Positions 1 through 64,000 of a stretch of DNA of 64,000 bases are shown here, one piece after another. Source of the stretch: a virus; IMG/VR virus record IMGVR_UViG_3300033153_006744, positions 1 to 64,000 of that record; one strand, 5' to 3'. Below the pieces are notes generated by a model. The model saw only the letters and a list, made by a program, of their open reading frames with translations. It made no database searches and was not told the DNA's origin. Positions within the stretch are counted from its first letter, which is position 1; each line of letters begins with the position of its first letter. A program made the position numbers and the translations under genes.

Positions 1-143
1 TCTCTTAATGTTTTAGCTCTATCCTTTATGAATTTCTCTTTTTCTTCTTTTGTTAAACTATCATAATATTCAGTTAAACTGTGAGACTTAAAACTTAAAT
101 GCTTTAACGTTTTTTTCAAGTGTTTTCTTTTTATTGTTTTCAC
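1..143 (-). CDS. Partial small basic protein, C-terminus off window
   Basis: An open frame runs off the window edge. It starts at a GTG codon with a good Shine-Dalgarno (GGGGGTGA) a few bases upstream; there is no ATG in this frame. The visible 47 residues are rich in Lys, Glu and Ser, with no recognisable motif. An overlapping ATG in another frame stops at once, which supports the GTG. Function unknown. Confidence 0.55.
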   Translation of the reverse strand, partial: MKTIKRKHLKKTLKHLSFKSHSLTEYYDSLTKEEKEKFIKDRAKTLR

Positions 144-240
144 ATCTCACCCCCACGGGCAACACATCAATTTTGCTCTAACCATATATTGTGTTATTTA
201 TAAAATTATAAAACGCCATCAACATGTTACCCTATATAGA

Positions 241-471
241 TTAAAATCTTCTAGCTTTTAAATATTCTTTAAATTCGTCTGTACTCAATCTAGTAATATC
301 AAATGTCGTGATTGATGTATTTCTTTTGAAATATTCTTTTGTCTCTTTGTTTTGGTAAATTCCGTATTCAGAATCAAACAACTCAACAGTTGTAATGTAA
401 TCGAAATGCTTTGGATTGTGAGCTTTATCAAAGCCTACTACGTTATATAAACCTAATGCACTAAAAATCAT
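241..471 (-). CDS. Hypothetical protein, 76 aa
   Basis: Short soluble protein starting MIFSALGLYN, preceded by an AGGAGG ribosome site. Mixed aromatic and charged composition, no membrane segment, no cysteine cluster. It follows a leader hairpin in the gap before it, so it may be regulated together with, or separately from, the preceding 72-residue gene. No family recognised. Confidence 0.7.
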   Translation of the reverse strand: MIFSALGLYNVVGFDKAHNPKHFDYITTVELFDSEYGIYQNKETKEYFKRNTSITTFDITRLSTDEFKEYLKARRF

Positions 472-499
472 AATTACCTCCTATTATTTTTAAATTAAG

Positions 500-526
500 A
501 GTCTTTTTTGAGTCATACTCAGGACT
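500..526 (-). promoter_or_regulatory. Leader hairpin, type B
   Basis: Two nested stems on the minus strand: outer AGTC/GACT, inner GAGT/ACTC around a three-base ATG loop, with an A-rich strand between the inner and outer 3' arms. The same design (CAGYCYT, ATGACT, then A-run, then RGCT-like arm) recurs at 7464-7501, also just upstream of a ribosome site. It has no U-tract, so it is not a typical terminator. Role inferred: translational or stability control of the 76-aa gene. Confidence 0.45.
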
Positions 527-531
527 GTTTG

Positions 532-750
532 TTACATTTTACATATATCTGTAACCTTAATAATAATATCTAAATTGCCGTTAACATCATCATCTACAAT
601 GTCAAATTCCACATTATAAACACCATTATCAAAGCTTTTATTATCTATAACATAACTTTCTCCATATTCAAAGATATCTTCAAACCCAAGATTTAGTAAT
701 TCATTGCTTAATTCTTCTAGTGTCATTTCTTCGTTTATTAAATTTTTCAT
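532..750 (-). CDS. Hypothetical acidic protein, 72 aa
   Basis: The start is taken at an ATG seven bases after GGAG; a TTG two codons upstream is too close to the Shine-Dalgarno. The N-terminus (MKNLINEEMT) is helical; the rest is strongly acidic (a run of Asp residues in the middle) and likely beta. It is the first gene of a transcript made from the consensus promoter upstream, with the conserved type-A leader hairpin between. Function unknown. Confidence 0.7.
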   Translation of the reverse strand: MKNLINEEMTLEELSNELLNLGFEDIFEYGESYVIDNKSFDNGVYNVEFDIVDDDVNGNLDIIIKVTDICKM

Positions 751-775
751 AATCAATCTCCTTTATTACTTTTTA

Positions 776-796
776 GCTAAGAACCTTTTCCTTAAC
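776..796 (-). promoter_or_regulatory. 5' leader hairpin, type A (copy 1)
   Basis: Minus-strand stem of 8 bp (GTTAAGGA pairs with TTCTTAGC, one G-T and one T-G) with loop AAAGG. It begins about 5 bases after the predicted transcription start of the promoter upstream. Five further copies have the same position relative to their promoters. Confidence 0.7.
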
Positions 797-807
797 TCTA
801 TATATGC

Positions 808-836
808 AATATAATCTATTTAGAGATAATTGTCAA
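808..836 (-). promoter_or_regulatory. Sigma70-type promoter
   Basis: Minus-strand TTGACA, 17-base spacer, TATATT. It directs transcription towards the 72-aa gene through the type-A leader hairpin. The match to the bacterial housekeeping consensus is near perfect, so host RNA polymerase should read it early. Confidence 0.8.
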
Positions 837-887
837 GTAAAACATCAATTAAATTTAAAATAAAATGAAACAAAGTGTAAATTGTTG

Positions 888-1100
888 TTATTGCTTGATG
901 TTTCCCGCTTCTTTTTCTTTGTATTTCAGCCATGAGTTAAACGTTTTTAACACCTCTTCATAGCCTCTTTTTTTAGCTATACTATATGGGCTTTCACCGT
1001 CTTCTTTTTTTTTACAATCTGCACCCTGTTTTAGTAGCTTCTTAATTAGGTCTGTGTTCTTGTAGAAGACTGCTTCCATTAGTTTAGAGTATTTCATCAT
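888..1100 (-). CDS. Single ankyrin-repeat protein, 70 aa
   Basis: Residues about 10-55 match the ankyrin consensus: an N-cap LMEAVFYKNTDLIKKLLKQGAD helix pair (residue run here split by the usual turn), then ESPYSIAKKRGYEEVLKTF. Ankyrin repeats mediate protein-protein contacts; one and a half repeats alone would be short for a stable solenoid, so this is either a remnant or a capping module. Ribosome site GGAG six bases upstream. Last gene of a small operon running from about 4.8 kb. Partner unknown. Confidence 0.7.
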   Translation of the reverse strand: MMKYSKLMEAVFYKNTDLIKKLLKQGADCKKKEDGESPYSIAKKRGYEEVLKTFNSWLKYKEKEAGNIKQ

Positions 1101-1108
1101 TTTTTCTC

Positions 1109-1267
1109 CTAATAATTTCCAATATATTTTTTATCCAAAATCCAGTTTAATGCCTCAATCCACCCTTCAATATTCCCCAAGTCTTGGTGTTCTTCAGTTT
1201 CAATACATTCATCTTTAGCTTTTTCATATTCCTTAATTTTTGCTTGGATTTCTTTTTTGTTCTTCAT
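1109..1267 (-). CDS. Small hypothetical protein with W-x-L helix, 52 aa
   Basis: Start moved to the ATG of MKNKKEIQ because a very strong GAGGAGG lies just upstream; the longer frame has no ribosome site. The protein is one charged helix followed by a hydrophobic helix EALNWILD. Another small protein in this window (at 14312-14479) has the same EW-type helix (AALEWTLE). Proteins of this shape are common in phage early regions, without known function. Confidence 0.75.
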   Translation of the reverse strand: MKNKKEIQAKIKEYEKAKDECIETEEHQDLGNIEGWIEALNWILDKKYIGNY

Positions 1268-1306
1268 GTTACTCCTCCTCAAGAGTTCTTTCCATTTCAT
1301 TATTTA

Positions 1307-2209
1307 TCACACTAATACCCTTTCAAGCACATCACAAATTATTTTCCATTTTTTTACTTTGTGTTTTCTTCTTTGTTCTAAAATATCTTCTATAACCTGC
1401 CCATTAATATACCAAAATCTTTTTTGAATAAAGCCAGACGGTAAATTATTAAATAAAATATCTTCAGTGTTTGCTCTCTCTTTTCGGTTTTCTTGGGCAG
1501 CGTGGCAATCAATTAATTCATTTATATAACTTAATGATGGATTAAATATTTTAGCTCCAAAATCCTTATCCTTAAGCTTACTTGAGGTTAGCGTGTACAT
1601 AGTGCTACTAGACAAGCTAACTGTATCTAATTTATATGTATCAACATGTTTAAAAACATATAATGGAGCTTCAATCTCAAAGAAATACCAAAACATTTGG
1701 TTATCATATTCTTCTTCTTTCTTAAACGCCCTATCCATATATTCACTGCCACATTTTCCATTAAAAGTTGTATCTTTAAAGCGATAACTTTCTCGTGAAG
1801 ACCTTACTGCATCAGCTAAGAATTTAGGAGTAAAAACATGAATCAAGGAGCCTGAGAAAAAAGCATTAAACAATCCTTCAAAATTATTCGACTCTGTATT
1901 CTCGCTCATCACATAAGCTGTTTCACCGCTATACTGTATTAAATATCTTCCTTCTGCAAGCCCGCTTCTGCTTTGATGTTTACTTAATGGTTTATATTTA
2001 ATCTTTTCCCTTAGTTTTCTGTCCATAAGTAATCTTTGCAATTCATCTAAACTAACTTCTTCAAATATTCTAATTAATCTAAGAAACTTTCTATGTGATG
2101 GACCAGTCTTTATTAGTGAATTTAAAAGTGTTACGTCTTTTTGTCCTCTCTTAAAAGAATTAAAGCATAATGAATTCCTGTCAAATTTATCAAGTAATTT
2201 AATCCGCAT
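1307..2209 (-). CDS. ThyX-like phage protein, catalytic motif degenerate
   Basis: The layout resembles the flavin-dependent thymidylate synthase-like proteins of many phages: a central segment FEIEAPLYVFKHVDTYK, followed by a SLSSSTMYTL stretch where true ThyX has RHRxxSxNExSxRY, and a C-terminal NLPSGFIQKRFW...QRRKHKVKKWKIICD segment. The key arginine-histidine-arginine and the substrate arginine of ThyX are not preserved, so dTMP synthesis is doubtful. Length (300 aa) fits this phage family. It overlaps the stop of the preceding gene by 11 bases. The assignment rests on remembered family resemblance only. Confidence 0.5.
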   Translation of the reverse strand: MRIKLLDKFDRNSLCFNSFKRGQKDVTLLNSLIKTGPSHRKFLRLIRIFEEVSLDELQRLLMDRKLREKIKYKPLSKHQSRSGLAEGRYLIQYSGETAYVMSENTESNNFEGLFNAFFSGSLIHVFTPKFLADAVRSSRESYRFKDTTFNGKCGSEYMDRAFKKEEEYDNQMFWYFFEIEAPLYVFKHVDTYKLDTVSLSSSTMYTLTSSKLKDKDFGAKIFNPSLSYINELIDCHAAQENRKERANTEDILFNNLPSGFIQKRFWYINGQVIEDILEQRRKHKVKKWKIICDVLERVLV

Positions 2210-2555
2210 TTATATCTCCTTTTTCTTCATGAACCTTTACTAATTTTTTTATCTCATTTATAAACTTAATTAAGTCATCTTTGGTCATGTCGTCAACTCC
2301 AAATGAATGGTAAACACGTTGAACATGAGGCGGATTCACGCTGTGTTTATTGTCTATTTCTTCAAATCGCTTATTAACTACAACCTCTACAGTTTTAATG
2401 ATTTCTCTAATGACATTAACATCTGAATACTCTGCTCTGTTTTCTAATATAAACTTAAACTCTTCATATAAAACCCCTTCCCTCTCTGCTAAATAGATAT
2501 CTCTTGAAATTCTCATTTCCTTAGCAATGTGCTTGCTTGTATTATAATTATCCAC
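2199..2555 (-). CDS. Hypothetical protein, 118 aa
   Basis: The N-terminal 25 residues (STKHIAKEMRIS-like) could form a helix-turn-helix, following directly after an HTH-rich gene. The remainder is charged and helical and ends in a Lys/Glu-rich tail. Co-transcribed and almost contiguous with its neighbours. No family recognised; a DNA-binding accessory is possible but unproved. Confidence 0.65.
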   Translation of the reverse strand: MDNYNTSKHIAKEMRISRDIYLAEREGVLYEEFKFILENRAEYSDVNVIREIIKTVEVVVNKRFEEIDNKHSVNPPHVQRVYHSFGVDDMTKDDLIKFINEIKKLVKVHEEKGDINAD

Positions 2556-2557
2556 AT

Positions 2558-3214
2558 CTAAACTCCTATATTATTGTTTTTAAAATATTTACCTAACTTT
2601 CTTAATGCCTTGTTCTCTATTTTCCTTATCATTTCAACAGATAGCGTCTTTTTCTCATAACCTTCTTCATATAATTTTATTGCAACTTCTTTTAATGTAG
2701 CTGCTTTTGTTTTTAAATTAGACTTAGCTTGGTAATAGTTTTTATTCTGGTAATATTCGCGATTTCGTGCCTTACTTTTCACACAAGCAACCATTATTTT
2801 CTTAATGCCAATCTTTTCGGCTATTTCAGAATTACTCAAGCCATTTTTTGCCATCTCAATTATTGTGTTCTTTCTGTCCTCTATTGCTTTAGATTTCTGT
2901 TTTCTTGGAAATGAAAAGCCTTCTTTTTTTAAGAAATTCATAACAGTAACTGTAGTCAGTTGCACCGCCTTTGCTATATCTTTTGTTGCAGCATTATTTT
3001 TCTTCATCTCAATCATAATTTTCTTGTGTTTTTCTGTCATTTTTAGATTTACACAACTACCCTGTGTTCTTATTATTCCCATCCTTATCAAATATTTGCT
3101 TATTGTAGATTTGTGCAATTTCATTTCTTTCGCTATTTCTGGATTAGTAGAACCTTTTTTATGCATATCTAAAATTTTATCTAATGTTTCTTTGCTTGCT
3201 AATGTCCCCTTCAT
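2558..3214 (-). CDS. Multi-HTH DNA-binding protein with sigma region 4.2-like end
   Basis: Three successive helix-turn-helix units are visible: STNPEIAKEMKLHKSTISKYL (about 22-42), ATKDIAKAVQLTTVTVMNFL (about 75-94) and LSNSEIAEKIGIKKIMVACV (about 125-144). Basic spacers separate them. The C-terminus TLSVEMIRKIENKALRKLGK strongly recalls the recognition helix and tail of sigma70 region 4.2 (RQIEAKALRKLR). It could be a phage transcription activator or a divergent sigma-like factor switching promoters. No region 2 (core-binding) is apparent, so a full sigma factor is not supported. Confidence 0.7.
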   Translation of the reverse strand: MKGTLASKETLDKILDMHKKGSTNPEIAKEMKLHKSTISKYLIRMGIIRTQGSCVNLKMTEKHKKIMIEMKKNNAATKDIAKAVQLTTVTVMNFLKKEGFSFPRKQKSKAIEDRKNTIIEMAKNGLSNSEIAEKIGIKKIMVACVKSKARNREYYQNKNYYQAKSNLKTKAATLKEVAIKLYEEGYEKKTLSVEMIRKIENKALRKLGKYFKNNNIGV

Positions 3215-3224
3215 TTATGCCTCC

Positions 3225-3467
3225 TTACACGAAATTCCCTAAACCCTTACATTCAACATCAACATCAAGCATTAAATTAGGATTAAAGAGCCTTTTATCT
3301 ATGTCTGCTTTAGTAGAACAAGCACCTAAATCACATTCAAAATCTACATAATAAACTCTTTCTCCTACATCTAAAAACAATCTAGAATCTATCATCATTG
3401 TTAATTTTAATACATTAATGTCCAGCGATAGCTCTTTTCTTTTGTCTTCAGTTCTAAATCTAATCAT
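3225..3467 (-). CDS. Hypothetical protein, 80 aa
   Basis: Small beta-rich protein (LDINVLKLTM, VYYVDFECDL) with three cysteines that do not form a CxxC pair. It sits between the resolvase and the multi-HTH gene and is spaced by one base from the former. Function unknown. Confidence 0.65.
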   Translation of the reverse strand: MIRFRTEDKRKELSLDINVLKLTMMIDSRLFLDVGERVYYVDFECDLGACSTKADIDKRLFNPNLMLDVDVECKGLGNFV

Positions 3468-3468
3468 A

Positions 3469-4011
3469 TTAATCTCCTAAATTAAATTTTTTCTTAACTC
3501 TTTTTTTAGCTTCCATAATTTGCATCTCTCTTTTTTGCTCATTAATATAATAAACACCAATATTAATTGCATCAGCTTCATTGTCTGTTATTTTATCTAA
3601 ATTGAATACTGATTTAGCTTTTGCAACACTCCATTTTTTAGACGTTCCTTTTTTGAATTTCCCAAGAACTCTACCTTGCCAAGTTGAAGGCTGAACAACT
3701 ATAACTTCAATTCCCTGTAAATAACATATAGCTTGTATAAGTGATCTATATTCTATTAATTGTTGCATGGAGTTGACATTCTTATCCAGGTACTGTCCCT
3801 CCACTATCACCAGATCTGGATTTTCTTCTTTTATTAAGTTAAAAAGTCTTCTTGCATATTTGGTCATAGATTCTTTTTTTTGTCTACTTATCTCAGAAAA
3901 CTTAACAAGCTTTCTATTGTTAAAAATAGCATATGCAGGCTTTGACTTGTGAGAAAAGCCAGAGGGATCAAATGTTATAATTTTCTTGTAGCTTACGTTA
4001 ACTGGTTTCAT
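3469..4011 (-). CDS. RuvC-like Holliday junction resolvase
   Basis: RNase H-fold nuclease of the phage RuvC type. Acidic active-site residues are visible in order: D15 in ITFDPSG, E71 in LVIVEGQY, and D143/D147 in ITDNEADAIN. Length 180 aa is normal. Such enzymes resolve branched DNA during recombination or before packaging. It follows the antirepressor by one base and belongs to the same operon; the ERF annealing protein and a RecB/Cas4-type nuclease lie in the next operons, giving a plausible recombination set. Confidence 0.85.
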   Translation of the reverse strand: MKPVNVSYKKIITFDPSGFSHKSKPAYAIFNNRKLVKFSEISRQKKESMTKYARRLFNLIKEENPDLVIVEGQYLDKNVNSMQQLIEYRSLIQAICYLQGIEVIVVQPSTWQGRVLGKFKKGTSKKWSVAKAKSVFNLDKITDNEADAINIGVYYINEQKREMQIMEAKKRVKKKFNLGD

Positions 4012-4806
4012 TTAAAATCCCTTAAAATTCATTGTTGTTTGCCTAGCACAGGTGTAACCATGTTTTAACAATAATTTATGAACATAAGCTAATCCCTTTA
4101 TTGTCATTTGTGTTTTTCTACCCACCCTGCTGCCAGTAGCTGTCCTTGCTGGTTTGATTTCGACCTCAAAATATCCAGCATTAACATATTTTTGATATGG
4201 ATCTCTATTTTTCATTAAAATATCTTTATCTTTTAAAAACTCAAATAATTTATTTTGACCAACATTTTTCCCAACTTTATCTTTAAACATTAAAGATTTA
4301 GAAGCAGTTCCTATAGTTAATAAGCCAATTGATCCAAGTAAATCTTTATAGAAAAGTTCGTATTTTCGTAGTTCACTTATCTTTTGTTCTTGCTTTGTGT
4401 TTTGAAGCAAGAGTATTTCTTTTTCTTCTTCTTTTGCAACCAAAGCTAAAAGAGCTTCTTTGTAGTTTTTTGGTAATTGCAGTTGTCTTGTTTGTAATTG
4501 TTTTTGCATTTCAAAGAAAGCATTTGTTAACTCTAATTTAAACTGAGAAACCTTTGCTGTGTTGTTTGACAAATTAATGACAAACATTGCTTGTTGTTCA
4601 CTTAATACATAGTGCTTTACGGGACGACCTACTTTTTGCACTTCTGTGTAAAAGTCTAATTTTGCTATAGATTTAACTTTATCTCTGTGTTTTTCAATAG
4701 TCTCTTTTATTGTTCGATGTTCAATCCCAATCCCATCAGCTAAAACCTTACTTGTTGTTAATAATTCGCCACTTGTGTTTTTTGTAACTAAATTTTTAAT
4801 AGACAT
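4012..4806 (-). CDS. rha: Rha-family antirepressor with KilAC domain
   Basis: N-terminal about 110 residues match phage regulatory protein Rha (TTSKVLADGIGIEHRTIKETI, then the conserved VLSEQQAMFVINLSNN). A coiled linker follows (about 115-150). The C-terminal part matches the phage antirepressor KilAC domain (LFEFLKDKDILMKN...YFEVEIKPAR...IKGLAYVHKLL). Proteins of this kind interfere with lysogeny repressors in temperate phages, although no repressor or integrase is seen here. It is the first gene behind a consensus promoter. Confidence 0.85.
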   Translation of the reverse strand: MSIKNLVTKNTSGELLTTSKVLADGIGIEHRTIKETIEKHRDKVKSIAKLDFYTEVQKVGRPVKHYVLSEQQAMFVINLSNNTAKVSQFKLELTNAFFEMQKQLQTRQLQLPKNYKEALLALVAKEEEKEILLLQNTKQEQKISELRKYELFYKDLLGSIGLLTIGTASKSLMFKDKVGKNVGQNKLFEFLKDKDILMKNRDPYQKYVNAGYFEVEIKPARTATGSRVGRKTQMTIKGLAYVHKLLLKHGYTCARQTTMNFKGF

Positions 4807-4840
4807 AGCTCTCTTTCTCCTCGGTTTGAATAAATAAATA

Positions 4841-4870
4841 CTCTCACCGCCCTAGCTAGGAGAAGGAGAG
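4841..4870 (-). promoter_or_regulatory. Leader hairpin before rha-like gene
   Basis: Minus-strand CTCTC and GAGAG arms flank the palindrome CCTAGCTAGG within 30 bases; it starts next to the predicted transcript 5' end. Different sequence from the type-A hairpins but the same place in the leader. The GC-rich centre stands out in this AT-rich DNA. Could be a protein-binding operator as well as an RNA structure. Confidence 0.45.
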
Positions 4871-4877
4871 CTAAATA

Positions 4878-4906
4878 ACTATACAGCATTTTTCATTAAT
4901 TGTCAA
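4878..4906 (-). promoter_or_regulatory. Sigma70-type promoter for rha-ruvC operon
   Basis: Minus-strand TTGACA, 17 bases, TATAGT. The -35 element overlaps the stop codon of the preceding gene, so transcription from upstream could also read through. Confidence 0.8.
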
Positions 4907-5199
4907 GTTAATTCAGAATCAAAGAAATCTATTGCCCTTAAGTTTAAGATTATATTTCTTATTGTCATGCTTCGACAACCGGCATCCATATGTTCGCAGT
5001 ATTTTTTCCTCATCCAGTCATGAGTTAATGGGTTCCCCCCACAAGATGTCTTTATGTGTAAATAATATCTATTCTGCGTTAACTCAACCTTAAGGCTGCC
5101 TAGTTGCTCTTTAACTGTTTCTGAATCAATATCTTCATTACAATGCTTATTTAAAAGCTCATGTAAAAATAATTTTAGCTTACTCTCCTTTTCGTTCAT
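4903..5199 (-). CDS. Hypothetical protein, 98 aa
   Basis: Three cysteines (NKHCNED, TSCGG, KKYCEH) and a fourth in GCRSMT may bind metal, but they do not follow a standard zinc-finger spacing. The centre (RYYLHIKTSCGGNPLTHDW) looks like a folded beta core. Ribosome site AAGGGG. No family recognised. Confidence 0.65.
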   Translation of the reverse strand: MNEKESKLKLFLHELLNKHCNEDIDSETVKEQLGSLKVELTQNRYYLHIKTSCGGNPLTHDWMRKKYCEHMDAGCRSMTIRNIILNLRAIDFFDSELT

Positions 5200-5221
5200 T
5201 GTGCATCCCCTTAAATAATTT

Positions 5222-5935
5222 CTAATTCTCTTCTTTCAATAACGCCAATAACACCCTAATTAATCTTTGCCTTATCCCCACTGTTTCCTCAAAGTCATCA
5301 CTTATATTATGCTTATATCCAAAATATCCCAACAACATAACAAAAGCTCTGTTGCTCTCATAATTAAAGACGCCATCTTCCTTTATGTCGTCGAACAACA
5401 TTAATTTAAATCTTCTTTCAGCCATGTTTGCCATTTCTTGTATTTCTTTGTTACTAAAATCATAAATATCATCATAAAAATATTCTAAAGTGTTTCTTGT
5501 ATCATGATATGAGTGGTGATTCACAAATTGCGTTTCATTAATGTACGTAAAGCAATGGTCTTGGTAATATTCGTCATCCCTAACTGAATAATGGAAGTTA
5601 AATCTTGACATTATTGTTCTTAATTGAGCTATTTTTGGCTCATACTTGCCCTTTAATCCTAATGATTTAAATGTTTGCTTTAAATCTAGCTCAACGCCTA
5701 ATCCGAAATCTATTGCAGAGTTACCAATTTTTTCAATCCCAGTTTTCTGATATTTCTCTTTATATTTCTTGTCGAAAAATCTCGTAGTTAAGGTTAATAT
5801 TATTTTGTGATTCTCTAACAAGCTTCTTAAGGCCAATAACGCATATTTATTTAAAACAATGCCATCCTGCTTAGATAAGCTCTTAAAAATAACTTTATTG
5901 TTATCTTTGTCTATTATAAAATTTTTATCTTTCAT
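5222..5935 (-). CDS. Hypothetical protein, 237 aa
   Basis: Soluble protein with an all-alpha C-terminal half rich in aromatic and acidic residues (HHSYHDTRNTLEYFYDDIYD). Start MKDKNF overlaps the stop of the upstream gene by 4 bases and has an AGGTAA-type ribosome site. No catalytic motif is evident. Genomic position between a DUF7448-like gene and the antirepressor operon gives no firm clue. Confidence 0.65.
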   Translation of the reverse strand: MKDKNFIIDKDNNKVIFKSLSKQDGIVLNKYALLALRSLLENHKIILTLTTRFFDKKYKEKYQKTGIEKIGNSAIDFGLGVELDLKQTFKSLGLKGKYEPKIAQLRTIMSRFNFHYSVRDDEYYQDHCFTYINETQFVNHHSYHDTRNTLEYFYDDIYDFSNKEIQEMANMAERRFKLMLFDDIKEDGVFNYESNRAFVMLLGYFGYKHNISDDFEETVGIRQRLIRVLLALLKEEN

Positions 5936-6315
5936 TTTACCTCCAATATTTCAATAAAATCTACTTCTTCACTATAATAACCATTTGATTCGCCGAGCCA
6001 CCTTATCGTAACATAACCCTTACTTGTAGCTAATTTATAAAAAGTCCATGTTTCTGAGCCGCAATCATTATCACTCTCTTTTGTCTCTACCTCTGCTTGC
6101 GTTATTGGAGACCCGGTCAAGTTTTCTAAATCACCACAAATGTCCTCTATTTCCACGTTTTCGCAACACTCTTGCTCATGATACATTTTAAATGTTTTAC
6201 CACACTCTGTTATAAAAACAAGATGTTCTTTGTTCTTTGTTTCATCTATTTTTTTTATTGTTTTGCCCCTTAACTCTTCTATTTTTGCGGTTCTATGTTT
6301 CAAATACCAGCTCAT
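5932..6315 (-). CDS. DUF7448-like phage protein
   Basis: The segment VEIEDICGDLENLTGSPI followed by ETWTFYKLATSKGYVTIRW and GESNGYYSEEVDF is the hallmark of a common phage hypothetical family (DUF7448 as I recall it). Length 127 aa is typical. Function is unknown. It overlaps both neighbours by 4 bases, so translation is probably coupled. Confidence 0.7.
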   Translation of the reverse strand: MSWYLKHRTAKIEELRGKTIKKIDETKNKEHLVFITECGKTFKMYHEQECCENVEIEDICGDLENLTGSPITQAEVETKESDNDCGSETWTFYKLATSKGYVTIRWLGESNGYYSEEVDFIEILEVK

Positions 6316-7139
6316 GTTGTCTCCTTACTCTTTTTTAATCCTTTTAAAAATCTGTAGAAATATTTATTCTTTCCTTTACCATCTTTTCCACCTAAAAACT
6401 TGTAACTCCAATACATTATTTTATCAACATGTTTATTTGCTTCTTCATATTGAATCTTCATGGATTCACTAGCTTTCAAGCCCTCATAATTAGTCTGAGA
6501 ATAGCCAGCTAAACCCATGTAAATATCTTCATCTGGAAATGTCTCAAATGCTGCATTAAAACATATTTTCTGAAAAGTTCCAGGGTACAGGTCACCATCA
6601 GGATTATTATATAATTTATGTTTCTCGTGTCCTTTTGGAAAGCTTATTGAATAACTTTGTATAACATAAGAGTCTATAAAGTCAGCTACATCTTCATTTA
6701 TTCTAGCTAAAAAACTAGTACCAAGATATCTTATATTGTCTTTGTTTGGCAGCATTCTGTGAAAATGTTCTGCAGCTTCCTCTAGTGTGTTAAACTCATT
6801 ATATTTAGAGCTAAAATTCTTTTCTGTATCAAATTCAAAATTAAATATTCCAGTCTTCTCGTTAATTTCTTTAATGCATTTAACAATCTTTTTCATGTTT
6901 TTTTTCTTTGGATAAAACCACAATGTAATTCCTGTTACAATGCCATTCTTTTTGAACTCATCAGCTACTTCTTTAATGCCATCAACACTCCACTCTATAT
7001 CTGTATGATCTACAGAATTAATCATTAAATAAACCTCATCAACTCCGCATTCATTAAGCATTTTAACGTGATTTTTCAAATACTTTCTAGTATTATTTTC
7101 CCCAATATCGAGCCATATCCCAATAGTTTTTTTACTCAT
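6312..7139 (-). CDS. TIM-barrel, glycosidase-like protein
   Basis: Start placed at MSKKTIGIWLD, which overlaps the stop of the small gene upstream by 4 bases and has GGAG before it; the longer frame (MCKCNKG) lacks support. The chain alternates beta strands and helices in TIM-barrel rhythm (IGIWLD, VDEVYLMIN, IVTGITLWFYP, GIFNFEFDTE, IRYLGTSFLA, SYVIQSYSIS, DIYMGLAGYS, IMYWSYKFL). Acidic residues at strand ends (FEFDTE) suit a glycoside hydrolase. It could be a cell-wall lytic enzyme, but no signal or binding domain is present and its neighbours are early genes. Confidence 0.5.
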   Translation of the reverse strand: MSKKTIGIWLDIGENNTRKYLKNHVKMLNECGVDEVYLMINSVDHTDIEWSVDGIKEVADEFKKNGIVTGITLWFYPKKKNMKKIVKCIKEINEKTGIFNFEFDTEKNFSSKYNEFNTLEEAAEHFHRMLPNKDNIRYLGTSFLARINEDVADFIDSYVIQSYSISFPKGHEKHKLYNNPDGDLYPGTFQKICFNAAFETFPDEDIYMGLAGYSQTNYEGLKASESMKIQYEEANKHVDKIMYWSYKFLGGKDGKGKNKYFYRFLKGLKKSKETT

Positions 7140-7294
7140 GTTTGCTCCTTTGTTGCATTTACACATAATTCATCTAAAATTTCTTTAACATCTTTTTCAA
7201 TAAGATATCTTGCAGTATTTTTAGCAAAGCCGCTTTTAATGTTATTTTTAAAAATCTGAGCTACATTTCTTTTAAGTTTTTTATATTCATTCAT
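7136..7294 (-). CDS. Small helical protein, 52 aa
   Basis: Reads MNEYKKLKRN... to ...NATKEQT, behind a strong AGGAG site and ending in an ATGA overlap with the TIM-barrel gene. Basic N-terminus, acidic C-terminal helix. Too short for most gene callers; operon fit and ribosome site make it credible. Function unknown. Confidence 0.65.
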   Translation of the reverse strand: MNEYKKLKRNVAQIFKNNIKSGFAKNTARYLIEKDVKEILDELCVNATKEQT

Positions 7295-7303
7295 TGTTTA
7301 CTC

Positions 7304-7441
7304 CTATAAGCTAAAGAATATAAAAATAGTAACAAATATTATCCATAACCCGAACAGTCCAAGTAAGATCTTACTCGCAAACTCGACCCAACTATAAAGA
7401 ACTGTTTTTTCTTCTTTTTTTTCAAGTCTTTTAAGTGTCAT
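7304..7441 (-). CDS. Small single-span membrane protein, 45 aa
   Basis: Starts MTLKRLEKKEEK behind AAGGAGG and ends with a hydrophobic stretch of about 22 residues (LLGLFGLWIIFVTIFIFFSL): a charged cytoplasmic head plus a tail-anchor type membrane helix. Directly preceded by a type-B leader hairpin. Possible toxin, holin-like or superinfection factor; nothing decides between them. Confidence 0.65.
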   Translation of the reverse strand: MTLKRLEKKEEKTVLYSWVEFASKILLGLFGLWIIFVTIFIFFSL

Positions 7442-7463
7442 GATACCTCCTTGTTATTTCACG

Positions 7464-7501
7464 TAACAACGAGCCTTTTTAAGTCATGCTTAAGGCTGTT
7501 A
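7464..7501 (-). promoter_or_regulatory. Leader hairpin, type B (copy 2)
   Basis: Minus-strand nested stems: outer TAACA/TGTTA, middle AGCCTT/AAGGCT, inner AAG/CTT, with loop CATGA and unpaired A residues on the 3' side. It resembles the element at 500-526 in order and loop sequence. It lies between the stop of the frameshifted upstream gene and the AAGGAGG of the 45-aa membrane protein. Confidence 0.5.
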
Positions 7502-7502
7502 A

Positions 7503-7622
7503 TTAGTATAGCTCAATTGCCATACTAACAATTTTTTCATAGTCGGGCATTAATTCTAATTTTCTAAGAGCTCTTCTAATTATTTTAGATTTAAAAAGCT
7601 CTTGTCCCAGCTCTTGTTTATT
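7503..7622 (-). other. −1 frame extension of the upstream gene
   Basis: This frame encodes a coherent 39-residue tail (NKQELGQELFKSKIIRRA..., ending SMAIELY) but has no start codon or ribosome site near its beginning. It becomes continuous with the 150-aa gene upstream if the ribosome slips back one base on the run of eight A at 7621-7628 (GCA AAA AAA then AAT instead of ATA). The product would be 176 aa. An extra A lost in sequencing would give the same result. Confidence 0.5.
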
Positions 7623-8032
7623 TTTTTTGCATCCGCTGGAGTTTTTATTTTCTCCTTAACAGACTCTAAAAATAAACGAGCTTGTTTTTTTTCGTAATCC
7701 TCTCTCCATTGTCCAAATCCCATACTTTCAAATTCGGACTTAAAAATTCTATTGCTATCTCTTTTAGAGATAATAATATATTTTATAGAGTTTTTAAGAT
7801 CTTCTAAAGAAGAAAAGAACAGGCGGTCTTCATCCCACTCTGTTTGGGAACGAGAATCGGAGTCCCATTCCGTGTAACTAGAGGTTTTTTCTTGCCCTTC
7901 TAGCACTATACAGATGTTTCTCCAAAACAACTTAGTAGAGTAGTCTGTGCTTGCGCACACAGGTTCTCCAGGATTGAATTGTCCTTCAAACAATCCAAGT
8001 CCTAACTCATTTGCTTTATGGAAAAACAACAT
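7580..8032 (-). CDS. Hypothetical protein, 150 aa, likely frameshifted near end
   Basis: Acidic protein with Trp-rich centre (YTEWDSDSRSQTEWDED) and a charged helical C-terminal part. In the annotated frame it ends KKINKSWDKSFLNLK, a low-quality end; the −1 frame continues with a better helix. It is the first gene behind a consensus promoter and type-A leader hairpin. Function unknown. Confidence 0.6.
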   Translation of the reverse strand: MLFFHKANELGLGLFEGQFNPGEPVCASTDYSTKLFWRNICIVLEGQEKTSSYTEWDSDSRSQTEWDEDRLFFSSLEDLKNSIKYIIISKRDSNRIFKSEFESMGFGQWREDYEKKQARLFLESVKEKIKTPADAKKINKSWDKSFLNLK

Positions 8033-8055
8033 TTAATCTCCTTAATTAATTTTTA

Positions 8056-8076
8056 GCTAAGAACCTTTTCCTTAAC
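8056..8076 (-). promoter_or_regulatory. 5' leader hairpin, type A (copy 2)
   Basis: Stem GTTAAGGA/TTCTTAGC, loop AAAGG; identical in sequence to copy 1 although followed by an unrelated gene. It begins about 5 bases after the predicted transcription start. Confidence 0.7.
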
Positions 8077-8087
8077 CCTATATATAC

Positions 8088-8116
8088 AATATAATCTATT
8101 TTGAGGCGAATGTCAA
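8088..8116 (-). promoter_or_regulatory. Sigma70-type promoter
   Basis: Minus-strand TTGACA, 17 bases, TATATT. About 100 bases of non-coding DNA separate it from the stop of the recombination operon upstream; no clear terminator is seen there, only a weak GTGAA/TTCAC pairing. Confidence 0.8.
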
Positions 8117-8212
8117 GTAAAATGTGAAATAAATTTAAGAAAAGTGCAGATTACGCTATAAGTGACTGAAATCTATCGTGAATTATTTTGAGAATTTTTC
8201 ACTTAATTCTCC

Positions 8213-8998
8213 TTATTTTATATCATAAAGTTGTCTTGCATATTTGCAGTTTAATCTTTGCAGGCACCCTAGGCACATGGGCTTATTGCCATATTCATCT
8301 TTTTTGCCTAATCCAGTAGGTTCATAGTTTCCCACCATAATTAACGTAGAAACCTGAATGGCAACTTGATGTACTATTTTTTGATATTGCTTCAACTCTG
8401 AGTCTGACATAAAAAGCTCATAGGCTTGCGGTTTTTTTGTCTTTATAAAAACATGTATTCCCATTCGCATATTTTTTAAAAACATAGAGTATAGAGCTAA
8501 TTGTTTCTTATAGGGAAAACTAATTGAACTCATTTTATTCTTGCTAGATTTAAAGTCAGGGGATATTAGCTCTCCTGTTTCTTTGTTTTTTAAAATAGAA
8601 TCTGCGTGTCCCGAAATACGAAAAAGCACATCTTCTAAATTTAGTTTAATTTCTATTTGCTTGTGAACTAACTCATAATTTTTGCCTATATTTTCAATGT
8701 AAAATTCAATAGAGCTTGTTGCAATCTCAATATTGCTTGACATGTTTTTCTCTATGTCTTTTTTTTCTTCATCAACTAGGTAATCAAAATCTTTTTCAAG
8801 TTCAAACCCTATATCCTTCTTGAAGTCAAAATCACTGGTTTCATAATAACTAATAACGCTTTCCTCATACGCTTTTCCAAGAACAAAGTTTTTTGTACTT
8901 AATCCCTCTCTCTCTTCTATTTCGTATAAATTAAATGCATAAGGGCAGTTTAAATACATGTTAATAGTGCTGTTTCTAAGCTTCTCAACCTTAATCAT
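8213..8998 (-). CDS. Cas4/AddB-type PD-(D/E)XK nuclease
   Basis: RecB-like nuclease: GHADSIL motif, then the active-site core SPDFKSSKNK, then the QLALYS helix. One cysteine near the N-terminus (C18 in YLNCPYAF) and three near the end (C242, C245, C251, spacing CxxC then five) match the iron-sulfur cluster layout of Cas4 and AddB. The start used is MIKVEKL, which has GAAGGG upstream; the ATG five codons earlier lacks a site. It overlaps the ERF gene, so a two-gene recombination unit (5'-3' resection plus strand annealing) is likely. A Cas4 role in CRISPR adaptation is not implied, as no cas1 or array is seen. Confidence 0.8.
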   Translation of the reverse strand: MIKVEKLRNSTINMYLNCPYAFNLYEIEEREGLSTKNFVLGKAYEESVISYYETSDFDFKKDIGFELEKDFDYLVDEEKKDIEKNMSSNIEIATSSIEFYIENIGKNYELVHKQIEIKLNLEDVLFRISGHADSILKNKETGELISPDFKSSKNKMSSISFPYKKQLALYSMFLKNMRMGIHVFIKTKKPQAYELFMSDSELKQYQKIVHQVAIQVSTLIMVGNYEPTGLGKKDEYGNKPMCLGCLQRLNCKYARQLYDIK

Positions 8999-9764
8999 TT
9001 TTTTGCCCTTCATTTAATTGTCTTTCAAATTCTTCTTGTGTTTTTAGTTGCTCTTGCACTGTTTCATGGTCATTGTTTTCATTGTTTTTCTTATTCCACC
9101 TTATTTGTTCTTGTAACATTTCTATCATGTCGCTTATTTGCTTTTTTGTTGCATCTTTAGTGCTTTCGTCTCCAGTTTTTTCTTTTATTTTAGCTCTAAA
9201 TTTAGTAGCTTCCACGCCCGCCTCTTTTACCAACGCCCACATCATATCTTTTTGATTTTTCGTTGCCTTTTCAGTTATAACCTTGGGGTCAGTTTTGGGA
9301 TCAAGTGTTGCCTTTTTGGGTAGTGGTTTTCTATAGCTTTGTGTTGGCCTTGGAGTGCTGTAATTTTGTGTTCTTTTTTGCATAGTTTTTTTGGGTATAG
9401 CTGCGTCCGTATCTTCTTCAGAACTTATATTCAACAATGAACTAATTGCATAACGCCTCATATATGTTATTCCAGCACCAAGAGCCTGTACGTCGCTCAT
9501 TCTACCGCCTGTAACTTTTTCGACCTTAACACAGCTTGTAAGTTCTTTTCCTGTTATATGTCTTAATATAGTTGTTAAATATAGCCCCTTTTCTGTCTCA
9601 TTTAAGGGTTGCATTAAACTAAAGTTATTAGTCAACAACAATGGCTTTAATGCCTTTAGGATTGCCGATAAGTCTGCATATCTATAATTATGTCCATTAG
9701 AGTTAAACTCTACGGTTGCAATTGCATTAGTTAATTCAATTAAATCTTTGTAAAAATCGCTCAT
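8991..9764 (-). CDS. erf: ERF-family single-strand annealing protein
   Basis: Conserved ERF core at about residues 5-120: NGHNYRYADLSAILKALKPLL, then QALGAGITYMRRYAISSLLNI and the acidic EEDTDA. ERF proteins anneal complementary single strands in phage recombination. A Lys/Thr/Pro-rich linker (about 125-165) joins a C-terminal helical region, ending in a very acidic tail typical for contact with single-strand-binding protein. Ribosome site GGAGG. Confidence 0.9.
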   Translation of the reverse strand: MSDFYKDLIELTNAIATVEFNSNGHNYRYADLSAILKALKPLLLTNNFSLMQPLNETEKGLYLTTILRHITGKELTSCVKVEKVTGGRMSDVQALGAGITYMRRYAISSLLNISSEEDTDAAIPKKTMQKRTQNYSTPRPTQSYRKPLPKKATLDPKTDPKVITEKATKNQKDMMWALVKEAGVEATKFRAKIKEKTGDESTKDATKKQISDMIEMLQEQIRWNKKNNENNDHETVQEQLKTQEEFERQLNEGQKND

Positions 9765-9787
9765 ATTACCTCCTTAATTAGCCTTAT

Positions 9788-10282
9788 TTATTTAACAAAG
9801 CTTTTATAAAAATCAACAATAACAGCTTCTAAGTGCCTTATTGTTTTTGCTCTTTTTCCCCTCTTCATTCTGTAAAGTGCTTTCAGATGGCCTTTAGCCA
9901 AGATTAATTCTTTAGGGATTCCCTTTTCAAAAATAATCTTCTCTCTTTTTGTGCCATTTATTAGCTCTCCAATAAAACCTTCTTTATCTTCATTTGTTTT
10001 CAACTTTAAAAACTCAATCGCTATTAAGTAATTATCTCTAACTAATGTTTCCTTATAGCTCAATAGTTTAGTTTTATCTTCAAATATGAAATCATAAATC
10101 TTATATAAGTTAAAGTGACTCCACGCTTTCTTTGTTGGCTTTATTACTCCAAAATCATGCCCTGCTCTTTTGCCCTTTCTAACTAAAAGATTAAGCGAAT
10201 TAAATGATGTATTCAAGACCTTTGCTAACTCATACTGCCTTAAATATAAACCTTTGTCTTTACCTTCGTTAATTATAATCAA
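9788..10282 (-). CDS. Hypothetical, possibly DNA-binding protein
   Basis: No ATG at the right place. GGAGG is followed five bases later by TTG (LIIINEGKDKG...), which I take as the start; the frame is also open from a TTG overlapping the ribosome site. YELAKVLNTSFNSLNLLVRKG looks like a helix-turn-helix, and the C-terminal third is strongly basic. First gene after a good promoter, ahead of the recombination genes. A regulator of that operon is possible. Confidence 0.6.
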   Translation of the reverse strand: MIIINEGKDKGLYLRQYELAKVLNTSFNSLNLLVRKGKRAGHDFGVIKPTKKAWSHFNLYKIYDFIFEDKTKLLSYKETLVRDNYLIAIEFLKLKTNEDKEGFIGELINGTKREKIIFEKGIPKELILAKGHLKALYRMKRGKRAKTIRHLEAVIVDFYKSFVK

Positions 10283-10317
10283 AACAACCTCCAATATAAT
10301 TGCTAACTACTACACAA

Positions 10318-10346
10318 CATATAACATATTTAAAGAAATAAGTCAA
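10318..10346 (-). promoter_or_regulatory. Sigma70-type promoter for recombination operon
   Basis: Minus-strand TTGACT, 17 bases, TATATG. It overlaps the last codons of the preceding small gene. No type-A hairpin follows it; the leader is about 25 bases to the GGAGG. Confidence 0.7.
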
Positions 10347-10534
10347 GCGTTATTGTTTTTATTACATACGCTTAAGATGTTACTTGAATTGCTTTTGCCG
10401 CCTTTTAATTCTTTTTTTAATCTCTTATTTTCATCTAATACTTTATCAAACATATCTAAAGCTTTTTCTCTATCATCCCAACAATTAACTTGTACTGATA
10501 TTTTATTTAGCATATCTATTAAATCTGACCTCAT
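10343..10534 (-). CDS. Small helical protein, 63 aa
   Basis: Mostly one amphipathic helix (EKALDMFDKVLDENKRLKKEL) with a Ser/Asn-rich tail. Good AAGGAG site. It ends within the promoter of the next operon. Function unknown. Confidence 0.6.
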   Translation of the reverse strand: MRSDLIDMLNKISVQVNCWDDREKALDMFDKVLDENKRLKKELKGGKSNSSNILSVCNKNNNA

Positions 10535-10542
10535 GTTTCTCC

Positions 10543-10860
10543 TTAATCTTTAATGAAATTTATGCAAGAATAAACATACTTTTCAAAATCTTTTACAAAA
10601 GACATGTATTTCTCTTGCAAGATTAACACCCCGTCATCTTCACTAGTGTCAAATTCATAAGTATAATTAAATGCTTGACACTTGATTTCTACGTCGTTAA
10701 TCCTTACGTTTACAACAAAAACAACTGTGTTTTCTTCACTTTTGCGATTAAACAAGAACCCTTTTTTAAATACAGCACTAAATGATTCGTCGTCTATTTG
10801 ATGCTCTGCAAGGGTTAGCAAAGATTCTTTTATAAAACTTATTACGTTATTTTTTATCAT
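10543..10860 (-). CDS. Hypothetical protein, 105 aa
   Basis: Helical N-terminus, beta-rich centre (TVVFVVNVRINDVEIKCQAF) and helical end. Overlaps the stop of the upstream gene by 4 bases. General build is similar to its upstream neighbour (both about 105-110 aa with beta core), so they may be distant paralogues or partners. No known family. Confidence 0.65.
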   Translation of the reverse strand: MIKNNVISFIKESLLTLAEHQIDDESFSAVFKKGFLFNRKSEENTVVFVVNVRINDVEIKCQAFNYTYEFDTSEDDGVLILQEKYMSFVKDFEKYVYSCINFIKD

Positions 10861-11189
10861 TGTTGCTCCTCACTAGAATAAATTAACTTTTCGCATTCTT
10901 CTTCATTTGTTTTTGTATTATTTTTCTCAACTGCTTTCTCTAATATTTCTGACATATGTACAAAATCAGCATTAAAAACATTTGGTGTAGTATCAATTCT
11001 AATGTTTTCAACAAACACGTTAGAGTAATGTTTTTTTGCAAAGATTCTTATTTCCAATATTGGAATTGAAGTATGTTTAATTTTTCCAGTTACCAAATAT
11101 ATCAATAATATATATTCGCCATTCAGCTTATTAAAGAAATCTTTATATAACTTTATCACACTTTTTTTTCTTTGTTCTATTTCGTTCAT
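10857..11189 (-). CDS. Hypothetical protein, 110 aa
   Basis: N-terminal helix, beta core (EYILLIYLVTGKIK, PILEIRIFAKKHY) and an acidic, poorly ordered C-terminus (TNEEECEKLIYSSEEQQ). Ribosome site AAGGAG. Function unknown. Confidence 0.65.
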   Translation of the reverse strand: MNEIEQRKKSVIKLYKDFFNKLNGEYILLIYLVTGKIKHTSIPILEIRIFAKKHYSNVFVENIRIDTTPNVFNADFVHMSEILEKAVEKNNTKTNEEECEKLIYSSEEQQ

Positions 11190-11214
11190 TTAATCTCCTT
11201 AATTTTAAAAATTA

Positions 11215-11493
11215 TTAACGTTGCCTTGGATACATCCCCAATAAATGCAAAAACGCTTGCGTTATAAAATACTTCATAGGTATTCTACATGCTAACTTTA
11301 TTTTTGCTTCTATTTCTTCATCTAGTTCTCTAGCTAAGCCGAAATGCTTACTTATTCTTTCTTCCGTTGCTCTATCTTGCAAAGAACCAATTGTAACTTT
11401 AAATCGCCCATCACCTAAATATTCAGTTTCACAAGGAATATAGACTTGATCTGATTCTTCTAAAAATGGTCTATCTGGTACACATGGTTTCAT
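11215..11493 (-). CDS. Hypothetical protein, 92 aa
   Basis: Contains ETEYLGDGRFKVTIGSL, a small beta hairpin, then a charged helical stretch ending in AFLHLLGMYPRQR. AAGGAG site. No family recognised. Confidence 0.65.
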   Translation of the reverse strand: MKPCVPDRPFLEESDQVYIPCETEYLGDGRFKVTIGSLQDRATEERISKHFGLARELDEEIEAKIKLACRIPMKYFITQAFLHLLGMYPRQR

Positions 11494-11518
11494 GTTATCT
11501 CCTTATGTTTGCATTCTT

Positions 11519-11689
11519 TTAAGTTCTTGGCTCATGCAACTTATAATTGTTTTCCTTACAATATTTTTCACGATTAGAACAAACCTTCCAACCACCATGT
11601 AAGGTTGAATAAGATATGCAATCATCACAAGTTTTAGTTAATAAAGCTTTTTTCAACATCTCGATATTTTCAGCATGTTTGTTTTTCAT
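11519..11689 (-). CDS. Cys4 zinc-finger-like miniprotein, 56 aa
   Basis: Reads MKNKHAENIEML... with four cysteines in the pattern CDDC-(13)-C-(7)-C (TCDDCISYS, KVCSN, KYCKEN), compatible with one zinc site. Ribosome site is the unusual but strong GGGGG. Ends 26 bases before the next start. DNA- or protein-binding role inferred only. Confidence 0.65.
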   Translation of the reverse strand: MKNKHAENIEMLKKALLTKTCDDCISYSTLHGGWKVCSNREKYCKENNYKLHEPRT

Positions 11690-11697
11690 ATAACCCC

Positions 11698-11790
11698 CTA
11701 TATATTAATTACTAAATTTAACATTAAACTCAATAAAAACACCCCGATTAAAATTCCTATAGTTATAAAAAACGCTTGTTTATTTGTCAT
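11698..11790 (-). CDS. Membrane micropeptide, 30 aa
   Basis: MTNKQAFFITIGI... with about 20 hydrophobic residues forming one membrane helix. The AAGGAGG site is perfect and the start overlaps the stop of the preceding gene as ATGA, so it is translated in the operon. Similar tiny membrane proteins occur at 7304-7441, 19262-19486 and 19483-19668 in this window. Confidence 0.6.
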   Translation of the reverse strand: MTNKQAFFITIGILIGVFLLSLMLNLVINI

Positions 11791-12053
11791 TTTACCTCCT
11801 TGTTTAATTCTTTAATTTTATTGTTTATTAAAAGAGATAAAATAAATTCATTACCACTAGCATCAAAATCAAAAATAAAAGAGACATCTGCATCCCTAAA
11901 GCCTCTGGGGCAATTTAAATTAGTTGGGTTGTCTTTTTTCCAATAAGCTCGCATTTTGCCATTTAATGGTTCTGTAAAAATTAAATTACGTGTCCTTAAA
12001 ATTATTTTATCATTTACAATTAAAAGTCCAGCAATAAACCTTAGTTCATTCAT
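11787..12053 (-). CDS. Hypothetical protein, 88 aa
   Basis: Beta-rich start (LRFIAGLLIVNDKIILRTR), a basic middle with NLNCPRGFRDADVSFIFDFD, helical end. Overlaps its upstream neighbour by 4 bases and the micropeptide downstream by 4. Function unknown. Confidence 0.65.
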   Translation of the reverse strand: MNELRFIAGLLIVNDKIILRTRNLIFTEPLNGKMRAYWKKDNPTNLNCPRGFRDADVSFIFDFDASGNEFILSLLINNKIKELNKEVK

Positions 12054-12490
12054 GTTGTCTCCTTGTTATACTTCTTAATTTCTATCAATATGTCTTTTTT
12101 TGCTAAAGAAATTCCCTGCTTATCTCTTGCATACACACGCATGCTATCGCAATAAGCATACTCAAACCCACAAAGTACAAATTCCTTGCTCCTTGTATCC
12201 CAAAAGTTAATTTTACCATTTGTCTTACCTAAAAGCGTTATTATTTCTTCTAAGTCTTTTTTGTCATCTATAAAGTCATTTAAACCTTTACTTGAAAGAT
12301 ATTTGAACATGATATCTTTAGAATCACCCTCAAATCTAGACTCAATATCAAATATCCAATTAAAAACAGCCAATTGAGCCTGCAATATTTTATAATCTTG
12401 CGATAAATATTCTATATCATATTTGTGATTATGCGTTAACAGCTCAACATATAGGTTTTCCTTAGCCTTTATTTCTTCTTTGGTTTTCAT
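12050..12490 (-). CDS. Hypothetical protein, 146 aa
   Basis: Helical N-terminal two thirds (EELLTHNHKYDIEYL-like, then KDLEEIITLLGK), followed by a beta section with two cysteines (FVLCGFEYAYCDSMRVYA). AGGAGG site. No family recognised. Confidence 0.65.
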   Translation of the reverse strand: MKTKEEIKAKENLYVELLTHNHKYDIEYLSQDYKILQAQLAVFNWIFDIESRFEGDSKDIMFKYLSSKGLNDFIDDKKDLEEIITLLGKTNGKINFWDTRSKEFVLCGFEYAYCDSMRVYARDKQGISLAKKDILIEIKKYNKETT

Positions 12491-12499
12491 TTTACCTCC

Positions 12500-12799
12500 T
12501 TAAACTCTTTTGGCGTCAAAAATAACATCTTCAAATCTCTCAACTATCTCCTTATGTTCACTTATTTTGACTGCCAACTCATGAATCTTGTCGTTTTTCT
12601 CTTCAATCTTACACTCTGCATCACTTAAGTTTTCATTCAACCCTTCAAGCTTATTCTCAAGCTCCTCAATCCTCTCATCTTTCTCTTTAATCTCCTTTTC
12701 CATAACTTTCATATCAGACTCTAAGCTCTGTATTTTTGCATCCATTTTATCTGTAATTTCGCAGTCTTGGCAGTCGCCGTTAAACATGTTGTCGCTCAT
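12500..12799 (-). CDS. Coiled-coil protein, 99 aa
   Basis: After a short head with CQDCE, residues 20-95 are an uninterrupted Glu/Lys-rich heptad coiled coil (IQSLESDMKVMEKEIKEKD and onward). A cysteine pair in the head could bind metal or form disulfides. Oligomeric scaffold or inhibitor is plausible. GGAGG site. Confidence 0.7.
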   Translation of the reverse strand: MSDNMFNGDCQDCEITDKMDAKIQSLESDMKVMEKEIKEKDERIEELENKLEGLNENLSDAECKIEEKNDKIHELAVKISEHKEIVERFEDVIFDAKRV

Positions 12800-12828
12800 T
12801 TTGCCTCCTTGGTTTATATTTCTAACTT

Positions 12829-13224
12829 TTATTTATTTGTGATTTTCTCAAATATTTTTATTTTCCTACCCCAAAAACATCCACTGCTTTCATTAAACTC
12901 TTTTTCAGTTAAAATTACGGCGTCTCCATGCCTTCGCCCACCTGGGCCTGCGTAATGCCTAAACCTCGCCTCCCATTCTTGCCAGCTAAACGGGTTTTGA
13001 CAAAAATAATAAACATCTTTTTCTTCTACCGCATGGTCGCCATATTTCGCCCCCTTCGTCTGGTCCGCCTCCTCTGCTTCAATGTCATCAAGGCATTGGT
13101 AACAAGTGTCAAAAAGCATGCAGCCAACGCAAACAAAATAATCACATCTATTGCACGCACTTATATGTTCTGTCGTCTTTTTTTTACCACAATCTCTACA
13201 TTCCATTGTCTTTTTTTCACTCAT
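12829..13224 (-). CDS. Double zinc-knuckle protein, 131 aa
   Basis: Start at MSEKKTMEC, after AGGAGG; the longer frame begins inside that site. N-terminal cysteines form a B-box/RING-like cross-brace: CRDC, CNRC, CVGC, CYQC within the first 50 residues. The C-terminal half has a conserved-looking WQEWEARFRHYAGPGG. Base composition is clearly higher in G and C than the neighbours (12900-13100), suggesting a different origin. Zinc-dependent protein or nucleic-acid binding is inferred. Confidence 0.7.
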   Translation of the reverse strand: MSEKKTMECRDCGKKKTTEHISACNRCDYFVCVGCMLFDTCYQCLDDIEAEEADQTKGAKYGDHAVEEKDVYYFCQNPFSWQEWEARFRHYAGPGGRRHGDAVILTEKEFNESSGCFWGRKIKIFEKITNK

Positions 13225-13225
13225 T

Positions 13226-13579
13226 TTAAACCTCCTCATATAGTCTTTTAGTGCCTTCTTTTAATTCCCAGTTTTCTTCTACATCGCAACACTGTGCCAT
13301 CATAACAAGCATGGATTCACTAAAATAAATATCATCATCTATTTTCTCACAAAACCAAAACTCATCAAGAATCATGTGTTCGCAATTATTGCACCGCTTA
13401 ACTTCTTTATATTTAGGTTGCTTTTTTAGTTCATGTATTTTTTCCTCTAAATCTATATTTTGATTTAAATGTTTCCCTAATAGCCCTCTGTGATCTTCAA
13501 GTTCTTCTTCTAATCTTTTTCTCTTGTTGGTCAGATATGCTATCCTGCCTATAAGCTCTTGCTGTTCTCTTTTTTTCAT
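13226..13579 (-). CDS. Coiled coil plus Cys-pair protein
   Basis: N-terminal 60 residues are a coiled coil (TNKRKRLEEELEDHRGLL). Then RCNNCEHM, FCEK and QCCDVEEN supply a possible zinc site. The start chosen is the second of two adjacent ATGs, five bases after GGGGG. Belongs to a run of four Cys-rich genes; probably functionally related to the two on either side. Confidence 0.65.
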   Translation of the reverse strand: MKKREQQELIGRIAYLTNKRKRLEEELEDHRGLLGKHLNQNIDLEEKIHELKKQPKYKEVKRCNNCEHMILDEFWFCEKIDDDIYFSESMLVMMAQCCDVEENWELKEGTKRLYEEV

Positions 13580-13589
13580 CATTACCCCC

Positions 13590-13790
13590 TTAAAATTCTT
13601 TGTATTCCTCATTTTCTATCAAGCACTCATCGCAAATTATTGCATTTTCACCTGTTAACCTAGAAATTGTTTTGTTGATTTCTTTTATACATTTTTCACA
13701 AACCAACGTACTACACTCACAGCAAAAATATTCTTTTCTTGTATCAGTGTAAAGAGCTTGACAATTTCCACAATATGATTTTATATTCAT
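13590..13790 (-). CDS. Small zinc-finger protein, 66 aa
   Basis: Four cysteine pairs: CGNC, CCEC, CEKC and CDEC, spaced as in RING/FYVE-like cross-braced fingers. No other domain. AGGAGG site. Likely structural zinc binding; target unknown. Confidence 0.7.
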   Translation of the reverse strand: MNIKSYCGNCQALYTDTRKEYFCCECSTLVCEKCIKEINKTISRLTGENAIICDECLIENEEYKEF

Positions 13791-13791
13791 C

Positions 13792-14040
13792 TTACCTCCT
13801 TAAATAATTTTCTATAATTTCTTTTGCTTTCGTCAACGCTTCTCTATTTTCCCCTAAGTCTATTTCTTCAGTGCTGTCAACATAACTTAACATAATACAA
13901 AATCCATTCATCCAGCCATTTCCGACGCTACGTAGCCCCTCTTTTCTAACACATATCGGCTCACCTATGCAAAGCCATTCATCACCTAAATCTTTGTTAG
14001 AATAGGCTATTTTATCGTTAATTTTTGTGTAGTTTATCAT
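13792..14040 (-). CDS. Hypothetical protein, 82 aa
   Basis: Beta-rich protein with the segment GEPICVRKEGLRSVGNGWMNGFCIMLSY and a C-terminal helix. AAGGAG site and one-base spacing to the zinc-finger gene downstream. Function unknown. Confidence 0.65.
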   Translation of the reverse strand: MINYTKINDKIAYSNKDLGDEWLCIGEPICVRKEGLRSVGNGWMNGFCIMLSYVDSTEEIDLGENREALTKAKEIIENYLRR

Positions 14041-14054
14041 TTTTTCTCCTTAAT

Positions 14055-14303
14055 TTATGTGTAATCTCTTGAGTCCCTATTTCTTAAACAATGAACATCC
14101 ACTTTTCTAATATACTTTAGAGAAATCTTTAGGAGATAATGAGATATTCTGTTCAAGTCTTTTTTAGAAATTGAATAAGGCTTTTCTTCACCTTCATCCC
14201 TAAAGCAAATCCAGTCAATTATTGCCTCAAGCTCCTCTTTTGTGTAAGCATCCTGCAAGTAAGCCAAGCCCTTTTGTGCAATTAATTCGGACACCTTAAT
14301 CAT
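14055..14303 (-). CDS. Hypothetical protein, 82 aa
   Basis: Start at MIKVSELIAQKG after GGGGGTGAG; the longer frame begins within the ribosome site. Helical: EELEAIIDWICF, then KKDLNRISHYLLKISLKYI. No motif recognised. Confidence 0.65.
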   Translation of the reverse strand: MIKVSELIAQKGLAYLQDAYTKEELEAIIDWICFRDEGEEKPYSISKKDLNRISHYLLKISLKYIRKVDVHCLRNRDSRDYT

Positions 14304-14311
14304 CTCACCCC

Positions 14312-14479
14312 CTACCAAATTTTAGTTTTTTGAATCTCGAAATCGCATTCTAAAGTCCACTCCAGAGCTGCACCATACACATAATGCTCCAGATAATCTT
14401 GAGTTCCAGGAACAAATAAATGCCTACACATGTTGTCCATAAATTCTAGTGTTTCCTCTATCTCTTGCCTACTTCGCAT
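14312..14479 (-). CDS. Small helical protein, 55 aa
   Basis: MRSRQEIEETLEFM... with a second helix AALEWTLEC, similar in shape to the 52-aa protein at 1109-1267. AGGAGG site, start overlaps the stop of the upstream gene (TAATG). Function unknown. Confidence 0.65.
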   Translation of the reverse strand: MRSRQEIEETLEFMDNMCRHLFVPGTQDYLEHYVYGAALEWTLECDFEIQKTKIW

Positions 14480-14907
14480 TATGCCTCCTTATACCTTTTT
14501 CTTGTTTCTTCATCCATAACGTCGACCATATCTGCTGTATATTCACACGTAAAATCCCTTAAGGCCGGACAATACTCATCACATCCATAATTAATACCAT
14601 AATTAAAGCAAACATCACCAGTTTTCCCAAGATGCGGGTCATTGCTGTTTGCGATAGAAGCTTTTGCATGTTTTACGCTTGAAATCTCGTCACTTGTATC
14701 TCCATTGTTGTCGCCAAATATGCTAGAAAGCCTTAACTCTCTTTCTATTTTTCTTGATAACTCTTTTTTGCTAGCCTCTGGCCAATCTCTTATTTTGTCG
14801 CTAATGCTTTTAGAATTACTCAAAGAATCCGCTATTGCTTTAACTTTTTTGTTGGAATTATAAATACTTTTAAATGCTTCTTCTAAAACTTTTTCTTCTT
14901 GTGTCAT
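14479..14907 (-). CDS. Hypothetical Cys-containing protein, 142 aa
   Basis: Long helical N-terminal half, then a compact C-terminal region with four cysteines (VCFNYG, GCDEYCPAL, FTCEY) that may bind metal. First gene behind a consensus promoter and type-A hairpin; it leads the zinc-protein operon. Function unknown. Confidence 0.65.
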   Translation of the reverse strand: MTQEEKVLEEAFKSIYNSNKKVKAIADSLSNSKSISDKIRDWPEASKKELSRKIERELRLSSIFGDNNGDTSDEISSVKHAKASIANSNDPHLGKTGDVCFNYGINYGCDEYCPALRDFTCEYTADMVDVMDEETRKRYKEA

Positions 14908-14929
14908 CTTGTCCTCCTTAATTAATTTC

Positions 14930-14950
14930 GTTAAGAACCCTTTTCCTAAC
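14930..14950 (-). promoter_or_regulatory. 5' leader hairpin, type A (copy 3)
   Basis: Stem GTTAGGAA/TTCTTAAC (one G-T pair), loop AAGGG. Compared with copies 1 and 2 both arms have changed yet pairing is kept, which suggests selection on structure. Confidence 0.7.
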
Positions 14951-14958
14951 TTATATCA

Positions 14959-14987
14959 AGTATAACCTATTTTTAAACTAATGTCAA
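14959..14987 (-). promoter_or_regulatory. Sigma70-type promoter
   Basis: Minus-strand TTGACA, 17 bases, TATACT. It overlaps the end of a candidate 32-codon gene. Confidence 0.8.
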
Positions 14988-15071
14988 GTAGAAATAAAAA
15001 TAATTTATATTTTTACATCTTGCGTGAAGGATTGCCTTACTTCTTTTAAGTTGTTTTATATCAGCTTTCAC
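14973..15071 (-). CDS. Candidate 32-aa peptide
   Basis: A GTG start (VKADIKQLKRSK...) follows AAGGAGACAAC at normal spacing. The peptide is basic at first and aromatic-hydrophobic at the end. The last third coincides with the promoter of the next operon, so that end is constrained by DNA function. May be a real small gene or a decayed remnant. Confidence 0.4.
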   Translation of the reverse strand: MKADIKQLKRSKAILHARCKNINYFYFYLTLV

Positions 15072-15080
15072 GTTGTCTCC

Positions 15081-15470
15081 TTAAATTCCACTCATTGATC
15101 TAATGTTAGAAAATCTTTTAGCTAGTCTTTTGTGTAATATTTTTGTTATATATTTACTATGTGTTTTCATATACTGCTTATTGTCACTTATATATTTGGC
15201 AGTCATGTTTTCATGTCCATTAAAGAGTTCACCTGATTCTAATTCATATCTCATTACATTTAAAAAAACAGTTAAGTATACCGTATATTCGCTGAAAAGC
15301 CTAGAGACACTAAATCTCACAAAATGTGTCTCGCCGTCAAGTTTAAATAAATGTTTTTCTCCAGCAATCCCGTAGTTTTTTTCATAAAACCCCCCATCTT
15401 CCATTTGTTTTTGCATAAATTCACTTAATTGCACTGCAAATTCATCTTTTGCTTTTTGTAAATTCAACAT
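15081..15470 (-). CDS. Hypothetical protein, 129 aa
   Basis: Starts MLNLQKAKDEF after GGGGG. Beta section in the middle (HFVRFSVSRLFSEYTVYLTVF) and a basic helical end (KILHKRLAKRF). No family recognised. Confidence 0.65.
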   Translation of the reverse strand: MLNLQKAKDEFAVQLSEFMQKQMEDGGFYEKNYGIAGEKHLFKLDGETHFVRFSVSRLFSEYTVYLTVFLNVMRYELESGELFNGHENMTAKYISDNKQYMKTHSKYITKILHKRLAKRFSNIRSMSGI

Positions 15471-15480
15471 CACTACCCCC

Positions 15481-15876
15481 TTAATTAAATATCTTTTTCG
15501 TATCTAAACTTATAGTCTCTTTTTCCCTCTTTGCTTTTTTCTCCAAAGCTGCCTTAATTCTCTTTGCCTTTAACTCTGCTTTGTTGCCTTTTTCTAGGTC
15601 GTCCTCATGCTTTATATCAAGCTCATTACATTCCAAATTCATTTTATATCTGCCCATACATAGCTCTTTTTTGTATTGCGAAATGTGACCACCTTTAATC
15701 GTATTTATGATGTAGTTTAAAAGGTCTTTATTTTTTAGATTCACATCATAGAAAAATGCACCGAATAAAAATTCTAACTCAAATTCACAGTAGCTAAATG
15801 CTCCGATTTCAATCGTGCCTTTTTGTTCTGCAATTATTTCTTGCATGCTTTCGTTTTTCCATTTTAGACGTTTCAT
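15481..15876 (-). CDS. Hypothetical protein, 131 aa
   Basis: N-terminal globular half with FSYCEFELEFLFGAFFYDV; C-terminal half is a highly charged Lys/Glu helix. One base after the upstream gene ends. Function unknown. Confidence 0.65.
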   Translation of the reverse strand: MKRLKWKNESMQEIIAEQKGTIEIGAFSYCEFELEFLFGAFFYDVNLKNKDLLNYIINTIKGGHISQYKKELCMGRYKMNLECNELDIKHEDDLEKGNKAELKAKRIKAALEKKAKREKETISLDTKKIFN

Positions 15877-16170
15877 TTAGTCCTCTATGTCTTTAATTAT
15901 ATTATCTAAAGTGTCTCTTTTAATTATTACGTCTTTCTTTATCTCTAGCATGATTTTATTAACAGTATCTAGGTTTTTCTTATTAAATATTCCACCCAGC
16001 ATTACTCTGTTATATTGACCTCTGCTCATTAATGCAATTCGTTTTAAAAAATTATTATTACCGCCTCTTTGATGGTAAATAAAATATTCAATATCGCTTG
16101 CATCAACTATATGGAAAAGATTTTCCTGGGGCTTGTTGATAAACTCTAATATTTCTTGTTTTGTTTTCAT
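15877..16170 (-). CDS. Hypothetical protein, 97 aa
   Basis: Soluble alpha/beta protein (LFHIVDASDIEYFIY, RGQYNRVMLGGIF). Contiguous with the downstream gene. GGGGGT ribosome site. No family recognised. Confidence 0.65.
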   Translation of the reverse strand: MKTKQEILEFINKPQENLFHIVDASDIEYFIYHQRGGNNNFLKRIALMSRGQYNRVMLGGIFNKKNLDTVNKIMLEIKKDVIIKRDTLDNIIKDIED

Positions 16171-16180
16171 CTTGTACCCC

Positions 16181-16633
16181 CTAAAATGCTATTATTTTTC
16201 TTTCATATTTTCTGTTAAATTCCTGTACATCTAGTGTGCTTGCATTTTTCAACTCGAAACTAAGGTAAATTCCATCTGCCTTTTCTAAAACACAAGGTTT
16301 TATGCCAAAATAATCGAAGCATTGATAACCTAAAATAATTGAAATATCAACAAAAGTGGAGTTTGCTACATTCAAATACCCACTAAGTTCTTTTATAATT
16401 TCCACAGAAAGTTGGCGATTGATAAAATCTCCTTGAGCTAAACCATAGAAGAAAATACTATAAAAAATATTCATTACTTCACTAGCAATGTCTCTAAATG
16501 AGATTTCTTTCTGATTGTTTCTTCTAATTTCATTTTGTTTTTCCCATTTTGCATTTCTGCAAAAATCGCATTCTTCAATGTCATCTCTTGTTGTTTCAAA
16601 ATCTTTGCCACATTCTCTACATATTTTTTTCAT
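16181..16633 (-). CDS. Zinc-ribbon protein, 150 aa
   Basis: N-terminal zinc ribbon with CREC and CDFC about 18 residues apart, the usual start of phage zinc-ribbon proteins. The remainder is helical then beta, not recognised. First gene of its transcript, behind a type-A leader. The zinc ribbon suggests nucleic-acid or polymerase binding. Confidence 0.7.
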   Translation of the reverse strand: MKKICRECGKDFETTRDDIEECDFCRNAKWEKQNEIRRNNQKEISFRDIASEVMNIFYSIFFYGLAQGDFINRQLSVEIIKELSGYLNVANSTFVDISIILGYQCFDYFGIKPCVLEKADGIYLSFELKNASTLDVQEFNRKYERKIIAF

Positions 16634-16649
16634 CTTGTACCTCCTTTTT

Positions 16650-16668
16650 ATTAAACCCTTTGTTTAAC
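16650..16668 (-). promoter_or_regulatory. 5' leader hairpin, type A (copy 4)
   Basis: Stem GTTAAAC/GTTTAAT (7 bp, terminal G-T), loop AAAGG. One base pair shorter than the others but loop and position are the same. Confidence 0.6.
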
Positions 16669-16674
16669 TATAAC

Positions 16675-16703
16675 ACTGCAACATGTTTTTAAGTAAATGT
16701 CAA
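16675..16703 (-). promoter_or_regulatory. Probable sigma70-type promoter, weak -10
   Basis: Minus-strand TTGACA, 17 bases, TGCAGT. The -35 is perfect but the -10 is poor; its place relative to the type-A hairpin is what supports it. A weak -10 may mean need for an activator. Confidence 0.55.
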
Positions 16704-16725
16704 GTGTTATGTTTGGTTGTTTTCC

Positions 16726-17196
16726 CTAATACCATAAACCTCTAAAAATTCTTCTAAATGCGTCTAATGCCTTGTCAATTATAGCATCTTTCTCTCTAAA
16801 ATCTAAGTTGTCATATTTGTCATTATCTTCATCTAAATAAAGATCAAACCCCTTTATTATAAAATTTAAGTTCTCTATAAACTTTTTTTGAGTATTACAG
16901 GGCTTAATAAAAGTATCTTTGTATTTTTTGTTGAAAGTTTTCAGTCTAGGTAATATCAACTCTATTATTGTATAATCTAAACTCCACAGCTCACTATCAT
17001 CAAAACCTCTTTCAATTCTTTGTTTTTCATATTTCTTTTCTCTTTTGTCATCTATATCTGTTAATGAAAAACATATATTTGGAATGCCTAAATATTTAGG
17101 ATCTATTTTCTTGTTTTTACATTTCTCTAATTTATTTGTGTTTTTTCTTCTTAATCTGTTTTTTAAAATTGTTTCTCTATGTTTAATGTTTTTCAT
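16726..17196 (-). CDS. Conserved phage protein (LWSLDYTI family)
   Basis: Contains ERGFDDSELWSLDYTIIELILPRLKTF, a signature I recognise from many phage proteins of about 150 aa, function unknown. The N-terminal 40 residues are very basic. One-base overlap with the DnaA-like gene suggests coupled expression, and so perhaps a link with replication. Confidence 0.7.
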   Translation of the reverse strand: MKNIKHRETILKNRLRRKNTNKLEKCKNKKIDPKYLGIPNICFSLTDIDDKREKKYEKQRIERGFDDSELWSLDYTIIELILPRLKTFNKKYKDTFIKPCNTQKKFIENLNFIIKGFDLYLDEDNDKYDNLDFREKDAIIDKALDAFRRIFRGLWY

Positions 17197-18164
17197 TACT
17201 TCTCCTTGTTCTCCATAGTTCGCATAGTTCTATAAATGTTTTGTATTGTAAAATTCATAAATGTAGCTATTTCATTAACAGAAAAACCACCTTCAACACA
17301 TTCTTTTATTATTTGTTTTTTTACCCTCATTGTTCTTGAATCTCTTTTCTTAAGGTGCTCAACTAATAACCCGTTTTTCTTTAAAATTTTATTAGCTATC
17401 TTTTTTAAATCATGATTTATCATTTTTTTGCATATAGGCATTAATATATAATTAACATCAGATGGGGTTAATTTCCTTTTATATGAAAAATAATCTGACT
17501 TTATGTCTTTAAAAACTCTTATTAGTTGCCTAATACTTAAACCCAGATCAAATATTCTATCAAAAGTTGTTTTATCTATATAGTTATTAACATCTTTAAA
17601 CAATTGCAATATTATCTTAGAACTAGTTTCAGAGTCATTAGATTGGGATATATGAACATTTACAAAATTTTCGCCCATTAACCTGTCGGAAATTCTTTTA
17701 GCAAAATCAAAGTCATCTAAACTTGTGTCAGAGGATATAACAATAAAGCTTTTACAATCCTCTGCTTGCCTTAGCATTTCAAATAATTTAGAATGTATAA
17801 ATTGAGAATTCTTAGTAATTACAGATTGAAAATCATCTATTATCAATATTTTACCAGCCCTACTCATGTCATATTTTGAGTTTCTAGAAAATACACTCAC
17901 ATCATCTTTGCCTTCGCTCTTAAAATCAAAGCAATATTTTTTAAAATCTGACCCAGAACCAAAAACATAATCATGATCACTTAATTCTAATACACCAGCC
18001 AGAGCTTTCATTAAGTGGGTTTTTCCAGAACCTGATGCACCAGTTAATAAAATACCTTCTACTAAATCCTCATCGTAGTAAACTCTTTTTCCTAAAGCCT
18101 GTACTTTGTCAAACGCTCTCTTGTTGCCACCGTGAATAATAAAATTTTTAAAACTTTGTTCCAA
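17196..18164 (-). CDS. DnaA-like AAA+ replication initiator
   Basis: Walker A GASGSGKTH (residues 42-50) and Walker B ILIIDD (106-111) place it in the DnaA/DnaC AAA+ clade. SIRQLIRVFKDI resembles the sensor-2 helix of DnaA (NIRELEGAL). The last 50 residues (RVKKQIIKECVEGGFSVNEIATFMNFTIQNIY) are laid out like DnaA domain IV, a helix-turn-helix that binds origin DNA. DnaA domain I is absent. Length 322 aa. It likely opens the phage origin, probably the AT-rich stretch just upstream, and loads host helicase. A DnaC-type loader is the alternative, but a DnaC would lack the HTH. Confidence 0.75.
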   Translation of the reverse strand: MEQSFKNFIIHGGNKRAFDKVQALGKRVYYDEDLVEGILLTGASGSGKTHLMKALAGVLELSDHDYVFGSGSDFKKYCFDFKSEGKDDVSVFSRNSKYDMSRAGKILIIDDFQSVITKNSQFIHSKLFEMLRQAEDCKSFIVISSDTSLDDFDFAKRISDRLMGENFVNVHISQSNDSETSSKIILQLFKDVNNYIDKTTFDRIFDLGLSIRQLIRVFKDIKSDYFSYKRKLTPSDVNYILMPICKKMINHDLKKIANKILKKNGLLVEHLKKRDSRTMRVKKQIIKECVEGGFSVNEIATFMNFTIQNIYRTMRTMENKEK

Positions 18165-18655
18165 TTTAATCTCCTTATTTAACTTATAAACAAAAACGCT
18201 ATCTAAACAAATAGCATGGTTTATTTAAAATGTCAAGCTTTTCTTTAAAGTAGCTACAAAAACTAAACATATATTTATTGTAACTCTAAACAAATACGAT
18301 TATAAAGCATTAATTTAAAAAGAAATTAACCTAAAAAAAATGAAAAAGCTATAGTAGATTAGAGTTTATATATATATTATATTAAAATAATCTAATACTC
18401 TAAAGATACCTTGTTTTTTCAGGTGTTACTTCAATCAAATCAACGCATTATGTTTAAGTTTTTTTAAAGTTTGTTTATCAGTTGTTTAAGCTTTTATGCA
18501 CGTTTCTAGTAACCCCTTACTCCCCGCATTCAACCCTCCGTCAATACAAATGCTTGTGTTTTGGATAATTCTTTGTTATTTCATGCAATGCGATTGATTT
18601 AAGTGGGTGTTAGGTGGATTTATTGTTCTGCTTTATTCTTTAGATCTAAGTGGTG
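18165..18655 (-). other. Non-coding AT-rich stretch, probable replication origin
   Basis: About 490 bases without a convincing gene, next to the DnaA-like gene. It holds (a) TCTAAACAAATA twice (18202-18213, 18285-18296) and a near copy around 18262; (b) a palindromic AT-rich core at 18355-18404, with TAGATTA/TAATCTA and AGAGT/ACTCT arms around a run of only A and T; (c) GGTGTTA three times (about 18422, 18605, 18651); (d) TGTTTAAG twice (about 18450, 18483); (e) a G-rich minus-strand tract at 18513-18540. Repeats, unwinding core and nearby initiator are the usual marks of an origin. Confidence 0.6.
18208..18236 (-). promoter_or_regulatory. Promoter of DnaA-like gene
   Basis: Minus-strand TTGACA, 17 bases, TATTTG. 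The -10 lies inside one copy of the TCTAAACAAATA repeat, so binding of the initiator to that repeat would repress its own gene. Autoregulation is inferred. Confidence 0.6.
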
Positions 18656-18823
18656 TTAGATCAAACTATCTTTTACTCTGCCAATGTGGTCTTTAATTTT
18701 GTATGTTATTTCTAATATTAAATCGTCATCATCAATTTCATTGCATTCACACCAGTACTCAAAGTCATCTTCTCCGCTAGTAATGAAAGCTCTTGCTAAT
18801 AGTTTAATTATATTTTCTTTCAT
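18656..18823 (-). CDS. Small acidic protein, 55 aa
   Basis: Starts MKENIIKLLARAF after AAGGAG; a longer frame has no site. Contains YWCECNEIDDDDLILEI. Last gene before the origin region. Function unknown. Confidence 0.6.
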   Translation of the reverse strand: MKENIIKLLARAFITSGEDDFEYWCECNEIDDDDLILEITYKIKDHIGRVKDSLI

Positions 18824-18834
18824 TATTCGTCTCC

Positions 18835-18984
18835 TTAAATTATCCATTCTGAGAAAATTACTCTATTGTGATCTAAAAATGGCAATGGTTTGCAAATTAA
18901 TTTTGACATACAAGCCGGATGCCATGCTGGATATTTCTCAATACCCAGTAATTCCAAAAATCTAAATGTTATATATCCATTCAT
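18835..18984 (-). CDS. Small protein, 49 aa
   Basis: MNGYITFRFLELLG..., with cysteines in ACMSKLICK and Trp/Pro-rich YPAWHPA. Strong GGGGGT site; two adjacent ATGs, of which the second is used. Overlaps the stop of the upstream gene. Function unknown. Confidence 0.6.
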   Translation of the reverse strand: MNGYITFRFLELLGIEKYPAWHPACMSKLICKPLPFLDHNRVIFSEWII

Positions 18985-19259
18985 CATCTACCCCCATCTC
19001 TTTTGTTTATATAATCTTTAATTACACAATCCTTGCCTCCGCATTCATTGCAAACCGAGAAATCCATAGCTTGTTCTATACAAGATGAGTCTTCAAAAAT
19101 TGCTTTCTTAAAGGCCTCGTTTTCTTCTTCAAGTCTAGCGATTTTTTGGGCATACTCATCCACAAGTTTCATGGCACCCGTAAACAAGGCTTTCTTTTTT
19201 TCGTTACTTTCTTTTAGTCCGCGGTTTTCATTAAATAATTCTTTCATTAATCCATCCAT
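18984..19259 (-). CDS. Coiled coil with Cys cluster, 91 aa
   Basis: Start at MDGLMKELF, six bases after GGAGG. Residues 10-60 form a coiled coil; the end has CNECGGKDC, a probable metal site with the earlier SSCIEQ cysteine. Same architecture as the protein at 13226-13579. Function unknown. Confidence 0.65.
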   Translation of the reverse strand: MDGLMKELFNENRGLKESNEKKKALFTGAMKLVDEYAQKIARLEEENEAFKKAIFEDSSCIEQAMDFSVCNECGGKDCVIKDYINKRDGGR

Positions 19260-19261
19260 TA

Positions 19262-19486
19262 TCAACCTCCTTTTTTATTTATAGCGTTAAAAAAATTCAC
19301 AAAAACCCTTAACAGAAAAACAATTAATACCATTTTTATAGAACTAACAAATGGGACTACAACTATAGACATTATTAAATAATTCCACAGCAAAATAGCA
19401 GTTAATGTTGTCAAAATAATTGCGATGGTCACAAAGGCAAATTCTTTTAAGTAACCCTTTAAAATCGCTTTATCTTTTGTTGTCAT
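19262..19486 (-). CDS. Two-span membrane protein, 74 aa
   Basis: Two hydrophobic segments (FVTIAIILTTLTAILLWNYL and VVVPFVSSIKMVLIVFLL) with a short loop between; N-terminus basic. Shape of a small holin or a superinfection-exclusion protein; location among early genes fits the latter better. Overlaps the upstream gene by 4 bases. Confidence 0.6.
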   Translation of the reverse strand: MTTKDKAILKGYLKEFAFVTIAIILTTLTAILLWNYLIMSIVVVPFVSSIKMVLIVFLLRVFVNFFNAINKKGG

Positions 19487-19668
19487 TTTTGTCTCCTATA
19501 TTTTCTCTTTTTCGTCATCTCTTTCTTTCCAATATTTCTTGACTCTAACCTGCTCTTTTCTTTGATGATCTCTAAATCTTTATCCCTTTTGTTTTCCAGG
19601 AACTCTAAGATATAACGCATGACTTCATAAGCAAATATAAGACATACTATTAAAATAATGAACATCAT
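19483..19668 (-). CDS. Single-span membrane protein, 61 aa
   Basis: N-terminal membrane helix (MMFIILIVCLIFAYEVMRYI) followed by a basic and charged cytoplasmic helix ending KKRKYRRQK. Coupled with the two-span protein downstream. Function unknown; a membrane pair is likely. Confidence 0.6.
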   Translation of the reverse strand: MMFIILIVCLIFAYEVMRYILEFLENKRDKDLEIIKEKSRLESRNIGKKEMTKKRKYRRQK

Positions 19669-19835
19669 GATTTACCTCCTTTTTTATACAGCACATAATC
19701 TACAATTGTTAAAACATCATTTTCAAAAAAGCCAGTCATTTTACAAGAATAATCTTCTCCATTGCTCAAGTCATAATGACAAAAGTATTTTCTGTTAAGT
19801 GAATCTAAAAATGCCTTTGTTATTGTTTTATTCAT
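19665..19835 (-). CDS. Small protein, 56 aa
   Basis: MNKTITKAFLDSL... reads through a beta section (YFCHYDLSNGEDYSC) to YVLYKKGGKS. Overlaps genes on both sides (ATGA at its end), with GGAG before its start. Function unknown. Confidence 0.6.
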   Translation of the reverse strand: MNKTITKAFLDSLNRKYFCHYDLSNGEDYSCKMTGFFENDVLTIVDYVLYKKGGKS

Positions 19836-20016
19836 CTGTTGCTCCCTTGTCTTTGTTAATTATTAGAAAGGCGTGTTTAGATGCTGGATAATCTCGAAAT
19901 TGACTTAACCAATATTCGTGCTGCTTTTGTACGTAATCCATGTCTAACCTATACTTCTTTTTTAGATATTTTCTAAATAACTTTTTTATTCTTTTAATTC
20001 TTATTGATTTATTCAT
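19828..20016 (-). CDS. Basic protein, 62 aa
   Basis: First half is very basic (SIRIKRIKKLFRKYLKKKYR) and could bind nucleic acid or membrane; the second half has EYWLSQFRDYPASKHAF. AGGAGG site. No family recognised. Confidence 0.6.
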   Translation of the reverse strand: MNKSIRIKRIKKLFRKYLKKKYRLDMDYVQKQHEYWLSQFRDYPASKHAFLIINKDKGATDE

Positions 20017-20025
20017 TTTTACCTC

Positions 20026-20199
20026 CTAATCATTCAATTTATCTTCTATTCCTTCAGCCCTAAAAAACCATTTAATTGTGAACATTTTTGTCTCACAAAA
20101 ACTTGCCTCACTTAAGTCACCTACTTTATACGCCTCTTTGCTCATTTCTTTAAAATATTTATAAATATGTATAGCTTGCTCTATGGTGTTTTTTTTCAT
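20026..20199 (-). CDS. Small protein, 57 aa
   Basis: MKKNTIEQAIHIYKYF... to ...EGIEDKLND, helical with ETKMFTIKWFFRAEGIE. CAGGAGACTGA ribosome site. Overlaps the stop of the fibre-tip gene by 4 bases, so both are made together. Function unknown. Confidence 0.6.
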   Translation of the reverse strand: MKKNTIEQAIHIYKYFKEMSKEAYKVGDLSEASFCETKMFTIKWFFRAEGIEDKLND

Positions 20200-20486
20200 T
20201 CAGTCTCCTGTGATATTGTGACATATCCTTTCCATGTCATTAATTGGTTAGTTCCTGCACCAGTTGAGTTTCTAAGTCTAATTATAACTCCGTTATTATC
20301 TGCATCTACAAAACTAGTTGCTGTAATTCCCGTTGCATTAGTAGTTGTAATTGCAACATTTGACACCGTTGGGACACCAGCAGCAATGCGATTAGTTGCA
20401 TATGGAAGATATAAGAATAAATCAACGACATCTTGCACTATGTTTTTCCATCCTAAAGCAGCCCCATAAATTCTTTCTTTATTCAT
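20196..20486 (-). CDS. Stand-alone copy of tail-fibre tip domain
   Basis: The 96 residues align end to end with the C-terminal 93 or so of the fibre protein at 21012-22382: KERIYGA, then GWK, VVD, PYA-NR, IPTVS/VPTVS, DADNNGV, LRNSTG/FRNSTG, QLMTW. About two thirds of positions are identical by eye. It lacks the fibre shaft and has its own promoter, leader hairpin and GGAGG site, so it is expressed separately and early. It may be a soluble receptor mask, a fibre cap, a store for domain exchange, or a leftover of duplication. Confidence 0.75.
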   Translation of the reverse strand: MNKERIYGAALGWKNIVQDVVDLFLYLPYATNRIAAGVPTVSNVAITTTNATGITATSFVDADNNGVIIRLRNSTGAGTNQLMTWKGYVTISQETE

Positions 20487-20508
20487 TGTGACCTCCTAAA
20501 TCATTTTT

Positions 20509-20529
20509 AGCCAAGACCCTTTCTTGACC
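20509..20529 (-). promoter_or_regulatory. 5' leader hairpin, type A (copy 5)
   Basis: Stem GGTCAAGA/TCTTGGCT with two G-T pairs, loop AAGGG, immediately after the predicted transcription start. Confidence 0.7.
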
Positions 20530-20537
20530 TTACATTA

Positions 20538-20566
20538 ACCATAACATATTTCAAGCCTAATGTCAA
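20538..20566 (-). promoter_or_regulatory. Sigma70-type promoter for early left region
   Basis: Minus-strand TTGACA, 17 bases, TATGGT. First promoter after the end of the virion genes; it would drive the fibre-tip copy and the string of small genes to the origin. Confidence 0.8.
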
Positions 20567-20742
20567 GCAGAATATCAATTAAATAATAAATTACTTGTAA
20601 AAAATAGATAAATGTTTTATTGTGATTTAGATGTTGTTATTTTATAGTAGCATATCTCTTTTTGATAGTTCTTTTGCCGGTGTAATTTGTTACCTCCTTA
20701 TTGCATCGGCTTTTTTTATTTGTATTTGTTATGTAATTTTAT

Positions 20743-21003
20743 TTATTTCTCGTCGTTGGTTTTTTCGCAGTTCTTAGCGGATTTTATGAATGTTAGTAAT
20801 TCTTTAAATCCATCTTGATCATATATGTAAACATCTTCTAAGCATTTATGTGCAGCCTTTGTCTCATAGCAAAGTTTATTTCTATGTATTGGCAAATGAG
20901 TTAGCTCTGGCAACTTGCAGTAATTATTAACATAAATTACCTTAGGTCTTTTAATGCAACCTAAAGATAATAATAAAAACAACAATAAAAATAATTTCTT
21001 CAT
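20743..21003 (-). CDS. Small lipoprotein, possible outer spanin
   Basis: Start at MKKLFLLLF after AGGAGG. A hydrophobic signal ends in the lipobox LSLGC (cysteine at 18), so the mature protein is lipid-anchored. The remaining 68 residues have three more cysteine-containing segments (NNYCKLPEL, KLCYE, HKCLE). It is the last gene of the virion operon, where lysis genes often lie; size fits an Rz1-like outer spanin, but Pro-rich content is low. The lipobox favours, without proving, a diderm host. Confidence 0.7.
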   Translation of the reverse strand: MKKLFLLLFLLLSLGCIKRPKVIYVNNYCKLPELTHLPIHRNKLCYETKAAHKCLEDVYIYDQDGFKELLTFIKSAKNCEKTNDEK

Positions 21004-21011
21004 GTAACCTC

Positions 21012-22382
21012 CTATGATATTAAAATATAACCTCTCCATGTCATCAATTGACTTGTGCCGGTTCCTGTTGAATTTCTAAACCTAATAGTCACTCCATTAT
21101 TGTCTGCCTCAAAAAAAGAACTAGTAGTTACACCAGTTGCACCTACTGTTGTAATTGCAACATCTGAAACAGTTGGAATTCCAGCGGATACCATTCGGTT
21201 AGCTGCATACGGAAAACGTAAGAATATATCAACGACACCCTGTGTTGTATCTTTCCAGCCTGAAACAGCCCCATAAATTCTTTCTTTTTTAATTGCAGTT
21301 CCAGAATTATTGACCCAAGTTCCTGCAGTTCTAACAGGTGGCAAGTCTATATCATCAGCTGCAGAAACAGAAAAAGAATCTGACATAATTGTATATCCTT
21401 CAAAGTCATCTATTTCAAAGACACTTACTCCAATTTCTTTTGTATATGAGCCTATTTCACCATTAAATCCAAATATTGTAGCTCTTCCAATGCTGCCAGC
21501 ATCGATTAGCTGTAATTTATCGTTTGTATATGTAGCGGGAATAGATACAACTCTTATGTTTCTCAGTAAAGCTAATCCACCATTAAAGTTTGTACCTAAG
21601 TCAGGATCTAAAAAATATAGTCCAAAAGCCTCAGTTCCATCAACTTGCAAATCTAATATTTTATAACTTGCAAAGCCACTTGTTAGCTCAGTCAATGTCA
21701 TTTCTTTGCTTAACTTGGCTAAATAAGGGTCAACAATGTTGGCAATTTCCATCACTCCGCCCTTTGCAGTTTCTCCCGTTAAATCTATTTTATCACCAAT
21801 AAATTTATACATAACGTCGCTAGCGTCTTCAAAGTTTAACACCATTCCTGATGTAATTTTATCAAGAAATGGAGTTGCACCAGAATTAGTTATAAAATAT
21901 GTTTTAATCCTAATCCCATTTTCATAAACAGGCAGTGTTGTTGGCAGCGGATCAGTTGTCCAGTGAAATTCCTCACCCCTAACAACTATAAATTCAACAC
22001 CATCAAGCAAATGTTTTTTAAATTTTGTCAAACTTTTTGTTTTTCCAACCTCATCGCCTTCTTTTTGATACCATCTTGCAAATATGGAAATATATCTTCT
22101 ATATCCAACTGTTGGAATAACGCTTGCTCCTGTAATGTCTGTTTCGCAATTTACGCTTACCGTATCAGTTGTCTCTAAGCTTTCCCCGTTTGCATCGTGA
22201 CCTTTTCCGGGGTAAATATCAACAAACCATGTATCGTTTTCATTTACTTTCCACCCCGACATTATTCCAATAAAATCAATACCTTTTATGTCGTCTTTAA
22301 ACTGTTTTTTAATGGCTTCTGATATCCACGTTAAATCGCCCCCATTTATAATGTAATCATTTAAAAATTTAAACATATTCAT
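21012..22382 (-). CDS. Tail fibre / receptor-binding protein
   Basis: The N-terminal part (to about 130) has WKVNENDTWFVDIYPGKGHD, similar in style to baseplate-attached fibre heads; a helical and Ser/Thr-rich middle follows; the C-terminal about 95 residues form a distinct tip domain that recurs alone at 20196-20486. Located right after the gpI-like gene, the P2-type place for fibres. AGGAG site with ATG six bases downstream. Receptor unknown. Confidence 0.75.
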   Translation of the reverse strand: MNMFKFLNDYIINGGDLTWISEAIKKQFKDDIKGIDFIGIMSGWKVNENDTWFVDIYPGKGHDANGESLETTDTVSVNCETDITGASVIPTVGYRRYISIFARWYQKEGDEVGKTKSLTKFKKHLLDGVEFIVVRGEEFHWTTDPLPTTLPVYENGIRIKTYFITNSGATPFLDKITSGMVLNFEDASDVMYKFIGDKIDLTGETAKGGVMEIANIVDPYLAKLSKEMTLTELTSGFASYKILDLQVDGTEAFGLYFLDPDLGTNFNGGLALLRNIRVVSIPATYTNDKLQLIDAGSIGRATIFGFNGEIGSYTKEIGVSVFEIDDFEGYTIMSDSFSVSAADDIDLPPVRTAGTWVNNSGTAIKKERIYGAVSGWKDTTQGVVDIFLRFPYAANRMVSAGIPTVSDVAITTVGATGVTTSSFFEADNNGVTIRFRNSTGTGTSQLMTWRGYILIS

Positions 22383-22398
22383 TTAAAACTCCTATATA

Positions 22399-23736
22399 TT
22401 ATAATATTGTTGTTGAGCCTAATTCGCTTGTTCCTAAAACCCACTCTCCATCAACAACAACGCCCTTAAAATATTCATTAATAGGTTTCCACCAGTTTGC
22501 AACAACAGTTATTTTATTTATTATGTCGTCATCTATTTCTAAACTATCAACTATTCCAACACCCCAAGAAAACCTCTCAACTGAGTCTGGATCACTATCA
22601 ATTATTGTTTCAGCTCCTATTAGCGAAGCTCCGATTAACCATCCAACATCAGGAAACCTTAAAACTTCTATATCTCTGTCAAATAATAGTTCTATAAATT
22701 GTATAAAATAATCAGTAAATCTTCTTTGCCTATAATAAGGAAAATTTAAAGCTATTTTTCTTTTTTGCTCCAGTGAGAACCAAGATAACCAATTTTCAGG
22801 AAACTTTTGTCTTAAAAGCATTGTACTTAATTTATCTTCAATTGTTGTAAAATTAAGGTCATTTTCCCATGCTAATTTATCTATAAATGCAAAAGTCTCT
22901 TTATCATCTGCCTCTAAAATAGAATCTAATTTTAACAATGTATTGTAGGTTTCATCTTTTTCTCTCCACTTTGCAGGGTACATTAATTCAAACCTATTAT
23001 ACTCCCTGTTTTGATTCCAATAATACGGTTTTGGAACAGTAAAGTCAAATGTATCTCCACTAGCGCTTATTAAATTTAAATTCTTATCATATACATTTTC
23101 GCATTTTACATAGTATTCGCCATCTATTGTTAGATTATCGTTTAGCTTTATTTTATAAATATCTGTAGCACTTAATATTGCTTTAATTTGATCATCTGTG
23201 CTTCTTTCTATACTTTCAACACTTGCAGGAAAAACAGATTTTAAAGAGCCAACTTGTTTTAAAAGAGATATATTTGAACTAAGAACAGTTGCTTCTTTCA
23301 TTTCTTCAGAAAACCCTATCCACATATCTTTTAAGTCATCTATTAAAACACCTGTAACTGTCGGTGCAACTGTGTCCATGGTTGTAAAATCATAAATTGA
23401 TACAGCAGATTCAGCCCCTAAGTCAGTGTTTATTTCTACATCATAATTGGTATCTGTTGCTAAAGTTAAAATTAAAGAATATCGTCTCCAGTAACTATTT
23501 AAATCCACATTAGTTAAACTTCCAGTGTAATCAGTTGTATTTATTTCAATTGTAGTTACTAATCCAGAATTGGCGTTTCCAGTAAAATTAAAAACATCAA
23601 AAGTTAAGGTTAAAGATGTAGAGACCTGAGTCTCTTTGTTTGCTGGAAATAAATTTCCTATAACCAATTTGTCAGAATCAGTTGCTTTAATACTTTCAAA
23701 TGCATCTAAATATAGTTTAGGAATTTTAATTGACAT
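22399..23736 (-). CDS. gpI-like baseplate protein with Ig-like N-terminus
   Basis: Residues about 25-220 form two beta domains; the second starts VAPTVTGVLIDD with a FSEEM motif as in bacterial Ig-like domains. From about 240 the protein matches P2 tail protein I style: LYPAKWREKDETYNTLLKLD, LEQKRKIALNFPYYRQRRFTD, then repeated WLIGASLIGAETII and WVLGTSELGSTTIL. gpI links the baseplate to fibres. Order after gpJ and before the fibre fits. Confidence 0.7.
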   Translation of the reverse strand: MSIKIPKLYLDAFESIKATDSDKLVIGNLFPANKETQVSTSLTLTFDVFNFTGNANSGLVTTIEINTTDYTGSLTNVDLNSYWRRYSLILTLATDTNYDVEINTDLGAESAVSIYDFTTMDTVAPTVTGVLIDDLKDMWIGFSEEMKEATVLSSNISLLKQVGSLKSVFPASVESIERSTDDQIKAILSATDIYKIKLNDNLTIDGEYYVKCENVYDKNLNLISASGDTFDFTVPKPYYWNQNREYNRFELMYPAKWREKDETYNTLLKLDSILEADDKETFAFIDKLAWENDLNFTTIEDKLSTMLLRQKFPENWLSWFSLEQKRKIALNFPYYRQRRFTDYFIQFIELLFDRDIEVLRFPDVGWLIGASLIGAETIIDSDPDSVERFSWGVGIVDSLEIDDDIINKITVVANWWKPINEYFKGVVVDGEWVLGTSELGSTTIL

Positions 23737-23742
23737 TTTATT

Positions 23743-24150
23743 TTACTCCAAAATTAACTCTATTTGTAACTCTTTTTCACCATGTAAATCATAAACAGGA
23801 ACTAGAATATTATCATCATAAATATCTGGATTATTTGTGCTTAAAATTCTATCTACAACAGTATTAAAAGCTGTTCCATCAACTCCTTCTATTCTTACTT
23901 TTAGCTTCCAATCAGCTCCAATTATACTAGTTTCTTCAACTATAAATCTATATTTTAATTTTAAATAAGCAATGAAATCGCAATTAAATTTTTGATTCAA
24001 ATGACAATAATCTCCTGCTTGGAAATTAAAATCAGTTGCATTTTTATCACCTATTAAAAAGACATAAGAACCATCATCAAAAGGTTCTATTTTTATTGGG
24101 ATTATTCTACCCTTGTTTTGTCCATTCTTATCATTTAAAACAGAAATCAT
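23743..24150 (-). CDS. Baseplate-associated hypothetical protein, 135 aa
   Basis: Beta-rich (SYVFLIGDKNATDFNF, RFIVEETSIIGADWKLKVRIEG), located between structural genes with 6- and 11-base gaps. Typical look of a small virion domain, perhaps a fibre connector. No family recognised. Confidence 0.6.
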   Translation of the reverse strand: MISVLNDKNGQNKGRIIPIKIEPFDDGSYVFLIGDKNATDFNFQAGDYCHLNQKFNCDFIAYLKLKYRFIVEETSIIGADWKLKVRIEGVDGTAFNTVVDRILSTNNPDIYDDNILVPVYDLHGEKELQIELILE

Positions 24151-24161
24151 TTAAAATACCC

Positions 24162-24917
24162 CTATGGTGTAGATGTTTTTTGTCTTATAATTTCTATAGC
24201 ATCAAAAACAACCCTAGACCCTGCTTGATTTGTTACAACCCCATATCCAACATAACCGCTTTGATAAGGTGCAAATAAAGCACCCGCAACTGAATCTACA
24301 TAAGGATTTGAGCCGTAATCAAGGACATAATCAGCCCATGTATAGCCAGCAGCATAAGTTCCTTTTTGAGCTGTAATCACAACATCAACACCAGAATTTA
24401 CCACAACATCAAGTTTCATTATTTCCCATTCATCACCTTCGGCACCAAAGTCATCAGCACTTTCCATTAAAATTTCATAATAATTATCAGTTTCATCAAT
24501 AATTGTTGTTGAACCACCTGAAGTATGTGCAGAAACATCAGCTCTTGTTAGTATGCCATTTTTAAACCTACCTTTTGCAACAACAATCTTGTAGGGTCTT
24601 CCACCTGATAATCCAATCATATACCCACTTCCATTTTCAATATCGCTTGCATCCGCACAGCAAAAATAAAAAGGAGTTGCACCAGTTGCAAAGTCACCAA
24701 TTCTTTTTATTCCACCATCTACTAGCGCACCATAAGCACATGGCGTAAAGTTTGTTTTTTCTGCATGATTACCAAACATTAAAATATCGCTTGTTGTTGG
24801 ATTAACTATAAAACAATAAGATCCACCATCGTACGTTGTAACCGAAGTAGTTACGTTTCTCTTTAAAATTACATCAGAGGTTGAGTTTGCCATGTTAGTC
24901 CAGTCAGCTTTAGCCAT
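24162..24917 (-). CDS. Virion beta-structure protein, 251 aa
   Basis: Gly/Ser/Thr-rich beta protein (TYDGGSYCFIVNPTTSDILMF, GNHAEKTNF). Likely an adhesin or decoration of the baseplate; resembles concanavalin-like phage proteins by composition only. AGGAGA site. Late operon. Confidence 0.6.
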   Translation of the reverse strand: MAKADWTNMANSTSDVILKRNVTTSVTTYDGGSYCFIVNPTTSDILMFGNHAEKTNFTPCAYGALVDGGIKRIGDFATGATPFYFCCADASDIENGSGYMIGLSGGRPYKIVVAKGRFKNGILTRADVSAHTSGGSTTIIDETDNYYEILMESADDFGAEGDEWEIMKLDVVVNSGVDVVITAQKGTYAAGYTWADYVLDYGSNPYVDSVAGALFAPYQSGYVGYGVVTNQAGSRVVFDAIEIIRQKTSTP

Positions 24918-24935
24918 TTTTATCTCCTAAATTTA

Positions 24936-27371
24936 TTATATATCAATTATAATTGTAGTTCCCCAGTTTGAATCTGAGTTATTAAAGTTTTCCCTTACAT
25001 CTGTTACAACGGCTGGATCAACAAAAACAAAAACAACCTTATAAGCTGGAGCTATATCATCAAAACTTTGCAAGATATCGCCATAATCACTTATTCCTGT
25101 TCTATAATACCATCCATCAACTCCACTAAAGCTTTCTCTAGCAATTGGAGCTCCAGCGCTAAAGTAGGCAAATATTTCAGCTTGATCTATAGTTGTTATG
25201 TTGTTTGTCCACACCTTACCCATATCGCCATATTTTATGTTGTTACTATAATATGACAAAGCAGTATCAAAAAATGATGACTGCAAAAATATTAAATATT
25301 TAATGGGGTCAGATGCGAAAGTTATCTGTAATCTATTCCCAATGGCCACAACATTAACGGAAAACGTGTGAAAGCTTATCCTAGACTTAATGTATGCTGC
25401 TAATTCTGCTATAGCATAAGATCCTTCGGTAATTATAAAGCTATATGGCGTAATTGTTTTCTCTGAAGTATCGTCTGTTATCACAAACTTTATTTCATCA
25501 TTTATTCCCTCAAATATGGAAACAGTGCCATATGTAAAATCTATGTATAGCAAATTATAAGCATTTGAATAAACAAATAAGTGTGCAAACTCCCAACCAT
25601 AACAAAAGTTTTCCCTTACTATATCTGGAGCGAAAACAAAAGTTTCTTTATTTGGGTCTAAAATGTCATCAACACTAGTATATTCCCAATCATCCCACAA
25701 CTCAAAAGTTTCTCTTAATTTTTCAATGCCAAATATAAAAGTTTCAGTTTCAATATCATCAAAACTAACTATTATAGCCCACTTTTCAAAACTTTCAAAT
25801 CCTTGATATTGATCATCTTCAAACCCATTGCCTACCCAAAAAGGGAAAACTTCCCATTTTTCTACGACACTTTCAGTTGACCAACTTTCAGCATTTCCAG
25901 TCCAATCTCCTTGAGTTTCAAAGCTAGGATTATTTAAACCAGCATCGTAATTAATTATCTTTTCCCAATATGAAAGCATGTCAGAATCACTTAACAATCT
26001 ATTTTCAAAGCCGAATGTTTGAACCTCAATTAAGCCATAATTAGAAGCCCAGCTTGAAGCAACATCAACAAATGGCAAGCCAACACTAAAAGCTTGTTTA
26101 GCTCCAATATTCACAGAAATAGAAGAAAGATTAAGGCTTTCTATTTCTGATTCATTAACCTTTATTCTTAAATTACCTGTTCCAGTGTCATAAGTTAAAA
26201 ATAACATTCCCCAGTCATTTTCTAATACTTCTATCGTACTCATGAAAGTTAGAGGCGGCCCTGTTGTTGCTCCAATGACAATTCCTATTAAATTGTTTCT
26301 CAAAAAGAAGCCAATTCCTTCATAAGCAAACCCAGACCCAAGCCAACTTAAAGTACCGCCTATGTACCTATCCCCTGAATTTGCTTTGCTTTTAAACCTA
26401 CAATACATAGAAAAACTTTCAAGGTTTAAAAAAGCAGGTAAATTGCTAGTTCCTAAATCTCTAAAGTCATCACCAATAAAAATGTTTTCTCCACCTGCTA
26501 AAGCTCTAGCATAAGAAGAATCGGATAAGTCGATAACCTTACCTACTATTCTATATTTATTTATTTTTATTATTTTATTATCTTCTACTGGTTTCATGTC
26601 CATAAATGGATCTGATAATCCTGTTAATTCGCCATCTCTATATGCCTTAAAACTAGATATTATAGAGTCAGCAAAATATGTTTGATTTGCAGTTATTTGT
26701 ATTTCTTTTAAGTTTAATTGCTTTTCACCACTTCCCGATATGGTTGTAGATACATAAGCCCTTAAGAAATAATACATTTCTGCAACGTCAAAAAATTGAC
26801 TTAAAAAAACATCGGTATATATAAAGTCTGCACCATCAAAAATCGAATATACATTTAGCGTAAAATCATATGTAACTCCGCTAAAGCTATCATAAGAGGT
26901 TACGATGGTTCCATTTGCATAATGCTCATAAGCCCTATATTGATTAACTAAACTTGTATCAGAAAACTTTCCTAGCTGTGAATTGATCCTATCGTCAAAA
27001 TTTTGCTTATATGCAAAACAAAAGCCTCCACAAGCAACATAGTCACCCAGTGTATCTACATATCTAACTCCAGAATATACAAGGGTTTCAAGACCCGTTA
27101 TAGTTGTTGTAGATGAAATTTGACCACGAAACTCTAACTTAGTAGCTTTTAAATAAGCATCTTCCTTGCTGTAATCTGAGCCATCATTTGTGCTGTATAC
27201 TTCTATTCCATCTTCACCGTTTAAAACAGTTGAATCAAAGTCTAAAACGCCAAAAAAACGGCTAAAGTTATCTTTGTTTATGGTTAGGATATAGTTGTCA
27301 TTGAACTTTGATTTAATATATAAATCTTCAAAATCATCAATCCAAAATTCTAAAGTTGCACCAGTTAGCAT
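24936..27371 (-). CDS. Large baseplate/fibre protein with LamG-like domain
   Basis: 811 aa. Around residues 310-470 lies a laminin-G/concanavalin type domain (LESFSMYCRFKS, GFFLRNN, WGMLFLTYDTGTGNLRIKVN, LIEVQTFGFENRLLSDSDML). From about 490 there are repeated short units built on E-S/T-F...W (FESFEKW, RETFELWDDW, VRENFCYGWE, ARESFSGVDGWY, VRENFNNSDSNW), a segment style found in baseplate proteins. It probably forms a large peripheral baseplate or glycan-binding part. Confidence 0.65.
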   Translation of the reverse strand: MLTGATLEFWIDDFEDLYIKSKFNDNYILTINKDNFSRFFGVLDFDSTVLNGEDGIEVYSTNDGSDYSKEDAYLKATKLEFRGQISSTTTITGLETLVYSGVRYVDTLGDYVACGGFCFAYKQNFDDRINSQLGKFSDTSLVNQYRAYEHYANGTIVTSYDSFSGVTYDFTLNVYSIFDGADFIYTDVFLSQFFDVAEMYYFLRAYVSTTISGSGEKQLNLKEIQITANQTYFADSIISSFKAYRDGELTGLSDPFMDMKPVEDNKIIKINKYRIVGKVIDLSDSSYARALAGGENIFIGDDFRDLGTSNLPAFLNLESFSMYCRFKSKANSGDRYIGGTLSWLGSGFAYEGIGFFLRNNLIGIVIGATTGPPLTFMSTIEVLENDWGMLFLTYDTGTGNLRIKVNESEIESLNLSSISVNIGAKQAFSVGLPFVDVASSWASNYGLIEVQTFGFENRLLSDSDMLSYWEKIINYDAGLNNPSFETQGDWTGNAESWSTESVVEKWEVFPFWVGNGFEDDQYQGFESFEKWAIIVSFDDIETETFIFGIEKLRETFELWDDWEYTSVDDILDPNKETFVFAPDIVRENFCYGWEFAHLFVYSNAYNLLYIDFTYGTVSIFEGINDEIKFVITDDTSEKTITPYSFIITEGSYAIAELAAYIKSRISFHTFSVNVVAIGNRLQITFASDPIKYLIFLQSSFFDTALSYYSNNIKYGDMGKVWTNNITTIDQAEIFAYFSAGAPIARESFSGVDGWYYRTGISDYGDILQSFDDIAPAYKVVFVFVDPAVVTDVRENFNNSDSNWGTTIIIDI

Positions 27372-27379
27372 TGTTACAC

Positions 27380-28894
27380 CTATCTATTATATTCATAATC
27401 TGTTCCAGTATCTCCATCAACTATCTTCAACCTTTTAAAATAAGGAAAATCTTTTAATTCAATTGCAACATCACTATGTGACCCATTTACGAAAAAACCA
27501 CTTGGCTGCATATCTACTTTTTGCACATATTCAGAGTCTCTTACTATATCAAAAATTGTTGACAATGGTATTTCAGACTTTTTACTTATACTTTGATCTT
27601 TAAAATAAAAGCCAAAATCTATTCTAGTATTTTTTTCTCCATTGCTTAATAACGGATCAAAATATTCAACTAAGTCATCATAAACTTTGTTAGCTTTTTG
27701 CGTTGCAGTCATTCCGGCAATATCTTTAAAATACAGCATAACATCTATTTCTATTGTTTTATATGTTGCACTTACAACAGAAAGACCAAAACCTATAGAC
27801 GTTTTAACTGTATCAAATTCTGTTTCAACTTGATTTAATAACACGTCGCTTGCTATTCCGCCGCCAACTGGAACTATAAATAATGACCCCCTGTTTTCAC
27901 CTGCTTCAGTAATAGAGTCAGCTGACAACATTAAGGCTCTTGCAACACCACCTATACTATATGCAATGCTCTCAAACTCACTTCTAGCTGTAGCACTTTG
28001 CTTTGTTGTTCCAGTATTTATAGATGCAAGTCTAATTTCATTAACTGTTTCATATAGCCTGCTATGTGTAGACTCTGTATTGCTATTTATTGTAACGGTA
28101 ACAGGATTTCCAAGTGTATCCTGAAAAGAACCTTCTATTTTTTTTAAAGAATTTTCTTCTATATATCCGTCATCTAATGCTGTATATTTATAGTCAACAA
28201 CAACATTTCCATTTGCTCTTTTAGCTCGTGTTCCATTTCCGAAAATTAAAATAGCCCTTTGTTCATCATCTATGTTAATTAAAAAGTGTTCATCTGAAGC
28301 ACTAGATTCAGAAAAATTATCTACTCTTGTAAAAGTATTGCCATCTACTGTAACTAAAATTATTTCTAAAAAAGGCTTTCTTAATAAAATAAAGTTTTCC
28401 CATATTCTACCATACGCAGTAAACGTATCTTGAGTTATAACAGAATATTCGCAATCAACACTTATTGTTGGGGTTAAGCTGTCAAACATTATATCATTAG
28501 CTGTTTGAAAAGATTTAGAATTCTTTGTAAGGGTTTTTAAAACAGTCCCTTTTTCAACAGTTAATATTTCTGCAGGGACAATAGTTGCATTTAAAGAAAC
28601 CGAGCAAGTTGCAGCATAAGGCAATCTTTCTGTATATCCATTAAAGTTGGCTATATTTTTAATTCCTCTTCTTGTTTTTGCTCTTATACTAGATTCTTGA
28701 TATGCCTTTTCTATATAAAAATTTAGCCCATCTTTTGCCATTGCCTGGCTATCAAGTATAAAATTACCAATATTAACCGTAGAATCATCTGTCCATTCTG
28801 GAAACACGGTTGATTTTATGCTTCTTAGATATTCTCTATTGCCCTCTAAATCTTTTACAAGATAATTAGCTTGTTGATCTATAATTCCACTCAT
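27380..28894 (-). CDS. Baseplate J-like wedge protein
   Basis: Matches the gpJ/gp47 family: an N-terminal helical segment ending RRGIKNIANFNGYTERLPYAA, a beta section with KGTVLKTLTKNSKSFQT, and a long C-terminal domain with SEFESIAYSIGGVARALM. 504 aa is the usual length. It forms the wedge of the contractile baseplate. Overlaps the gp25-like gene by 29 bases. Confidence 0.85.
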   Translation of the reverse strand: MSGIIDQQANYLVKDLEGNREYLRSIKSTVFPEWTDDSTVNIGNFILDSQAMAKDGLNFYIEKAYQESSIRAKTRRGIKNIANFNGYTERLPYAATCSVSLNATIVPAEILTVEKGTVLKTLTKNSKSFQTANDIMFDSLTPTISVDCEYSVITQDTFTAYGRIWENFILLRKPFLEIILVTVDGNTFTRVDNFSESSASDEHFLINIDDEQRAILIFGNGTRAKRANGNVVVDYKYTALDDGYIEENSLKKIEGSFQDTLGNPVTVTINSNTESTHSRLYETVNEIRLASINTGTTKQSATARSEFESIAYSIGGVARALMLSADSITEAGENRGSLFIVPVGGGIASDVLLNQVETEFDTVKTSIGFGLSVVSATYKTIEIDVMLYFKDIAGMTATQKANKVYDDLVEYFDPLLSNGEKNTRIDFGFYFKDQSISKKSEIPLSTIFDIVRDSEYVQKVDMQPSGFFVNGSHSDVAIELKDFPYFKRLKIVDGDTGTDYEYNR

Positions 28895-29261
28895 AACTTA
28901 TACTCTCTCTTTTATAATTATCATCTATTTTTGTTTCATAATCAAAGTTTATATCTTTACCATATTGAATATCTGTCACCTGTAATTCTCCAACATCTAT
29001 AGTATCCCATACAAAATTAATTGACTTTTGTAACAAATAACGCATTTCCTGTATGTCAACGCTTTCCATTTTTTGGTGTCTATATAAATCCATTCCAGTT
29101 CCAATTCTACCATCCCATAGACATTCACCAACAACAGAGCCACTGCCCCCAACCATATCTATTAAAGATACAATATTATTTCCAATATTATCTTCTTCTT
29201 CAAGTGTGGCGATATTGTCGTAACCATAACTAAGGGGATATAAAACTGACAATTTTCTCAT
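28866..29261 (-). CDS. gp25-like baseplate wedge protein
   Basis: Size (131 aa) and place immediately before gpJ fit T4 gp25 / P2 gpW. MVGGSGSVVGECLWDGRIGTGM takes the place of the family's GERxMxPxFG motif, and a C-terminal domain VGELQVTDIQYGKDINFDY follows. Sequence identity to the classic family is weak, so the call leans on synteny. Confidence 0.6.
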   Translation of the reverse strand: MRKLSVLYPLSYGYDNIATLEEEDNIGNNIVSLIDMVGGSGSVVGECLWDGRIGTGMDLYRHQKMESVDIQEMRYLLQKSINFVWDTIDVGELQVTDIQYGKDINFDYETKIDDNYKRESISYEWNYRSTS

Positions 29262-29902
29262 CCTGGAATACCTGCTATAAATGCCTTTAATTCTGTTATG
29301 ATTTTATCAATATCTGTTAAATCAGATAAATCTATAGTTCCACTTAATCCAAAATCACTTAAATCAATTCCAATTATATCTGCTAAATCATTTAAAGTTT
29401 GTATTATGTTATTTATAACTCCAAGATTATCTAAATAAAAATTCATAGTATCATCTGGAATTGATTTTAAACATTCTTGTTGCTCTTCATCTAAGTACTC
29501 TAGGCCTAAGTTATCTGTCTCTATATTCCATGTTACAAGGGTTTCTAAGTCATTTATTATTTGAGTTAACACAGCCTTTAATAATCCAACTACAGAAATA
29601 ATTAAATTTGGAATAGCAAAAACAGGGATAAAGCCAGAAAGTTTAGCTAAAGCTTTAGCAAACTCAATAACCGCATCTAAGAAGTCTACTGGATCTGTAA
29701 TGATTGAAGGAACAGCATCTAAAACGGCCTTTAGTTTAGCAAAAACATCTATAATTAAAAAAAGGGGTTTAAATGGCATTAAGATTGGTTCAACTAATTG
29801 CAAAACATTGGGAACAGATCCTTGTAACTTTACAGATAATCCAGCTGGCAACTGTAAATCATAGTCAATTTGTTGTGTGTTTATTTTATTGCAACTCATC
29901 AA
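29258..29902 (-). CDS. Baseplate-region hydrophobic helical protein, 214 aa
   Basis: Long hydrophobic helices (LFLIIDVFAKLKAVL, IPNLIISVVGLLKAVL) and an LSDFGLSG...DLSDLTDI end. No signal. In P2-like orders no such gene is usual between spike and gp25; it could be a hub plug or an inner-membrane-interacting tail component. Function unknown. Confidence 0.55.
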   Translation of the reverse strand: MMSCNKINTQQIDYDLQLPAGLSVKLQGSVPNVLQLVEPILMPFKPLFLIIDVFAKLKAVLDAVPSIITDPVDFLDAVIEFAKALAKLSGFIPVFAIPNLIISVVGLLKAVLTQIINDLETLVTWNIETDNLGLEYLDEEQQECLKSIPDDTMNFYLDNLGVINNIIQTLNDLADIIGIDLSDFGLSGTIDLSDLTDIDKIITELKAFIAGIPG

Positions 29903-30650
29903 CGCCTCGCATAATTTTAGTAAAATTAGCAGTCTTGCTTTTTTTAGCTAACCTCTTTATGAAACTATCCTCTTTTTCATCTTCACTCATAGTAACAGCA
30001 TCACAAAATACTTCTTCATTTTTTATCAAAGACCATTCTTCATAGAAGTCTGGAATCCTTGACAAAAAGTCTTCAAAAAAAAACAAACACAATGTAAACA
30101 GTCTTTCTTGTTTGTCATTTCTTTTGTCAAAAATTATATCTTCAATCCTTTGCATAAAAAATATAGACATCTTTTGATGTGAATCATAAAAATAATTTAT
30201 AAACTCTTTACCTAAAATATCCTCTCCTTTCAGCCTTGTTGTTTCTATGCTAGTTAAGGCACTATTTAATATAGTGTCTATTGCTTTTATGTCTGTATGG
30301 TTTTCTTTTCTTAGTAATCGTTGGCTAAAATTCATAAAATTGAATGCCTTTTGTCTTGCAAAATCCTTTAGCTTTTCATTTTCTAAATCATATTCATTTA
30401 GCATATTATTTAATCTATCTGCAAACTTTTTTTCAAATCTAATTAAAGCTTCTTCTTTGGCTTCAACCCTATTTATGTAATTAAATATTTTATTATGTTC
30501 TTTTTTATTGTCATCATTTAATGTTAAAATGTCTTTGTTTATTTTGTCTAAAGTTTTATTAATTTTTTTAAAAGGTCTAAGGTTCTTTAAAGCAATACTA
30601 ATTATAGTTACAACAATACTTATCACGCTTAATAAAATCTTATCTTTCAT
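29886..30650 (-). CDS. Membrane-anchored coiled-coil protein in baseplate cluster
   Basis: N-terminal membrane helix (ILLSVISIVVTIISIAL) then about 100 residues of charged coiled coil, then a helical domain to the end (254 aa). The coding overlap with the next gene (17 bases) shows it is part of the operon. A membrane anchor is odd for a baseplate gene: an assembly platform, a lysis component (i-spanin- or holin-like) or an exclusion protein are possible. Confidence 0.55.
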   Translation of the reverse strand: MKDKILLSVISIVVTIISIALKNLRPFKKINKTLDKINKDILTLNDDNKKEHNKIFNYINRVEAKEEALIRFEKKFADRLNNMLNEYDLENEKLKDFARQKAFNFMNFSQRLLRKENHTDIKAIDTILNSALTSIETTRLKGEDILGKEFINYFYDSHQKMSIFFMQRIEDIIFDKRNDKQERLFTLCLFFFEDFLSRIPDFYEEWSLIKNEEVFCDAVTMSEDEKEDSFIKRLAKKSKTANFTKIMRGVDELQ

Positions 30651-30661
30651 TTTAATTCCTA

Positions 30662-31153
30662 TTATTCGATTGGTTTACCATTTGGAACAACGGGTCTGCC
30701 AGCTATTCTAACAACCGTTCCATCTATGTTTACAATGTCACCATCTAATTGCAATAGTTTTCCCTTGACGTTTATGACGCCATTAAGGTTAACTTCTATA
30801 ACTATATCACTATTTTTAACTAAAATACTAGTCTTTTCTTGTGTTTCTGTCTCATCTATTAAAATTTTAAAGTTTTTACTTTCTAATCCACCCTTTTTAT
30901 TGCTGCCATCTAAGATATATTTATCTTCAGAAACATTGATGCTTTGATAAACCGGTCTATTTATATCGCCCATTAAAAACTGAACAGCAACAGTATCATC
31001 TAACACTGGAATGTAGGCACTAGAACCAAGTGGCGTTGCAAGACCTGTAGGATTGGCAACATTAGGAATTGATATTTTAACTCTTCTTGATGTTGAATTC
31101 TCTTCTATTTCAACAATCTTTCCAAAAAATAAACCATGATGTATTCTTTCCAT
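30662..31153 (-). CDS. Baseplate spike protein, gpV/gp5-like
   Basis: N-terminal OB-fold of the spike family: HHGLFFGKIVEIEEN, RRVKISIPNVANPTG, then AYIPVLDDTVAVQFLMGDINRPV. The end (VNLNGVINVKGKLLQLDGDIVNIDG) is the start of a beta helix with hydrophobic periodicity. 163 aa, a short spike. Puncturing tip of the contractile tail. Confidence 0.85.
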   Translation of the reverse strand: MERIHHGLFFGKIVEIEENSTSRRVKISIPNVANPTGLATPLGSSAYIPVLDDTVAVQFLMGDINRPVYQSINVSEDKYILDGSNKKGGLESKNFKILIDETETQEKTSILVKNSDIVIEVNLNGVINVKGKLLQLDGDIVNIDGTVVRIAGRPVVPNGKPIE

Positions 31154-32364
31154 TACAAAGTCCTTAATTTAGTTTTCCATTTACCTTCTTCAGTGTCAAA
31201 ATAATTGATAATTTCAGTTTCCTTTTTCTTTTTAGTTGGTTGCTCACCTAACTTTCCATATTTCTTTTCATAATCAGGCGGCAACGCAGGTGTTTGATCT
31301 GTAAAAGTTTGAACATAACCATCGGTTTTTTTAGAAACTTTTTTTCTCTTAACCCTTTTTGGTGCTTGCTTTTGTAGTGTTATTTCAGTTAAATAAGCTC
31401 CACTAATAACATGTTTAGCGTTTGTTAACTTATATAGCCCACTTAAAAAATCACCTATACCCCATATTCCCATATCTAAATTTCCAATAAGTGAGGCATT
31501 GCCTTTGACCGTGTATTTTAATTTTAAATTATTCATTGCACTGTCAATATACTTTGTTTCCATTAAATTTAAAGCTTCTTGTTCATTGTTAGCTGTTATA
31601 TAGTCGGTATTTTCTTCAAACGTCTCACCACCCACTCCTTCGGCTCCATAAGTATATTGCTTTTCATTTGTAATAGTTTCTCCAACATCTTGAGGTACTT
31701 CTAGTTGATAGGTTTTATGATTTTTCATTAGATTAAATTCTAATCCTGTTTGCTTAAGTAGTTGATAATCTAAATCTTTGCTACCCTTAATGAAATCAAT
31801 TCTCCTGGCTTTCAGTTCTTGTCTATCTACAAAATGAAACCCTGCTGCATCTATCCAAAATTTACATCTTGTTTTTCTAGCTAATTGTTTTAAAAATATA
31901 GCATCAGTTGTATTTTGCACAATGCTTGTATATTCTATGTCTCTAGTCACATTAACATCTAAGTTTTGAAATGAATTTGCATAAGAAGTATCATACCCAT
32001 GCTTTACTGCAATTGTCTCAACAATACCTTGCACTAATATATTTTCCCACGTTTCAAAAACTTTTTCCTTATTTAATAGATATGATTTTTCCGTAAACGT
32101 TAAAGTTAAGTTTTCACCCTGCTTGGCGTTTATTAAAATTAACCTTAATTCGTTACTTATAAAATCTTTTGTACCAAATTGTATTATATATTCAGTTTCC
32201 TTGTCAAACATTTCAGGGAACTCTAATAAAACATTATTGTAATTATGTAGAACTAAAGTTGCCTTGTTTGCTTTTTTTGCATCAAATTCAAACGTAAATG
32301 ATTTAACATATTTATTTAAACCCAAACCAGCGTTATCTTTTATTTGAACTTTAACGAAAGGCAT
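31153..32364 (-). CDS. Baseplate hub, gpD/gp27-like
   Basis: 403 aa, start next to the LysM-like gene (one-base overlap). NKATLVLHNYNNVLLEFP, ARKTRCKFWIDAAGFHFVDRQ and a C-terminal TNAKHVISGAYLTEITLQK match the late-control gpD/hub layout; a Lys/Pro-rich tail is added. Forms the ring between tube and spike. Confidence 0.8.
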   Translation of the reverse strand: MPFVKVQIKDNAGLGLNKYVKSFTFEFDAKKANKATLVLHNYNNVLLEFPEMFDKETEYIIQFGTKDFISNELRLILINAKQGENLTLTFTEKSYLLNKEKVFETWENILVQGIVETIAVKHGYDTSYANSFQNLDVNVTRDIEYTSIVQNTTDAIFLKQLARKTRCKFWIDAAGFHFVDRQELKARRIDFIKGSKDLDYQLLKQTGLEFNLMKNHKTYQLEVPQDVGETITNEKQYTYGAEGVGGETFEENTDYITANNEQEALNLMETKYIDSAMNNLKLKYTVKGNASLIGNLDMGIWGIGDFLSGLYKLTNAKHVISGAYLTEITLQKQAPKRVKRKKVSKKTDGYVQTFTDQTPALPPDYEKKYGKLGEQPTKKKKETEIINYFDTEEGKWKTKLRTL

Positions 32365-32702
32365 TACACAACTCCAAACAAATCGTTGTATCTATCTAAA
32401 GTTTTTATTTTTTCCACATTAGGCAAACTCAAAACTTGCCCTGGCTTTAATGGCACAAAAGGATCTATTATATTATTTAACTCAGCAACGGCCCACCACA
32501 ATTGATTAGCGTTGAATTCTTCAGTGTAATATATATATCCTGTTATTCTAAATATGTTATTGTTTGTTCTAACTGTATATTTTAAATAATCTTCTGTCGT
32601 ATAGTTTGTTTCATTTATAAAGTTAAAATATTCGTTATTATCTGAATCAATATTTATGTCTCTATATCTGTACCTAGACCAATCATTTATATATAATTCC
32701 AT
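32364..32702 (-). CDS. LysM-like tail protein, gpX-like
   Basis: 112 aa; the C-terminal half LWWAVAELNNIIDPFVPLKPGQVLSLPN is a LysM-type motif as in P2 gpX. Such proteins sit at the baseplate hub; peptidoglycan binding is not implied. Confidence 0.75.
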   Translation of the reverse strand: MELYINDWSRYRYRDINIDSDNNEYFNFINETNYTTEDYLKYTVRTNNNIFRITGYIYYTEEFNANQLWWAVAELNNIIDPFVPLKPGQVLSLPNVEKIKTLDRYNDLFGVV

Positions 32703-32710
32703 ATTTACCT

Positions 32711-33223
32711 CTATAAAACGGGAGAATTAAATCCATATTTCCTAACTCGTTCATAAGTTCTTATTTTTTCTGGCGTTATCTCTTCAAATGTAACATTTAT
32801 AAAAGCAAAAGTAGCCAGCCCAGTTTCATCAAATTTTTCCATTGTTGAAGAAACATTTGTTATATAATATTCTCCAGCTATCATTTCTGGCCATATTAAC
32901 AAATGAGGAGTTAAGCTAATGTTATTATAAACGTTTTCCTCGGGTGCGTATGTTGCAGCATAAAAAAAGTTAAGCCAGTTTTTCATTTCCCTAACATCGT
33001 TTTGATTAACAGATCTTAGATATGCTCTTGATATAAAGAACTGTAACGTAAAAGGCTTTGTTTCTGTATGCTTGTAATTTAATATAACATTAGAGCTTGC
33101 AAGGCTATTGTTCTTTTCTAAGGCGGCCTGACTATTTAGCTCTAACATGCTAGGGTTCATTAAGGCTATCCTAGATTCATCTGTGTAAGTGTTTCTTATT
33201 TTAACTTTATATGTTTCTGCCAT
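32711..33223 (-). CDS. Tube-baseplate adaptor-like protein
   Basis: 170 aa; NPSMLELNSQAALEKNNSLAS, LQFFISRAYLRS, then YYITNVSSTMEKFDETGLATFAFINVTFEEI recalls the contractile-injection tube-cap/LysM partner family that lies between tape measure and gpX. One-base overlap with the tape measure gene. Call supported mainly by position. Confidence 0.6.
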   Translation of the reverse strand: MAETYKVKIRNTYTDESRIALMNPSMLELNSQAALEKNNSLASSNVILNYKHTETKPFTLQFFISRAYLRSVNQNDVREMKNWLNFFYAATYAPEENVYNNISLTPHLLIWPEMIAGEYYITNVSSTMEKFDETGLATFAFINVTFEEITPEKIRTYERVRKYGFNSPVL

Positions 33224-35889
33224 TAAAAAGCCCCTGTTTCAACAAAATTTCTTCTATTAGATTCTTCAGCCCCTATGGAAACACCCTCTGCCATAGCTTC
33301 TAAGTTTCCTTCTAACACTACTTTTATATCTTTTTGCTGTGATAAAGCTGCGAATATTTTTGACAACAAGACAGTTTGCCTCTCTGCAGTTTGTTGCTTT
33401 TGCTTTTCTTGTCCAGCTCCAGTGATTGGTGCTACAGCAAGAGCATCAGTTTTATCCATAGCCGAAATAATTGAATCTGGTTGCCCATCTTCTAATGCTG
33501 ACTTATATAGCATTCCCTTAAAGTCTTCTCTCGCTTTTTCTAAAGCTCCATCATCACTAGGTTTAAACTCAAAATCAGGCATTACTCTTTCGCTTGGCTT
33601 TAGCGTTGACTCTATATGACTAATTGTCTCAATTTTAAGGGCATCTATACCTAATTTATCTGCTATTGTATTAGCTTTTCTAATTAAGAAATTTATACCA
33701 TCAACTATTTTATTGATAATTCCTGAAAATATTAAACCAACTCCATAGGCAACGTCTTCAAAAAGAGCCATAAATGCTTGCTTTATCACATTTCCAATCC
33801 ATTTTATTCTTTGCCATATATAATCAAATGTTCTAACTAAAGCTCCCCCGAGAAAAACCATAGTAATGCCAATCACTTCTTTAAAGTTTTCAATAGTATA
33901 TCTTAAAAACCTGAAAATACCAGCAACTCCTTTTGCTACAAATCCAAGTCCCTTAATTATCCAGCCAAAGTATAGGCCTACAGAAAAATATATAAACTCA
34001 AAGAATATACTAAAATGATTTTTTAGAAAATTAACTCCCTTAAGTATGCCATCAAAAATAAATCCAACTACATTACCGAGCCATTGAAACACAGTTGAAT
34101 TAACTATAAGATCAAAAACATCTCCTATCAACCCAAACATTTCACTAAAGGCGTCACCAATATTTTTAGCACCATCTAAAAATCCTGATTGTTCTAATGC
34201 TCCAGCCATAGCCTTAAACATTCTTTTATAGAAATTAAATACAGACATAAATCCTTGCTTTATTTTCTTAACAACAACTATAACTACATCAAGAACCTTT
34301 CCAAGAAAATCAATGGTTGCAATAACAGCTTTTTTCATAAAAGCAAAAGCTCTAACTATTCCAACATAGAAAGCTAATATAGTATTAAATGTTTTTGGAT
34401 CAAACATTTGCTTAAATTCATTCATTGTACTTTGTCTAATTCCACCAAATCTTATAGTTTCATATAGCATTCTAAACAACGCAATAACGGGTTGCAGTTT
34501 ATTTTGCAATATTTCCAAAGCATTCGATAAGCCACCAGCATTGTGTACAAATATAGCAAAAGCAATGCCTATTCCAGCTACAATTAAACCTAATGGGCTA
34601 AACAACAACCCTATTTTAGTCAAAGGACTTATAAGTAAGAACATTGAGCCTTTTAATGCTCCAAGTAATCCAGATATAAGCATCAAAGATCCTGACAAAA
34701 TGCTAAGTCCGCCAAACATAGAGCTTATAATTAATATAGCTTTTTTTTGTGTATCACTTAAATTTTGAAAAGAACTTATTAAAGATTTTGCTCTTTCTGT
34801 TATTTTTATTATTGTTGGCAGTAATAATTTACCCAACCCTATAAGCAAGTCATTAAAGTTAGCTTTTAATATTTTTGTTTGTGCTGACATTGTTTTAGCC
34901 ATTGTTTTATATGCTGCATTCGTTGCCCCAGCTTTTTCACCCATAGCCTCTAAAACACCATTAGCTGTTTTTCCATCATTTTTAATTAAAGCTAATACAG
35001 CATTTAAGCCTCTTGCACTAAAAGCTTGCTGAAACTCTCTTTCAGGCATAACTTTTTTTAAATTTATCAAATAAGGAACCAATCCACCAGCTTGCAATAT
35101 TCCTTTTTTACCCATCTCCATTCCAGACTTTCTTAAAGCCTTTGTCATGGCTGTAGAGGGTTTTATTAAGTTTTGCATTGCAGCATTTAAACCAGAAACC
35201 ATCATGTTTGTCTGTAATCCTGACTTTGTACCTGTTGCTATAGATGCCAATAACTCATTATAACCTATTCCTAGGTTTTTAGCTGTAGATGCAACCCTAC
35301 CAACGTCATGTGACAATTCACTAATAGTTGTTTTACCCTCACGCATTGCAACGAAAAAAGCATCAGAAACATTAGTTGATTCTTCTACACTTAAGTCATA
35401 AGCATTTAAAACAGACGTCATGCCATCTACAGCAGTTGCAACATCTGTTACTCCACCAATAGCCATTTTATTAGCTTGAGTCATTAAGACCATTGCATTC
35501 GAAGCATCAACGGCGCCAGATGAAATTGCATCATAAAAACCTTTTGTAACGTTGGTCATGTCTCCGCCGTAAGTTGTTGCTAAAGCCCTTACTTCTGTTC
35601 CCAGATTTGATGTTGCAATCTGTTCAGCATTTAACAGTGTGTTTATTTCAGCTAATCCTTTTTCGTACGTAGAAAATGCACTTATACTTTTTTTAATACC
35701 CTGCATTTGAGCTAATCCAGCCGAAATTTGAGATATTCCCATTCCAACTTTCATGAAACTATTTTGTATGTTTTGCATATTTTGAACGGATTTCACCTTC
35801 AGACTGGCAATACTTCTGTTAACTCTGTTTGCCACATTAGAAACATTATCTCGACCTTCAAAACTAAACCCTAATCCATATTTTAGCAT
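33223..35889 (-). CDS. Tape measure protein (TP901 type)
   Basis: Start at MLKYGLGFSFEG, behind AAAGGGG; the longer frame starts inside the promoter. Residues about 80-350 are the TP901 core (ATTYGGDMTNVTKGFYDAISSG, MVSGLNAAMQNLIKPS). The middle has several long hydrophobic helices (about 390-450, 520-560, 630-760), which pass DNA through the membrane in related phages. 888 aa; with the rule of about 1.5 angstrom per residue the tail would be about 130 nm. Confidence 0.9.
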   Translation of the reverse strand: MLKYGLGFSFEGRDNVSNVANRVNRSIASLKVKSVQNMQNIQNSFMKVGMGISQISAGLAQMQGIKKSISAFSTYEKGLAEINTLLNAEQIATSNLGTEVRALATTYGGDMTNVTKGFYDAISSGAVDASNAMVLMTQANKMAIGGVTDVATAVDGMTSVLNAYDLSVEESTNVSDAFFVAMREGKTTISELSHDVGRVASTAKNLGIGYNELLASIATGTKSGLQTNMMVSGLNAAMQNLIKPSTAMTKALRKSGMEMGKKGILQAGGLVPYLINLKKVMPEREFQQAFSARGLNAVLALIKNDGKTANGVLEAMGEKAGATNAAYKTMAKTMSAQTKILKANFNDLLIGLGKLLLPTIIKITERAKSLISSFQNLSDTQKKAILIISSMFGGLSILSGSLMLISGLLGALKGSMFLLISPLTKIGLLFSPLGLIVAGIGIAFAIFVHNAGGLSNALEILQNKLQPVIALFRMLYETIRFGGIRQSTMNEFKQMFDPKTFNTILAFYVGIVRAFAFMKKAVIATIDFLGKVLDVVIVVVKKIKQGFMSVFNFYKRMFKAMAGALEQSGFLDGAKNIGDAFSEMFGLIGDVFDLIVNSTVFQWLGNVVGFIFDGILKGVNFLKNHFSIFFEFIYFSVGLYFGWIIKGLGFVAKGVAGIFRFLRYTIENFKEVIGITMVFLGGALVRTFDYIWQRIKWIGNVIKQAFMALFEDVAYGVGLIFSGIINKIVDGINFLIRKANTIADKLGIDALKIETISHIESTLKPSERVMPDFEFKPSDDGALEKAREDFKGMLYKSALEDGQPDSIISAMDKTDALAVAPITGAGQEKQKQQTAERQTVLLSKIFAALSQQKDIKVVLEGNLEAMAEGVSIGAEESNRRNFVETGAF

Positions 35890-35920
35890 AACAAACCCCT
35901 TTGTTTTACTACCCTTTTTT

Positions 35921-35949
35921 ATTATGCCATAGAGAATAGCAAAAAGCAA
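35921..35949 (-). promoter_or_regulatory. Late-type promoter before tape measure
   Basis: Minus-strand TTGCTT, 17 bases, CATAAT, with TGG before the -10. Similar sequences precede the tail-completion gene (48720-48748) and the small gene after csf1 (49845-49873). The -35 differs from the early TTGACA set. Confidence 0.6.
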
Positions 35950-35993
35950 GTGTTATATATGTTTTATGATTTTAGATGATTGAAAATTAAATT

Positions 35994-37235
35994 CTATCTG
36001 TTTTCATCTTTGTCGCCCATAGCATTTTGAATATAAGTGAAGCCTAAGTTAAATAAAATAGCCTCTCCAGTATAAGTATCTGAAGCGTGAGCTACATCTC
36101 TTGTAATTCTAGCCATTGTTATTGTGTTAGGAAATTGCTCTGTAGAGCCATCAATATCGGTTAATTTAGTGTAAAGCAATGTTTTTGCATCATCCTCAAC
36201 TGCACTTAAAGCGGTTGACACCTCATAACCTGTTGTTGCAGTTGTTGTTGTATAAGCCTCGCCAATTGCTACCTTTAAGAACTCAACTTTCCATACAACA
36301 TCTCCAGCGCTTGCAGTAGCTTTAGCCCAGAATGCAGTTGGTTCATAGTCTGTTTCAGGTTTCATCCCTCTTAATGCATGAACAGGGAAATAAAGAGATT
36401 TTTTATTCGTAGCATCAAAAACAGGGGCAAAAACACCATCATCGCCTGTTAGGTCGCCACCAACTAAACCAGTAGTTAACCCTGGTGTTCCAGTTAAAGC
36501 CATATCTTCACCAAACCCTAAAGTGCAGTTGTTAAGAACGCTTACGCCAGGTGTTCCGTCATCAAAATTAAATTGAGCTGTAACTTCTGTTGCTTCAGTT
36601 ACACCACTAGGAAGATCTTCTGTTCCTATTCCATCATTCCATCTTTCTGTAATTTGAGCTTGAGTTAATGCGATATTATATAAAACTATTTCATCAACTT
36701 CGCCATCAAGAAATTCTGATGTATTTAAGTCTTGCCCAACAATAACATTGCTTGAGTTTGCTCCAATATTTCCAACAACTATTGTTTGTCCCGCCAACAC
36801 GCTATTGACATAAAGATTGACCACAGAATTAGCACCAATGTTAGAAATTGATACAGCAACATAGTTTCTAGCACCAACTTTAATTGAAATTGAAGAAGTT
36901 AATATTGCTCCAGATAAAACTTGAACTCTAGGGAATCCATTTAATACAGTTAAGTCAAAATAAGTTTCCCTGTGTATTAGTGGCCCTGTGTTCTTGTTAG
37001 GTCTTCCCCATATTTCAATTGAATATGTATTTGTTCCATCTAAATTTGCGTAATCTGCAACAGCTCCATATTGAGATGTTCCGTTTAAAGTCACAGCATG
37101 GTCAGCTGGCCCAGTTTCTCCATCATAAGCAATTTGTTTCCAAATAGGAGCTTGCCCACCCATTTCTTTCATTTCACATGTGTTGATAATAACTTCTTTT
37201 AAAAAGTCATTATTTGAGTTTACGTTTAAAGTCAT
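35994..37235 (-). CDS. LamG-domain virion protein
   Basis: Residues about 45-205 form a concanavalin/LamG domain: HAVTLNGTSQYGAVADYANLD, YSIEIWGRPN, RNYVAVSISNIGANSVVNLYVN, DGEVDEIVLYNIALTQAQI and RWNDG. The C-terminal half is another beta domain. Such domains bind sugars; here probably a fibre or decoration. Positioned before the tape measure. Confidence 0.75.
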   Translation of the reverse strand: MTLNVNSNNDFLKEVIINTCEMKEMGGQAPIWKQIAYDGETGPADHAVTLNGTSQYGAVADYANLDGTNTYSIEIWGRPNKNTGPLIHRETYFDLTVLNGFPRVQVLSGAILTSSISIKVGARNYVAVSISNIGANSVVNLYVNSVLAGQTIVVGNIGANSSNVIVGQDLNTSEFLDGEVDEIVLYNIALTQAQITERWNDGIGTEDLPSGVTEATEVTAQFNFDDGTPGVSVLNNCTLGFGEDMALTGTPGLTTGLVGGDLTGDDGVFAPVFDATNKKSLYFPVHALRGMKPETDYEPTAFWAKATASAGDVVWKVEFLKVAIGEAYTTTTATTGYEVSTALSAVEDDAKTLLYTKLTDIDGSTEQFPNTITMARITRDVAHASDTYTGEAILFNLGFTYIQNAMGDKDENR

Positions 37236-37266
37236 TCTTTCCTCCTAAATTATTGTTTAATAAATG

Positions 37267-37989
37267 TTATGCTATTCTTAGCACTTCCACTGTTGCATAT
37301 GTTTCGGCACTCCCGTCATCTACACTTTGACCCATCCCATATCCAACTTGAGCTTGTGAAACATAATGGTCTAATTTAAATGTTTTTGATGCTGTTATTG
37401 CGAATATTGGAGTTATTAATGCGGCACGAGCTGAAATTGTGTTTCCCCCATCTTCAGACTCACCAAAATATTCAATAGTATCGGTTACATTAGTCAGCCT
37501 TAATTTGTTTTTTCTGGCGTTGCACACAATTCCTCCCACCTTAATCATATAGGTGCCAGCTGGTAACGCAAACTGATTGGTTGCAATTGTTACACCTCCA
37601 ATATCATCTGTTTCTATGGTGCTTAATTTTCTAACATTCCACCCTATGCTTGAGTTTCCTCCGTCAACTGCAGTGTTTTGCTTTTCTTTTATTATAGCCC
37701 TTTTTGCTGTTTCAATCCGCCACTCTGTTCCGTTATGGCAGTAAACGGCTTTCACGTCTAAATCATAAACGCTCGCCCCAGCAGTCATGCCAGTTAGAGC
37801 ATTTCTTTGTGCTGTGGTAACCCGGGTATCTGGGTATGAATAACTTGCTGCATCTATTGTATCTGGCGTTGCATCAATTAAGCCATCTGGAGTTTCCGTT
37901 TGTATCCCTATATTGCCATCTGCATAGTTTATATTATCTCCAATTTTCTGAAAATAACCTGTATTTCTTACTGCTGTTCCTTTTGCCAT
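37267..37989 (-). CDS. Fibre-like protein with C1q/TNF-like end
   Basis: The C-terminal 130 residues run WNVRKLSTIET, NQFALPAGTYMIKVGGIV, KLRLTNVTDTIEYFGES, ARAALITPIFAI, TFKLDHYVSQ: the pattern of trimeric jelly-roll tips found on phage fibres. The N-terminus NIGIQTETP... resembles intramolecular chaperone-like repeats of fibres. 240 aa. Confidence 0.7.
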   Translation of the reverse strand: MAKGTAVRNTGYFQKIGDNINYADGNIGIQTETPDGLIDATPDTIDAASYSYPDTRVTTAQRNALTGMTAGASVYDLDVKAVYCHNGTEWRIETAKRAIIKEKQNTAVDGGNSSIGWNVRKLSTIETDDIGGVTIATNQFALPAGTYMIKVGGIVCNARKNKLRLTNVTDTIEYFGESEDGGNTISARAALITPIFAITASKTFKLDHYVSQAQVGYGMGQSVDDGSAETYATVEVLRIA

Positions 37990-38015
37990 AATTCCTCCTG
38001 TTTTAAATCATTTAA

Positions 38016-38900
38016 TTATTGCCATGTTTTATTAACTGGTTGAAACACAATCTCTTTAGTTTCTAAGTCTACGCCAATCTTGATTATACAAGCTTGATCT
38101 TGAGGAAACGTAGCAACAGGGGCAGTTATTGTCATTGCAGCTAAATTGAGATTAAGATTTTCTACACTTCCAGACATTACATAAGGATTTTCTTGTGTAA
38201 CGCTACACCCAGTATCACCAATACTAAAGCCAACATTATTACCTTTCCAAATCGTTAAGGTTTTCCATCCTGTTCCAGTTATTTGTATAGAAACTGGCTG
38301 AGCTGTTGGAGTTGATTGATATGGAATAGCCTGAATTATCGCTGCATCAATTAATCCTGTACTTCCTGAATGTGTATGATCAGTGTCTGATTTTCCGTTT
38401 AATGCCGTTTGAGTTGGATTTGATACTTCTTTGTTTGCATCGCTTGTGTTATTGACGCTTCCAAGGCCAACCTGAGATTTTGTCACATTATGAGGATCGC
38501 TTGTCGCTGATATATGACTTTGTATGTTAGTGTTTTTTGCCTCATAATTTGCGTTGTGATTATGAGATGCACTTGATTTATTATCTAAAACTGATTGTAA
38601 CCCTGAAATGTTTGAAACAGTTAAGTTATCAAGATCGCTTTTGTTTTGCTTGATAAAGTTGACAACTTCCTGTAAGTCATCTAGCGTCGTATCGCTTGAA
38701 GTTAGCAATGTGTTAATGTTGTTAATAGAAGTTATTAGCTCGCTGTGTTCATGAATTAATGGTGCTCTTGCATCGCTTAACCTTGCATCATCGCTATCAA
38801 CTTTTGTTATTTCAATTTTTTTGACACGAGAAATAAACCCCGCTATTTTTGCCAGCAAAGAATTTACTCTTGTATCAACATATTTTTTATTTATAAACAT
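38016..38900 (-). CDS. Tail-fibre protein with DPHNVTKSQVGLG repeat
   Basis: The segment SATSDPHNVTKSQVGLGSV followed by NTSDANKEVSNPTQTALNGK is a widespread phage tail-fibre repeat. N-terminus helical and coiled (trimer shaft start); C-terminus beta (QITGTGWKTLTIWKGN). 294 aa. Confidence 0.8.
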   Translation of the reverse strand: MFINKKYVDTRVNSLLAKIAGFISRVKKIEITKVDSDDARLSDARAPLIHEHSELITSINNINTLLTSSDTTLDDLQEVVNFIKQNKSDLDNLTVSNISGLQSVLDNKSSASHNHNANYEAKNTNIQSHISATSDPHNVTKSQVGLGSVNNTSDANKEVSNPTQTALNGKSDTDHTHSGSTGLIDAAIIQAIPYQSTPTAQPVSIQITGTGWKTLTIWKGNNVGFSIGDTGCSVTQENPYVMSGSVENLNLNLAAMTITAPVATFPQDQACIIKIGVDLETKEIVFQPVNKTWQ

Positions 38901-38909
38901 CTTGTCTCC

Positions 38910-39458
38910 TTATCTACCTGAGTCTAATACTTCAACAGTTATAGTGTGTTCTGCATTTGCTGTTGCAACGTCCTGATCATCCAATATTATGTCAATAGTC
39001 CCATCTTGTGGAGCAATTGGGGGGCCGACTAAATTTGTTGGCTCAAATTCTAATCCAGCTAATTCAACATTAAGTTCAGCTATAGTTCCAGTGAATCTAA
39101 TGCCACCACTAATTTCTTCATATGTTGCTCCAGATGTAAGTGGAAAACCAAGTGTTCCACTGGTTGCTGTTACATCCATTATTAAAGACAAAGAATCTTC
39201 ATCGGCAACAGAAACCCCCTCTATTTCTTGCGAAATTGATTGGTTAGAAAAGTTTAATGCAACCATTTCAGGTGCAAAAATAACAGGCTCATCTCCTACT
39301 TCAGGAGGTTGTGCAGATGTTTCATTTCCACCAATAGAACCTTTTGTAACCCATCCAACGCCTTCTATGTCTTTTTGTATTTCTAAATCATCTCCATTCT
39401 CATTCCATTGCCATGTATCGCATGTAGAAATTGCAACTTTACGTTTTGAATAACTCAT
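38910..39458 (-). CDS. Cadherin-like beta protein, 182 aa
   Basis: After a short SKRKVAISTCDTWQWNE head, the acidic body looks like a bacterial cadherin/Ig-type adhesion domain (SNQSISQEIEGVSVADED, GIRFTGTIAELNVELAGLEF). No signal. Fibre block member; likely a virion adhesin or connector. AGGAGA site. Confidence 0.65.
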   Translation of the reverse strand: MSYSKRKVAISTCDTWQWNENGDDLEIQKDIEGVGWVTKGSIGGNETSAQPPEVGDEPVIFAPEMVALNFSNQSISQEIEGVSVADEDSLSLIMDVTATSGTLGFPLTSGATYEEISGGIRFTGTIAELNVELAGLEFEPTNLVGPPIAPQDGTIDIILDDQDVATANAEHTITVEVLDSGR

Positions 39459-39467
39459 ATTAATCTC

Positions 39468-42400
39468 CTATATTAACATCCATGCAGTGCCAGCAGTATT
39501 AGCTATAATTGTTCTACTGTCTCCTGCTGAAATTTCAACTGTTTCATCTCCATCAATTTCTTCTGTTGAATTTCCATCAAGTGTCACTGTTCCCACTCCA
39601 CTATTTTTAATGTCAAATCTTTTTTTGGTAGCTCCCGCAACAGCTTGAAGATTTACCGTTAATGTTGCAGTGCATTCTAACACATCGTTTGCATTTGTTA
39701 ATCCATATGTTGTTGCTGTACTTATTACACTTAATTCACCTGTTTCATCTACAACAGATGAAGGTCTAAATGGAAGAACAATTAAGGTATTAGCATCTAC
39801 AGCAAATAAAATAGGGTTAGAAAAACTTCCTGTTCCTGGTTCTGTTGCAGTTAATCCACCAGCTACACTATCGCTAACAAAATAATATTCTCCAATTGTC
39901 AAGCCATGTGACGTTATTGTTGTTTTTCCTACCAATGTTGCTACAAAATTATTAGTATCTATAACTTCAGTTACAATTAACATTCCCAAGGTTTCAGCAT
40001 CATCAGCTTGAGCCTCTGTATATATGGTTCCATTATGATAAATTGCATCTAAAACTGATAATCCATGTGTTGATTGGTTAACATTAAATTTAGTAGATTC
40101 ATTGTTATCAACAACAAACTTTCTATTTGGTATAACGTCATCACTTGTTACAAGGTCTTCATAATCAGTTACTCCAGCAACATTTAGCGTGCCATCAGCC
40201 TTAACAACAAATTCATCTGTATTTATTTGTAATGAATTTCCTGTGCCAGCATTATTTATTTCGACTGCATTTGGATTATTTGTTACATCATTTTGATTTA
40301 TTATCAATCCTGGTTTATCCTCATCATCAGCCACTGTTGCTTCAAGCCTAGCGGTTCCTGTATTTGCTCCTACATATAAATCATCCATAAAATAACTATA
40401 AAAATTAGCCCACAAGGAAATCCAAGTAGTTCCAGATGCATCATTAATTTTTATTCTTCCATCGCCAACACCGTTTTCAATTAACTCAACAATTTTATTA
40501 GAACTTCCACTTGTTTCTACGCTAATAACAGTTGTGTCATTTGCGGTAGATTTTACATTAAATTCATCTATTAAATACTTTCCTGCTTTTGCTAAAAATC
40601 GTGTATTGCCGCCATCGCCAGTGCTTAATACATAGGTGTTGTCATCTGTGTATGCGGCCCCATCAGCTTCGTACCTGTACCAAGCCTCTGTTTCTACTAC
40701 ATAAACCATATCGCCGTCAGTATGCCCTCCTGAAGCTTCAGCGTTTGCGACAGTTGTAAATAATCCATAATGTTGATTGTTGTTTGCTGCACCACCTTGT
40801 ACGTTACTCAAATTATTATGATCCGTGATGGGTGCTGCTACAAATTGTTTTGTAAACGCACTATCAATTTGCTCTGCCGTGCTATCTCCAGATCCAACTA
40901 TAATTCTACCAACTAGAACTGCATGACTTGTAATAACCTCAGGTAAATTCCCAGGAGGTTGCGATGTTTGAGCATTTACTAGTGTATAACTTTCAGATCC
41001 TAAAACATAATATACATGAGGATCACTTTCAACGCCCTGATAAACAAAAACAACGCCATAACCTGGTCCAGATAAAGTTTGCAAATCAGTCCCATCATCA
41101 TATTGGCTGTTATTATAGGTGGTTTCATCTGATTTAGTCCAAACGCCTGACACGTGATACCAAAATTCACACTGATCTGTACTTGAATTTGTAGCTGGAA
41201 TTAATGTTCTATTTCCACCCACCCAAATTACACCATTTGTTGTTGTTATATATCTAGTTGCAGCCTCTCCTAGTGCAACACCACTTTCATGAGCAAAGCG
41301 ATCAGTTTTTACAAGTCTTGCATGTAGTTTGTTAACAAGCCCCGTTCCAACTTGACCCCACTCAAGCACTTCAAGCGTTGTTCCAGAGCGATAAATTGTA
41401 TAAACTGGAATTACATCAGATTCATTTATTTCCAAAACATTTAATGTAACTCTAAAAATAGGGCTTCCAGAATTATAATCAGCAACAACGTAGTTTGTGT
41501 CTAAGTCAGTTAAAACTTGATCATCCAATCCAATTAGTCCATACTGTTTCATGTCACCTGTAAAATCATTTGTTTGAAATAAGTTTGCAACCCCATCACC
41601 TACGTCAATCGAGCCATCAGGGTTTTTTGTTAAACCGGGGTCATAAACCATTCCTGAAGAATTAAGGTTTTGAAAACCTATGCCACCTATTTTACCCCTA
41701 GTGTTTATTTGAAAAAACTCAGCATCAACATCGTCAGTTAAGTCTGTAGTCCCCTCTTTTATTATTAAGTATGCCAAAGGTATAGCACCCTTTGAATCTG
41801 CTGGAACTATAAAGTCAATTGTGGGCAAGGCCGCCTTAGCTTCACTTAAAAGATTAAATATTTGCTGCCCATATAGCACTTCTACTGTACCTTGTGCAAA
41901 CATGGAAATTCTTTGTACTGTAAACTTGCCTGAAGGTACCGATGCAATAGCTGAAGACCCGTCATCATAATTGTCAGGGTCAATTTGTGTGGCAGCAACT
42001 GTTACATCTGTACCGTCACCAAGTTTATAATTAAATGGATTTATTGGAGTTTGAGCAGCACTTCCTTGAACATGAGGACTTTTGCCATTTGTTCTAGCAT
42101 TTACACCACTTCTAAAAACATTTCCAATAAGTTTTTTAATTTGTAAATCTGTTGTATTTGGTTCAACCTTGTTTCCATCTACTGAAAAAGCACCCCATGT
42201 TTCAAAAAAATCTTGAACTGAAGAACCTGGATTATGTACAAAGTTTGTTGGGGTGTTAACGAACAAGACAATATCATTAGAATCATTTCTAGCAACAACT
42301 CCCAAATCTATAGTGTTTCTTCTTTGCTCAGGTGTTCCTAATTGAGATCTTTCAATCAAGGCTCCAGTCTCATCTATCGACAAAAATATAGCAACAACAT

Positions 42401-43784
42401 CTCCTGCAGAAGCAGTTGTTGTTAGATCATAAGAATCAAAAGAATCCCATGAAATAGGAGTGTAAACTGGATTGTCTGGGTCTGTGGTGGTATCAATAAT
42501 TTGACCTGAACCAGCAGTTATATCAATAAGAGCATTATCGCCACCATATATAGATATGACACCGCCATCAATCAATCCAGTTGAAAGATTATACGCGTTG
42601 TCAACAATCCAACTTGTACCATTATAATTATGTCTATTATTTGAACTTGAATCAAATGTTGTAATGCCCTCGCCTACAACAGAAACATCAGTTACAACAA
42701 CCCACGTACCACTTGTGCGCTCAACAACATCATTATCGCCAACCCCTGTTATTGTTCCCCAGTTAGCATGAAGAGAGCCCGTGTTTGATTGTAATATATA
42801 TCTTTGCCCATCTGCTCCTGCAGGTAATCCTACACCTGGAGCTGTTGTAGTTGCGTCAATAACTAATGCATTAACAGGGTTTGTGAAAAATGGGCTACCA
42901 CTTCCGCCAGCTGTATCGTCAACATATTTTTTACTCGCAAAGGCTTCATCGTTTGTTCCCATGTTAGTTGTGCTAGTATATCCAGCTGTATCGCCAATTT
43001 CAACTTTTTGCGTTGGAGAATTTGCGAAAAGTCCAAGTCTTTTGCTTATATCATCCCAGAATATTTCAGTGTTTTCAGTGTGCTTGTATTCACTATCTCC
43101 AGCATGCCAGAAAACCATCTGACCATCTGCAGACCCATCTTCCACATTTACATATGCAGCACCCAATTGATTTATTGCACTTTTTAAATCTCTAGTTCCA
43201 TTTAAAGAACCAGCAGAGAATAAATATCTACAACCTTCGTAATACGTTGCAACAACATTGGCGTCACCACTGCCTTTTGTAACTTTTATCCCTAATAGCT
43301 TAACTTTATCAATATTTGATTCTGGATCTTGAGCATCACCCTCAGTGGCTTCAGTTTCTTGCTCTAAAAACATTCTGTTGTATTCACGAGTTGGCTCTTG
43401 CTCTCCGGTTGCTGGGTTTAATGCATAACTATCGTGTTCTTTAGATAAGTTAAGGTAAACGCTATAAAAATAATCTCCATCGCCCAATCCATCCATATCT
43501 ATTTCTAATCTATATTGAGCATCTTTATCCCACTTCATCATTACGCTATCTATGTCAAACCAAAAGGCATCTTCATTTCTTTGTTTAAATACTAACTTTA
43601 AAATATCTGTATCATAATCTTCTTTTATCACATCCATATTGCTAACTGTTATTTCTGTAATAGCTCCTATTGCACCAGCTAATTTTGCAAGTATATCTAA
43701 TCCATTTGTCGTCATAGAATCGTACAGAAAATTCATATCATCCGCATCAACTACATAACCATTAAAAAAGTTTCCTCTACTCAT
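39468..43784 (-). CDS. Giant fibre protein, 1438 aa
   Basis: Largest gene in the window. Starts MSRGNFFNGYVVDADDMNFLYDS, a typical base-anchored fibre head. Tandem beta segments follow, several with VGNG/GLIDGG and the DKPGLIINQNDVTNNP chaperone-like repeat; the final part (TATLTVNLQAVAGATKKRFDIKN) is a phage-fibre tip motif. No transmembrane segment. Such length implies a long side fibre. It sits between tail chaperone and tape measure, which is unusual. Confidence 0.8.
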   Translation of the reverse strand: MSRGNFFNGYVVDADDMNFLYDSMTTNGLDILAKLAGAIGAITEITVSNMDVIKEDYDTDILKLVFKQRNEDAFWFDIDSVMMKWDKDAQYRLEIDMDGLGDGDYFYSVYLNLSKEHDSYALNPATGEQEPTREYNRMFLEQETEATEGDAQDPESNIDKVKLLGIKVTKGSGDANVVATYYEGCRYLFSAGSLNGTRDLKSAINQLGAAYVNVEDGSADGQMVFWHAGDSEYKHTENTEIFWDDISKRLGLFANSPTQKVEIGDTAGYTSTTNMGTNDEAFASKKYVDDTAGGSGSPFFTNPVNALVIDATTTAPGVGLPAGADGQRYILQSNTGSLHANWGTITGVGDNDVVERTSGTWVVVTDVSVVGEGITTFDSSSNNRHNYNGTSWIVDNAYNLSTGLIDGGVISIYGGDNALIDITAGSGQIIDTTTDPDNPVYTPISWDSFDSYDLTTTASAGDVVAIFLSIDETGALIERSQLGTPEQRRNTIDLGVVARNDSNDIVLFVNTPTNFVHNPGSSVQDFFETWGAFSVDGNKVEPNTTDLQIKKLIGNVFRSGVNARTNGKSPHVQGSAAQTPINPFNYKLGDGTDVTVAATQIDPDNYDDGSSAIASVPSGKFTVQRISMFAQGTVEVLYGQQIFNLLSEAKAALPTIDFIVPADSKGAIPLAYLIIKEGTTDLTDDVDAEFFQINTRGKIGGIGFQNLNSSGMVYDPGLTKNPDGSIDVGDGVANLFQTNDFTGDMKQYGLIGLDDQVLTDLDTNYVVADYNSGSPIFRVTLNVLEINESDVIPVYTIYRSGTTLEVLEWGQVGTGLVNKLHARLVKTDRFAHESGVALGEAATRYITTTNGVIWVGGNRTLIPATNSSTDQCEFWYHVSGVWTKSDETTYNNSQYDDGTDLQTLSGPGYGVVFVYQGVESDPHVYYVLGSESYTLVNAQTSQPPGNLPEVITSHAVLVGRIIVGSGDSTAEQIDSAFTKQFVAAPITDHNNLSNVQGGAANNNQHYGLFTTVANAEASGGHTDGDMVYVVETEAWYRYEADGAAYTDDNTYVLSTGDGGNTRFLAKAGKYLIDEFNVKSTANDTTVISVETSGSSNKIVELIENGVGDGRIKINDASGTTWISLWANFYSYFMDDLYVGANTGTARLEATVADDEDKPGLIINQNDVTNNPNAVEINNAGTGNSLQINTDEFVVKADGTLNVAGVTDYEDLVTSDDVIPNRKFVVDNNESTKFNVNQSTHGLSVLDAIYHNGTIYTEAQADDAETLGMLIVTEVIDTNNFVATLVGKTTITSHGLTIGEYYFVSDSVAGGLTATEPGTGSFSNPILFAVDANTLIVLPFRPSSVVDETGELSVISTATTYGLTNANDVLECTATLTVNLQAVAGATKKRFDIKNSGVGTVTLDGNSTEEIDGDETVEISAGDSRTIIANTAGTAWMLI

Positions 43785-43791
43785 TTTTCAC

Positions 43792-44082
43792 CTACTTCTT
43801 TTTTGAATTTAAAGCTTTTTTTACACTTTCCAAATACTTGTTCATGTCGTCAATATGAAAATTAGCTTCATCCATCGTCATATCTAAAACATCTTTTCTG
43901 CTAAATCCTGCACTTATACCATTATATAAACTTCTAACTAGTTTTGCTATAAGCCTGTATATGTCTTCTTGCTTAAAGCCTATATACAAGTGCCTTATGG
44001 CAGACCTAATCTTAAAATCATTCATAAATACATTGCTATGAATTATTTGTAAATTTTTACTGAAGGGTAATTCTTGTATTCT
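43792..44082 (-). CDS. −1 frameshift extension of tail chaperone (T part)
   Basis: Open frame encoding KNLQIIHSNVFMNDFKIRSA... to a Lys-rich end. Its only ATG starts lack ribosome sites, and it overlaps the end of the chaperone gene in the −1 frame. Shift at GTTAAAA (44082-44088) would give a fused protein of about 364 aa. SRKDVLDMTMDEANFHID is typical of the second part of tail assembly chaperones. Confidence 0.65.
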   Translation of the reverse strand, partial: RIQELPFSKNLQIIHSNVFMNDFKIRSAIRHLYIGFKQEDIYRLIAKLVRSLYNGISAGFSRKDVLDMTMDEANFHIDDMNKYLESVKKALNSKKK

Positions 44083-44885
44083 TTTAACAATTTTGCGTGT
44101 TCTTTGCGTAAGTCCATCGATGGAATAAGAGCCTGTATTGAAAAAGGGAGCTTTATACTCCATTTTTGTTTGCATTCTGGACAAGTAACACCTACTTTGC
44201 CAAGAAAACCACAATCAAATTGATCTATTATAGCAGCTAGTTCAAACATTGTGTCGCCATCTAATTTTTTTAAGAAGCTATTTAGATCATTTTTTTCTAC
44301 ACCCGCTATTTCATCTATTGCAACCATTAAAGGTACATGCATACCACTTCCGTATTGTTTAATTAAATCATTTAATTTTTCTTCATCTTTCGCTATAACC
44401 ATGTGCCATGTTATTTTTCCAACACTAGAATCATCTATTCTCTTGTTTCCTTCTTGCAACATTTTAACACCCTCTGCACTCAGGAAAGTTCTTTCATTTA
44501 AAATGTCTTCTAAACTTAACTCTCTTACAAAAGGCATCCCGCCAAATTTACATGTTTTTCTAATACAATGTTGCTCAAATAAATAAGGTGATTTTTTAAA
44601 GTTTATCAGCCTTAGTATTACCATTAAATCTACAAAGTCAGCTCCAGTACATTCTTCTACTTTAAAGCCACCGCCTTTATAACTTGAATTAACAACTTTG
44701 ATAATACTAAGGCTAACATATTGATAAACAGCTTGCAAAAGTTCAGCATCATCCTTTTCAGATAATGTATTTATTTCTGCGACTGTTAATTTTTTAACTT
44801 CTAATTCTGTCCTTGAAGATAATTTATAAATGCTACCACTTTTAATTTCTATGTCTTCTTTTTTAATTTCTAATTTGTGCTCCAT
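44043..44885 (-). CDS. Tail assembly chaperone (G part)
   Basis: 280 aa, between tail tube and the tape-measure side, the standard place. Helical protein with a cysteine pair CPECKQK near the end. It overlaps the following frame, as do G/GT of lambda and E/E' of P2. These proteins bind the tape measure during tail assembly and are not in the finished virion. The zinc-like CPEC at about 245 is an extra. Confidence 0.7.
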   Translation of the reverse strand: MEHKLEIKKEDIEIKSGSIYKLSSRTELEVKKLTVAEINTLSEKDDAELLQAVYQYVSLSIIKVVNSSYKGGGFKVEECTGADFVDLMVILRLINFKKSPYLFEQHCIRKTCKFGGMPFVRELSLEDILNERTFLSAEGVKMLQEGNKRIDDSSVGKITWHMVIAKDEEKLNDLIKQYGSGMHVPLMVAIDEIAGVEKNDLNSFLKKLDGDTMFELAAIIDQFDCGFLGKVGVTCPECKQKWSIKLPFSIQALIPSMDLRKEHAKLLKEYKNYPSVKIYK

Positions 44886-44912
44886 TAATCATTCTCCATA
44901 ATTATTTAATTT

Positions 44913-45368
44913 TTAAGATAAGTTTAATCTTTTTGCATAAGAATATGCTAAAGAAAAGTTTTCAGTTGCTGCATCAGTGTTGCCAGTATCTCCGCCGCTT
45001 TCGCCATATTTAGAATAACAAGCACCGAATAATCTCCAGCCTTCTTTTTCAACACCGTTTGCATCAGTCCTAATTAAATCAACTGTAAATAGTGCCCCGC
45101 TTATGTTACCGCCAGACTCTGGACTTACTGGAGTTCTTGACTCAAAGTCATCCCAAAGGCTTTGATCTTTTACTAAAGCGTTTGTAACGTCAATGGGTGT
45201 CCATGTTGCATCAACAGGTTCAACATGTGGATGTGGTCGACCACCCATTTTTACAGTCATTATGCTTGCTTCAACTTCAGGGAATCCCATAGTTAAAGCT
45301 GTTAAGATCTCTCTTCCATCTATTCTCATCTTAAAATATCTATTTGTATAAAATTTTGAATCAGCCAT
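44913..45368 (-). CDS. Tail tube protein
   Basis: 151 aa immediately after the sheath, the standard order. Beta-rich: FKMRIDGREILTALTMGFPEVEASIM, GALFTVDLIRTDANGV and GWRLFGACYSKYGE. Forms the inner tube hexamers. Ribosome site AGGAG. Confidence 0.8.
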   Translation of the reverse strand: MADSKFYTNRYFKMRIDGREILTALTMGFPEVEASIMTVKMGGRPHPHVEPVDATWTPIDVTNALVKDQSLWDDFESRTPVSPESGGNISGALFTVDLIRTDANGVEKEGWRLFGACYSKYGESGGDTGNTDAATENFSLAYSYAKRLNLS

Positions 45369-45382
45369 TTTAAACTCCTATA

Positions 45383-46969
45383 TTATTTCATTCTTGCAAC
45401 TCTTAAAGTAATAAATAGCGCAGGATCACCTAATGCAACTTGAACATCAGCCGTTAACCTACCCTCTCTTAATAAATTAGGTGGATTAAGGTCTTCACCT
45501 ACATCTACGATATAAGCTTCGCTAGGTTTTGTGCTTGCAAAGAAACCATCATCCCTATATACATCAACTATATCTTCTATATCTAATTCTATTTGTTTTA
45601 AATCATTTGTAGAAATTGTCTTATGTCTAATGTTTCTGTTTAAAACAGCACCAATCTCTCTTTCAAGTCTAATTAATGTTCTAAGGTTTGCAACCCAATC
45701 AATGTTTCCAGTCATATCCATTAATTTTTCACCTTCAATAACAGTTGATTCAGCATCACTATCAAAGATTAAGCAATTAACATTATATGGGAATAAAGCA
45801 TCAGTTACTTTTTTATAATTAGCTTCAATTCTTGTAACGCCTTTTATATCTGGATCTTGCAATAATCCATTTATTAATCCAGCTGCATTTTCACTAGTTC
45901 CGTTTAATAGTTCTCTATCTAATCTAACATATCTACCTAATACATGTGCAGTTGGATCATAATTAATGTTTCCATCAGCATCAGAAGTATAGACGTTTGT
46001 ATCTGGATTAGCTATTTTCAACCAAGGCCAGAAATAAGCTAAATTAAAAGAAAACTCATTATATGTTCCTTGCATTAATGTTTTAGTAGCTGCTGGTGTA
46101 GCTGATGCACTTAAATCTGCAATAGGCATAAATATAGTGCTTTCTCTAACAACTTCTATGTAATTCTTTATCTCTGTTATGCTTGCTATATCTAAAGCTT
46201 CAGGATAAGCTATTGCCGTTACGTCTTCCCCTCTATCAACATATCTAATTCCAGTTATGTTGGTTCCGGCTTCATCGGTATATCCTTTTACATCATCGCT
46301 ATCTAAACTTGTTACCCCATCATCTCCACCAGCTAATGTGTAATCAGCTAAAACAGGAGTATCAACGAGAACATCAGATAAGTCGACACCTTCAACAAAG
46401 TCATGACCATTAAATTCATCATTAAATTTAGTGAGCCAATAATTTTCTGTATCAGATAACAAGCAGCTTACATTAGCCCATTTTCTAAACCCACCGTCAA
46501 CTGTATCTAAAACAATAATGTTAAAACGATCTGCATCACCATCGTCTGGAGCTTCTAATGTCACCCTAAATCTAACAGGCCAAGTTCCCGCCTCTTTTCC
46601 TTGGAACTTAAATCTAGCAAATGGAGCAACATTTGTATCATCTGCAGTTATTTCACTTACAACATCTGTTGCTGTTGCTGGATCTGTAACATCAGTATAA
46701 TGCACTAACTTAACGCCATAACATTTTGTTGGTTTAATTGGACTTGCTTCTTTGAAAAATCTTTCAACATACTTATAAAGCGTTGCGTTTGCATGGTGTC
46801 CACCATATGCTTTATAGGCCTCATCTAATGTTTTAAATTCTGTTAAATCTAAAGGGCCATACGCTGAAGTTCCAACAAAAACAGGTACGGCGTGAGATTG
46901 CAAAGAATTAAGAGATGTATCTTTTTTGTTTACAATTTTACCTTGTACTTTTGAACCCTTGAATTCCAT
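45383..46969 (-). CDS. Contractile tail sheath protein
   Basis: 528 aa. Sheath family marks: PVFVGTSAYGPLDLTEFKTLDEAYKAYGG at the N-terminus, then FEGKEAGTWPVRFRV-like and, at the C-terminal core, LINGLLQDPDIKGVTRIEANYKK, LMDMTGNIDWVANLRTLIRLEREIGA and DVQVALGDPALFITLRV. Contracts to drive the tube. It decides that this is a myovirus. Confidence 0.95.
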   Translation of the reverse strand: MEFKGSKVQGKIVNKKDTSLNSLQSHAVPVFVGTSAYGPLDLTEFKTLDEAYKAYGGHHANATLYKYVERFFKEASPIKPTKCYGVKLVHYTDVTDPATATDVVSEITADDTNVAPFARFKFQGKEAGTWPVRFRVTLEAPDDGDADRFNIIVLDTVDGGFRKWANVSCLLSDTENYWLTKFNDEFNGHDFVEGVDLSDVLVDTPVLADYTLAGGDDGVTSLDSDDVKGYTDEAGTNITGIRYVDRGEDVTAIAYPEALDIASITEIKNYIEVVRESTIFMPIADLSASATPAATKTLMQGTYNEFSFNLAYFWPWLKIANPDTNVYTSDADGNINYDPTAHVLGRYVRLDRELLNGTSENAAGLINGLLQDPDIKGVTRIEANYKKVTDALFPYNVNCLIFDSDAESTVIEGEKLMDMTGNIDWVANLRTLIRLEREIGAVLNRNIRHKTISTNDLKQIELDIEDIVDVYRDDGFFASTKPSEAYIVDVGEDLNPPNLLREGRLTADVQVALGDPALFITLRVARMK

Positions 46970-46978
46970 TTATTCCTC

Positions 46979-47254
46979 CTATTTGATTACTTTAAACTCA
47001 TTTTCTTTAAGTTTAATTTTTAATTTATCTAGAGATCCTATTAAAATTGTTGTCTTATTGTATTCTATCTTTAACATTTTAAAGGATTTATTTTTAAAGA
47101 ATCCTGTTGTAATATTATATTCCCATCCATCACCTTCAACTATTTTCATTTCACTTTTAGGTACATTCTTTTTTTCTCTTTCTTTCTTGTCTTTTTTTTC
47201 TTGTTTAGCAAGCTCTTCTTTTATTGTAATTTCCTTTTTCTTTTTTTTAGTCAT
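46979..47254 (-). CDS. Lys-rich small protein before sheath
   Basis: 91 aa with a run of lysines at the start (MTKKKKKEITIKEEL). Start chosen after GGAGA; the longer frame has none. The C-terminal half is a small beta domain (WEYNITTGFFKNKSF, TTILIGSLDKLKIKL). Unknown virion or assembly role; overlaps the upstream gene by 8 bases. Confidence 0.6.
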   Translation of the reverse strand: MTKKKKKEITIKEELAKQEKKDKKEREKKNVPKSEMKIVEGDGWEYNITTGFFKNKSFKMLKIEYNKTTILIGSLDKLKIKLKENEFKVIK

Positions 47255-48161
47255 CTTTTCTCTCCACATTTAATGTTATATCTGTAATTTCATCATAAAC
47301 ATCTTTTATAACTTTATCGTAACTTGTAATAGGAATTCTATATATAATTATATCTAAAGAATCTGAAGGATAATTATCATTTCCAACTGTAAAGTTATTA
47401 TATTGCTCTATTTCCCATTCGTAATCAATGTCATCATGATTAAAAGAAGGCATCTTATTTCTTAAATCATATATTATCCTATTCTTTAACCTTAAAACTA
47501 TCTGTGGAGATTGAGACCAAAACATTATTCTTAATGTTATATCTTGTAGTCTTTCTCTAGCATTCTTATATAAGTCATTGACCCCCTGAACATCATCAGC
47601 TGGCAAAAACATCACATCGGCTGGAGTTACGCCAACCAAGCTAACCACAGAGCCAGTATCACTCATTTTGCTTAACTCTTGTCCAGATGTTTCACTCATA
47701 TAATCTTGGCTTCTATATAAAAAAGTTTCATGTAACCAAAATGTTTTTAGTTTCTTTATGAAAGTTTTTATTATATTTTCAACATCACACGCTTGTTCAT
47801 TTTCATCAGGCATTTCGTAAGTCCAAGAGTCTGTTTCTGTTACTGTTTCACCTGGTATAGGATCTAAATTGTCATCTAAGTTAGTAATGATTATATCTCC
47901 AAGCAAAGGAAACTTAGAAGGAGCACCTTTTTCATCTGTCCATGGGTCAGCATCATAAGCTGGCGTCCATATTCGCAACAAAGCACCATCTTCTAACACA
48001 TCAACTCTATCAGCAACAATGCCTTGAAACTTAACTTCAACAACATGTGGATTGCTGCCCACTGCAGCTATTCTGAAATTAGTGCCTATAATATAGACAA
48101 CATCTTTTCCAAATGTAAGTCCAGAAGGTTGTGAAATACTTGTAAAAGTTGGAACAGCCAT
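47247..48161 (-). CDS. Tail terminator-like protein with IPT/TIG domain
   Basis: N-terminal 90 residues match IPT/TIG Ig-like folds (TSISQPSGLTFGKDVVYIIGTNF, VKFQGIVADRVDVLEDGALLRI). The remainder (helical, then ITLRIMFWSQSPQIVLRLKNRIIYDLR) lies where the tail terminator is expected, between tail completion and sheath. 304 aa, larger than usual terminators because of the extra Ig-like domain. One-base overlap with its upstream gene. Confidence 0.65.
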   Translation of the reverse strand: MAVPTFTSISQPSGLTFGKDVVYIIGTNFRIAAVGSNPHVVEVKFQGIVADRVDVLEDGALLRIWTPAYDADPWTDEKGAPSKFPLLGDIIITNLDDNLDPIPGETVTETDSWTYEMPDENEQACDVENIIKTFIKKLKTFWLHETFLYRSQDYMSETSGQELSKMSDTGSVVSLVGVTPADVMFLPADDVQGVNDLYKNARERLQDITLRIMFWSQSPQIVLRLKNRIIYDLRNKMPSFNHDDIDYEWEIEQYNNFTVGNDNYPSDSLDIIIYRIPITSYDKVIKDVYDEITDITLNVERKDD

Positions 48162-48700
48162 TACCTTAAACCCTTAGCTTTTAAAGCTCTTAAAGCCTGC
48201 GTTGTAAACAAATGCTCTATATTACCTTTCATCTTTCGATAAATAGGGGCAATAAAAGGTCTAGCAGGGATATTTATTATTTTAAATCTGCCATCTTCGC
48301 CTTTTCTCATAATTGTTTTACCGTGTTCATGAACCCAGGCTATATTAACCATCTTACCTTTTTCGCCATCAGAGTCATATTCTTCATTTCTATGTATTCC
48401 AACAAAAAAAGAGCCTCTTCCTGTACTAGTTAGCCTAATGCTTCTAAGCAATTGCCCATATCTTATTAAAGCTTTGGTTCCCTTAAAGCCCTCTGCCCTT
48501 CTTCTTGCTATTGTTGCTTTAGCTAAGGGTTTAAATCTTTCATTATTGGGGGCTTGACTTCTTATTCCAAGTTTTATTTCTTTTACGGAAAACATTGCTA
48601 AACGTCTTAACACTAAATGCATAACTGGTTTAGCTTGTTTATATATTGTATTTAAAGCCGTTGACGCCTTATCCCAATCACCAAAAACATTTTTACCCAT
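48161..48700 (-). CDS. Tail completion protein (virion morphogenesis type)
   Basis: Start at MGKNVFGDW after GGGGG; a longer frame is available but unneeded. RFKPLAKATIARRRAEGFKGTKALIRYGQLLRSIRL matches the Mu gpG / P2 gpS virion morphogenesis family. 179 aa. Joins tail to head. Confidence 0.8.
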   Translation of the reverse strand: MGKNVFGDWDKASTALNTIYKQAKPVMHLVLRRLAMFSVKEIKLGIRSQAPNNERFKPLAKATIARRRAEGFKGTKALIRYGQLLRSIRLTSTGRGSFFVGIHRNEEYDSDGEKGKMVNIAWVHEHGKTIMRKGEDGRFKIINIPARPFIAPIYRKMKGNIEHLFTTQALRALKAKGLR

Positions 48701-48719
48701 ATTAACCCCCACTTTTTAC

Positions 48720-48748
48720 ATTATGCCAGTGAAATGCTAAAAAGTAAA
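48720..48748 (-). promoter_or_regulatory. Late-type promoter before tail completion gene
   Basis: Minus-strand TTTACT, 17 bases, CATAAT. The stretch from CTTTTT to GGCATAAT resembles that before the tape measure. It would restart virion transcription after the accessory island. Confidence 0.5.
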
Positions 48749-48806
48749 GCAATAATTTAATTAAGTTGTTTTTTTTATTGAATTATATTTAGAAATTGTT
48801 GTGAGA

Positions 48807-49391
48807 TTATTCTTTTTTGAAAAGTCCAAGTATCTTGCCAGAGTTCTCGTGTAAATACATCGCAAAGCTAGAACTAAGGATTCCTTCCATGAGAGCAGGT
48901 AACACAGCCATACCATTACCAACGCTATATAATATTGTAGCAGTTATACCTAACACAGACACTACTAAAACTTTTATAACAGGTTTTTGTTTAGACCAAA
49001 ATCCGCCAAACGCCTTAAGTCTCAAAATAGATAGCAATAAAAATATTAAAGACCCAATACCTAATAAGTATTTTTTCTCTTTGAATAAATTGTATGTCTC
49101 CTTGCCATCATCAATAATTTCTTCTTTAGTTGTGTTTTTACTTAGGTCAACATCTTTTAGTTCAGAGCTAACTCCAGCAGCCTTTAATTCATCTGATTTT
49201 TCTTTGTTTTCTTTTTCAACTTCTTTAATATCTTTTGTGATATTAGCAGGAAGTTTCTTTTCAACCTTGGCTTCAATCTCAAGCTCTTTGTTTTCTAAGA
49301 TAGGCTTTGGTACACCCTGTGCAAAAACATCAAATGTAAATGCAACAAAAAATACAGTTACAAGTGTCATAAAATAAAAAGTTCTCTTCAT
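48807..49391 (-). CDS. Secreted/membrane protein, holin-like candidate
   Basis: A signal peptide (TFYFMTLVTVFFVAFTFDVFAQ, cut likely after FAQ) is followed by a charged coiled section (about 30-105) and three C-terminal hydrophobic segments (YLLGIGSLIFLLLSILRL, VIKVLVVSVLGITATILYSV, ALMEGILSSSFAMYL). 194 aa. Membrane location is clear; a holin or a pinholin/antiholin is possible, as is an inner spanin. Located between the Csf island and tail completion. Confidence 0.6.
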   Translation of the reverse strand: MKRTFYFMTLVTVFFVAFTFDVFAQGVPKPILENKELEIEAKVEKKLPANITKDIKEVEKENKEKSDELKAAGVSSELKDVDLSKNTTKEEIIDDGKETYNLFKEKKYLLGIGSLIFLLLSILRLKAFGGFWSKQKPVIKVLVVSVLGITATILYSVGNGMAVLPALMEGILSSSFAMYLHENSGKILGLFKKE

Positions 49392-49405
49392 TTTTTTCTC
49401 CTAAT

Positions 49406-49819
49406 TTAATTAAATAATTGTTTAACTTCGTCATTTTCTTTTTCGTCAAAGTTAAATATTAGTAAATAGTTATTGTTAATATATAATTCAAAGTTAAAAA
49501 TAACATTGTTACGCTTAACTTCTAAATTAAAGCCAAAAACATCAGCCTCGCTTTTGGTAAAGCCTAGTTCGCTTAAGTCTGCTTCTATATCTTGCAGCCT
49601 TAACAGCCTTTCTTTTTCTAGGTTATTAGATCTAGTTGCTTGATCATGTGACATATCTGTCATGCTTTCTGGTTTTGATAGAAAGCCTTTTATTATATCT
49701 TTGTTATAGCTATATATTAAAAGACATATATTGCCTATTAGTATGTAATTATCTTTTTCTTTAATGTATGCCTTCTTAAGCATGTGTTCTAAGTTATCAA
49801 CAGTTCTTTCTTTTGTCAT
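49406..49819 (-). CDS. Hypothetical protein at downstream end of Csf island
   Basis: Start at MTKERTVDNLEHM after CGGAG; the longer frame begins inside the promoter. 137 aa: the first 80 residues are helical (IGNICLLIYSYNKDIIKGFL), the rest is beta (FGFNLEVKRNNVIFNFELYINNN). It follows csf1 but has its own promoter. A Cas11-like small subunit would be all-helical and about this size; the beta half argues against it. Function unknown. Confidence 0.6.
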   Translation of the reverse strand: MTKERTVDNLEHMLKKAYIKEKDNYILIGNICLLIYSYNKDIIKGFLSKPESMTDMSHDQATRSNNLEKERLLRLQDIEADLSELGFTKSEADVFGFNLEVKRNNVIFNFELYINNNYLLIFNFDEKENDEVKQLFN

Positions 49820-49844
49820 AAAATCTCCGTAAATTAACATTGTA

Positions 49845-49873
49845 TATATAGCATTTGTGCAATAAAAAAGCAA
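49845..49873 (-). promoter_or_regulatory. Promoter after csf1
   Basis: Minus-strand TTGCTT, 17 bases, TATATA. The -35 ends exactly at the csf1 stop. Same -35 as the promoter before the tape measure, so the 137-aa gene may be expressed late, unlike the Csf genes. Confidence 0.6.
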
Positions 49874-50536
49874 TTATTGTTTATCTTTGTGGTTGTTTAG
49901 CCTTATAAATGACAACACAACTAATAATTGCAACTCACTAAACTTAGAAAAAAACATCTTATTGTCATTGTATTTACTTAATCCGAACTTTCCGATAACA
50001 TTAAACTTTATACTTTTGCCACTTATTATTTCAGTTTTTGAGAACTTAAAGGCAATCATTTCCTTAGCTGTTTCATGAATTTCAAGCATATCATCAAGAT
50101 TTATTTTCACAAGCCCTTTGTCAGTGCCAATTGTTATTGAATCTTTATTATAATTAACCTTGCAAAAAAAGAAGAAATGTTTTTTATACGAGAAATTAAC
50201 ACCAACCATAAATGGGCTTTTCTCCTTTTTGATTAAATCAAAGAGAACACTCCTGTTTTTAGTTGTTATAAACTCCTTTTCTGTAGCAAAAAAGTTAACT
50301 TGCCTTAATGTTTGGTTTTCTTTTAAGTTTTTGGTTTTAAACAAAGAAGAGCAAGTTAAGCATAATGTTTTTGAGTTATTCTTAAAAATATAGAAGTCAT
50401 TAAAGTTAGCTGATACCGTATTCTTTATTAAGTATCCATTACTTACTTCGCAATTACACAATGCGCAGGTTCCTTTTTCTTTTCCATCTTCGTTTTTAAT
50501 TATATGTTTATCTAGTATGTTAACTATATCTTTCAT
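49874..50536 (-). CDS. csf1: Csf1: type IV CRISPR large-subunit-like zinc-finger protein
   Basis: 220 aa. The N-terminus has a four-cysteine zinc finger (C24/C27 in GTCALCNC and C59/C62 in LCLTC), as in Csf1 of type IV CRISPR-Cas. The rest is beta/alpha with TKNRSVLFDLIKKEKSPFMVGV and ends in KFSELQLLVVLSFIRL. In type IV complexes Csf1 binds the 5' side of the guide and is the counterpart of Cas8. It overlaps csf3 by 17 bases and has AAAGGAG before the ATG. Family call rests on the zinc finger, size and adjacency to Csf3 and Csf2. Confidence 0.75.
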   Translation of the reverse strand: MKDIVNILDKHIIKNEDGKEKGTCALCNCEVSNGYLIKNTVSANFNDFYIFKNNSKTLCLTCSSLFKTKNLKENQTLRQVNFFATEKEFITTKNRSVLFDLIKKEKSPFMVGVNFSYKKHFFFFCKVNYNKDSITIGTDKGLVKINLDDMLEIHETAKEMIAFKFSKTEIISGKSIKFNVIGKFGLSKYNDNKMFFSKFSELQLLVVLSFIRLNNHKDKQ

Positions 50537-51218
50537 TGTTCTCCTTTAGTTGTTTTGGGATTAATATATTTTCTTGATATTCACCTAGCCAATATGGCGC
50601 ACGATAAGACCCATAATCATTTACATAAGAGAAATCTCTATCTTTAAATATGTTATCAGCCATCACCTTAAGTGGCAGTGGTCTAAATAATAAATATTTT
50701 TGCTCTTCTTTTTCGGCAATCGTAATCTCAAAACTTGAAAACCAACCGAACCCAGCCTTAACTTTTTTCCCAATCCCAACAATATAATCTACTAGTTCTT
50801 TTATCTTGTTTTTATCTCCTATAAAATAAAAAACTATATTATCAACAGAATTTATAACAATAGGCATGTCATAGCTTTTATAATATCCACTACCTATATT
50901 TACCTTTCTTTTGGCTTTTCCAAAATAACTAAGAAAATCATGTCTTGAATTCCATCGTTTCCGCCACTTGTCAATTGATATTTCTTTTTTCTCTATTATT
51001 CCATAAGAACAAAGATAAAAACCTAATTTGTGTTTTTTTATGGGGATTAATTTTTCTATATTCTTATTTATTTCGGAACCATTCGAGGTTTTAATGTCGG
51101 TGTTTTTTCTAAAATATTTCTGATAAACTGCATAAGAAATAATGCTGTCAAAAATAGGTATATCTGTATAAGCAATTGGAGATGACATTTTAAATTTTAT
51201 TTTATAAGTTATATCCAT
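50520..51218 (-). CDS. csf3: Csf3: Cas5-like RAMP protein of type IV
   Basis: 232 aa. N-terminal RAMP beta strand (YKIKFKMSSPIA), then IFDSIISYAV, the usual first helix; the glycine-rich RAMP loop VGIGKKVKAGFGWF at about 147-160; then the Csf3-like RPLPLKVM (179-186) and YRAPYW (205-210) near the end. Cas5-like subunits cap the 5' handle of the guide. Overlaps ibrB-like gene by 10 bases and csf1 by 17, so translation is coupled. Confidence 0.8.
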   Translation of the reverse strand: MDITYKIKFKMSSPIAYTDIPIFDSIISYAVYQKYFRKNTDIKTSNGSEINKNIEKLIPIKKHKLGFYLCSYGIIEKKEISIDKWRKRWNSRHDFLSYFGKAKRKVNIGSGYYKSYDMPIVINSVDNIVFYFIGDKNKIKELVDYIVGIGKKVKAGFGWFSSFEITIAEKEEQKYLLFRPLPLKVMADNIFKDRDFSYVNDYGSYRAPYWLGEYQENILIPKQLKENNERYS

Positions 51219-51832
51219 GATTTTGAGAACTCCTTATTTCTAAACAAGTTTCCGAGTCCAGTAAATTGCTTTAACCTTAAGACCTCGTCCTTATCCATCC
51301 CTAGTTGTTCACTTATCTTCTTGTCACTCCAGCCCATAAAATAAAGCTCTTCAACTATTTCACTCATAGATTGTATGCCATGCGTTCCTCTCGCCCTATT
51401 GTGTCTAATTGTACTAGCCATTCTTTCCTTTAAACTTTTTTCTATAACCACTAGTGGCAAATAGCCCTTGGTTCGTGTTTTTATGTCATCATATTCCTTT
51501 CCAATTCTATTCCTGTGAAATCCATCAACAACAACATACTTATCTTGCTCTTTATCATAAAAAGATACAATTGGTTGAGTATATCCATCTTCTTTTATTG
51601 ACCTATATAATAATTGCATTTCTGGAGGTGCAACCTTGTTTGGGTTGTAATTATTAGCCTTAACCCTATCTGCTTTTATCCACAAAACATTGCTGACTGG
51701 CTCTTCTTTAAGTGGGTTAATTTCGTTTAGTTTAGAATAAATGTCATTTAATAATTCTATCTTGTCATCTTGTTTTCTTATCTTCTTTATGTTGAAAATA
51801 AGTTCGTCAACCTTATCTAATAATTCTTTCAT
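51209..51832 (-). CDS. ibrB: IbrB-like ParB-domain protein
   Basis: 207 aa. After a helical head, residues about 48-140 are a ParB/sulfiredoxin-like domain: WIKADRVKANNYNPN, then KEDGYTQPIVSF and the signature VVDGFHRNR (101-109). A helix-turn-helix-like segment follows (GWSDKKISEQLGMDKDEV). IbrB, encoded beside IbrA in E. coli and in many mobile elements, has this layout; its biochemical role is not settled. Four-base overlap (ATGA) with the ibrA-like gene. Confidence 0.8.
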   Translation of the reverse strand: MKELLDKVDELIFNIKKIRKQDDKIELLNDIYSKLNEINPLKEEPVSNVLWIKADRVKANNYNPNKVAPPEMQLLYRSIKEDGYTQPIVSFYDKEQDKYVVVDGFHRNRIGKEYDDIKTRTKGYLPLVVIEKSLKERMASTIRHNRARGTHGIQSMSEIVEELYFMGWSDKKISEQLGMDKDEVLRLKQFTGLGNLFRNKEFSKSWI

Positions 51833-53046
51833 TCTCCTAGCTCCTCTTTCATTTTATAATATTTTTCGTATTGATTTTTAGTTTGACCAAACGACAAACT
51901 TTTACAGATTTTATCGTTCTTTAATATAACTTTAGCAAGCCTCCGCCATGATGGAGCCTTTTTAGAGCTTTCAAGTTTTTTGTCTGCTTCATCTGGAATT
52001 CCATCTGGATAACCATTTTTAGACCACCACCGAATAAATATCTTGAATTTTTGCCCATACCACTCTGCTTCAAATTTTGGAAGAGTTGCCATTAGAAAAT
52101 TAACATAACTTTCCCATGTGTGATTTTTTGGCAATATTACCTTGTTGTTTCCTAATAAAAAGCTTTTGCAATATATGTTGCCAAAATTAGCTCCAGACAC
52201 TCTATCAACAATTCTAGACCACGTTTCAGGTTCACACTGTCTAAATAAATTAAGACCTTTTCTTTGGTCATCTCCGTATGGCTGACATATTCTTGCTTCA
52301 TGTATTGATAACCCCTGCATGTACATGAAATCATAAATTTTATTGTATGTATAGCTCTCGTTTCCAACAGAAACCCATATATCTTTAGTCTTCCAGTCAT
52401 AAATAGGGTAAAAATTAAAAACATTCTCAACAATTTGAGTTGTCCACATTTTATCTTTATATATTTTTTTCTTCGTATTTTTAATGGTTCTATATCTATT
52501 TAAACTTTCATCTGATCTTATTCCAACTCCACAGGCAATTTTTTCTTTTCCAACTTTGAACCACTCTGCAAACCTAACAACTAATTCTTCAAACTCTATT
52601 CCTCTATGAAACCATTTCTCCCATTCTTTGGGCATGTTATTTTCGTTTATAACATATTTTGAATTAGGCATCGGCCTAACCCATTTATCTTCATTTTCTT
52701 TATCCCAACAAATCCATTGTGGCTGGTAAACACTTACTGCATTTCTTAAATTTAAAGGCAAGCATAGCCAATAACCATCAATATCTTTATTGTTGAAAAT
52801 TTCTTCAACATGCTTTATTGTAGACTTATACTGAGCCTCTAAGTCAATGAAAAGTATTTTTATTGGTATTTTGTTCTTTTTTTTCGCAATTTCAAGTGCT
52901 AGTTGAACCATTACACTAGAGTCTTTTCCGCCAGAAAAAGAAAAGCAAATCTCATCTTTGTCAAAGTTGTCAAAAATAAAATTAAGTCTTTCTATTGCCT
53001 TGTCCCAAACATTTACTTTTGAATATGTTTTTGATTCACTGTTCAT
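51829..53046 (-). CDS. ibrA: IbrA-like PAPS-reductase-family protein (DUF3440)
   Basis: 405 aa. The PP-loop SFSGGKDSS (S36-S44) marks the PAPS reductase / N-type ATP pyrophosphatase superfamily; the long C-terminal part with SIHEARICQPYGDDQRKGLNLF and WESYVNFLMATLPKFEAEWYG is the DUF3440/IbrA signature. The family binds ATP and activates a substrate by adenylation; the substrate is unknown. It has an own promoter with TTGACA and an AAGGAGG site. Follows the separate CysH-like gene, so the island has two PP-loop proteins. Confidence 0.85.
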   Translation of the reverse strand: MNSESKTYSKVNVWDKAIERLNFIFDNFDKDEICFSFSGGKDSSVMVQLALEIAKKKNKIPIKILFIDLEAQYKSTIKHVEEIFNNKDIDGYWLCLPLNLRNAVSVYQPQWICWDKENEDKWVRPMPNSKYVINENNMPKEWEKWFHRGIEFEELVVRFAEWFKVGKEKIACGVGIRSDESLNRYRTIKNTKKKIYKDKMWTTQIVENVFNFYPIYDWKTKDIWVSVGNESYTYNKIYDFMYMQGLSIHEARICQPYGDDQRKGLNLFRQCEPETWSRIVDRVSGANFGNIYCKSFLLGNNKVILPKNHTWESYVNFLMATLPKFEAEWYGQKFKIFIRWWSKNGYPDGIPDEADKKLESSKKAPSWRRLAKVILKNDKICKSLSFGQTKNQYEKYYKMKEELGE

Positions 53047-53067
53047 TCTACCTCCTTAGTTACTTAC

Positions 53068-53096
53068 ACTGTAACACATTTTAAACTAAATGTCAA
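53068..53096 (-). promoter_or_regulatory. Internal promoter before ibrA-like gene
   Basis: Minus-strand TTGACA, 17 bases, TACAGT. It would drive ibrA-ibrB-csf3-csf1 apart from csf2-cysH. No type-A leader hairpin follows; the leader is very short. Thus subunit ratios may be set separately from Csf2. Confidence 0.65.
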
Positions 53097-53855
53097 CTAT
53101 GTATATGCTTTTATTTCTGGATGAAAACTTAACATGAGATTGTATTGTTTTTTATAGTAATACTTTAACCATGAAAACTGACCTATTGTTGCAGCCGTTG
53201 GATCTACAAACCAAGATATTCTTATTTTAGCTGGATCATCTGTAAATCTTGTTTTATTATATGCCGGGTGTAGCAATTTATCTAATTTTCTACTGTAAAT
53301 ATATGCAAAAACATCATCCCCAGTTAAATCACAAATCGGATAAAACTGATATATCTTATTTTTCTTAGAATAAAATAATTTACCCATATGTTTTATTAAA
53401 TTTTCCCTTCTTTTGCTTTCTTCTTTTCTTATCCCAATCAAGGCAATTTTATAATCATTGTCCTGTTGGAAGTTTCTAATGGGCGTCATCATTGCCTTTT
53501 CAAACGCATAATTCTTGCACCCAGCATCATAAAAAGCCTTCTTTTTTGCATATTCATCTAGTATGTCAATTGGGGATTTTACTACATTTATTGTCTTATT
53601 GTGGTGTTTTTCCGCTAGTTTTATAATTCCGTAGCTCTCGGGTAGCTCATACCAAGAATCATGAAACATTATGTCTAAATTAGGGTTTGCCTCTAATGCA
53701 ATATCTAGCATTACTAAACTATCCTTGCCAGTGCTATATGAAATAGAACCCTTTGTATTTCTTGTTTCTTTTTCAATAGAGCTCTTAACCAGCTCTATTT
53801 TTCCCTTAAACTCGTCTAGCTCTGCATACAACAAATAATATTCTTTATTTTTCAT
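53097..53855 (-). CDS. cysH: CysH-like PAPS-reductase-family protein of the Csf island
   Basis: 252 aa. The start is an ATG nine bases after GGAG inside the csf2 end (overlap 11 bases); a TTG further up is the alternative. PP-loop SYSTGKDSL (near residue 40), then IMFHDSWYELPESYGIIKLAEKHH, and near the end DPAKIRISWF and FSWLKYYYKKQY. The redox CxxC and ECGLH end of true PAPS reductases are absent, so sulfate reduction is unlikely; adenylation or nucleic-acid thiolation by analogy with DndC is an inference. CysH-like genes are known companions of type IV-B systems. Confidence 0.8.
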   Translation of the reverse strand: MKNKEYYLLYAELDEFKGKIELVKSSIEKETRNTKGSISYSTGKDSLVMLDIALEANPNLDIMFHDSWYELPESYGIIKLAEKHHNKTINVVKSPIDILDEYAKKKAFYDAGCKNYAFEKAMMTPIRNFQQDNDYKIALIGIRKEESKRRENLIKHMGKLFYSKKNKIYQFYPICDLTGDDVFAYIYSRKLDKLLHPAYNKTRFTDDPAKIRISWFVDPTAATIGQFSWLKYYYKKQYNLMLSFHPEIKAYT

Positions 53856-55044
53856 TTTCTTTAACTCCAATAAAAGCTAGGATATCTTTTTTGTTTTTCT
53901 CTATATGCCTTAAGTATAAATTATTTGCATTTTCAGGAATTGTCAACTCTGACAAATCTATTTCAGATGAACCAGTTGCAAACATTCCGCCAATAAACGG
54001 ATTTTCTTTAAAAAGAATTAATGCATGCCAGAAGGCCGAAACAGATAATTCATTAAAATCCATCATTCTAAAGCCATGATTGAACTGAGTTCCTTTTGCA
54101 AAAACTTCATATTCATACTTCATATGAGTTGGGTTTTCATCTTTTTTGTCTTTTATCGCCTTTATTGATATATTCTTTTCATCTTTAGAGCTATCTTTTC
54201 TGCTTTGAAAAATCATGTCCAAGTAAGACCAGAATGAGTTAATTCCTGTTTTCAACTCCACGCATTTAGGATATGCAAAACCAACAGATAATTGACCTTC
54301 TATTGTCATGTTGCCTATTGCACTGCCAAAAACACCAAGCATTGGAATGCTATCTATTAGCTTTTCTCTTTTTTCTAAGTCCTCATATAGGGTAGACTCG
54401 GTCAAGGCTCCGCCAGTAAACAAAATATGATATAATTGTTTATCTATTTTTTTACATCCAACTCTTTTTAAGAAATCATACATCGCTAATCTTCTTAAGA
54501 CGCCCCTAATGCTATTTCCAGATATACAAGGAATCAGCTCAAATGTTTTATTGTATGTTTTAAGTTTCTCTTTTTTTACATCTAATTTATGGTCTTTATC
54601 CTTGCTCTTCATTCTTAATAAAACAGTTATAGTGTGAGCCTCATCTCTAACTTTTGACAAAAACTCAACATCTGTTATTTGTTGTAGATAATTGAATGTT
54701 TTATCTTTTAAATCAGGCATTCTAACACCACATAAATCTGCAAATACTTCAAAAAATTGGAATCTATTTGAAGATGTTGCAGACCTTTTAATTTTTGAAT
54801 ATAGCTCATCCCATATTCCCATTAATCTCTTTCCTTTTATTTTGCTAAAGTCTATCTTAGAGTATATACTATAACAAACATCAACAATGATATTTCTAAC
54901 ATCATCATCTGAAAACGAGGTTAAAAAGTTCTCGTTTTTAACCATTATTTTCTGTCTCCTAAGCAGCTTTGTTGTTCCGTCTGTCTTATCGGAACCCGTG
55001 TGAAGGAATGTTGTTCCAGTGAAATTGTAGTCAACTTTAATCAT
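53845..55044 (-). CDS. csf2: Csf2: Cas7-like backbone protein of type IV
   Basis: 399 aa. RAMP features: NFTGTTFLHTGS at the N-terminus with KLLRRQKI (27-34); PCISGNSIRGVLRRL (172-186); LFTGGAL (208-214); MLGVFGSAIGNMTIEGQLSVGFAYP (about 235-259), which is as in Csf2; and FNHGFRMMDFNELS near the end. Cas7-like proteins bind guide RNA along their length and form the helical backbone of the complex. AAGGAG before the ATG. First cas-like gene of the operon. Confidence 0.85.
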   Translation of the reverse strand: MIKVDYNFTGTTFLHTGSDKTDGTTKLLRRQKIMVKNENFLTSFSDDDVRNIIVDVCYSIYSKIDFSKIKGKRLMGIWDELYSKIKRSATSSNRFQFFEVFADLCGVRMPDLKDKTFNYLQQITDVEFLSKVRDEAHTITVLLRMKSKDKDHKLDVKKEKLKTYNKTFELIPCISGNSIRGVLRRLAMYDFLKRVGCKKIDKQLYHILFTGGALTESTLYEDLEKREKLIDSIPMLGVFGSAIGNMTIEGQLSVGFAYPKCVELKTGINSFWSYLDMIFQSRKDSSKDEKNISIKAIKDKKDENPTHMKYEYEVFAKGTQFNHGFRMMDFNELSVSAFWHALILFKENPFIGGMFATGSSEIDLSELTIPENANNLYLRHIEKNKKDILAFIGVKENEK

Positions 55045-55099
55045 GTTTACTCCTTATTTAAGTTTAAGCATTGGGCTAATGCCTTTTGATTTTCCTATA

Positions 55100-55528
55100 C
55101 TATTCTTTTAAAAAGTTTAAATGTGCATTCATTGCAAATCTTGAGCTAAAAGAAGTTTTATCTTTATTTATTTTGCCTAATTCGTTTACCCTTGCAACAG
55201 TAAGAATAAAATTAGAGTTAGATTTTCTAAATTTATTAAAATAAAAAACCTCTTCGGTTTCGTCATTTTTGAACATATGGAATTCTTCCTGTAATCTTTC
55301 TAGCTCAGTTTTTTTAGACAATATTTTTAACAAGAAAATTCCGTCCTCTTTTAAAACAAGTTCAACGTTAAATTTGTCTTCTAGTTCTTCTTTCTCTACT
55401 CTAGTACATTCAGCTGCAATGCACTCAAATTTTTTAGCATTATTACTTAGAACAACTAAATCTTTGTTAGCTTTAAATATAGTTAAGTTTTTAAAGTTTT
55501 TTCTAATTTCATTATATAATTTTTTCAT
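55100..55528 (-). CDS. Hypothetical protein, first gene of Csf island
   Basis: 142 aa. Basic helical head, beta centre (VELVLKEDGIFLLKILSKK), charged helix (ELERLQEEFHMF), and NSNFILTVARVNELG before the end. First in the operon, right after promoter and type-A hairpin. It ends 55 bases before csf2. Place and size would suit a small subunit (Cas11), but the sequence looks mixed alpha/beta. Function unknown. Confidence 0.65.
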   Translation of the reverse strand: MKKLYNEIRKNFKNLTIFKANKDLVVLSNNAKKFECIAAECTRVEKEELEDKFNVELVLKEDGIFLLKILSKKTELERLQEEFHMFKNDETEEVFYFNKFRKSNSNFILTVARVNELGKINKDKTSFSSRFAMNAHLNFLKE

Positions 55529-55553
55529 CTTAATCTCCTTTATTAATTTCTTT

Positions 55554-55574
55554 AGTTAAGACCCTTTCTTAACT
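55554..55574 (-). promoter_or_regulatory. 5' leader hairpin, type A (copy 6), of the Csf island
   Basis: Perfect 8-bp stem AGTTAAGA/TCTTAACT with loop AAGGG. Strongest of the six copies, and the only one in the virion-gene half of the window. Confidence 0.75.
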
Positions 55575-55584
55575 CTATACATAC

Positions 55585-55613
55585 ATTATAATGCATTTAA
55601 GAATAAATGTCAA
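55585..55613 (-). promoter_or_regulatory. Consensus promoter of the Csf island
   Basis: Minus-strand TTGACA, 17 bases, TATAAT: a full match to the sigma70 consensus and the best promoter in the window. Predicted start is about 4 bases before the hairpin. A GCGTAA/TTACGC inverted pair upstream (about 55651-55696) may be a weak terminator for the head genes or an island boundary. Confidence 0.85.
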
Positions 55614-55691
55614 GCGAAAAGTAAATATAATTTAAGATAAAACAAAATCATGCGTAAGCTATTGTTATGATGCATTAAATGAAGTGATTTT

Positions 55692-56171
55692 TTACGCTAT
55701 GTCTTTTTTATTGAAAGATATTTCGACTAAGTTTCGTGTTGGATTAACAATGTCTATGCCAAAACCTGCATCAGATATATGCATTACAAATAATTCAATT
55801 GTGCCAAAAGTTTTAACTGTTCTGCCAAACTTATCCTCTATTCTAACAAGCCTATCACCTATTCTTAAATCTATATTGTTGTCTGAATTAAGCAACCCAG
55901 CCATTTCTATATCTCTATAGTGATGCAACAACATTAACATAGGCTTTATTTCTTGCCCTTTGTCCGTTATGATTGTTTTTTTAGGATTTTCATAAATCTG
56001 GCATCGCATCTTTATTTCTTCAGCTTCTTCAATTGTTTTAAATTTGGCAAGCCTACCGTCGTCAACCAATACAGGAGTTCCAAGCATAGGGTCAACATTA
56101 GCAGTGTCATATTCAGTTTCATCTACTCTTTTATAAACAGCTTTGAATTGAAATATTAAGTCACCACGCAT
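55692..56171 (-). CDS. Head closure-like protein
   Basis: 159 aa after the adaptor gene, before the interrupted tail genes; location fits the head-tail stopper. Beta-rich, with INLRIGDRLVRIEDKFGRTV-like barrel strands (NIDLRIGDRLVRIEDK). No strong family mark. Its stop is the last coding position before the Csf island. Confidence 0.6.
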   Translation of the reverse strand: MRGDLIFQFKAVYKRVDETEYDTANVDPMLGTPVLVDDGRLAKFKTIEEAEEIKMRCQIYENPKKTIITDKGQEIKPMLMLLHHYRDIEMAGLLNSDNNIDLRIGDRLVRIEDKFGRTVKTFGTIELFVMHISDAGFGIDIVNPTRNLVEISFNKKDIA

Positions 56172-56172
56172 G

Positions 56173-57135
56173 TCAACACACCCTTGGAGGAGTCATATAT
56201 TTACCTAAGATAGCGTCAATAACCAGGTCTCCAGTGAAAACAGAAACATCTTCAGTATTATATTCAACTTCTTGGTCTTTAGTTTTCATTCTTTTCACAT
56301 AACCAGTAACAATCTCATCATCTAAAACAGAAAATAGTTTACTCATTAATGTTAACCTGAGACAAGCTCTTTTAATCTGAGAAGGAATTAAACCCCAGGG
56401 AGCGCTACCCTCTTGAACTACCCCAAAAATTCCCTCAATAGATATTCGCTTGTAATTTTCTAGGTCAACATTATAGATTTCTATTTCTAATATTCTTCTA
56501 GCATCAGTTAGTCCAATTAGATTTAAATTATGAACTATTGCATCTTCATCATCAAAGAGAGCCTTAGAGTTGTCGTCATCCCAGAACTGACTAATAAAAA
56601 TACATGGATAATTTAAAAATAAAGTATTATAATCGCTTTCTATGTTGTCATAGATTAAATGTCTAGCTCCAAAAAACCAGCCTGTAATCTGCTCTATTTC
56701 TTGCATAGAAGCCTTAATTCCATCTAATATCTGTTGATTAGTTAAAGTTGTTGTTGGTATCTCAGCTTTTATATCCAAAACACCGCAATAAGCATTTTCA
56801 ACATTTTCATCTATGTCATCTAAAACTTCAAAGTATTCAAATTTTGTTCTAATATTATCAGGCCTATACTTATCTCCAACGCTATCAAGAAATTTATATG
56901 TATATATTATTTTGTATTTTCCTTCAGTAGCTGGAGCAGTAAAAGGTATCTGATATATATAGTCAGCTATTTCAGAACTTGTTAAAATAACTGGTGTCTC
57001 AGCAATAACTTCTGTTCCTGCTGAATCTTCTACCTTAAAGCTTAAATAATCAAGCTCTGGTCTTGTCCCTCCAGAAAGGACAGGACAAAACCAAAACATA
57101 TCTGTTGTAGCTGTATCAGATTTAATAATTCTCAT
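56173..57135 (-). CDS. Head-tail adaptor-like protein
   Basis: 320 aa. A beta-type N-terminus (SFKVEDSAGTEVIAETP) is joined to a helical middle, YCGVLDIKAEIPTTTLTNQQILDGIKASMQEIEQITGWFFG-like, which matches the gp6/gp15 adaptor style (first helix plus EIEQITGWFF). The extra N-terminal Ig-like part is unusual for an adaptor. Connects portal to tail. Confidence 0.65.
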   Translation of the reverse strand: MRIIKSDTATTDMFWFCPVLSGGTRPELDYLSFKVEDSAGTEVIAETPVILTSSEIADYIYQIPFTAPATEGKYKIIYTYKFLDSVGDKYRPDNIRTKFEYFEVLDDIDENVENAYCGVLDIKAEIPTTTLTNQQILDGIKASMQEIEQITGWFFGARHLIYDNIESDYNTLFLNYPCIFISQFWDDDNSKALFDDEDAIVHNLNLIGLTDARRILEIEIYNVDLENYKRISIEGIFGVVQEGSAPWGLIPSQIKRACLRLTLMSKLFSVLDDEIVTGYVKRMKTKDQEVEYNTEDVSVFTGDLVIDAILGKYMTPPRVC

Positions 57136-57138
57136 TTT

Positions 57139-57642
57139 TTATTCCATTAAGTCAGCTAAGAATTTAGAACCTTCAATGCTATCACCCATTTTTCTTTGTC
57201 TTTTCATTCTTGTTTGGTCAAAGAACCCAACATCTAAGCTATTAACATCAACAGGATCTTTATCCCTAAGCTCTAAGCTTTGATTTTGTTTCCTAAGAAC
57301 TTCTTCAACTGTAAATGCAAAGTCAAAGAATTGATCTACATATGCTCCTGTGCCTATTTTCTTGTTCTTAAGCTCTTCTTCATAGAACCACTTAGGAATC
57401 TTATACCATTTAGGCAAAGCACCAGTAAGCAAGTCAGAACCCCTAAAAATAACAGCTCCAGATCTCATCCACCTTTGGAAAGGATAACGAATCGGATCAT
57501 AAACTTTCATTCTACAGAAATACACTTCTTTTTTAGGAAGCTTCTTTTCTTCTGCTTTTGTAACTTTCATTTCTCTTTTTACTTTTACTTCAGCAACAGC
57601 TTTTTTAACTTCTTTCACTGTTTTTTTTCTAGCTCTAGCCAT
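57139..57642 (-). CDS. Hypothetical head protein, 167 aa
   Basis: Very basic N-terminal 40 residues (KKTVKEVKKAVAEVKVKRE), then a compact part with MKVYDPIRYPFQRWMRSGAV. Between major capsid and adaptor; similar genes encode head decoration or connector parts. The basic tail may contact DNA. Function unknown. Confidence 0.6.
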   Translation of the reverse strand: MARARKKTVKEVKKAVAEVKVKREMKVTKAEEKKLPKKEVYFCRMKVYDPIRYPFQRWMRSGAVIFRGSDLLTGALPKWYKIPKWFYEEELKNKKIGTGAYVDQFFDFAFTVEEVLRKQNQSLELRDKDPVDVNSLDVGFFDQTRMKRQRKMGDSIEGSKFLADLME

Positions 57643-57654
57643 GTTAACTCCTAT

Positions 57655-58626
57655 TTATATTGTAACTCCATCAATTAAAACATTAGCTGGTTCTTCATTT
57701 AATTGCAAGTCTAATTTATATCTAGCAACAATTTTAAATGTTCCAGTATCAATGTCTTTGTCTGTTTCAACTGTAATGTTTTTCAAAATACCCAAGAAAC
57801 AATTCATTTTATTTAATAAAACAACATCTGTTTCTGTTCCACCACCAAGCGTAATAGGCATATAATCAGATTGAATAACAGGAATACCATTGATAATCAT
57901 GCCATCAACACCTTTTAACAATGTAGCGTCGCCAAGTTGTGTTTCTCTTCCTTGCATTTCAGTCATATTTGTTAATTTAGTTCTTGCAGACTGGATATAA
58001 AGTAAGTCTTGAGGTTTTAGATATTTTGGATCTAACAACTTTAAGATATTAGCATGTTCTTCTAAATCGAAATCAGCTATTGTTCCAGTGTTTGTTGTTA
58101 TGATTTTCCTTAAACCATCCATAGTTTTTAACAATAGATAATCTGGATGCCCAGGATCTGTTGCAGTGTCACCATTAAGAATTAAATTATCAATATCTCT
58201 AGCAATGGCTTCAATAAGTTGATTTGTAACTGTTGTAATAAATCCATCTTTTTCAATGTTTTCTTCTATGTCTTCATAAGATAGAAATGTTGTTGCTCTT
58301 AATCTTTTTACATTAAATGTAACCTTTGATAAAGATGGTGATCTTCTGTTAGAAGACGTTGACCCTGTATATTCCTCATCTTCAACTGACACTGAACCAG
58401 TAAAACCCATTACAGGTATAGATTGTGTAATTGCCTTTAACGGAATAGTTCTAATCATTTTAGCTAAAACTGTTTTCTCAACTATTTTAGCCATAAATTT
58501 TTGTAAATTATCTTGTTTAATTTCTCCACCAGCTGTTTCAATGTCACCAATTGACAAGTCAGCTTTCGTAACGAAATGTCCATTAATTAACTCATTTGCT
58601 TTTGCTATCAAAACTTCTCTATTCAT
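57655..58626 (-). CDS. Major capsid protein, HK97 fold
   Basis: 323 aa, after scaffold-like gene. FMAKIVEKTVLAKMIRTIPLKAITQSIPVMGFTGS corresponds to N-arm and E-loop start; FNVKRLRATTFLSYEDIEENIEKDGF is the backbone helix; IARDIDNLILNGDTAT and VLLNKMNCFLGILKNITVETDKD the A and P domains. Shell-forming protein. Confidence 0.9.
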   Translation of the reverse strand: MNREVLIAKANELINGHFVTKADLSIGDIETAGGEIKQDNLQKFMAKIVEKTVLAKMIRTIPLKAITQSIPVMGFTGSVSVEDEEYTGSTSSNRRSPSLSKVTFNVKRLRATTFLSYEDIEENIEKDGFITTVTNQLIEAIARDIDNLILNGDTATDPGHPDYLLLKTMDGLRKIITTNTGTIADFDLEEHANILKLLDPKYLKPQDLLYIQSARTKLTNMTEMQGRETQLGDATLLKGVDGMIINGIPVIQSDYMPITLGGGTETDVVLLNKMNCFLGILKNITVETDKDIDTGTFKIVARYKLDLQLNEEPANVLIDGVTI

Positions 58627-58661
58627 AACCTTCCTCCTACTAATAAACCCTATTAATAATA

Positions 58662-59414
58662 TTAACCCTTATATTCGTCGCCTAAAATTTGCGGTAAATG
58701 ATCACCAATACTCATTGTTCCCGTCATAATAAATCCTTCACTTTCTTTTTTTGCAACTACATTTTTTTTATCAACAGGAGCTGCGTTATCAGCTTTGCTT
58801 AATGCTGAAGGATTAGATTTTGTTAAATCAATTTTCTTGCTTAATTCTTCATTTTGTTTAGTTAAAGCTTCAATTTTTTCTTTTAATTCTGCTTTTTCTT
58901 TGTCTTCTTCCGTCTTTACAACAGGAGCAACCGTTTTTTCGTCTTTTTCTTTCAATTCGTCAAAGTTTTTAAGTAACCCGTCAATCTTTTCATTCATCAT
59001 TTTAAATGCTACTTCAGGGTCAAAAGCTTTAGGTTCAGTTTCTGCTTTTACTGCAACATCAGCCTTAGGTTTATCTAATGCACCTTCTAGCTCTTTAATC
59101 ATGCCATGTACAGCATCAACAGCGTTCTCTTTTTTGTCATCTATAACTTTCTCAATGTTTGCTTTTGTTAAAACTTCTTTTGCAAGACCTAGTGCTTGTG
59201 CAAATTCAATTTCAGTTCCTTTATTTTCTTTAAAGTCTTTAAAGGCTTTTTGCAACGCTTTCGCTGCATTATCTAACATGTTTTCAAAAAAACTATCTTT
59301 GGGCTCAGTTCCTTTGTCACCTTTTACAAGTGCAAAATTTTCTCCATTAGCTCCTTTATCTACAAAAGAAACTTCAAGACCCAACAATTTCATTAACTCT
59401 TTAAAGTTTTCCAT
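58662..59414 (-). CDS. Scaffold-like protein with XkdF-style N-terminus
   Basis: 250 aa. The first 30 residues (LEVSFVDKGANGENFALVKGD) carry the VSxVDKGAN motif that normally ends XkdF-type proteases, so this gene may have arisen by splitting such a fusion. The rest is Lys/Glu/Ala-rich helical and coiled (about 150-210) as in scaffolding proteins. Last residues (TMSIGDHLPQIL) may bind the capsid protein. AGGAG site. Confidence 0.75.
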   Translation of the reverse strand: MENFKELMKLLGLEVSFVDKGANGENFALVKGDKGTEPKDSFFENMLDNAAKALQKAFKDFKENKGTEIEFAQALGLAKEVLTKANIEKVIDDKKENAVDAVHGMIKELEGALDKPKADVAVKAETEPKAFDPEVAFKMMNEKIDGLLKNFDELKEKDEKTVAPVVKTEEDKEKAELKEKIEALTKQNEELSKKIDLTKSNPSALSKADNAAPVDKKNVVAKKESEGFIMTGTMSIGDHLPQILGDEYKG

Positions 59415-59423
59415 TTCTTACTC

Positions 59424-61400
59424 CTACTTTATATATTTTATTCCACCGATAGAATACGAGTTTATCCTACCTTCCATTATACCAGCAATTATTTTTTTGT
59501 CAAACAATTTAGTGACTAATACCCAATCACCCTTTTTTATTTTATAATTTGATCCTGGATATGTAAAATTTGTTTGCGCTATATAACTTTGCAAAACACC
59601 AACCTGTTTTTGTTTGTCTAAAACTTTTGTATGTTGCAATGCCATGTGGGCATAATTCATTAACCAGTTTTCAGCGGTCTCTTTTACAACTTCTGGACTA
59701 TATTTTTCACCTTGTTTGTCTACTACGCTTGGTCTTAAAACAACGCCAGCAACAGTTAGTTCTCCATTATCTCCAATAGCCTTACTCATTACATCTATAT
59801 TAATCTTTCCGTCTGATTTCGATGAGGTTAGTTTCCATAAATTATAAGCTGTTCTATTTAATTCATAATCATAATCGAATGCTTTTATTAAATAGCCAAC
59901 CTTATCATTTTCGTTTTCTTCTTCAAAATCAGAAAAGCAATCAACATTATAGCTTATTATCTTAAAATCATCTTCTTTAACATCCTGATCAAAAGATTTT
60001 GACAATATTTCTGTCCATATATTGCTTTCTATCTTGTCACCTATAATCCCCTTGAACATTTTTCTTTGTTGTAAATATAAATCATCTCCATCTTTTTCAA
60101 AGACTTCAAATGCTGTTAGGTTGTTATTTTGATAAATTAAAGCAAAGTCTTTTTTGAATGGAGTATTTTTTAATTGTAACTGAGCCTTTATCAGCAAGCC
60201 AGTAACATTAGAACTTCCAGTTATGTCAATTTCTTTGTTTTCTTGAAACTGAAACATGCCATTTTCATTAATTATTAAATTATTAAAATCAAGTCCAACT
60301 GTTTTTAAATTAGCTTTTAATTTATTCTTTAACTCTAATCTCTTTGTATCATCTTCTATTGTCCAATATATGTATTCAGACGGAACTCTATCTTCAACTA
60401 CTTTAGGCAACCCAGAAAAACCAAAAGGAGTAACTATGTCATCTTTAGTTAAAACATAAGGCTTTAGATTATTGCTAGTTTTTGAAACCCATTCACCTTT
60501 TTCATTTATTCTAAAAAACAATCTACCATTTAAATCTTTTCCTTCAGCGAAATATTCAACATAATCATTTGATTTATATCCACATTCTACAGTGCATGCA
60601 CCAGCAACAACAGCTTTTTCAAACTGATTAGATTCTCTTCTATAGTTGTTAGTTGTATCGTTGAAAGGTAATGATCTAACTCCATTTTGAAGAGGCTTAA
60701 ACCACTTGTTCCCTTCTTCACTAAAATTTTCAGCTATATAAGGCATGTCTACATTGTTCTTGGGAATGCTATTAGGCTTATTGTATAAGTACCAACTAGC
60801 AACATTGGCATCATCTTTTACATTAGGTAAGATATAATTAAGTAAAGTCTTGTATTCTTCTGGTGTGCCTATAACTTGTAATAAGCCATCTAATTTACCT
60901 TTGAAATAAACTTCAACTGAATTACTGTCTAATGTTGCCTTGCTCATTATATCTCGCTGGAAATCATCCCATTTTTTAGGAGCTATAATTTGCGTATCAT
61001 CCATTAACGACATTCTAATTCCATCTAAAATCATTATGCTATTTTCAAGTACATTCATGTTAAAATCATATTCGTTTAATTCACCATTCTTGTTAGCTAA
61101 AAAATCAACAATATAAGCTAATTTTTCAAGATAAAATTGCTTTTGCTCAGCTATAGATAATGAATAAAACTTAACATCCCTATCATTATCTGATAAAATA
61201 AAACTTTCTTCACAATCATCAGGCCTAACTATTAAGTTGTTATATAAATATCTAAGGGTGTCATCTGCTCTCAAGATAAGTATCTTTATGAAAGCCAACT
61301 TTTCACTTTGAGAATTGTTGTTTATCCAGTTCTCAATTAAAAATTCCTCTAAACCATAAATTGCGTATAGTTGCGTAATATACTTTCTTAATGTTTCCAT
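59424..61400 (-). CDS. Prohead protease (XkdF/S78-like) fused to long N-terminal region
   Basis: 658 aa. The C-terminal about 115 residues match XkdF-type prohead protease: AGVVLRPSVVDKQGEKYSPEVV, H585/H590 in HMALQHTK, and RINSYSIGG with S648/S650 as nucleophile candidates. The first 540 residues are alpha/beta without clear match (LKPYVLTKDDIVTPFGFSGLPKV). Stand-alone XkdF proteins are about 300 aa, so the N-terminal extension is unusual. It lies between Mu F-like protein and scaffold, the normal place. Confidence 0.7.
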   Translation of the reverse strand: METLRKYITQLYAIYGLEEFLIENWINNNSQSEKLAFIKILILRADDTLRYLYNNLIVRPDDCEESFILSDNDRDVKFYSLSIAEQKQFYLEKLAYIVDFLANKNGELNEYDFNMNVLENSIMILDGIRMSLMDDTQIIAPKKWDDFQRDIMSKATLDSNSVEVYFKGKLDGLLQVIGTPEEYKTLLNYILPNVKDDANVASWYLYNKPNSIPKNNVDMPYIAENFSEEGNKWFKPLQNGVRSLPFNDTTNNYRRESNQFEKAVVAGACTVECGYKSNDYVEYFAEGKDLNGRLFFRINEKGEWVSKTSNNLKPYVLTKDDIVTPFGFSGLPKVVEDRVPSEYIYWTIEDDTKRLELKNKLKANLKTVGLDFNNLIINENGMFQFQENKEIDITGSSNVTGLLIKAQLQLKNTPFKKDFALIYQNNNLTAFEVFEKDGDDLYLQQRKMFKGIIGDKIESNIWTEILSKSFDQDVKEDDFKIISYNVDCFSDFEEENENDKVGYLIKAFDYDYELNRTAYNLWKLTSSKSDGKINIDVMSKAIGDNGELTVAGVVLRPSVVDKQGEKYSPEVVKETAENWLMNYAHMALQHTKVLDKQKQVGVLQSYIAQTNFTYPGSNYKIKKGDWVLVTKLFDKKIIAGIMEGRINSYSIGGIKYIK

Positions 61401-61408
61401 TTTAACTC

Positions 61409-62365
61409 CTATAAGACTGGCAATAATGTTGATCTACATCTATGATGAGCAGGTGGCAAATTAAGTCCATAACTTTCAATCATGCTCATATTTACACCTG
61501 TTTTGCTATTACCTATGTTAATTGTATTGTTATTTACTTTAACCTTGAAATTAATTGATTTATCTCTGGCTGCAGTTTGTCTAACAAAAGGGCTTTTCTC
61601 AAGCAATTCTTCACCTGTCATGCCCATTTCTTCATCTATTCTGTTAACTCCAGCAGCTACACTAAACCTTCTGCCATTCATGAATTGACAATAATTTGTT
61701 GTTGCCTCATCTAAAACGGATGTATATTCATAAAATTCAACTCCAGCTTGACCATAAGTCATTATTTCTGAATAATTTTGAGACTTTGCAACCGCATTTG
61801 AAGCTACAACTTCAAAGTATTTCTTTTGATTTTTAGAGTAACTTCCTGTTATTTCCTTTTCTAATGCCCTTCTAATCGTGTTTATACCTAAGCCCTTATC
61901 AAGTCCTTTTTGTATAATCTTCTGTGCTTTACTGGACATGCTTTTGTTTATAGTTCCCATGTTGTCTTTTATAAAGAAAGATGATGTGCTTGATATATGC
62001 TTAACAACATTTTGGTCTTTTTGATCCCAGCTTGTTTTAGTGTTTAATAATTTAGCTGTTATTGTTTTGTTTCTTTTAAATAACGCTTGGGAAAAAGAAT
62101 GTATAATATTAAAAGACATGTTCTCTATTTTTGTATTGTTTTCTTCTGTAGATCTATTAAATAAAGTTTCAAAAGAATTCATTATGGCAGTTAGTTGTCC
62201 AGTAGTCATTTTAGTGTAATTATATCTTTTCAGCTCCCTTATTATATCTTTTTCATTTTGTGTTGTAAGCACACGTGTATTTCTCATTATTTTATTAGTC
62301 AGTCTTCTGTATAAAATATCGTAAGTTTGTTTGATGTATAGTCTATTCTTTTTCTCTATTGACAT
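61409..62365 (-). CDS. Mu F-like minor head protein
   Basis: 318 aa. The C-terminal domain carries YTSVLDEATTNYCQFMNGRRFSV and PPAHHRCRSTLLPV, the DE-T-C ... P-HP-CR marks of the Mu F family; N-terminal half helical. Overlaps the portal gene by 23 bases. Minor capsid protein injected with or placed near the portal. Confidence 0.85.
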   Translation of the reverse strand: MSIEKKNRLYIKQTYDILYRRLTNKIMRNTRVLTTQNEKDIIRELKRYNYTKMTTGQLTAIMNSFETLFNRSTEENNTKIENMSFNIIHSFSQALFKRNKTITAKLLNTKTSWDQKDQNVVKHISSTSSFFIKDNMGTINKSMSSKAQKIIQKGLDKGLGINTIRRALEKEITGSYSKNQKKYFEVVASNAVAKSQNYSEIMTYGQAGVEFYEYTSVLDEATTNYCQFMNGRRFSVAAGVNRIDEEMGMTGEELLEKSPFVRQTAARDKSINFKVKVNNNTINIGNSKTGVNMSMIESYGLNLPPAHHRCRSTLLPVL

Positions 62366-63908
62366 TGTTTACCAGTTCATTTATTTGTTCTATTTCTTTA
62401 ATATCTAATTCATTCATTTTTTCAGTAGGCAATAACCCAAGTTGAGCATATTTAGCACTAATCCAGCCCCACAAATCATTAACCTCATCAAGAGGCACCT
62501 TAAAGTATTCACTTAATTCTGCTCTAGCTTCATTAGGTGTAATAGCTCCTGAGTCTAATAGTTTAACTATTTCTTCTATAAATGCACTATCTCTCAATCT
62601 AACACCAAGAAGATAAAAATTAACCATTGTAGTGCCTATTACAGTATCTAAAAACCATGTCATGGTTACATTGAAATCATTTCGCTCTGGCTTAAATACT
62701 TGATTTTCTGCTGTTTCCAGAGCTGCATATGCAGTAGCTCTATTTATTCCATCCGTATCACCTGTAAAGAGCTTAGATAATCTAAAGCAAGACCTAATGC
62801 TTTCTTTTATATTTTTAAGAGCTTTGACAAAATAGTCATCTCTTTTAACTTGAAGTGGATTTATATCAATCTTCACGCCTTTTCCATCACTTCCACCGCT
62901 TGTCTTGCTTTCCGTAATAATTGGTTCTTTTCCTTTTATAGATCCTGTCCTGAGTCTTTTGAAAAACTTCTTAAATTCATTTTTAGAATCTTTTGTTAAA
63001 GAACCACCAGATAAATTAATCCAATAGTTAGGCATTTTGTTTGTTTGTAAGTCTTCTAAATCACCATTAGCATGATATATATATGTTAATGATTCTGTTA
63101 TGGCTGGCTCATAGCGAGGTACACCATATTCAGTATCATCTATGCTCTCTAATTTAAAATGTAATATTTCAGTTGCAAGTAAATCTTCATCTTTTATCTT
63201 TTCTGACTCTATAGCTTTATTGTAATCCTCTTCAGTTTCATATATGTCACCAGTTTTTTGCATGATATATCTAGGATCACCAAATTCTTTATAGAAAATA
63301 TTATATTTTATATCTTTAAATACATTAAAGTTCTGCAAGTCATCAACTGTTTTAGTTTCATCTATCCCAGAGTTTATTGTTTTCTCTGTTTTTATATATT
63401 CAACGTTTGGTTGTATTCTAATGTTAACAGATTTAAGACATGTTATTTTATACACTTGTTTAGCGTCATTTTTCCAAATATCCCAATAACCATTACCAAA
63501 GGATTCTTTCTGCTTAAATGTCTCCTTCAATAGACCCTGAAAGCCATCTTTATCCGTAACCCTTTTTAAAAACAGCTCTACTTCTAGCTTGTCTTTCTCT
63601 CTCTTTAACTCTAAATCTTTTTTTATTATCAAATATTCTTTGTCTGTTAATACTTTGCCAGTTTCAGCGTGATATTGTAAGCTAATTAATTTCTTAGTTG
63701 ATTCGCTTTCTAGCTTATATCTATCATTTAATTCATAACCTTGTTGAGCTATATTTGAAACATAAGCATTTATATTGCCCCTAACCTCAGAATTAGATCT
63801 ACAAATTAAGGATAATAAATGTAATGGATAAGGAGGGTTTTGCAATAATTCACCTTCATTTTTGCCATTCAGAGCATAAGTCTTTCCAGTTTGCAAAGTA
63901 TCAGGCAT
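62343..63908 (-). CDS. Portal protein
   Basis: 521 aa. VRGNINAYVSNIAQQGYELNDR, FGNGYWDIWKND and VPRYEPAITESLTYIYHANGDLEDLQTN, then FNVTMTWFLDTVIG and LGLLPTEKMNELDIKEI fit PBSX/SPO1-type portals of myoviruses. It forms the dodecameric channel for packaging. GGAGG site. Upstream partial gene ends one base before it. Confidence 0.85.
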   Translation of the reverse strand: MPDTLQTGKTYALNGKNEGELLQNPPYPLHLLSLICRSNSEVRGNINAYVSNIAQQGYELNDRYKLESESTKKLISLQYHAETGKVLTDKEYLIIKKDLELKREKDKLEVELFLKRVTDKDGFQGLLKETFKQKESFGNGYWDIWKNDAKQVYKITCLKSVNIRIQPNVEYIKTEKTINSGIDETKTVDDLQNFNVFKDIKYNIFYKEFGDPRYIMQKTGDIYETEEDYNKAIESEKIKDEDLLATEILHFKLESIDDTEYGVPRYEPAITESLTYIYHANGDLEDLQTNKMPNYWINLSGGSLTKDSKNEFKKFFKRLRTGSIKGKEPIITESKTSGGSDGKGVKIDINPLQVKRDDYFVKALKNIKESIRSCFRLSKLFTGDTDGINRATAYAALETAENQVFKPERNDFNVTMTWFLDTVIGTTMVNFYLLGVRLRDSAFIEEIVKLLDSGAITPNEARAELSEYFKVPLDEVNDLWGWISAKYAQLGLLPTEKMNELDIKEIEQINELVNNVNREKE

Positions 63909-63909
63909 T

Positions 63910-64000
63910 CTAACCTCCTATAGTTTTTTCGTAATCTTCTAAAAGTTCATTAGGAGTCATTTTATCTACAACCCTTTTTATCATATTGTTGTTTTCTATT
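63910..64000 (-). CDS. Partial gene upstream of portal, C-terminus only
   Basis: Twenty-nine codons are visible, ending DYEKTIGG, with MIKRVVDKMTPNELLEDY before. The terminase large subunit or a small helix-turn-helix protein would be expected here in such head clusters; the visible part does not decide. Stop overlaps the ribosome site of the portal gene. Confidence 0.5.
   Translation of the reverse strand, partial: IENNNMIKRVVDKMTPNELLEDYEKTIGG

Follow-up and report, generated by a model that had tools for sequence, protein, structure and literature searches.

Superinfection exclusion and the protection of progeny from cell debris are usually ascribed to exported phage proteins unrelated to the tail fibre. 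T5 Llp and T4 Spackle, two early superinfection-exclusion proteins, are both exported (PMC9586334, PMC7677548). In T4-like phages, promoter/stem-loop cassettes termed PeSLs have been described (Arbiol 2010 and Comeau 2014, as cited in PMC4503421). Here we describe a contractile-tailed phage in which the tip of the tail fibre has been duplicated into an intact reading frame of its own, preceded by a promoter and a leader hairpin that each belong to a class recurring across the genome. The product is tentatively read as a soluble receptor-binding decoy, with a probability of about 0.35.

The virus record totals 90,494 bp, and the window analyzed here is its first 64 kb. Window positions 1–101 are repeated exactly at genome 90394–90494; because of this 101-bp copy of its start at its end, the record is apparently complete, and it is probably circular or circularly permuted. 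Matches for portal, sheath, tape measure and baseplate wedge proteins identify the tail type, and the minus strand carries nearly all genes. The structural (late) block extends between ~63.9 kb and 20.7 kb; baseplate genes, the fibre and a lipoprotein gene close it at the lower end (Table 1). The non-structural (early) half encodes a DnaA-like ATPase, an ERF recombinase, a PD-(D/E)XK nuclease, Rha/KilAC antirepressors, a methylase and a dATP/dGTP hydrolase domain. Within the structural block, two neighbouring genes (window 51829–53870) have phosphoadenosine phosphosulfate (PAPS) reductase-like matches, and a NUMOD4/HNH homing endonuclease gene lies on the opposite, plus strand at genome 72664–73239. 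No tRNA or Rfam matches were found in the 64-kb window.

Table 1 Features of the fibre-tip locus (window coordinates)
Feature	Position	Strand	Basis or remark
Next gene of putative early operon, 57 aa	20026..20199	-	no assigned role
Duplicated DNA block, 298 nt	20191..20488	-	~74% identical to 20995-21295
Stand-alone fibre-tip paralogue, 96 aa	20196..20486	-	ORF list, alignment to fibre
Leader hairpin GTCAAGA-aaggg-TCTTGGC	about 20505-20525	-	near predicted transcript 5' end
Promoter TTGACA-17-TATGGT, phage-wide class	20538..20566	-	within-genome comparison
Lipoprotein, 86 aa, possible o-spanin	20743..21003	-	between fibre and tip genes
Tail fibre, 456 aa	21012..22382	-	parental-type tip at residues 364-456 (21012-21293)
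gpI-like gene	22399-23736		assigned by position and inspection
Baseplate gene	27380-28894		matches baseplate wedge family, E 7e-10

A duplicated fibre tip in its own reading frame

The tip gene opens with an ATG at 20486, served by the Shine-Dalgarno sequence AGGAGGT, and closes with a TGA at 20196–20198; in the sequence ATGA, this stop shares bases with the start of the next gene. Its product shares 62 of 93 residues (67%; one gap, E = 2e-37) with fibre residues 364–456. The domain occurs in just these two copies, a third being absent from the whole 90,494-bp record. The first-pass annotation had matched the 96-aa protein to about the last 93 residues of the fibre and had described substitutions spread over the domain; both descriptions hold, with 24 synonymous and 29 non-synonymous differences scattered among 91 codons. 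Production of the same tip from an internal start in the fibre gene was rejected, the aligned codon being ATT with no good Shine-Dalgarno sequence.

At the DNA level, the two copies are direct repeats in the same orientation, ~0.8 kb apart, in which 20191–20381 aligns in register with 20995–21185 and 20386–20488 with 21193–21295. Homology begins 2 nt before the tip ATG, upstream of which identity is at background (13/60), and extends a few bases into the next gene. The fibre stop TAG aligns with CAG in the tip, which reads four extra codons (QETE); at the fibre locus these codons are the ribosome-binding site of the following gene. The duplicated block takes in the position of the fibre stop codon together with the Shine-Dalgarno sequence and ATG that follow it. 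From these homology limits, the TAG/CAG change and the overlapping stop, it follows that the unit was duplicated together with its 3' flank, with a clean cut at the domain border.

The fibre gene directly follows gpJ-like and gpI-like baseplate genes. The lipoprotein encoded between the two tips has a signal sequence and an LSLGC lipobox by inspection and a weak match to an Rz-like spanin family (PHROG 1275, E = 0.008); its position beside the fibre also recalls receptor-blocking lipoproteins. Between this gene and the tip promoter, window 20679–20720 holds an inverted repeat, GCCGGTG...GCATCGGC, followed by a plus-strand T-run, and the loop carries AAGGAGGT on the minus strand.

The main rival to a decoy would start from the same boundaries: an older tip displaced by a new fibre end plus lipoprotein gene, leaving beside the early promoter a remnant that is expressed and has little or no selected role. 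Homology that continues past the fibre stop and the ribosome-binding site, as far as the following ATG, looks as if the tip once ended a fibre gene directly before 20199, and the genome holds another diverged duplication; against this, the frame is intact and a clean promoter, hairpin, Shine-Dalgarno sequence and ATG stand at the domain border. The rate of divergence bears on it in both directions. Between tip and fibre tip, dN is 0.20 and dS 0.93 (pairwise dN/dS 0.22). In simulations, a neutral tip lineage carrying half of the divergence rarely gave so low a dN (P = 0.01), which argues against the remnant, whereas a neutral tip branch with a quarter or less was compatible (P = 0.28 and 0.81), as the remnant would allow. 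The earlier claim that the copies had diverged under constraint thus stands for the pair as a whole and falls short of proof for the tip lineage alone, with which a short neutral branch is compatible; judged from these substitution patterns, the tip itself has likely diverged under constraint.

Searches for relatives returned nothing: tblastn of the tip, the fibre and the gpI-like protein against 50,697 phage records; pattern-plus-tblastn searches of IMG/VR with the tip, the fibre, the two-tip alignment, the portal, the sheath and the PAPS-reductase-like protein; the two-tip alignment against genome contigs; the exact promoter and hairpin patterns in IMG/VR; and megablast of window 18000–24000. 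That no relative is known to keep the tip gene is also compatible with a remnant, a reading that we regard as possible, if unlikely.

It had further been proposed that the second tip could serve for exchange of host range. A sequence reservoir of this kind, feeding the fibre by recombination or gene conversion, would draw on a DNA identity of 74% and on a 22-nt identical start. The mechanism is missing, however: the copies lie in direct orientation, so that crossing over would delete ~0.8 kb including the spanin-like lipoprotein gene and the promoter; no reverse transcriptase, integrase or resolvase was found in the record; the substitutions are not adenine-specific and show no evident conversion tract (the longest run of identity is 22 nt; shuffle P = 0.08); and the tip's own expression signals would be needless. 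We consider a reservoir very improbable. Specific switching systems were rejected. For a diversity-generating retroelement, there is no RVT_1 match in the record, and the differences affect all four bases, with third codon positions predominating; for an invertible fibre cassette of the Mu/P1 type, the copies lie on the same strand, with no resolvase family match and no convincing inverted repeats; and for integrase-linked switching, no tyrosine integrase was found in the record.

A phage-wide promoter and hairpin class

Upstream of the tip gene, a 34-nt stretch of the promoter recurs at 33 of 34 positions at genome 79355–79322 (E = 2e-11). It belongs to a class of ~14 sites with the pattern TACTTGACATT-n-AAATAnnTTATATT, all on the minus strand (window 836, 8116, 14987, 16703, 20566, 53096 and 55613; genome 71138, 72526, 79352, 84101, 88696 and others). 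Scored against a matrix built from nine other copies with the tip promoter excluded, the latter reaches a leave-one-out score of 34.8, compared with a maximum of 14.2 in a null of ten shuffled genomes. A generic sigma-70 scan was not significant in the region (27 found vs 31.6 expected by chance).

Twelve of the 14 sites lie outside the late structural block (binomial P = 0.01). From this distribution of the class across the genome we infer that the tip promoter acts early, a fair reading because so many of its members avoid the late block. The two copies within that block precede genes of unassigned or PAPS-reductase-like kind, the one at 53096 standing before the second PAPS-reductase-like gene. 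A diverged duplication of an early-region segment (86–90%; window 1–482, 755–1097 and 2558–2999 against genome 87830–88285, 88614–88957 and 89961–90387) contains one promoter-hairpin unit.

A hairpin of eight pairs is common to nine promoters of the class and is placed where the transcript should begin. Across the nine, 97% of cells are paired and three pairs have changed on both sides with pairing kept; sliding the hairpin partners, as a control, abolishes the pairing. At the 5' terminus, such a hairpin may stabilize the mRNA. The first-pass annotation had given the tip gene an early promoter of its own and a leader hairpin. The promoter, at 20566–20538, is confirmed by a score far above the shuffled null and the hairpin by its covariation across nine promoters; of the word 'early', class membership is secure, and timing depends on the position of 12 of the 14 sites.

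Predicted fold of the tip domain

An AlphaFold model of the tip, built from an input of two sequences only, has six strands at a pLDDT of 67, and the model of the full-length fibre is unusable (pLDDT 32). In Foldseek and VIA-align searches, the top neighbours of the tip were a discoidin II lectin domain, tailspike C-terminal domains (LKA1, phi297, AP22), the R1 pyocin fibre knob and snail H-type agglutinins, which align over the whole tip chain and several of which are free-standing lectins of ~100 aa. The structural Z of 7–9 is near the stated background of the tool, and the same holds for the Helix agglutinins (Z 7.3–7.5) and SLL-2 (Z 6.2). Among viral predicted structures, the matches were ends of tail fibres and proteins carrying an H-type lectin annotation. 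With a two-tip sequence profile, the R1 pyocin fibre ranked second among PDB entries, in about the same register, but at E = 1.5.

Family profiles gave no match. The tip has none in Pfam up to E = 1, H_lectin (PF09458) finds nothing in the whole record, and neither tip nor fibre matches the gp53-like C-terminal domain (PF21882) in Pfam. With hhalign, the two tips reached a probability of 2.6% against AP22 gp53 and nothing significant against AP22 gp54 or the Bacillus phage Page fibre. Because these sequence profiles do not match, the tip is assigned to neither the H_lectin nor the gp53-like family. The modeled fold is likely a six-stranded sandwich resembling H-type lectins and the R-pyocin knob, and suggests an autonomous, probably trimeric tip domain, for which we infer trimerization, receptor binding and a decoy role.

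A trimerizing fold would also suit other uses, which are less likely than either a decoy or a remnant. The free tip could co-trimerize with the fibre C-terminal domain or nucleate its folding, like an intermolecular chaperone; the fibre retains the whole tip domain, and the predicted fold resembles trimerizing domains. The promoter, however, is of the early type and not within the late operon, the sequences diverge by 33%, a mixed trimer would be without shaft chains, and no likeness to known fibre chaperones was found, all of which makes an assembly partner improbable. We hold it still more doubtful that the virion bears the tip as a second receptor-binding subunit, with the lectin-like domain of the tip as its point of attachment: the domain is of a receptor-binding type and H-type lectin proteins of ~100 aa occur in other phage genomes, yet the tip has no attachment domain and its gene sits in the early operon rather than the tail operon.

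A free tip as a candidate decoy, and its closest parallels

The decoy is the preferred reading, held with low confidence, whereas the anatomy of the locus is well supported. Some 93 codons from the end of the fibre gene, with the stop and ribosome-binding site, were duplicated, or gained from the fibre of a close relative, and joined at the domain border to the promoter, hairpin, Shine-Dalgarno and ATG cassette that the phage uses before its early and accessory genes. The tip would be the first protein of the early operon and would be made in the cytoplasm. For an autonomous, lectin-like and probably trimeric domain, the simplest target would be that of the fibre; a soluble tip would accumulate during infection and, once freed by lysis, occupy receptors on neighbouring cells and debris, which would spare progeny from loss and hinder competitors. 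Alternatively, its target might be intracellular, either the receptor glycan or precursors of it.

Neither a signal peptide nor, by inspection, a lipobox was found in the tip, whose top N-terminal 18-aa hydrophobic window scores 0.91, vs 1.78 in the neighbouring lipoprotein. Because the tip without a signal peptide would stay in the cytoplasm, blocking of surface receptors before lysis is unlikely, which weakens the original suggestion that a tip made early blocks receptors at the cell surface. Two further points speak against a decoy: it could hinder the phage's own progeny as well, and no relative keeps the tip gene, as no relative at all was found in the phage, IMG/VR and genome collections. 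The fuller proposal, of a free trimeric copy of the receptor-binding tip produced early and under selection as a soluble decoy that masks receptors on debris and neighbouring cells or intracellular receptor precursors, is doubtful. If true, a detached copy of the phage's own tip would be a simple route to a receptor-specific decoy and would suggest a search for detached tips in other phages. For a phage lineage that otherwise has no annotation, the promoter-hairpin class offers an entry to early regulation.

Known systems resemble single parts of this locus. The R1 pyocin (6cxb/6cl5), phi297 gp61, LKA1 gp49 and AP22 gp53/gp54 knobs share the predicted beta-sandwich over the whole tip chain (Z 5–8.4), and the pyocin and tailspike knobs are C-terminal, as is the tip in the parental fibre. 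Stand-alone tips were sought among unlabelled gp53-like phage matches, and the three inspected all carry the domain inside a longer protein, whereas here it also has its own gene. H-type lectins (Helix agglutinins, SLL-2 and the discoidin C-terminal domain) are like the tip in predicted fold and as free proteins of ~95–100 aa; the tip differs in having no Pfam H_lectin match, and its sugar binding is putative. T5 Llp and T4 Spackle are, like the tip, small early phage proteins, and act at adsorption or entry, but they are exported and are not copies of a receptor-binding tip, whereas the 96-aa tip has no signal peptide (PMC9586334, PMC7677548). In the PeSLs, as here, an early promoter and a stem-loop are repeated before accessory genes; as cited in PMC4503421, they differ from the present hairpin, which lies downstream of the promoter at the transcript 5' end and is without a T-run, and the likeness is one of arrangement. 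In the literature searched, which covered few subscription journals, we found no account of a fibre tip that is detached and has an early-type promoter. The components, namely a lectin-like domain at the fibre end, accessory genes under promoters of their own and recurring promoter/stem-loop cassettes, are familiar; their combination appears to be new.

Follow-up and report, generated by a model that had tools for sequence, protein, structure and literature searches.

Type IV-B is, to our knowledge, among the least understood of the CRISPR classes, above all as to which RNA it carries, what it targets and what its CysH-like protein does. A CysH-like gene lacking the catalytic Cys is the hallmark companion of this type, and the Cas11 small subunit is normally encoded by a gene of its own. 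Described representatives, in which csf1, csf2, csf3 and a CysH-like gene occur with no adjacent array, DinG or Cas1, are found in Mycobacterium sp. JS623 (7jhy), on Rhodococcus plasmids and in the cultured Skermania phage SPI1, which holds a canonical IV-B operon. In the sole solved IV-B complex, a Cas7/Cas11 filament is formed on RNA, the bound molecules being heterogeneous RNAs of uniform length and not crRNAs (PMC7937560), while type IV-A has been reported to repress transcription without a nuclease (PMC11656645). Virus-borne copies have also been published (PMC10848311): an archaeal virus carries type IV-B, and both prophages and lytic phages have type IV, so that a viral location alone is not new.

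Organization and type assignment of the phage-borne module

The sequence analysed here (the window, 64,000 nt) is part of a 90-kb IMG/VR record that may itself be a fragment. A six-gene operon on the minus strand, in the order csf2-cysH-ibrA-ibrB-csf3-csf1, spans positions 49874-55044 of the window and comprises the following features:

53845..55044, minus strand: csf2, Cas7-like backbone subunit with inserted Cas11 (399 aa)
54541..54945, minus strand: the Cas11 insert in csf2 (residues ~34-168, predicted helical core ~46-147)
53097..53870, minus strand: cysH-like gene (CasCysH; 257 aa; PF01507, 2.4e-18)
51829..53046, minus strand: IbrA-like gene with DUF3440 and PAPS-reductase domains (405 aa; PF11922, 1.1e-37; PF01507, 1.6e-13)
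51209..51832, minus strand: IbrB-like gene with ParB domain (207 aa; phrog_2159, 1e-73)
50520..51218, minus strand: csf3, Cas5-like (232 aa; PADLOC Csf3_0_IV, 9.2e-38)
49874..50536, minus strand: csf1, small Cas8-like subunit (220 aa; PADLOC Csf1_0_IV, 8.9e-27)

All six frames are intact, and neighbouring genes overlap (csf2/cysH by 26 nt, ibrA/ibrB by 4 nt, ibrB/csf3 by 10 nt and csf3/csf1 by 17 nt) or are separated by no more than about 50 nt. On the head side, the module is flanked by genes for the major head protein (57655-58626) and the portal (62343-63908), and on the tail side by genes for neck/tail completion (48161-48712) and the sheath (45383-46969), which bears out the tight operon among virion genes announced in a preliminary description of this DNA. 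The terminase of the phage matches solely distant Bacillus-group phages.

The placement of Csf2, Csf3 and Csf1 given in that description was upheld by matches of all three to both PADLOC and NCBIfam profiles: Csf2 is recognized by PADLOC Csf2_0_IV (E=1.3e-49) and NCBIfam csf2 (2.2e-9), Csf3 by NCBIfam cas5_csf3 (3.6e-22) and, in a profile comparison, by the Csf3 of the PDB (6.6e-5), and Csf1 by NCBIfam csf1 (8.3e-12). Since all three NCBIfam scores fall below the curated equivalog cut-offs (37 versus 130 bits for csf2, 79 versus 140 for csf3 and 45 versus 140 for csf1), these are divergent Csf proteins. The motifs quoted earlier (GNSIRGVLRR, GVFGSAIGN, the GIGKKVKAGFGWF loop, RPLPL and YRAPYW) are present in the module sequences, as are the four cysteines of Csf1 (Cys24/27...Cys59/62), which are invariant in the window and in the related loci L001 and L005 and kept in 10 of 16 viral Csf1 proteins. 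The best PDB sequence match of Csf2 is 11fs, named ‘Cas7c’.

In a Cas7 tree, whose references include no assured IV-C member, the Csf2 of the window is separated from type IV-A at 100/99 and forms its own group beside the IV-B entries; the Csf3 tree agrees, placing the Csf3 of the window outside IV-A. A position outside type IV, which the preliminary description had named as an outcome against its assignment, was not observed. The modelled Csf2 (see below) resembles the Csf2 fold of the IV-B complex (7jhy_a; Foldseek E=1.1e-8, rmsd 4.8 over 211 columns). Its best Foldseek E-values are obtained with Csf2 chains of the DinG-bearing type IV-A effector (8rc3, 7xfz), with which the module shares the Csf1/2/3 core; unlike IV-A, however, the 90-kb record (possibly a fragment) contains no CRISPR array, Cas1 or DinG, nor a Cas6/Csf5 detectable by profile. 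From the described IV-B systems, whose core genes and lack of adjacent array, DinG and Cas1 it shares, the window differs in carrying Cas11 inside Csf2, in having IbrAB within the operon and in belonging to a tailed phage, not to the plasmids. Because Cas11 is an insert and not a separate gene, the module is best termed a variant of type IV-B instead of a plain member. The Fuxivirus of Bathyarchaeia is likewise a virus with IV-B genes and CysH and no adaptation genes, but by its description has Cas11 as its own protein, bears a two-repeat mini-array and infects archaea (PMC10848311).

That the module is a type IV-B-like CRISPR effector operon is nearly certain. The earlier identification of a IV-B-like Csf1-Csf2-Csf3 module was right, though incomplete, having missed cysH, IbrA, IbrB and the Cas11 in Csf2; the phage copy that it stressed does exist, and has precedents in the published viral systems and in SPI1. 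For the explanation as a whole, namely a phage-borne IV-B-like effector operon belonging to a mainly viral clade with Cas11 built into Cas7, together with the role proposed for it below, we estimate a probability of roughly 60%.

A Cas11 small subunit within Csf2

PADLOC typeIV_Cas11 matches inside Csf2 at residues 48-164 (E=9.6e-8), and an AlphaFold2 model, based on a 16-sequence alignment (pLDDT 81.7, pTM 0.75; a four-sequence input gave pLDDT 50), positions this segment at a beta-hairpin tip. When this model was compared with the PDB by Foldseek, the best 27 matches were type IV Csf2 subunits (E down to 2.7e-9), followed by type III Csm3, and not the unrelated proteins whose appearance would have spoken against the earlier assignment.

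Relatedness of the insert to genuine Cas11 is indicated by several comparisons. Alignment of the insert profile to the separate Cas11 of IV-B loci (hhalign) gave a probability of 96.7, an E-value of 4.6e-10 and a score of 62, against a maximum score of 14.9 among 50 column-shuffled controls. An HMM of the insert recovers the stand-alone Cas11 proteins encoded on haloarchaeal plasmids (~1e-9); reciprocally, an HMM of separate Cas11 recovers fused Csf2 proteins (4.8e-12 to 1.4e-3, residues ~55-160). Canonical loci have ~9-15 residues at the corresponding Csf2 position, and an unfused Bacteroidales relative, in which csf1, cas11 and csf2 follow each other as individual genes, has a 10-residue loop there. 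No separate Cas11 was matched among the ORFs of the 90-kb record. Profile matches and predicted structure therefore agree that the Cas11 small subunit lies within Csf2, at the beta hairpin.

Type III-E Cas7-11 and type III-I Cas7-11i also unite Cas7 and Cas11 in one chain; in those proteins, however, several Cas7 domains are strung end to end with Cas11, and RNA is cleaved or probably cleaved, whereas the protein of the window has a single Cas7 domain (PADLOC, AlphaFold2 model), holds Cas11 within its own hairpin and is presumably a repeating subunit. Having both filament proteins in one chain, with Cas7:Cas11 fixed at 1:1, would make for a simpler complex to purify.

The same fusion was found in 16 further non-redundant loci, 14 of them on IMG/VR virus contigs and the other two on short metagenome-assembled contigs, giving a set of 17 with the window; none of the plasmid and isolate-phage records searched carries it. 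A single origin of the fused clade is weakly supported (43/35) in the Cas7 tree. The genes csf1, csf2, cysH and csf3 are conserved in tailed phages, with no structural proteins in common with the window detected in the stretches compared. Since a dozen or more virus contigs, differing in their structural genes, carry the module, it would seem to be useful to phages and not to plasmids alone. We found no prior description of this fused Cas7(Cas11) clade of type IV-B, which is new.

Possible roles of the complex

We infer that the module likely provides a nuclease-free complex, loaded with small RNA, for conflict with the host or with rival elements. In the proposed mechanism, the fused subunit would polymerize on a small RNA into a helical filament, to which it would contribute the Cas11 ‘belly’ in cis at the fixed ratio. 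Csf3 would cap the RNA at its 5’ end, with Csf1 located beside Csf3. As no array is present, the RNA would be provided in trans, in the form of host crRNAs or other small RNAs, and in the window, whose record also lacks a profile-detectable Cas6, guided action would need RNAs of the host. Being devoid of a nuclease, the complex would bind, and thereby silence, nucleic acid belonging to rival elements or to host defence, and the ATP-dependent CysH-like enzyme, perhaps with IbrAB, would constitute the effector branch. This guided silencing is proposed tentatively, at somewhat less than even odds.

A rather unlikely alternative, already stated as a hypothesis (PMC8175902), is that the filament is an anti-CRISPR sponge which sequesters host crRNAs or other small RNAs from host CRISPR-Cas and binds no target. 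The heterogeneous RNAs of the solved complex and the missing array and Cas6 of the window's record are in keeping with a sponge, and the fusion would suit filament formation in bulk. It leaves unexplained, however, why csf1, csf3 and a CysH with intact PP-loop are kept in most loci, and why one relative (L001) carries a true Cas6 (E=2.6e-33) and another (L020), in which portal and capsid genes adjoin the module, an 11-repeat CRISPR array 1 kb from it. Because of these two close relatives, the earlier suggestion that such a module does not serve spacer-based immunity goes too far when applied to the family, and loci with Cas6 or a readable-spacer array allow the use of crRNA by type IV-B to be addressed directly.

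A second alternative, somewhat more doubtful still, is that CysH, IbrA and IbrB modify phage or target nucleic acid, with the Csf complex as specificity or protection module. It is favoured by the PP-loop (STGKDS) retained in the module CysH, whose closest plasmid relatives reside on plasmids bearing IV-B, by the PAPS-reductase domain of IbrA and by weak similarity to DndC and BrxP; an alignment of the module CysH proteins shows, however, that the catalytic C-terminal Cys is missing, and we know of no chemistry for the CysH-like protein or IbrA. The IbrA (phrog_2302, 8.3e-92) and IbrB (PF02195, 4.8e-5, slightly short of the Pfam cut-off) of the window match the known pair (phrog_2302/phrog_2159) in adjacency and domain make-up, yet that pair usually occurs without csf genes, whereas here it lies inside the csf operon. 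IbrAB is found in or beside the modules of the window, L023, L010, L028 and probably L011, and the only two DUF3440 genes in 14 virus records are both within the csf module; most fused loci nevertheless lack IbrAB, and IbrA also occurs in phages and plasmids devoid of csf genes. This recurrent link to csf modules is new and suggests a second PP-loop enzyme in the pathway of the type IV-B module. A composite of these ideas, in which a virus-dominated IV-B variant uses one Cas7(Cas11) for both filaments, is exchanged among structurally unlike phages, is loaded with RNA from host or phage arrays and directs chemical modification of rival or host nucleic acid by CysH/IbrAB, would represent a function so far undescribed for CRISPR systems, but appears improbable.

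The position between neck and head genes might suggest that RAMP proteins have been reused for the virion or its assembly, but in L018 and L019 the related module is close to replication genes, in L017, L021 and L038 it is close to a terminase, and in L001 it is oriented opposite to its neighbours; the csf and cysH genes stay together across loci, and a comparison with predicted viral structures gave no match at E<=0.001, making this reading very improbable. Degenerate passenger genes without function, as a divergent module in a variable spot could indicate, are even less credible given the six intact, tightly overlapping frames and the 35-55% identity, with invariant motifs, across aligned fused Csf2 members.

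The Cas6 of L001 and the array of L020 favour the RNA-loaded complex proposed here, as do the published IV-B filament on RNA and the nuclease-free repression by IV-A; the array-less record of the window and the heterogeneous RNA of the solved complex speak against it. The L020 spacers have no protospacer in the phage collections, plasmid collections or collected loci. In the 153.5-kb L001 record no CRISPR array was found, its short repeats being scattered and for the most part spaced by 72 nt within coding repeats; an Rfam search gave no match. A 192-aa protein with a Cas6-like glycine loop (66346-66924 of the record) is an unproven Cas6 candidate, having weak matches only (PADLOC, Pfam RAMPs at 0.14, PDB, pairwise) and no relatives in IMG/VR. 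A Thermococcus plasmid gene annotated as ‘Cas6’ was rejected as an archaeal IV-B Cas6, as it scores as Csf3 (1e-61). The L020 repeat itself recurs in seven other viral contigs, with no csf genes in their examined stretches.

Gene content and setting of the csf operon

The window is taken from a virus record of 90,494 bp. The type IV-B-like module of the window is a six-gene operon on the minus strand, in which consecutive genes overlap by 4-26 nt and a single gap of 50 nt is present:

53845-55044, minus: csf2 (PADLOC Csf2_0_IV, 1.3e-49; product of 399 aa)
53097-53870, minus: cysH (Pfam PAPS_reduct)
51829-53046, minus: ibrA/DUF3440 (Pfam DUF3440 and PAPS_reduct)
51209-51832, minus: ibrB/ParB (Pfam ParB_N, sub-threshold)
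50520-51218, minus: csf3 (PADLOC Csf3_0_IV, 9.2e-38)
49874-50536, minus: csf1 (PADLOC Csf1_0_IV, 8.9e-27)

The identities of Csf1, Csf2 and Csf3 proposed in the preliminary description are upheld by these PADLOC type IV profile matches. The NCBIfam csf1, csf2 and csf3 models match the same proteins at 1e-9 to 1e-22, under their curated cut-offs, and the proteins are therefore divergent. The placement between head and tail genes was likewise borne out by identification of the neighbouring genes, the module being flanked by head genes and, at its opposite end, by genes for neck/tail completion and sheath.

A Cas11 domain inserted in Csf2

The window Csf2 is a Cas7 protein with a Cas11 domain inserted in it: type IV Cas7 profiles match in two stretches, and PADLOC typeIV_Cas11 profiles match residues 48-164. 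The spacing from the motif LLRR(E/Q)K to P..SGNS(I)RG is ~9-15 residues in IV-B proteins with a separate Cas11, as opposed to ~140 in the window Csf2; a Csf2 with a short loop (LRREKFVQPKGNVVEIPIISGNSIRG) is found in the Bacteroidales genome G065, where csf1, cas11 and csf2 are separate genes. Profile-profile comparison of the insert with separate Cas11 showed homology (probability 96.7, E 4.6e-10, score 62), the top score among 50 column-shuffled control profiles being 14.9. A profile made from separate Cas11 only, which aligns to fused Csf2 at residues ~55-160, matched at E <0.002 only separate Cas11 genes and fused Csf2 among the 3,125 ORFs of the loci then collected.

In an AlphaFold2 model of the window Csf2 (16 relatives; pLDDT 81.7, pTM 0.75), six helices (46-147) are placed between the two strands (30-42 and 162-172) of a hairpin. 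When this model was compared to the PDB with Foldseek, ranks 1-27 were all Csf2 chains of IV-A and IV-B complexes rather than unrelated proteins, with Csm3 next; normalised by query length, TM-scores were moderate (0.35-0.48), as an extra domain would lead one to expect. The viral structure library contained no match to the model at E<=0.001.

Phage- and virus-borne type IV systems have already been published (PMC10848311 and references there), and Cas7-Cas11 fusions are named for III-E and III-I only in the parts of the 2025 classification (PMC12669027) considered here. The fusion of Cas11 into Csf2 may represent a new type IV variant, an earlier mention being possible in key type IV papers beyond those covered.

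Distribution, phylogeny and subtype

IMG/VR scans and one GTDB genome scan retrieved the same fusion in 16 further non-redundant loci (L001, L005, L006, L015, L017-L023 and L037-L041; L016 was left out as a copy of L015), the Csf2 proteins of which are 34-55% identical to that of the window. For L006 the csf2 start lies off the contig and the insert is partly masked, the Cas11 stretch ahead of the mask being a match. Virus contigs account for 14 of the 16. Beside the fused module, terminase is encoded in L017, L021 and L038, together with a Mu-type portal in L017; tape measure is encoded in L015 and L037, the latter also having sheath; and baseplate J, DnaB helicase and primase are encoded in L023, L018 and L019, respectively. 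Portal- and capsid-like reading frames were judged by eye in L020. The cysH gene adjoins the csf genes in 13 of these relatives, and was not found in the sequence examined of L005 (contig end), L021 and L037. In the sequence examined around the other modules, phmmer gave no match to any of twelve proteins, structural and other, of the window's record, from which the fused module appears to move between unlike phages.

Csf2-like genes occur in 63 plasmid records, in none of which is 80% coverage of the fused protein reached. Among 50,697 phage records, a related csf2 is present only in the cultured Skermania phage SPI1 (KR011061.1, 32609-36242), which carries a complete canonical IV-B operon, csf1-cas11-csf2-csf3-cysH, with a separate Cas11 and with every gene annotated as ‘hypothetical’.

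In a Cas7 tree built with the Cas11 insert removed, IV-A is set apart from all others at 100/99, and the fused proteins are placed next to the IV-B proteins that have a separate Cas11. The tree is compatible with a single origin of the fusion, which is weakly supported (43/35) and which is favoured by the identical insertion point. The Csf3 tree agrees, the viral group being recovered at 82/86. The presence of csf1 and cysH speaks for IV-B; the top PDB sequence match of the window Csf2 is ‘Cas7c’ of 11fs, and a closer tie to IV-C may exist. On the Thermococcus nautili plasmid NZ_OX281346.1, the gene at L009:6734-7477, annotated as ‘CRISPR-associated endoribonuclease Cas6’, scores as the Csf3 of a IV-B operon, by which the name Cas6 is likely wrong.

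Accessory genes, guide RNA and probable mode of action

The CysH-like proteins of the modules retain the SxGKDS PP-loop and have no conserved C-terminal Cys in the alignment, a pattern described for type IV-B CasCysH (PMC8175902). Plasmid relatives of the window CysH (32 records) come largely from plasmids, of Rhodococcus, Thermococcus and others, on which IV-B csf2 is also present. In both the window and L023, the csf operon includes IbrA and its ParB-domain partner IbrB; the pair lies at most ~5 kb from the csf module on the haloarchaeal plasmids L010, L028 and probably L011, where csf1-cas11-csf2-csf3 together with a PAPS-reductase-like gene, DUF3440/IbrA and ParB/IbrB within ~5 kb parallel the phage operon. 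The 14 fused-csf virus records (~0.82 Mb) contain only two DUF3440 genes, both within the module, against a background of 131 of 50,697 phages and 593 of 72,556 plasmids. With modules representing ~1/10 of that DNA, we estimate the chance probability of this placement to be near 0.01, and the link between IbrAB and csf is therefore suggestive, not proven. At L023:12059-16099, IbrA, IbrB, a methyltransferase-like gene and a nuclease-like gene are positioned between cysH and csf3; judging from this content, the csf operon gap seems to gather modification-type genes.

The window's 90-kb record contains no CRISPR-like repeat, Cas1, DinG and Cas6 are absent from it by profile search, and the operon is too tightly packed to house an array. 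A Cas6 search of 12 further virus records was negative. A true Cas6 (L001:8683-9375; Cas6b 2.6e-33) heads the csf operon of IMGVR_UViG_3300033153_007754, the entire operon being opposite in direction to its flanking genes, and no array was detected across the 153.5 kb of this record. In IMGVR_UViG_3300016457_001209, a CRISPR array (L020:10416-11106) located ~1 kb past the cysH of a fused module consists of 11 identical 32-nt repeats (GTTTCAATCCACGCCCCCGCGCGGGGGGCGAC), which we take to be of the type I-C kind, and spacers of 33-34 nt without a protospacer match in the collections searched.

Csf2 and Cas11 of IV-B form intertwined filaments on RNA (PMC7937560), and IV-A silences without a nuclease (PMC11656645). 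Each Cas7 of the fused type would carry its own Cas11 into a filament that would load onto RNA supplied in trans, and a rival element or host defence could be blocked through binding or CysH-dependent chemistry; the main rival explanation is that the complex acts purely as a crRNA sponge.

Two further genes of the same record lie outside the window. At 66346-66924 (L007:2346-2924, minus strand), adjoining a ParB-methyltransferase gene, a protein of 192 aa is encoded that has a C-terminal glycine loop resembling that of Cas6 (GVGHKNGSGYGFLKG) and a weak RAMP match (0.14); this putative Cas6 homologue could act as Cas6 in trans. At 72664-73239 (L007:8664-9239), a lone plus-strand ORF near the terminase gene has the look of an HNH homing endonuclease (GFEGFYQASNLGRIK...NHKNGIKIDNRLGNLEW).
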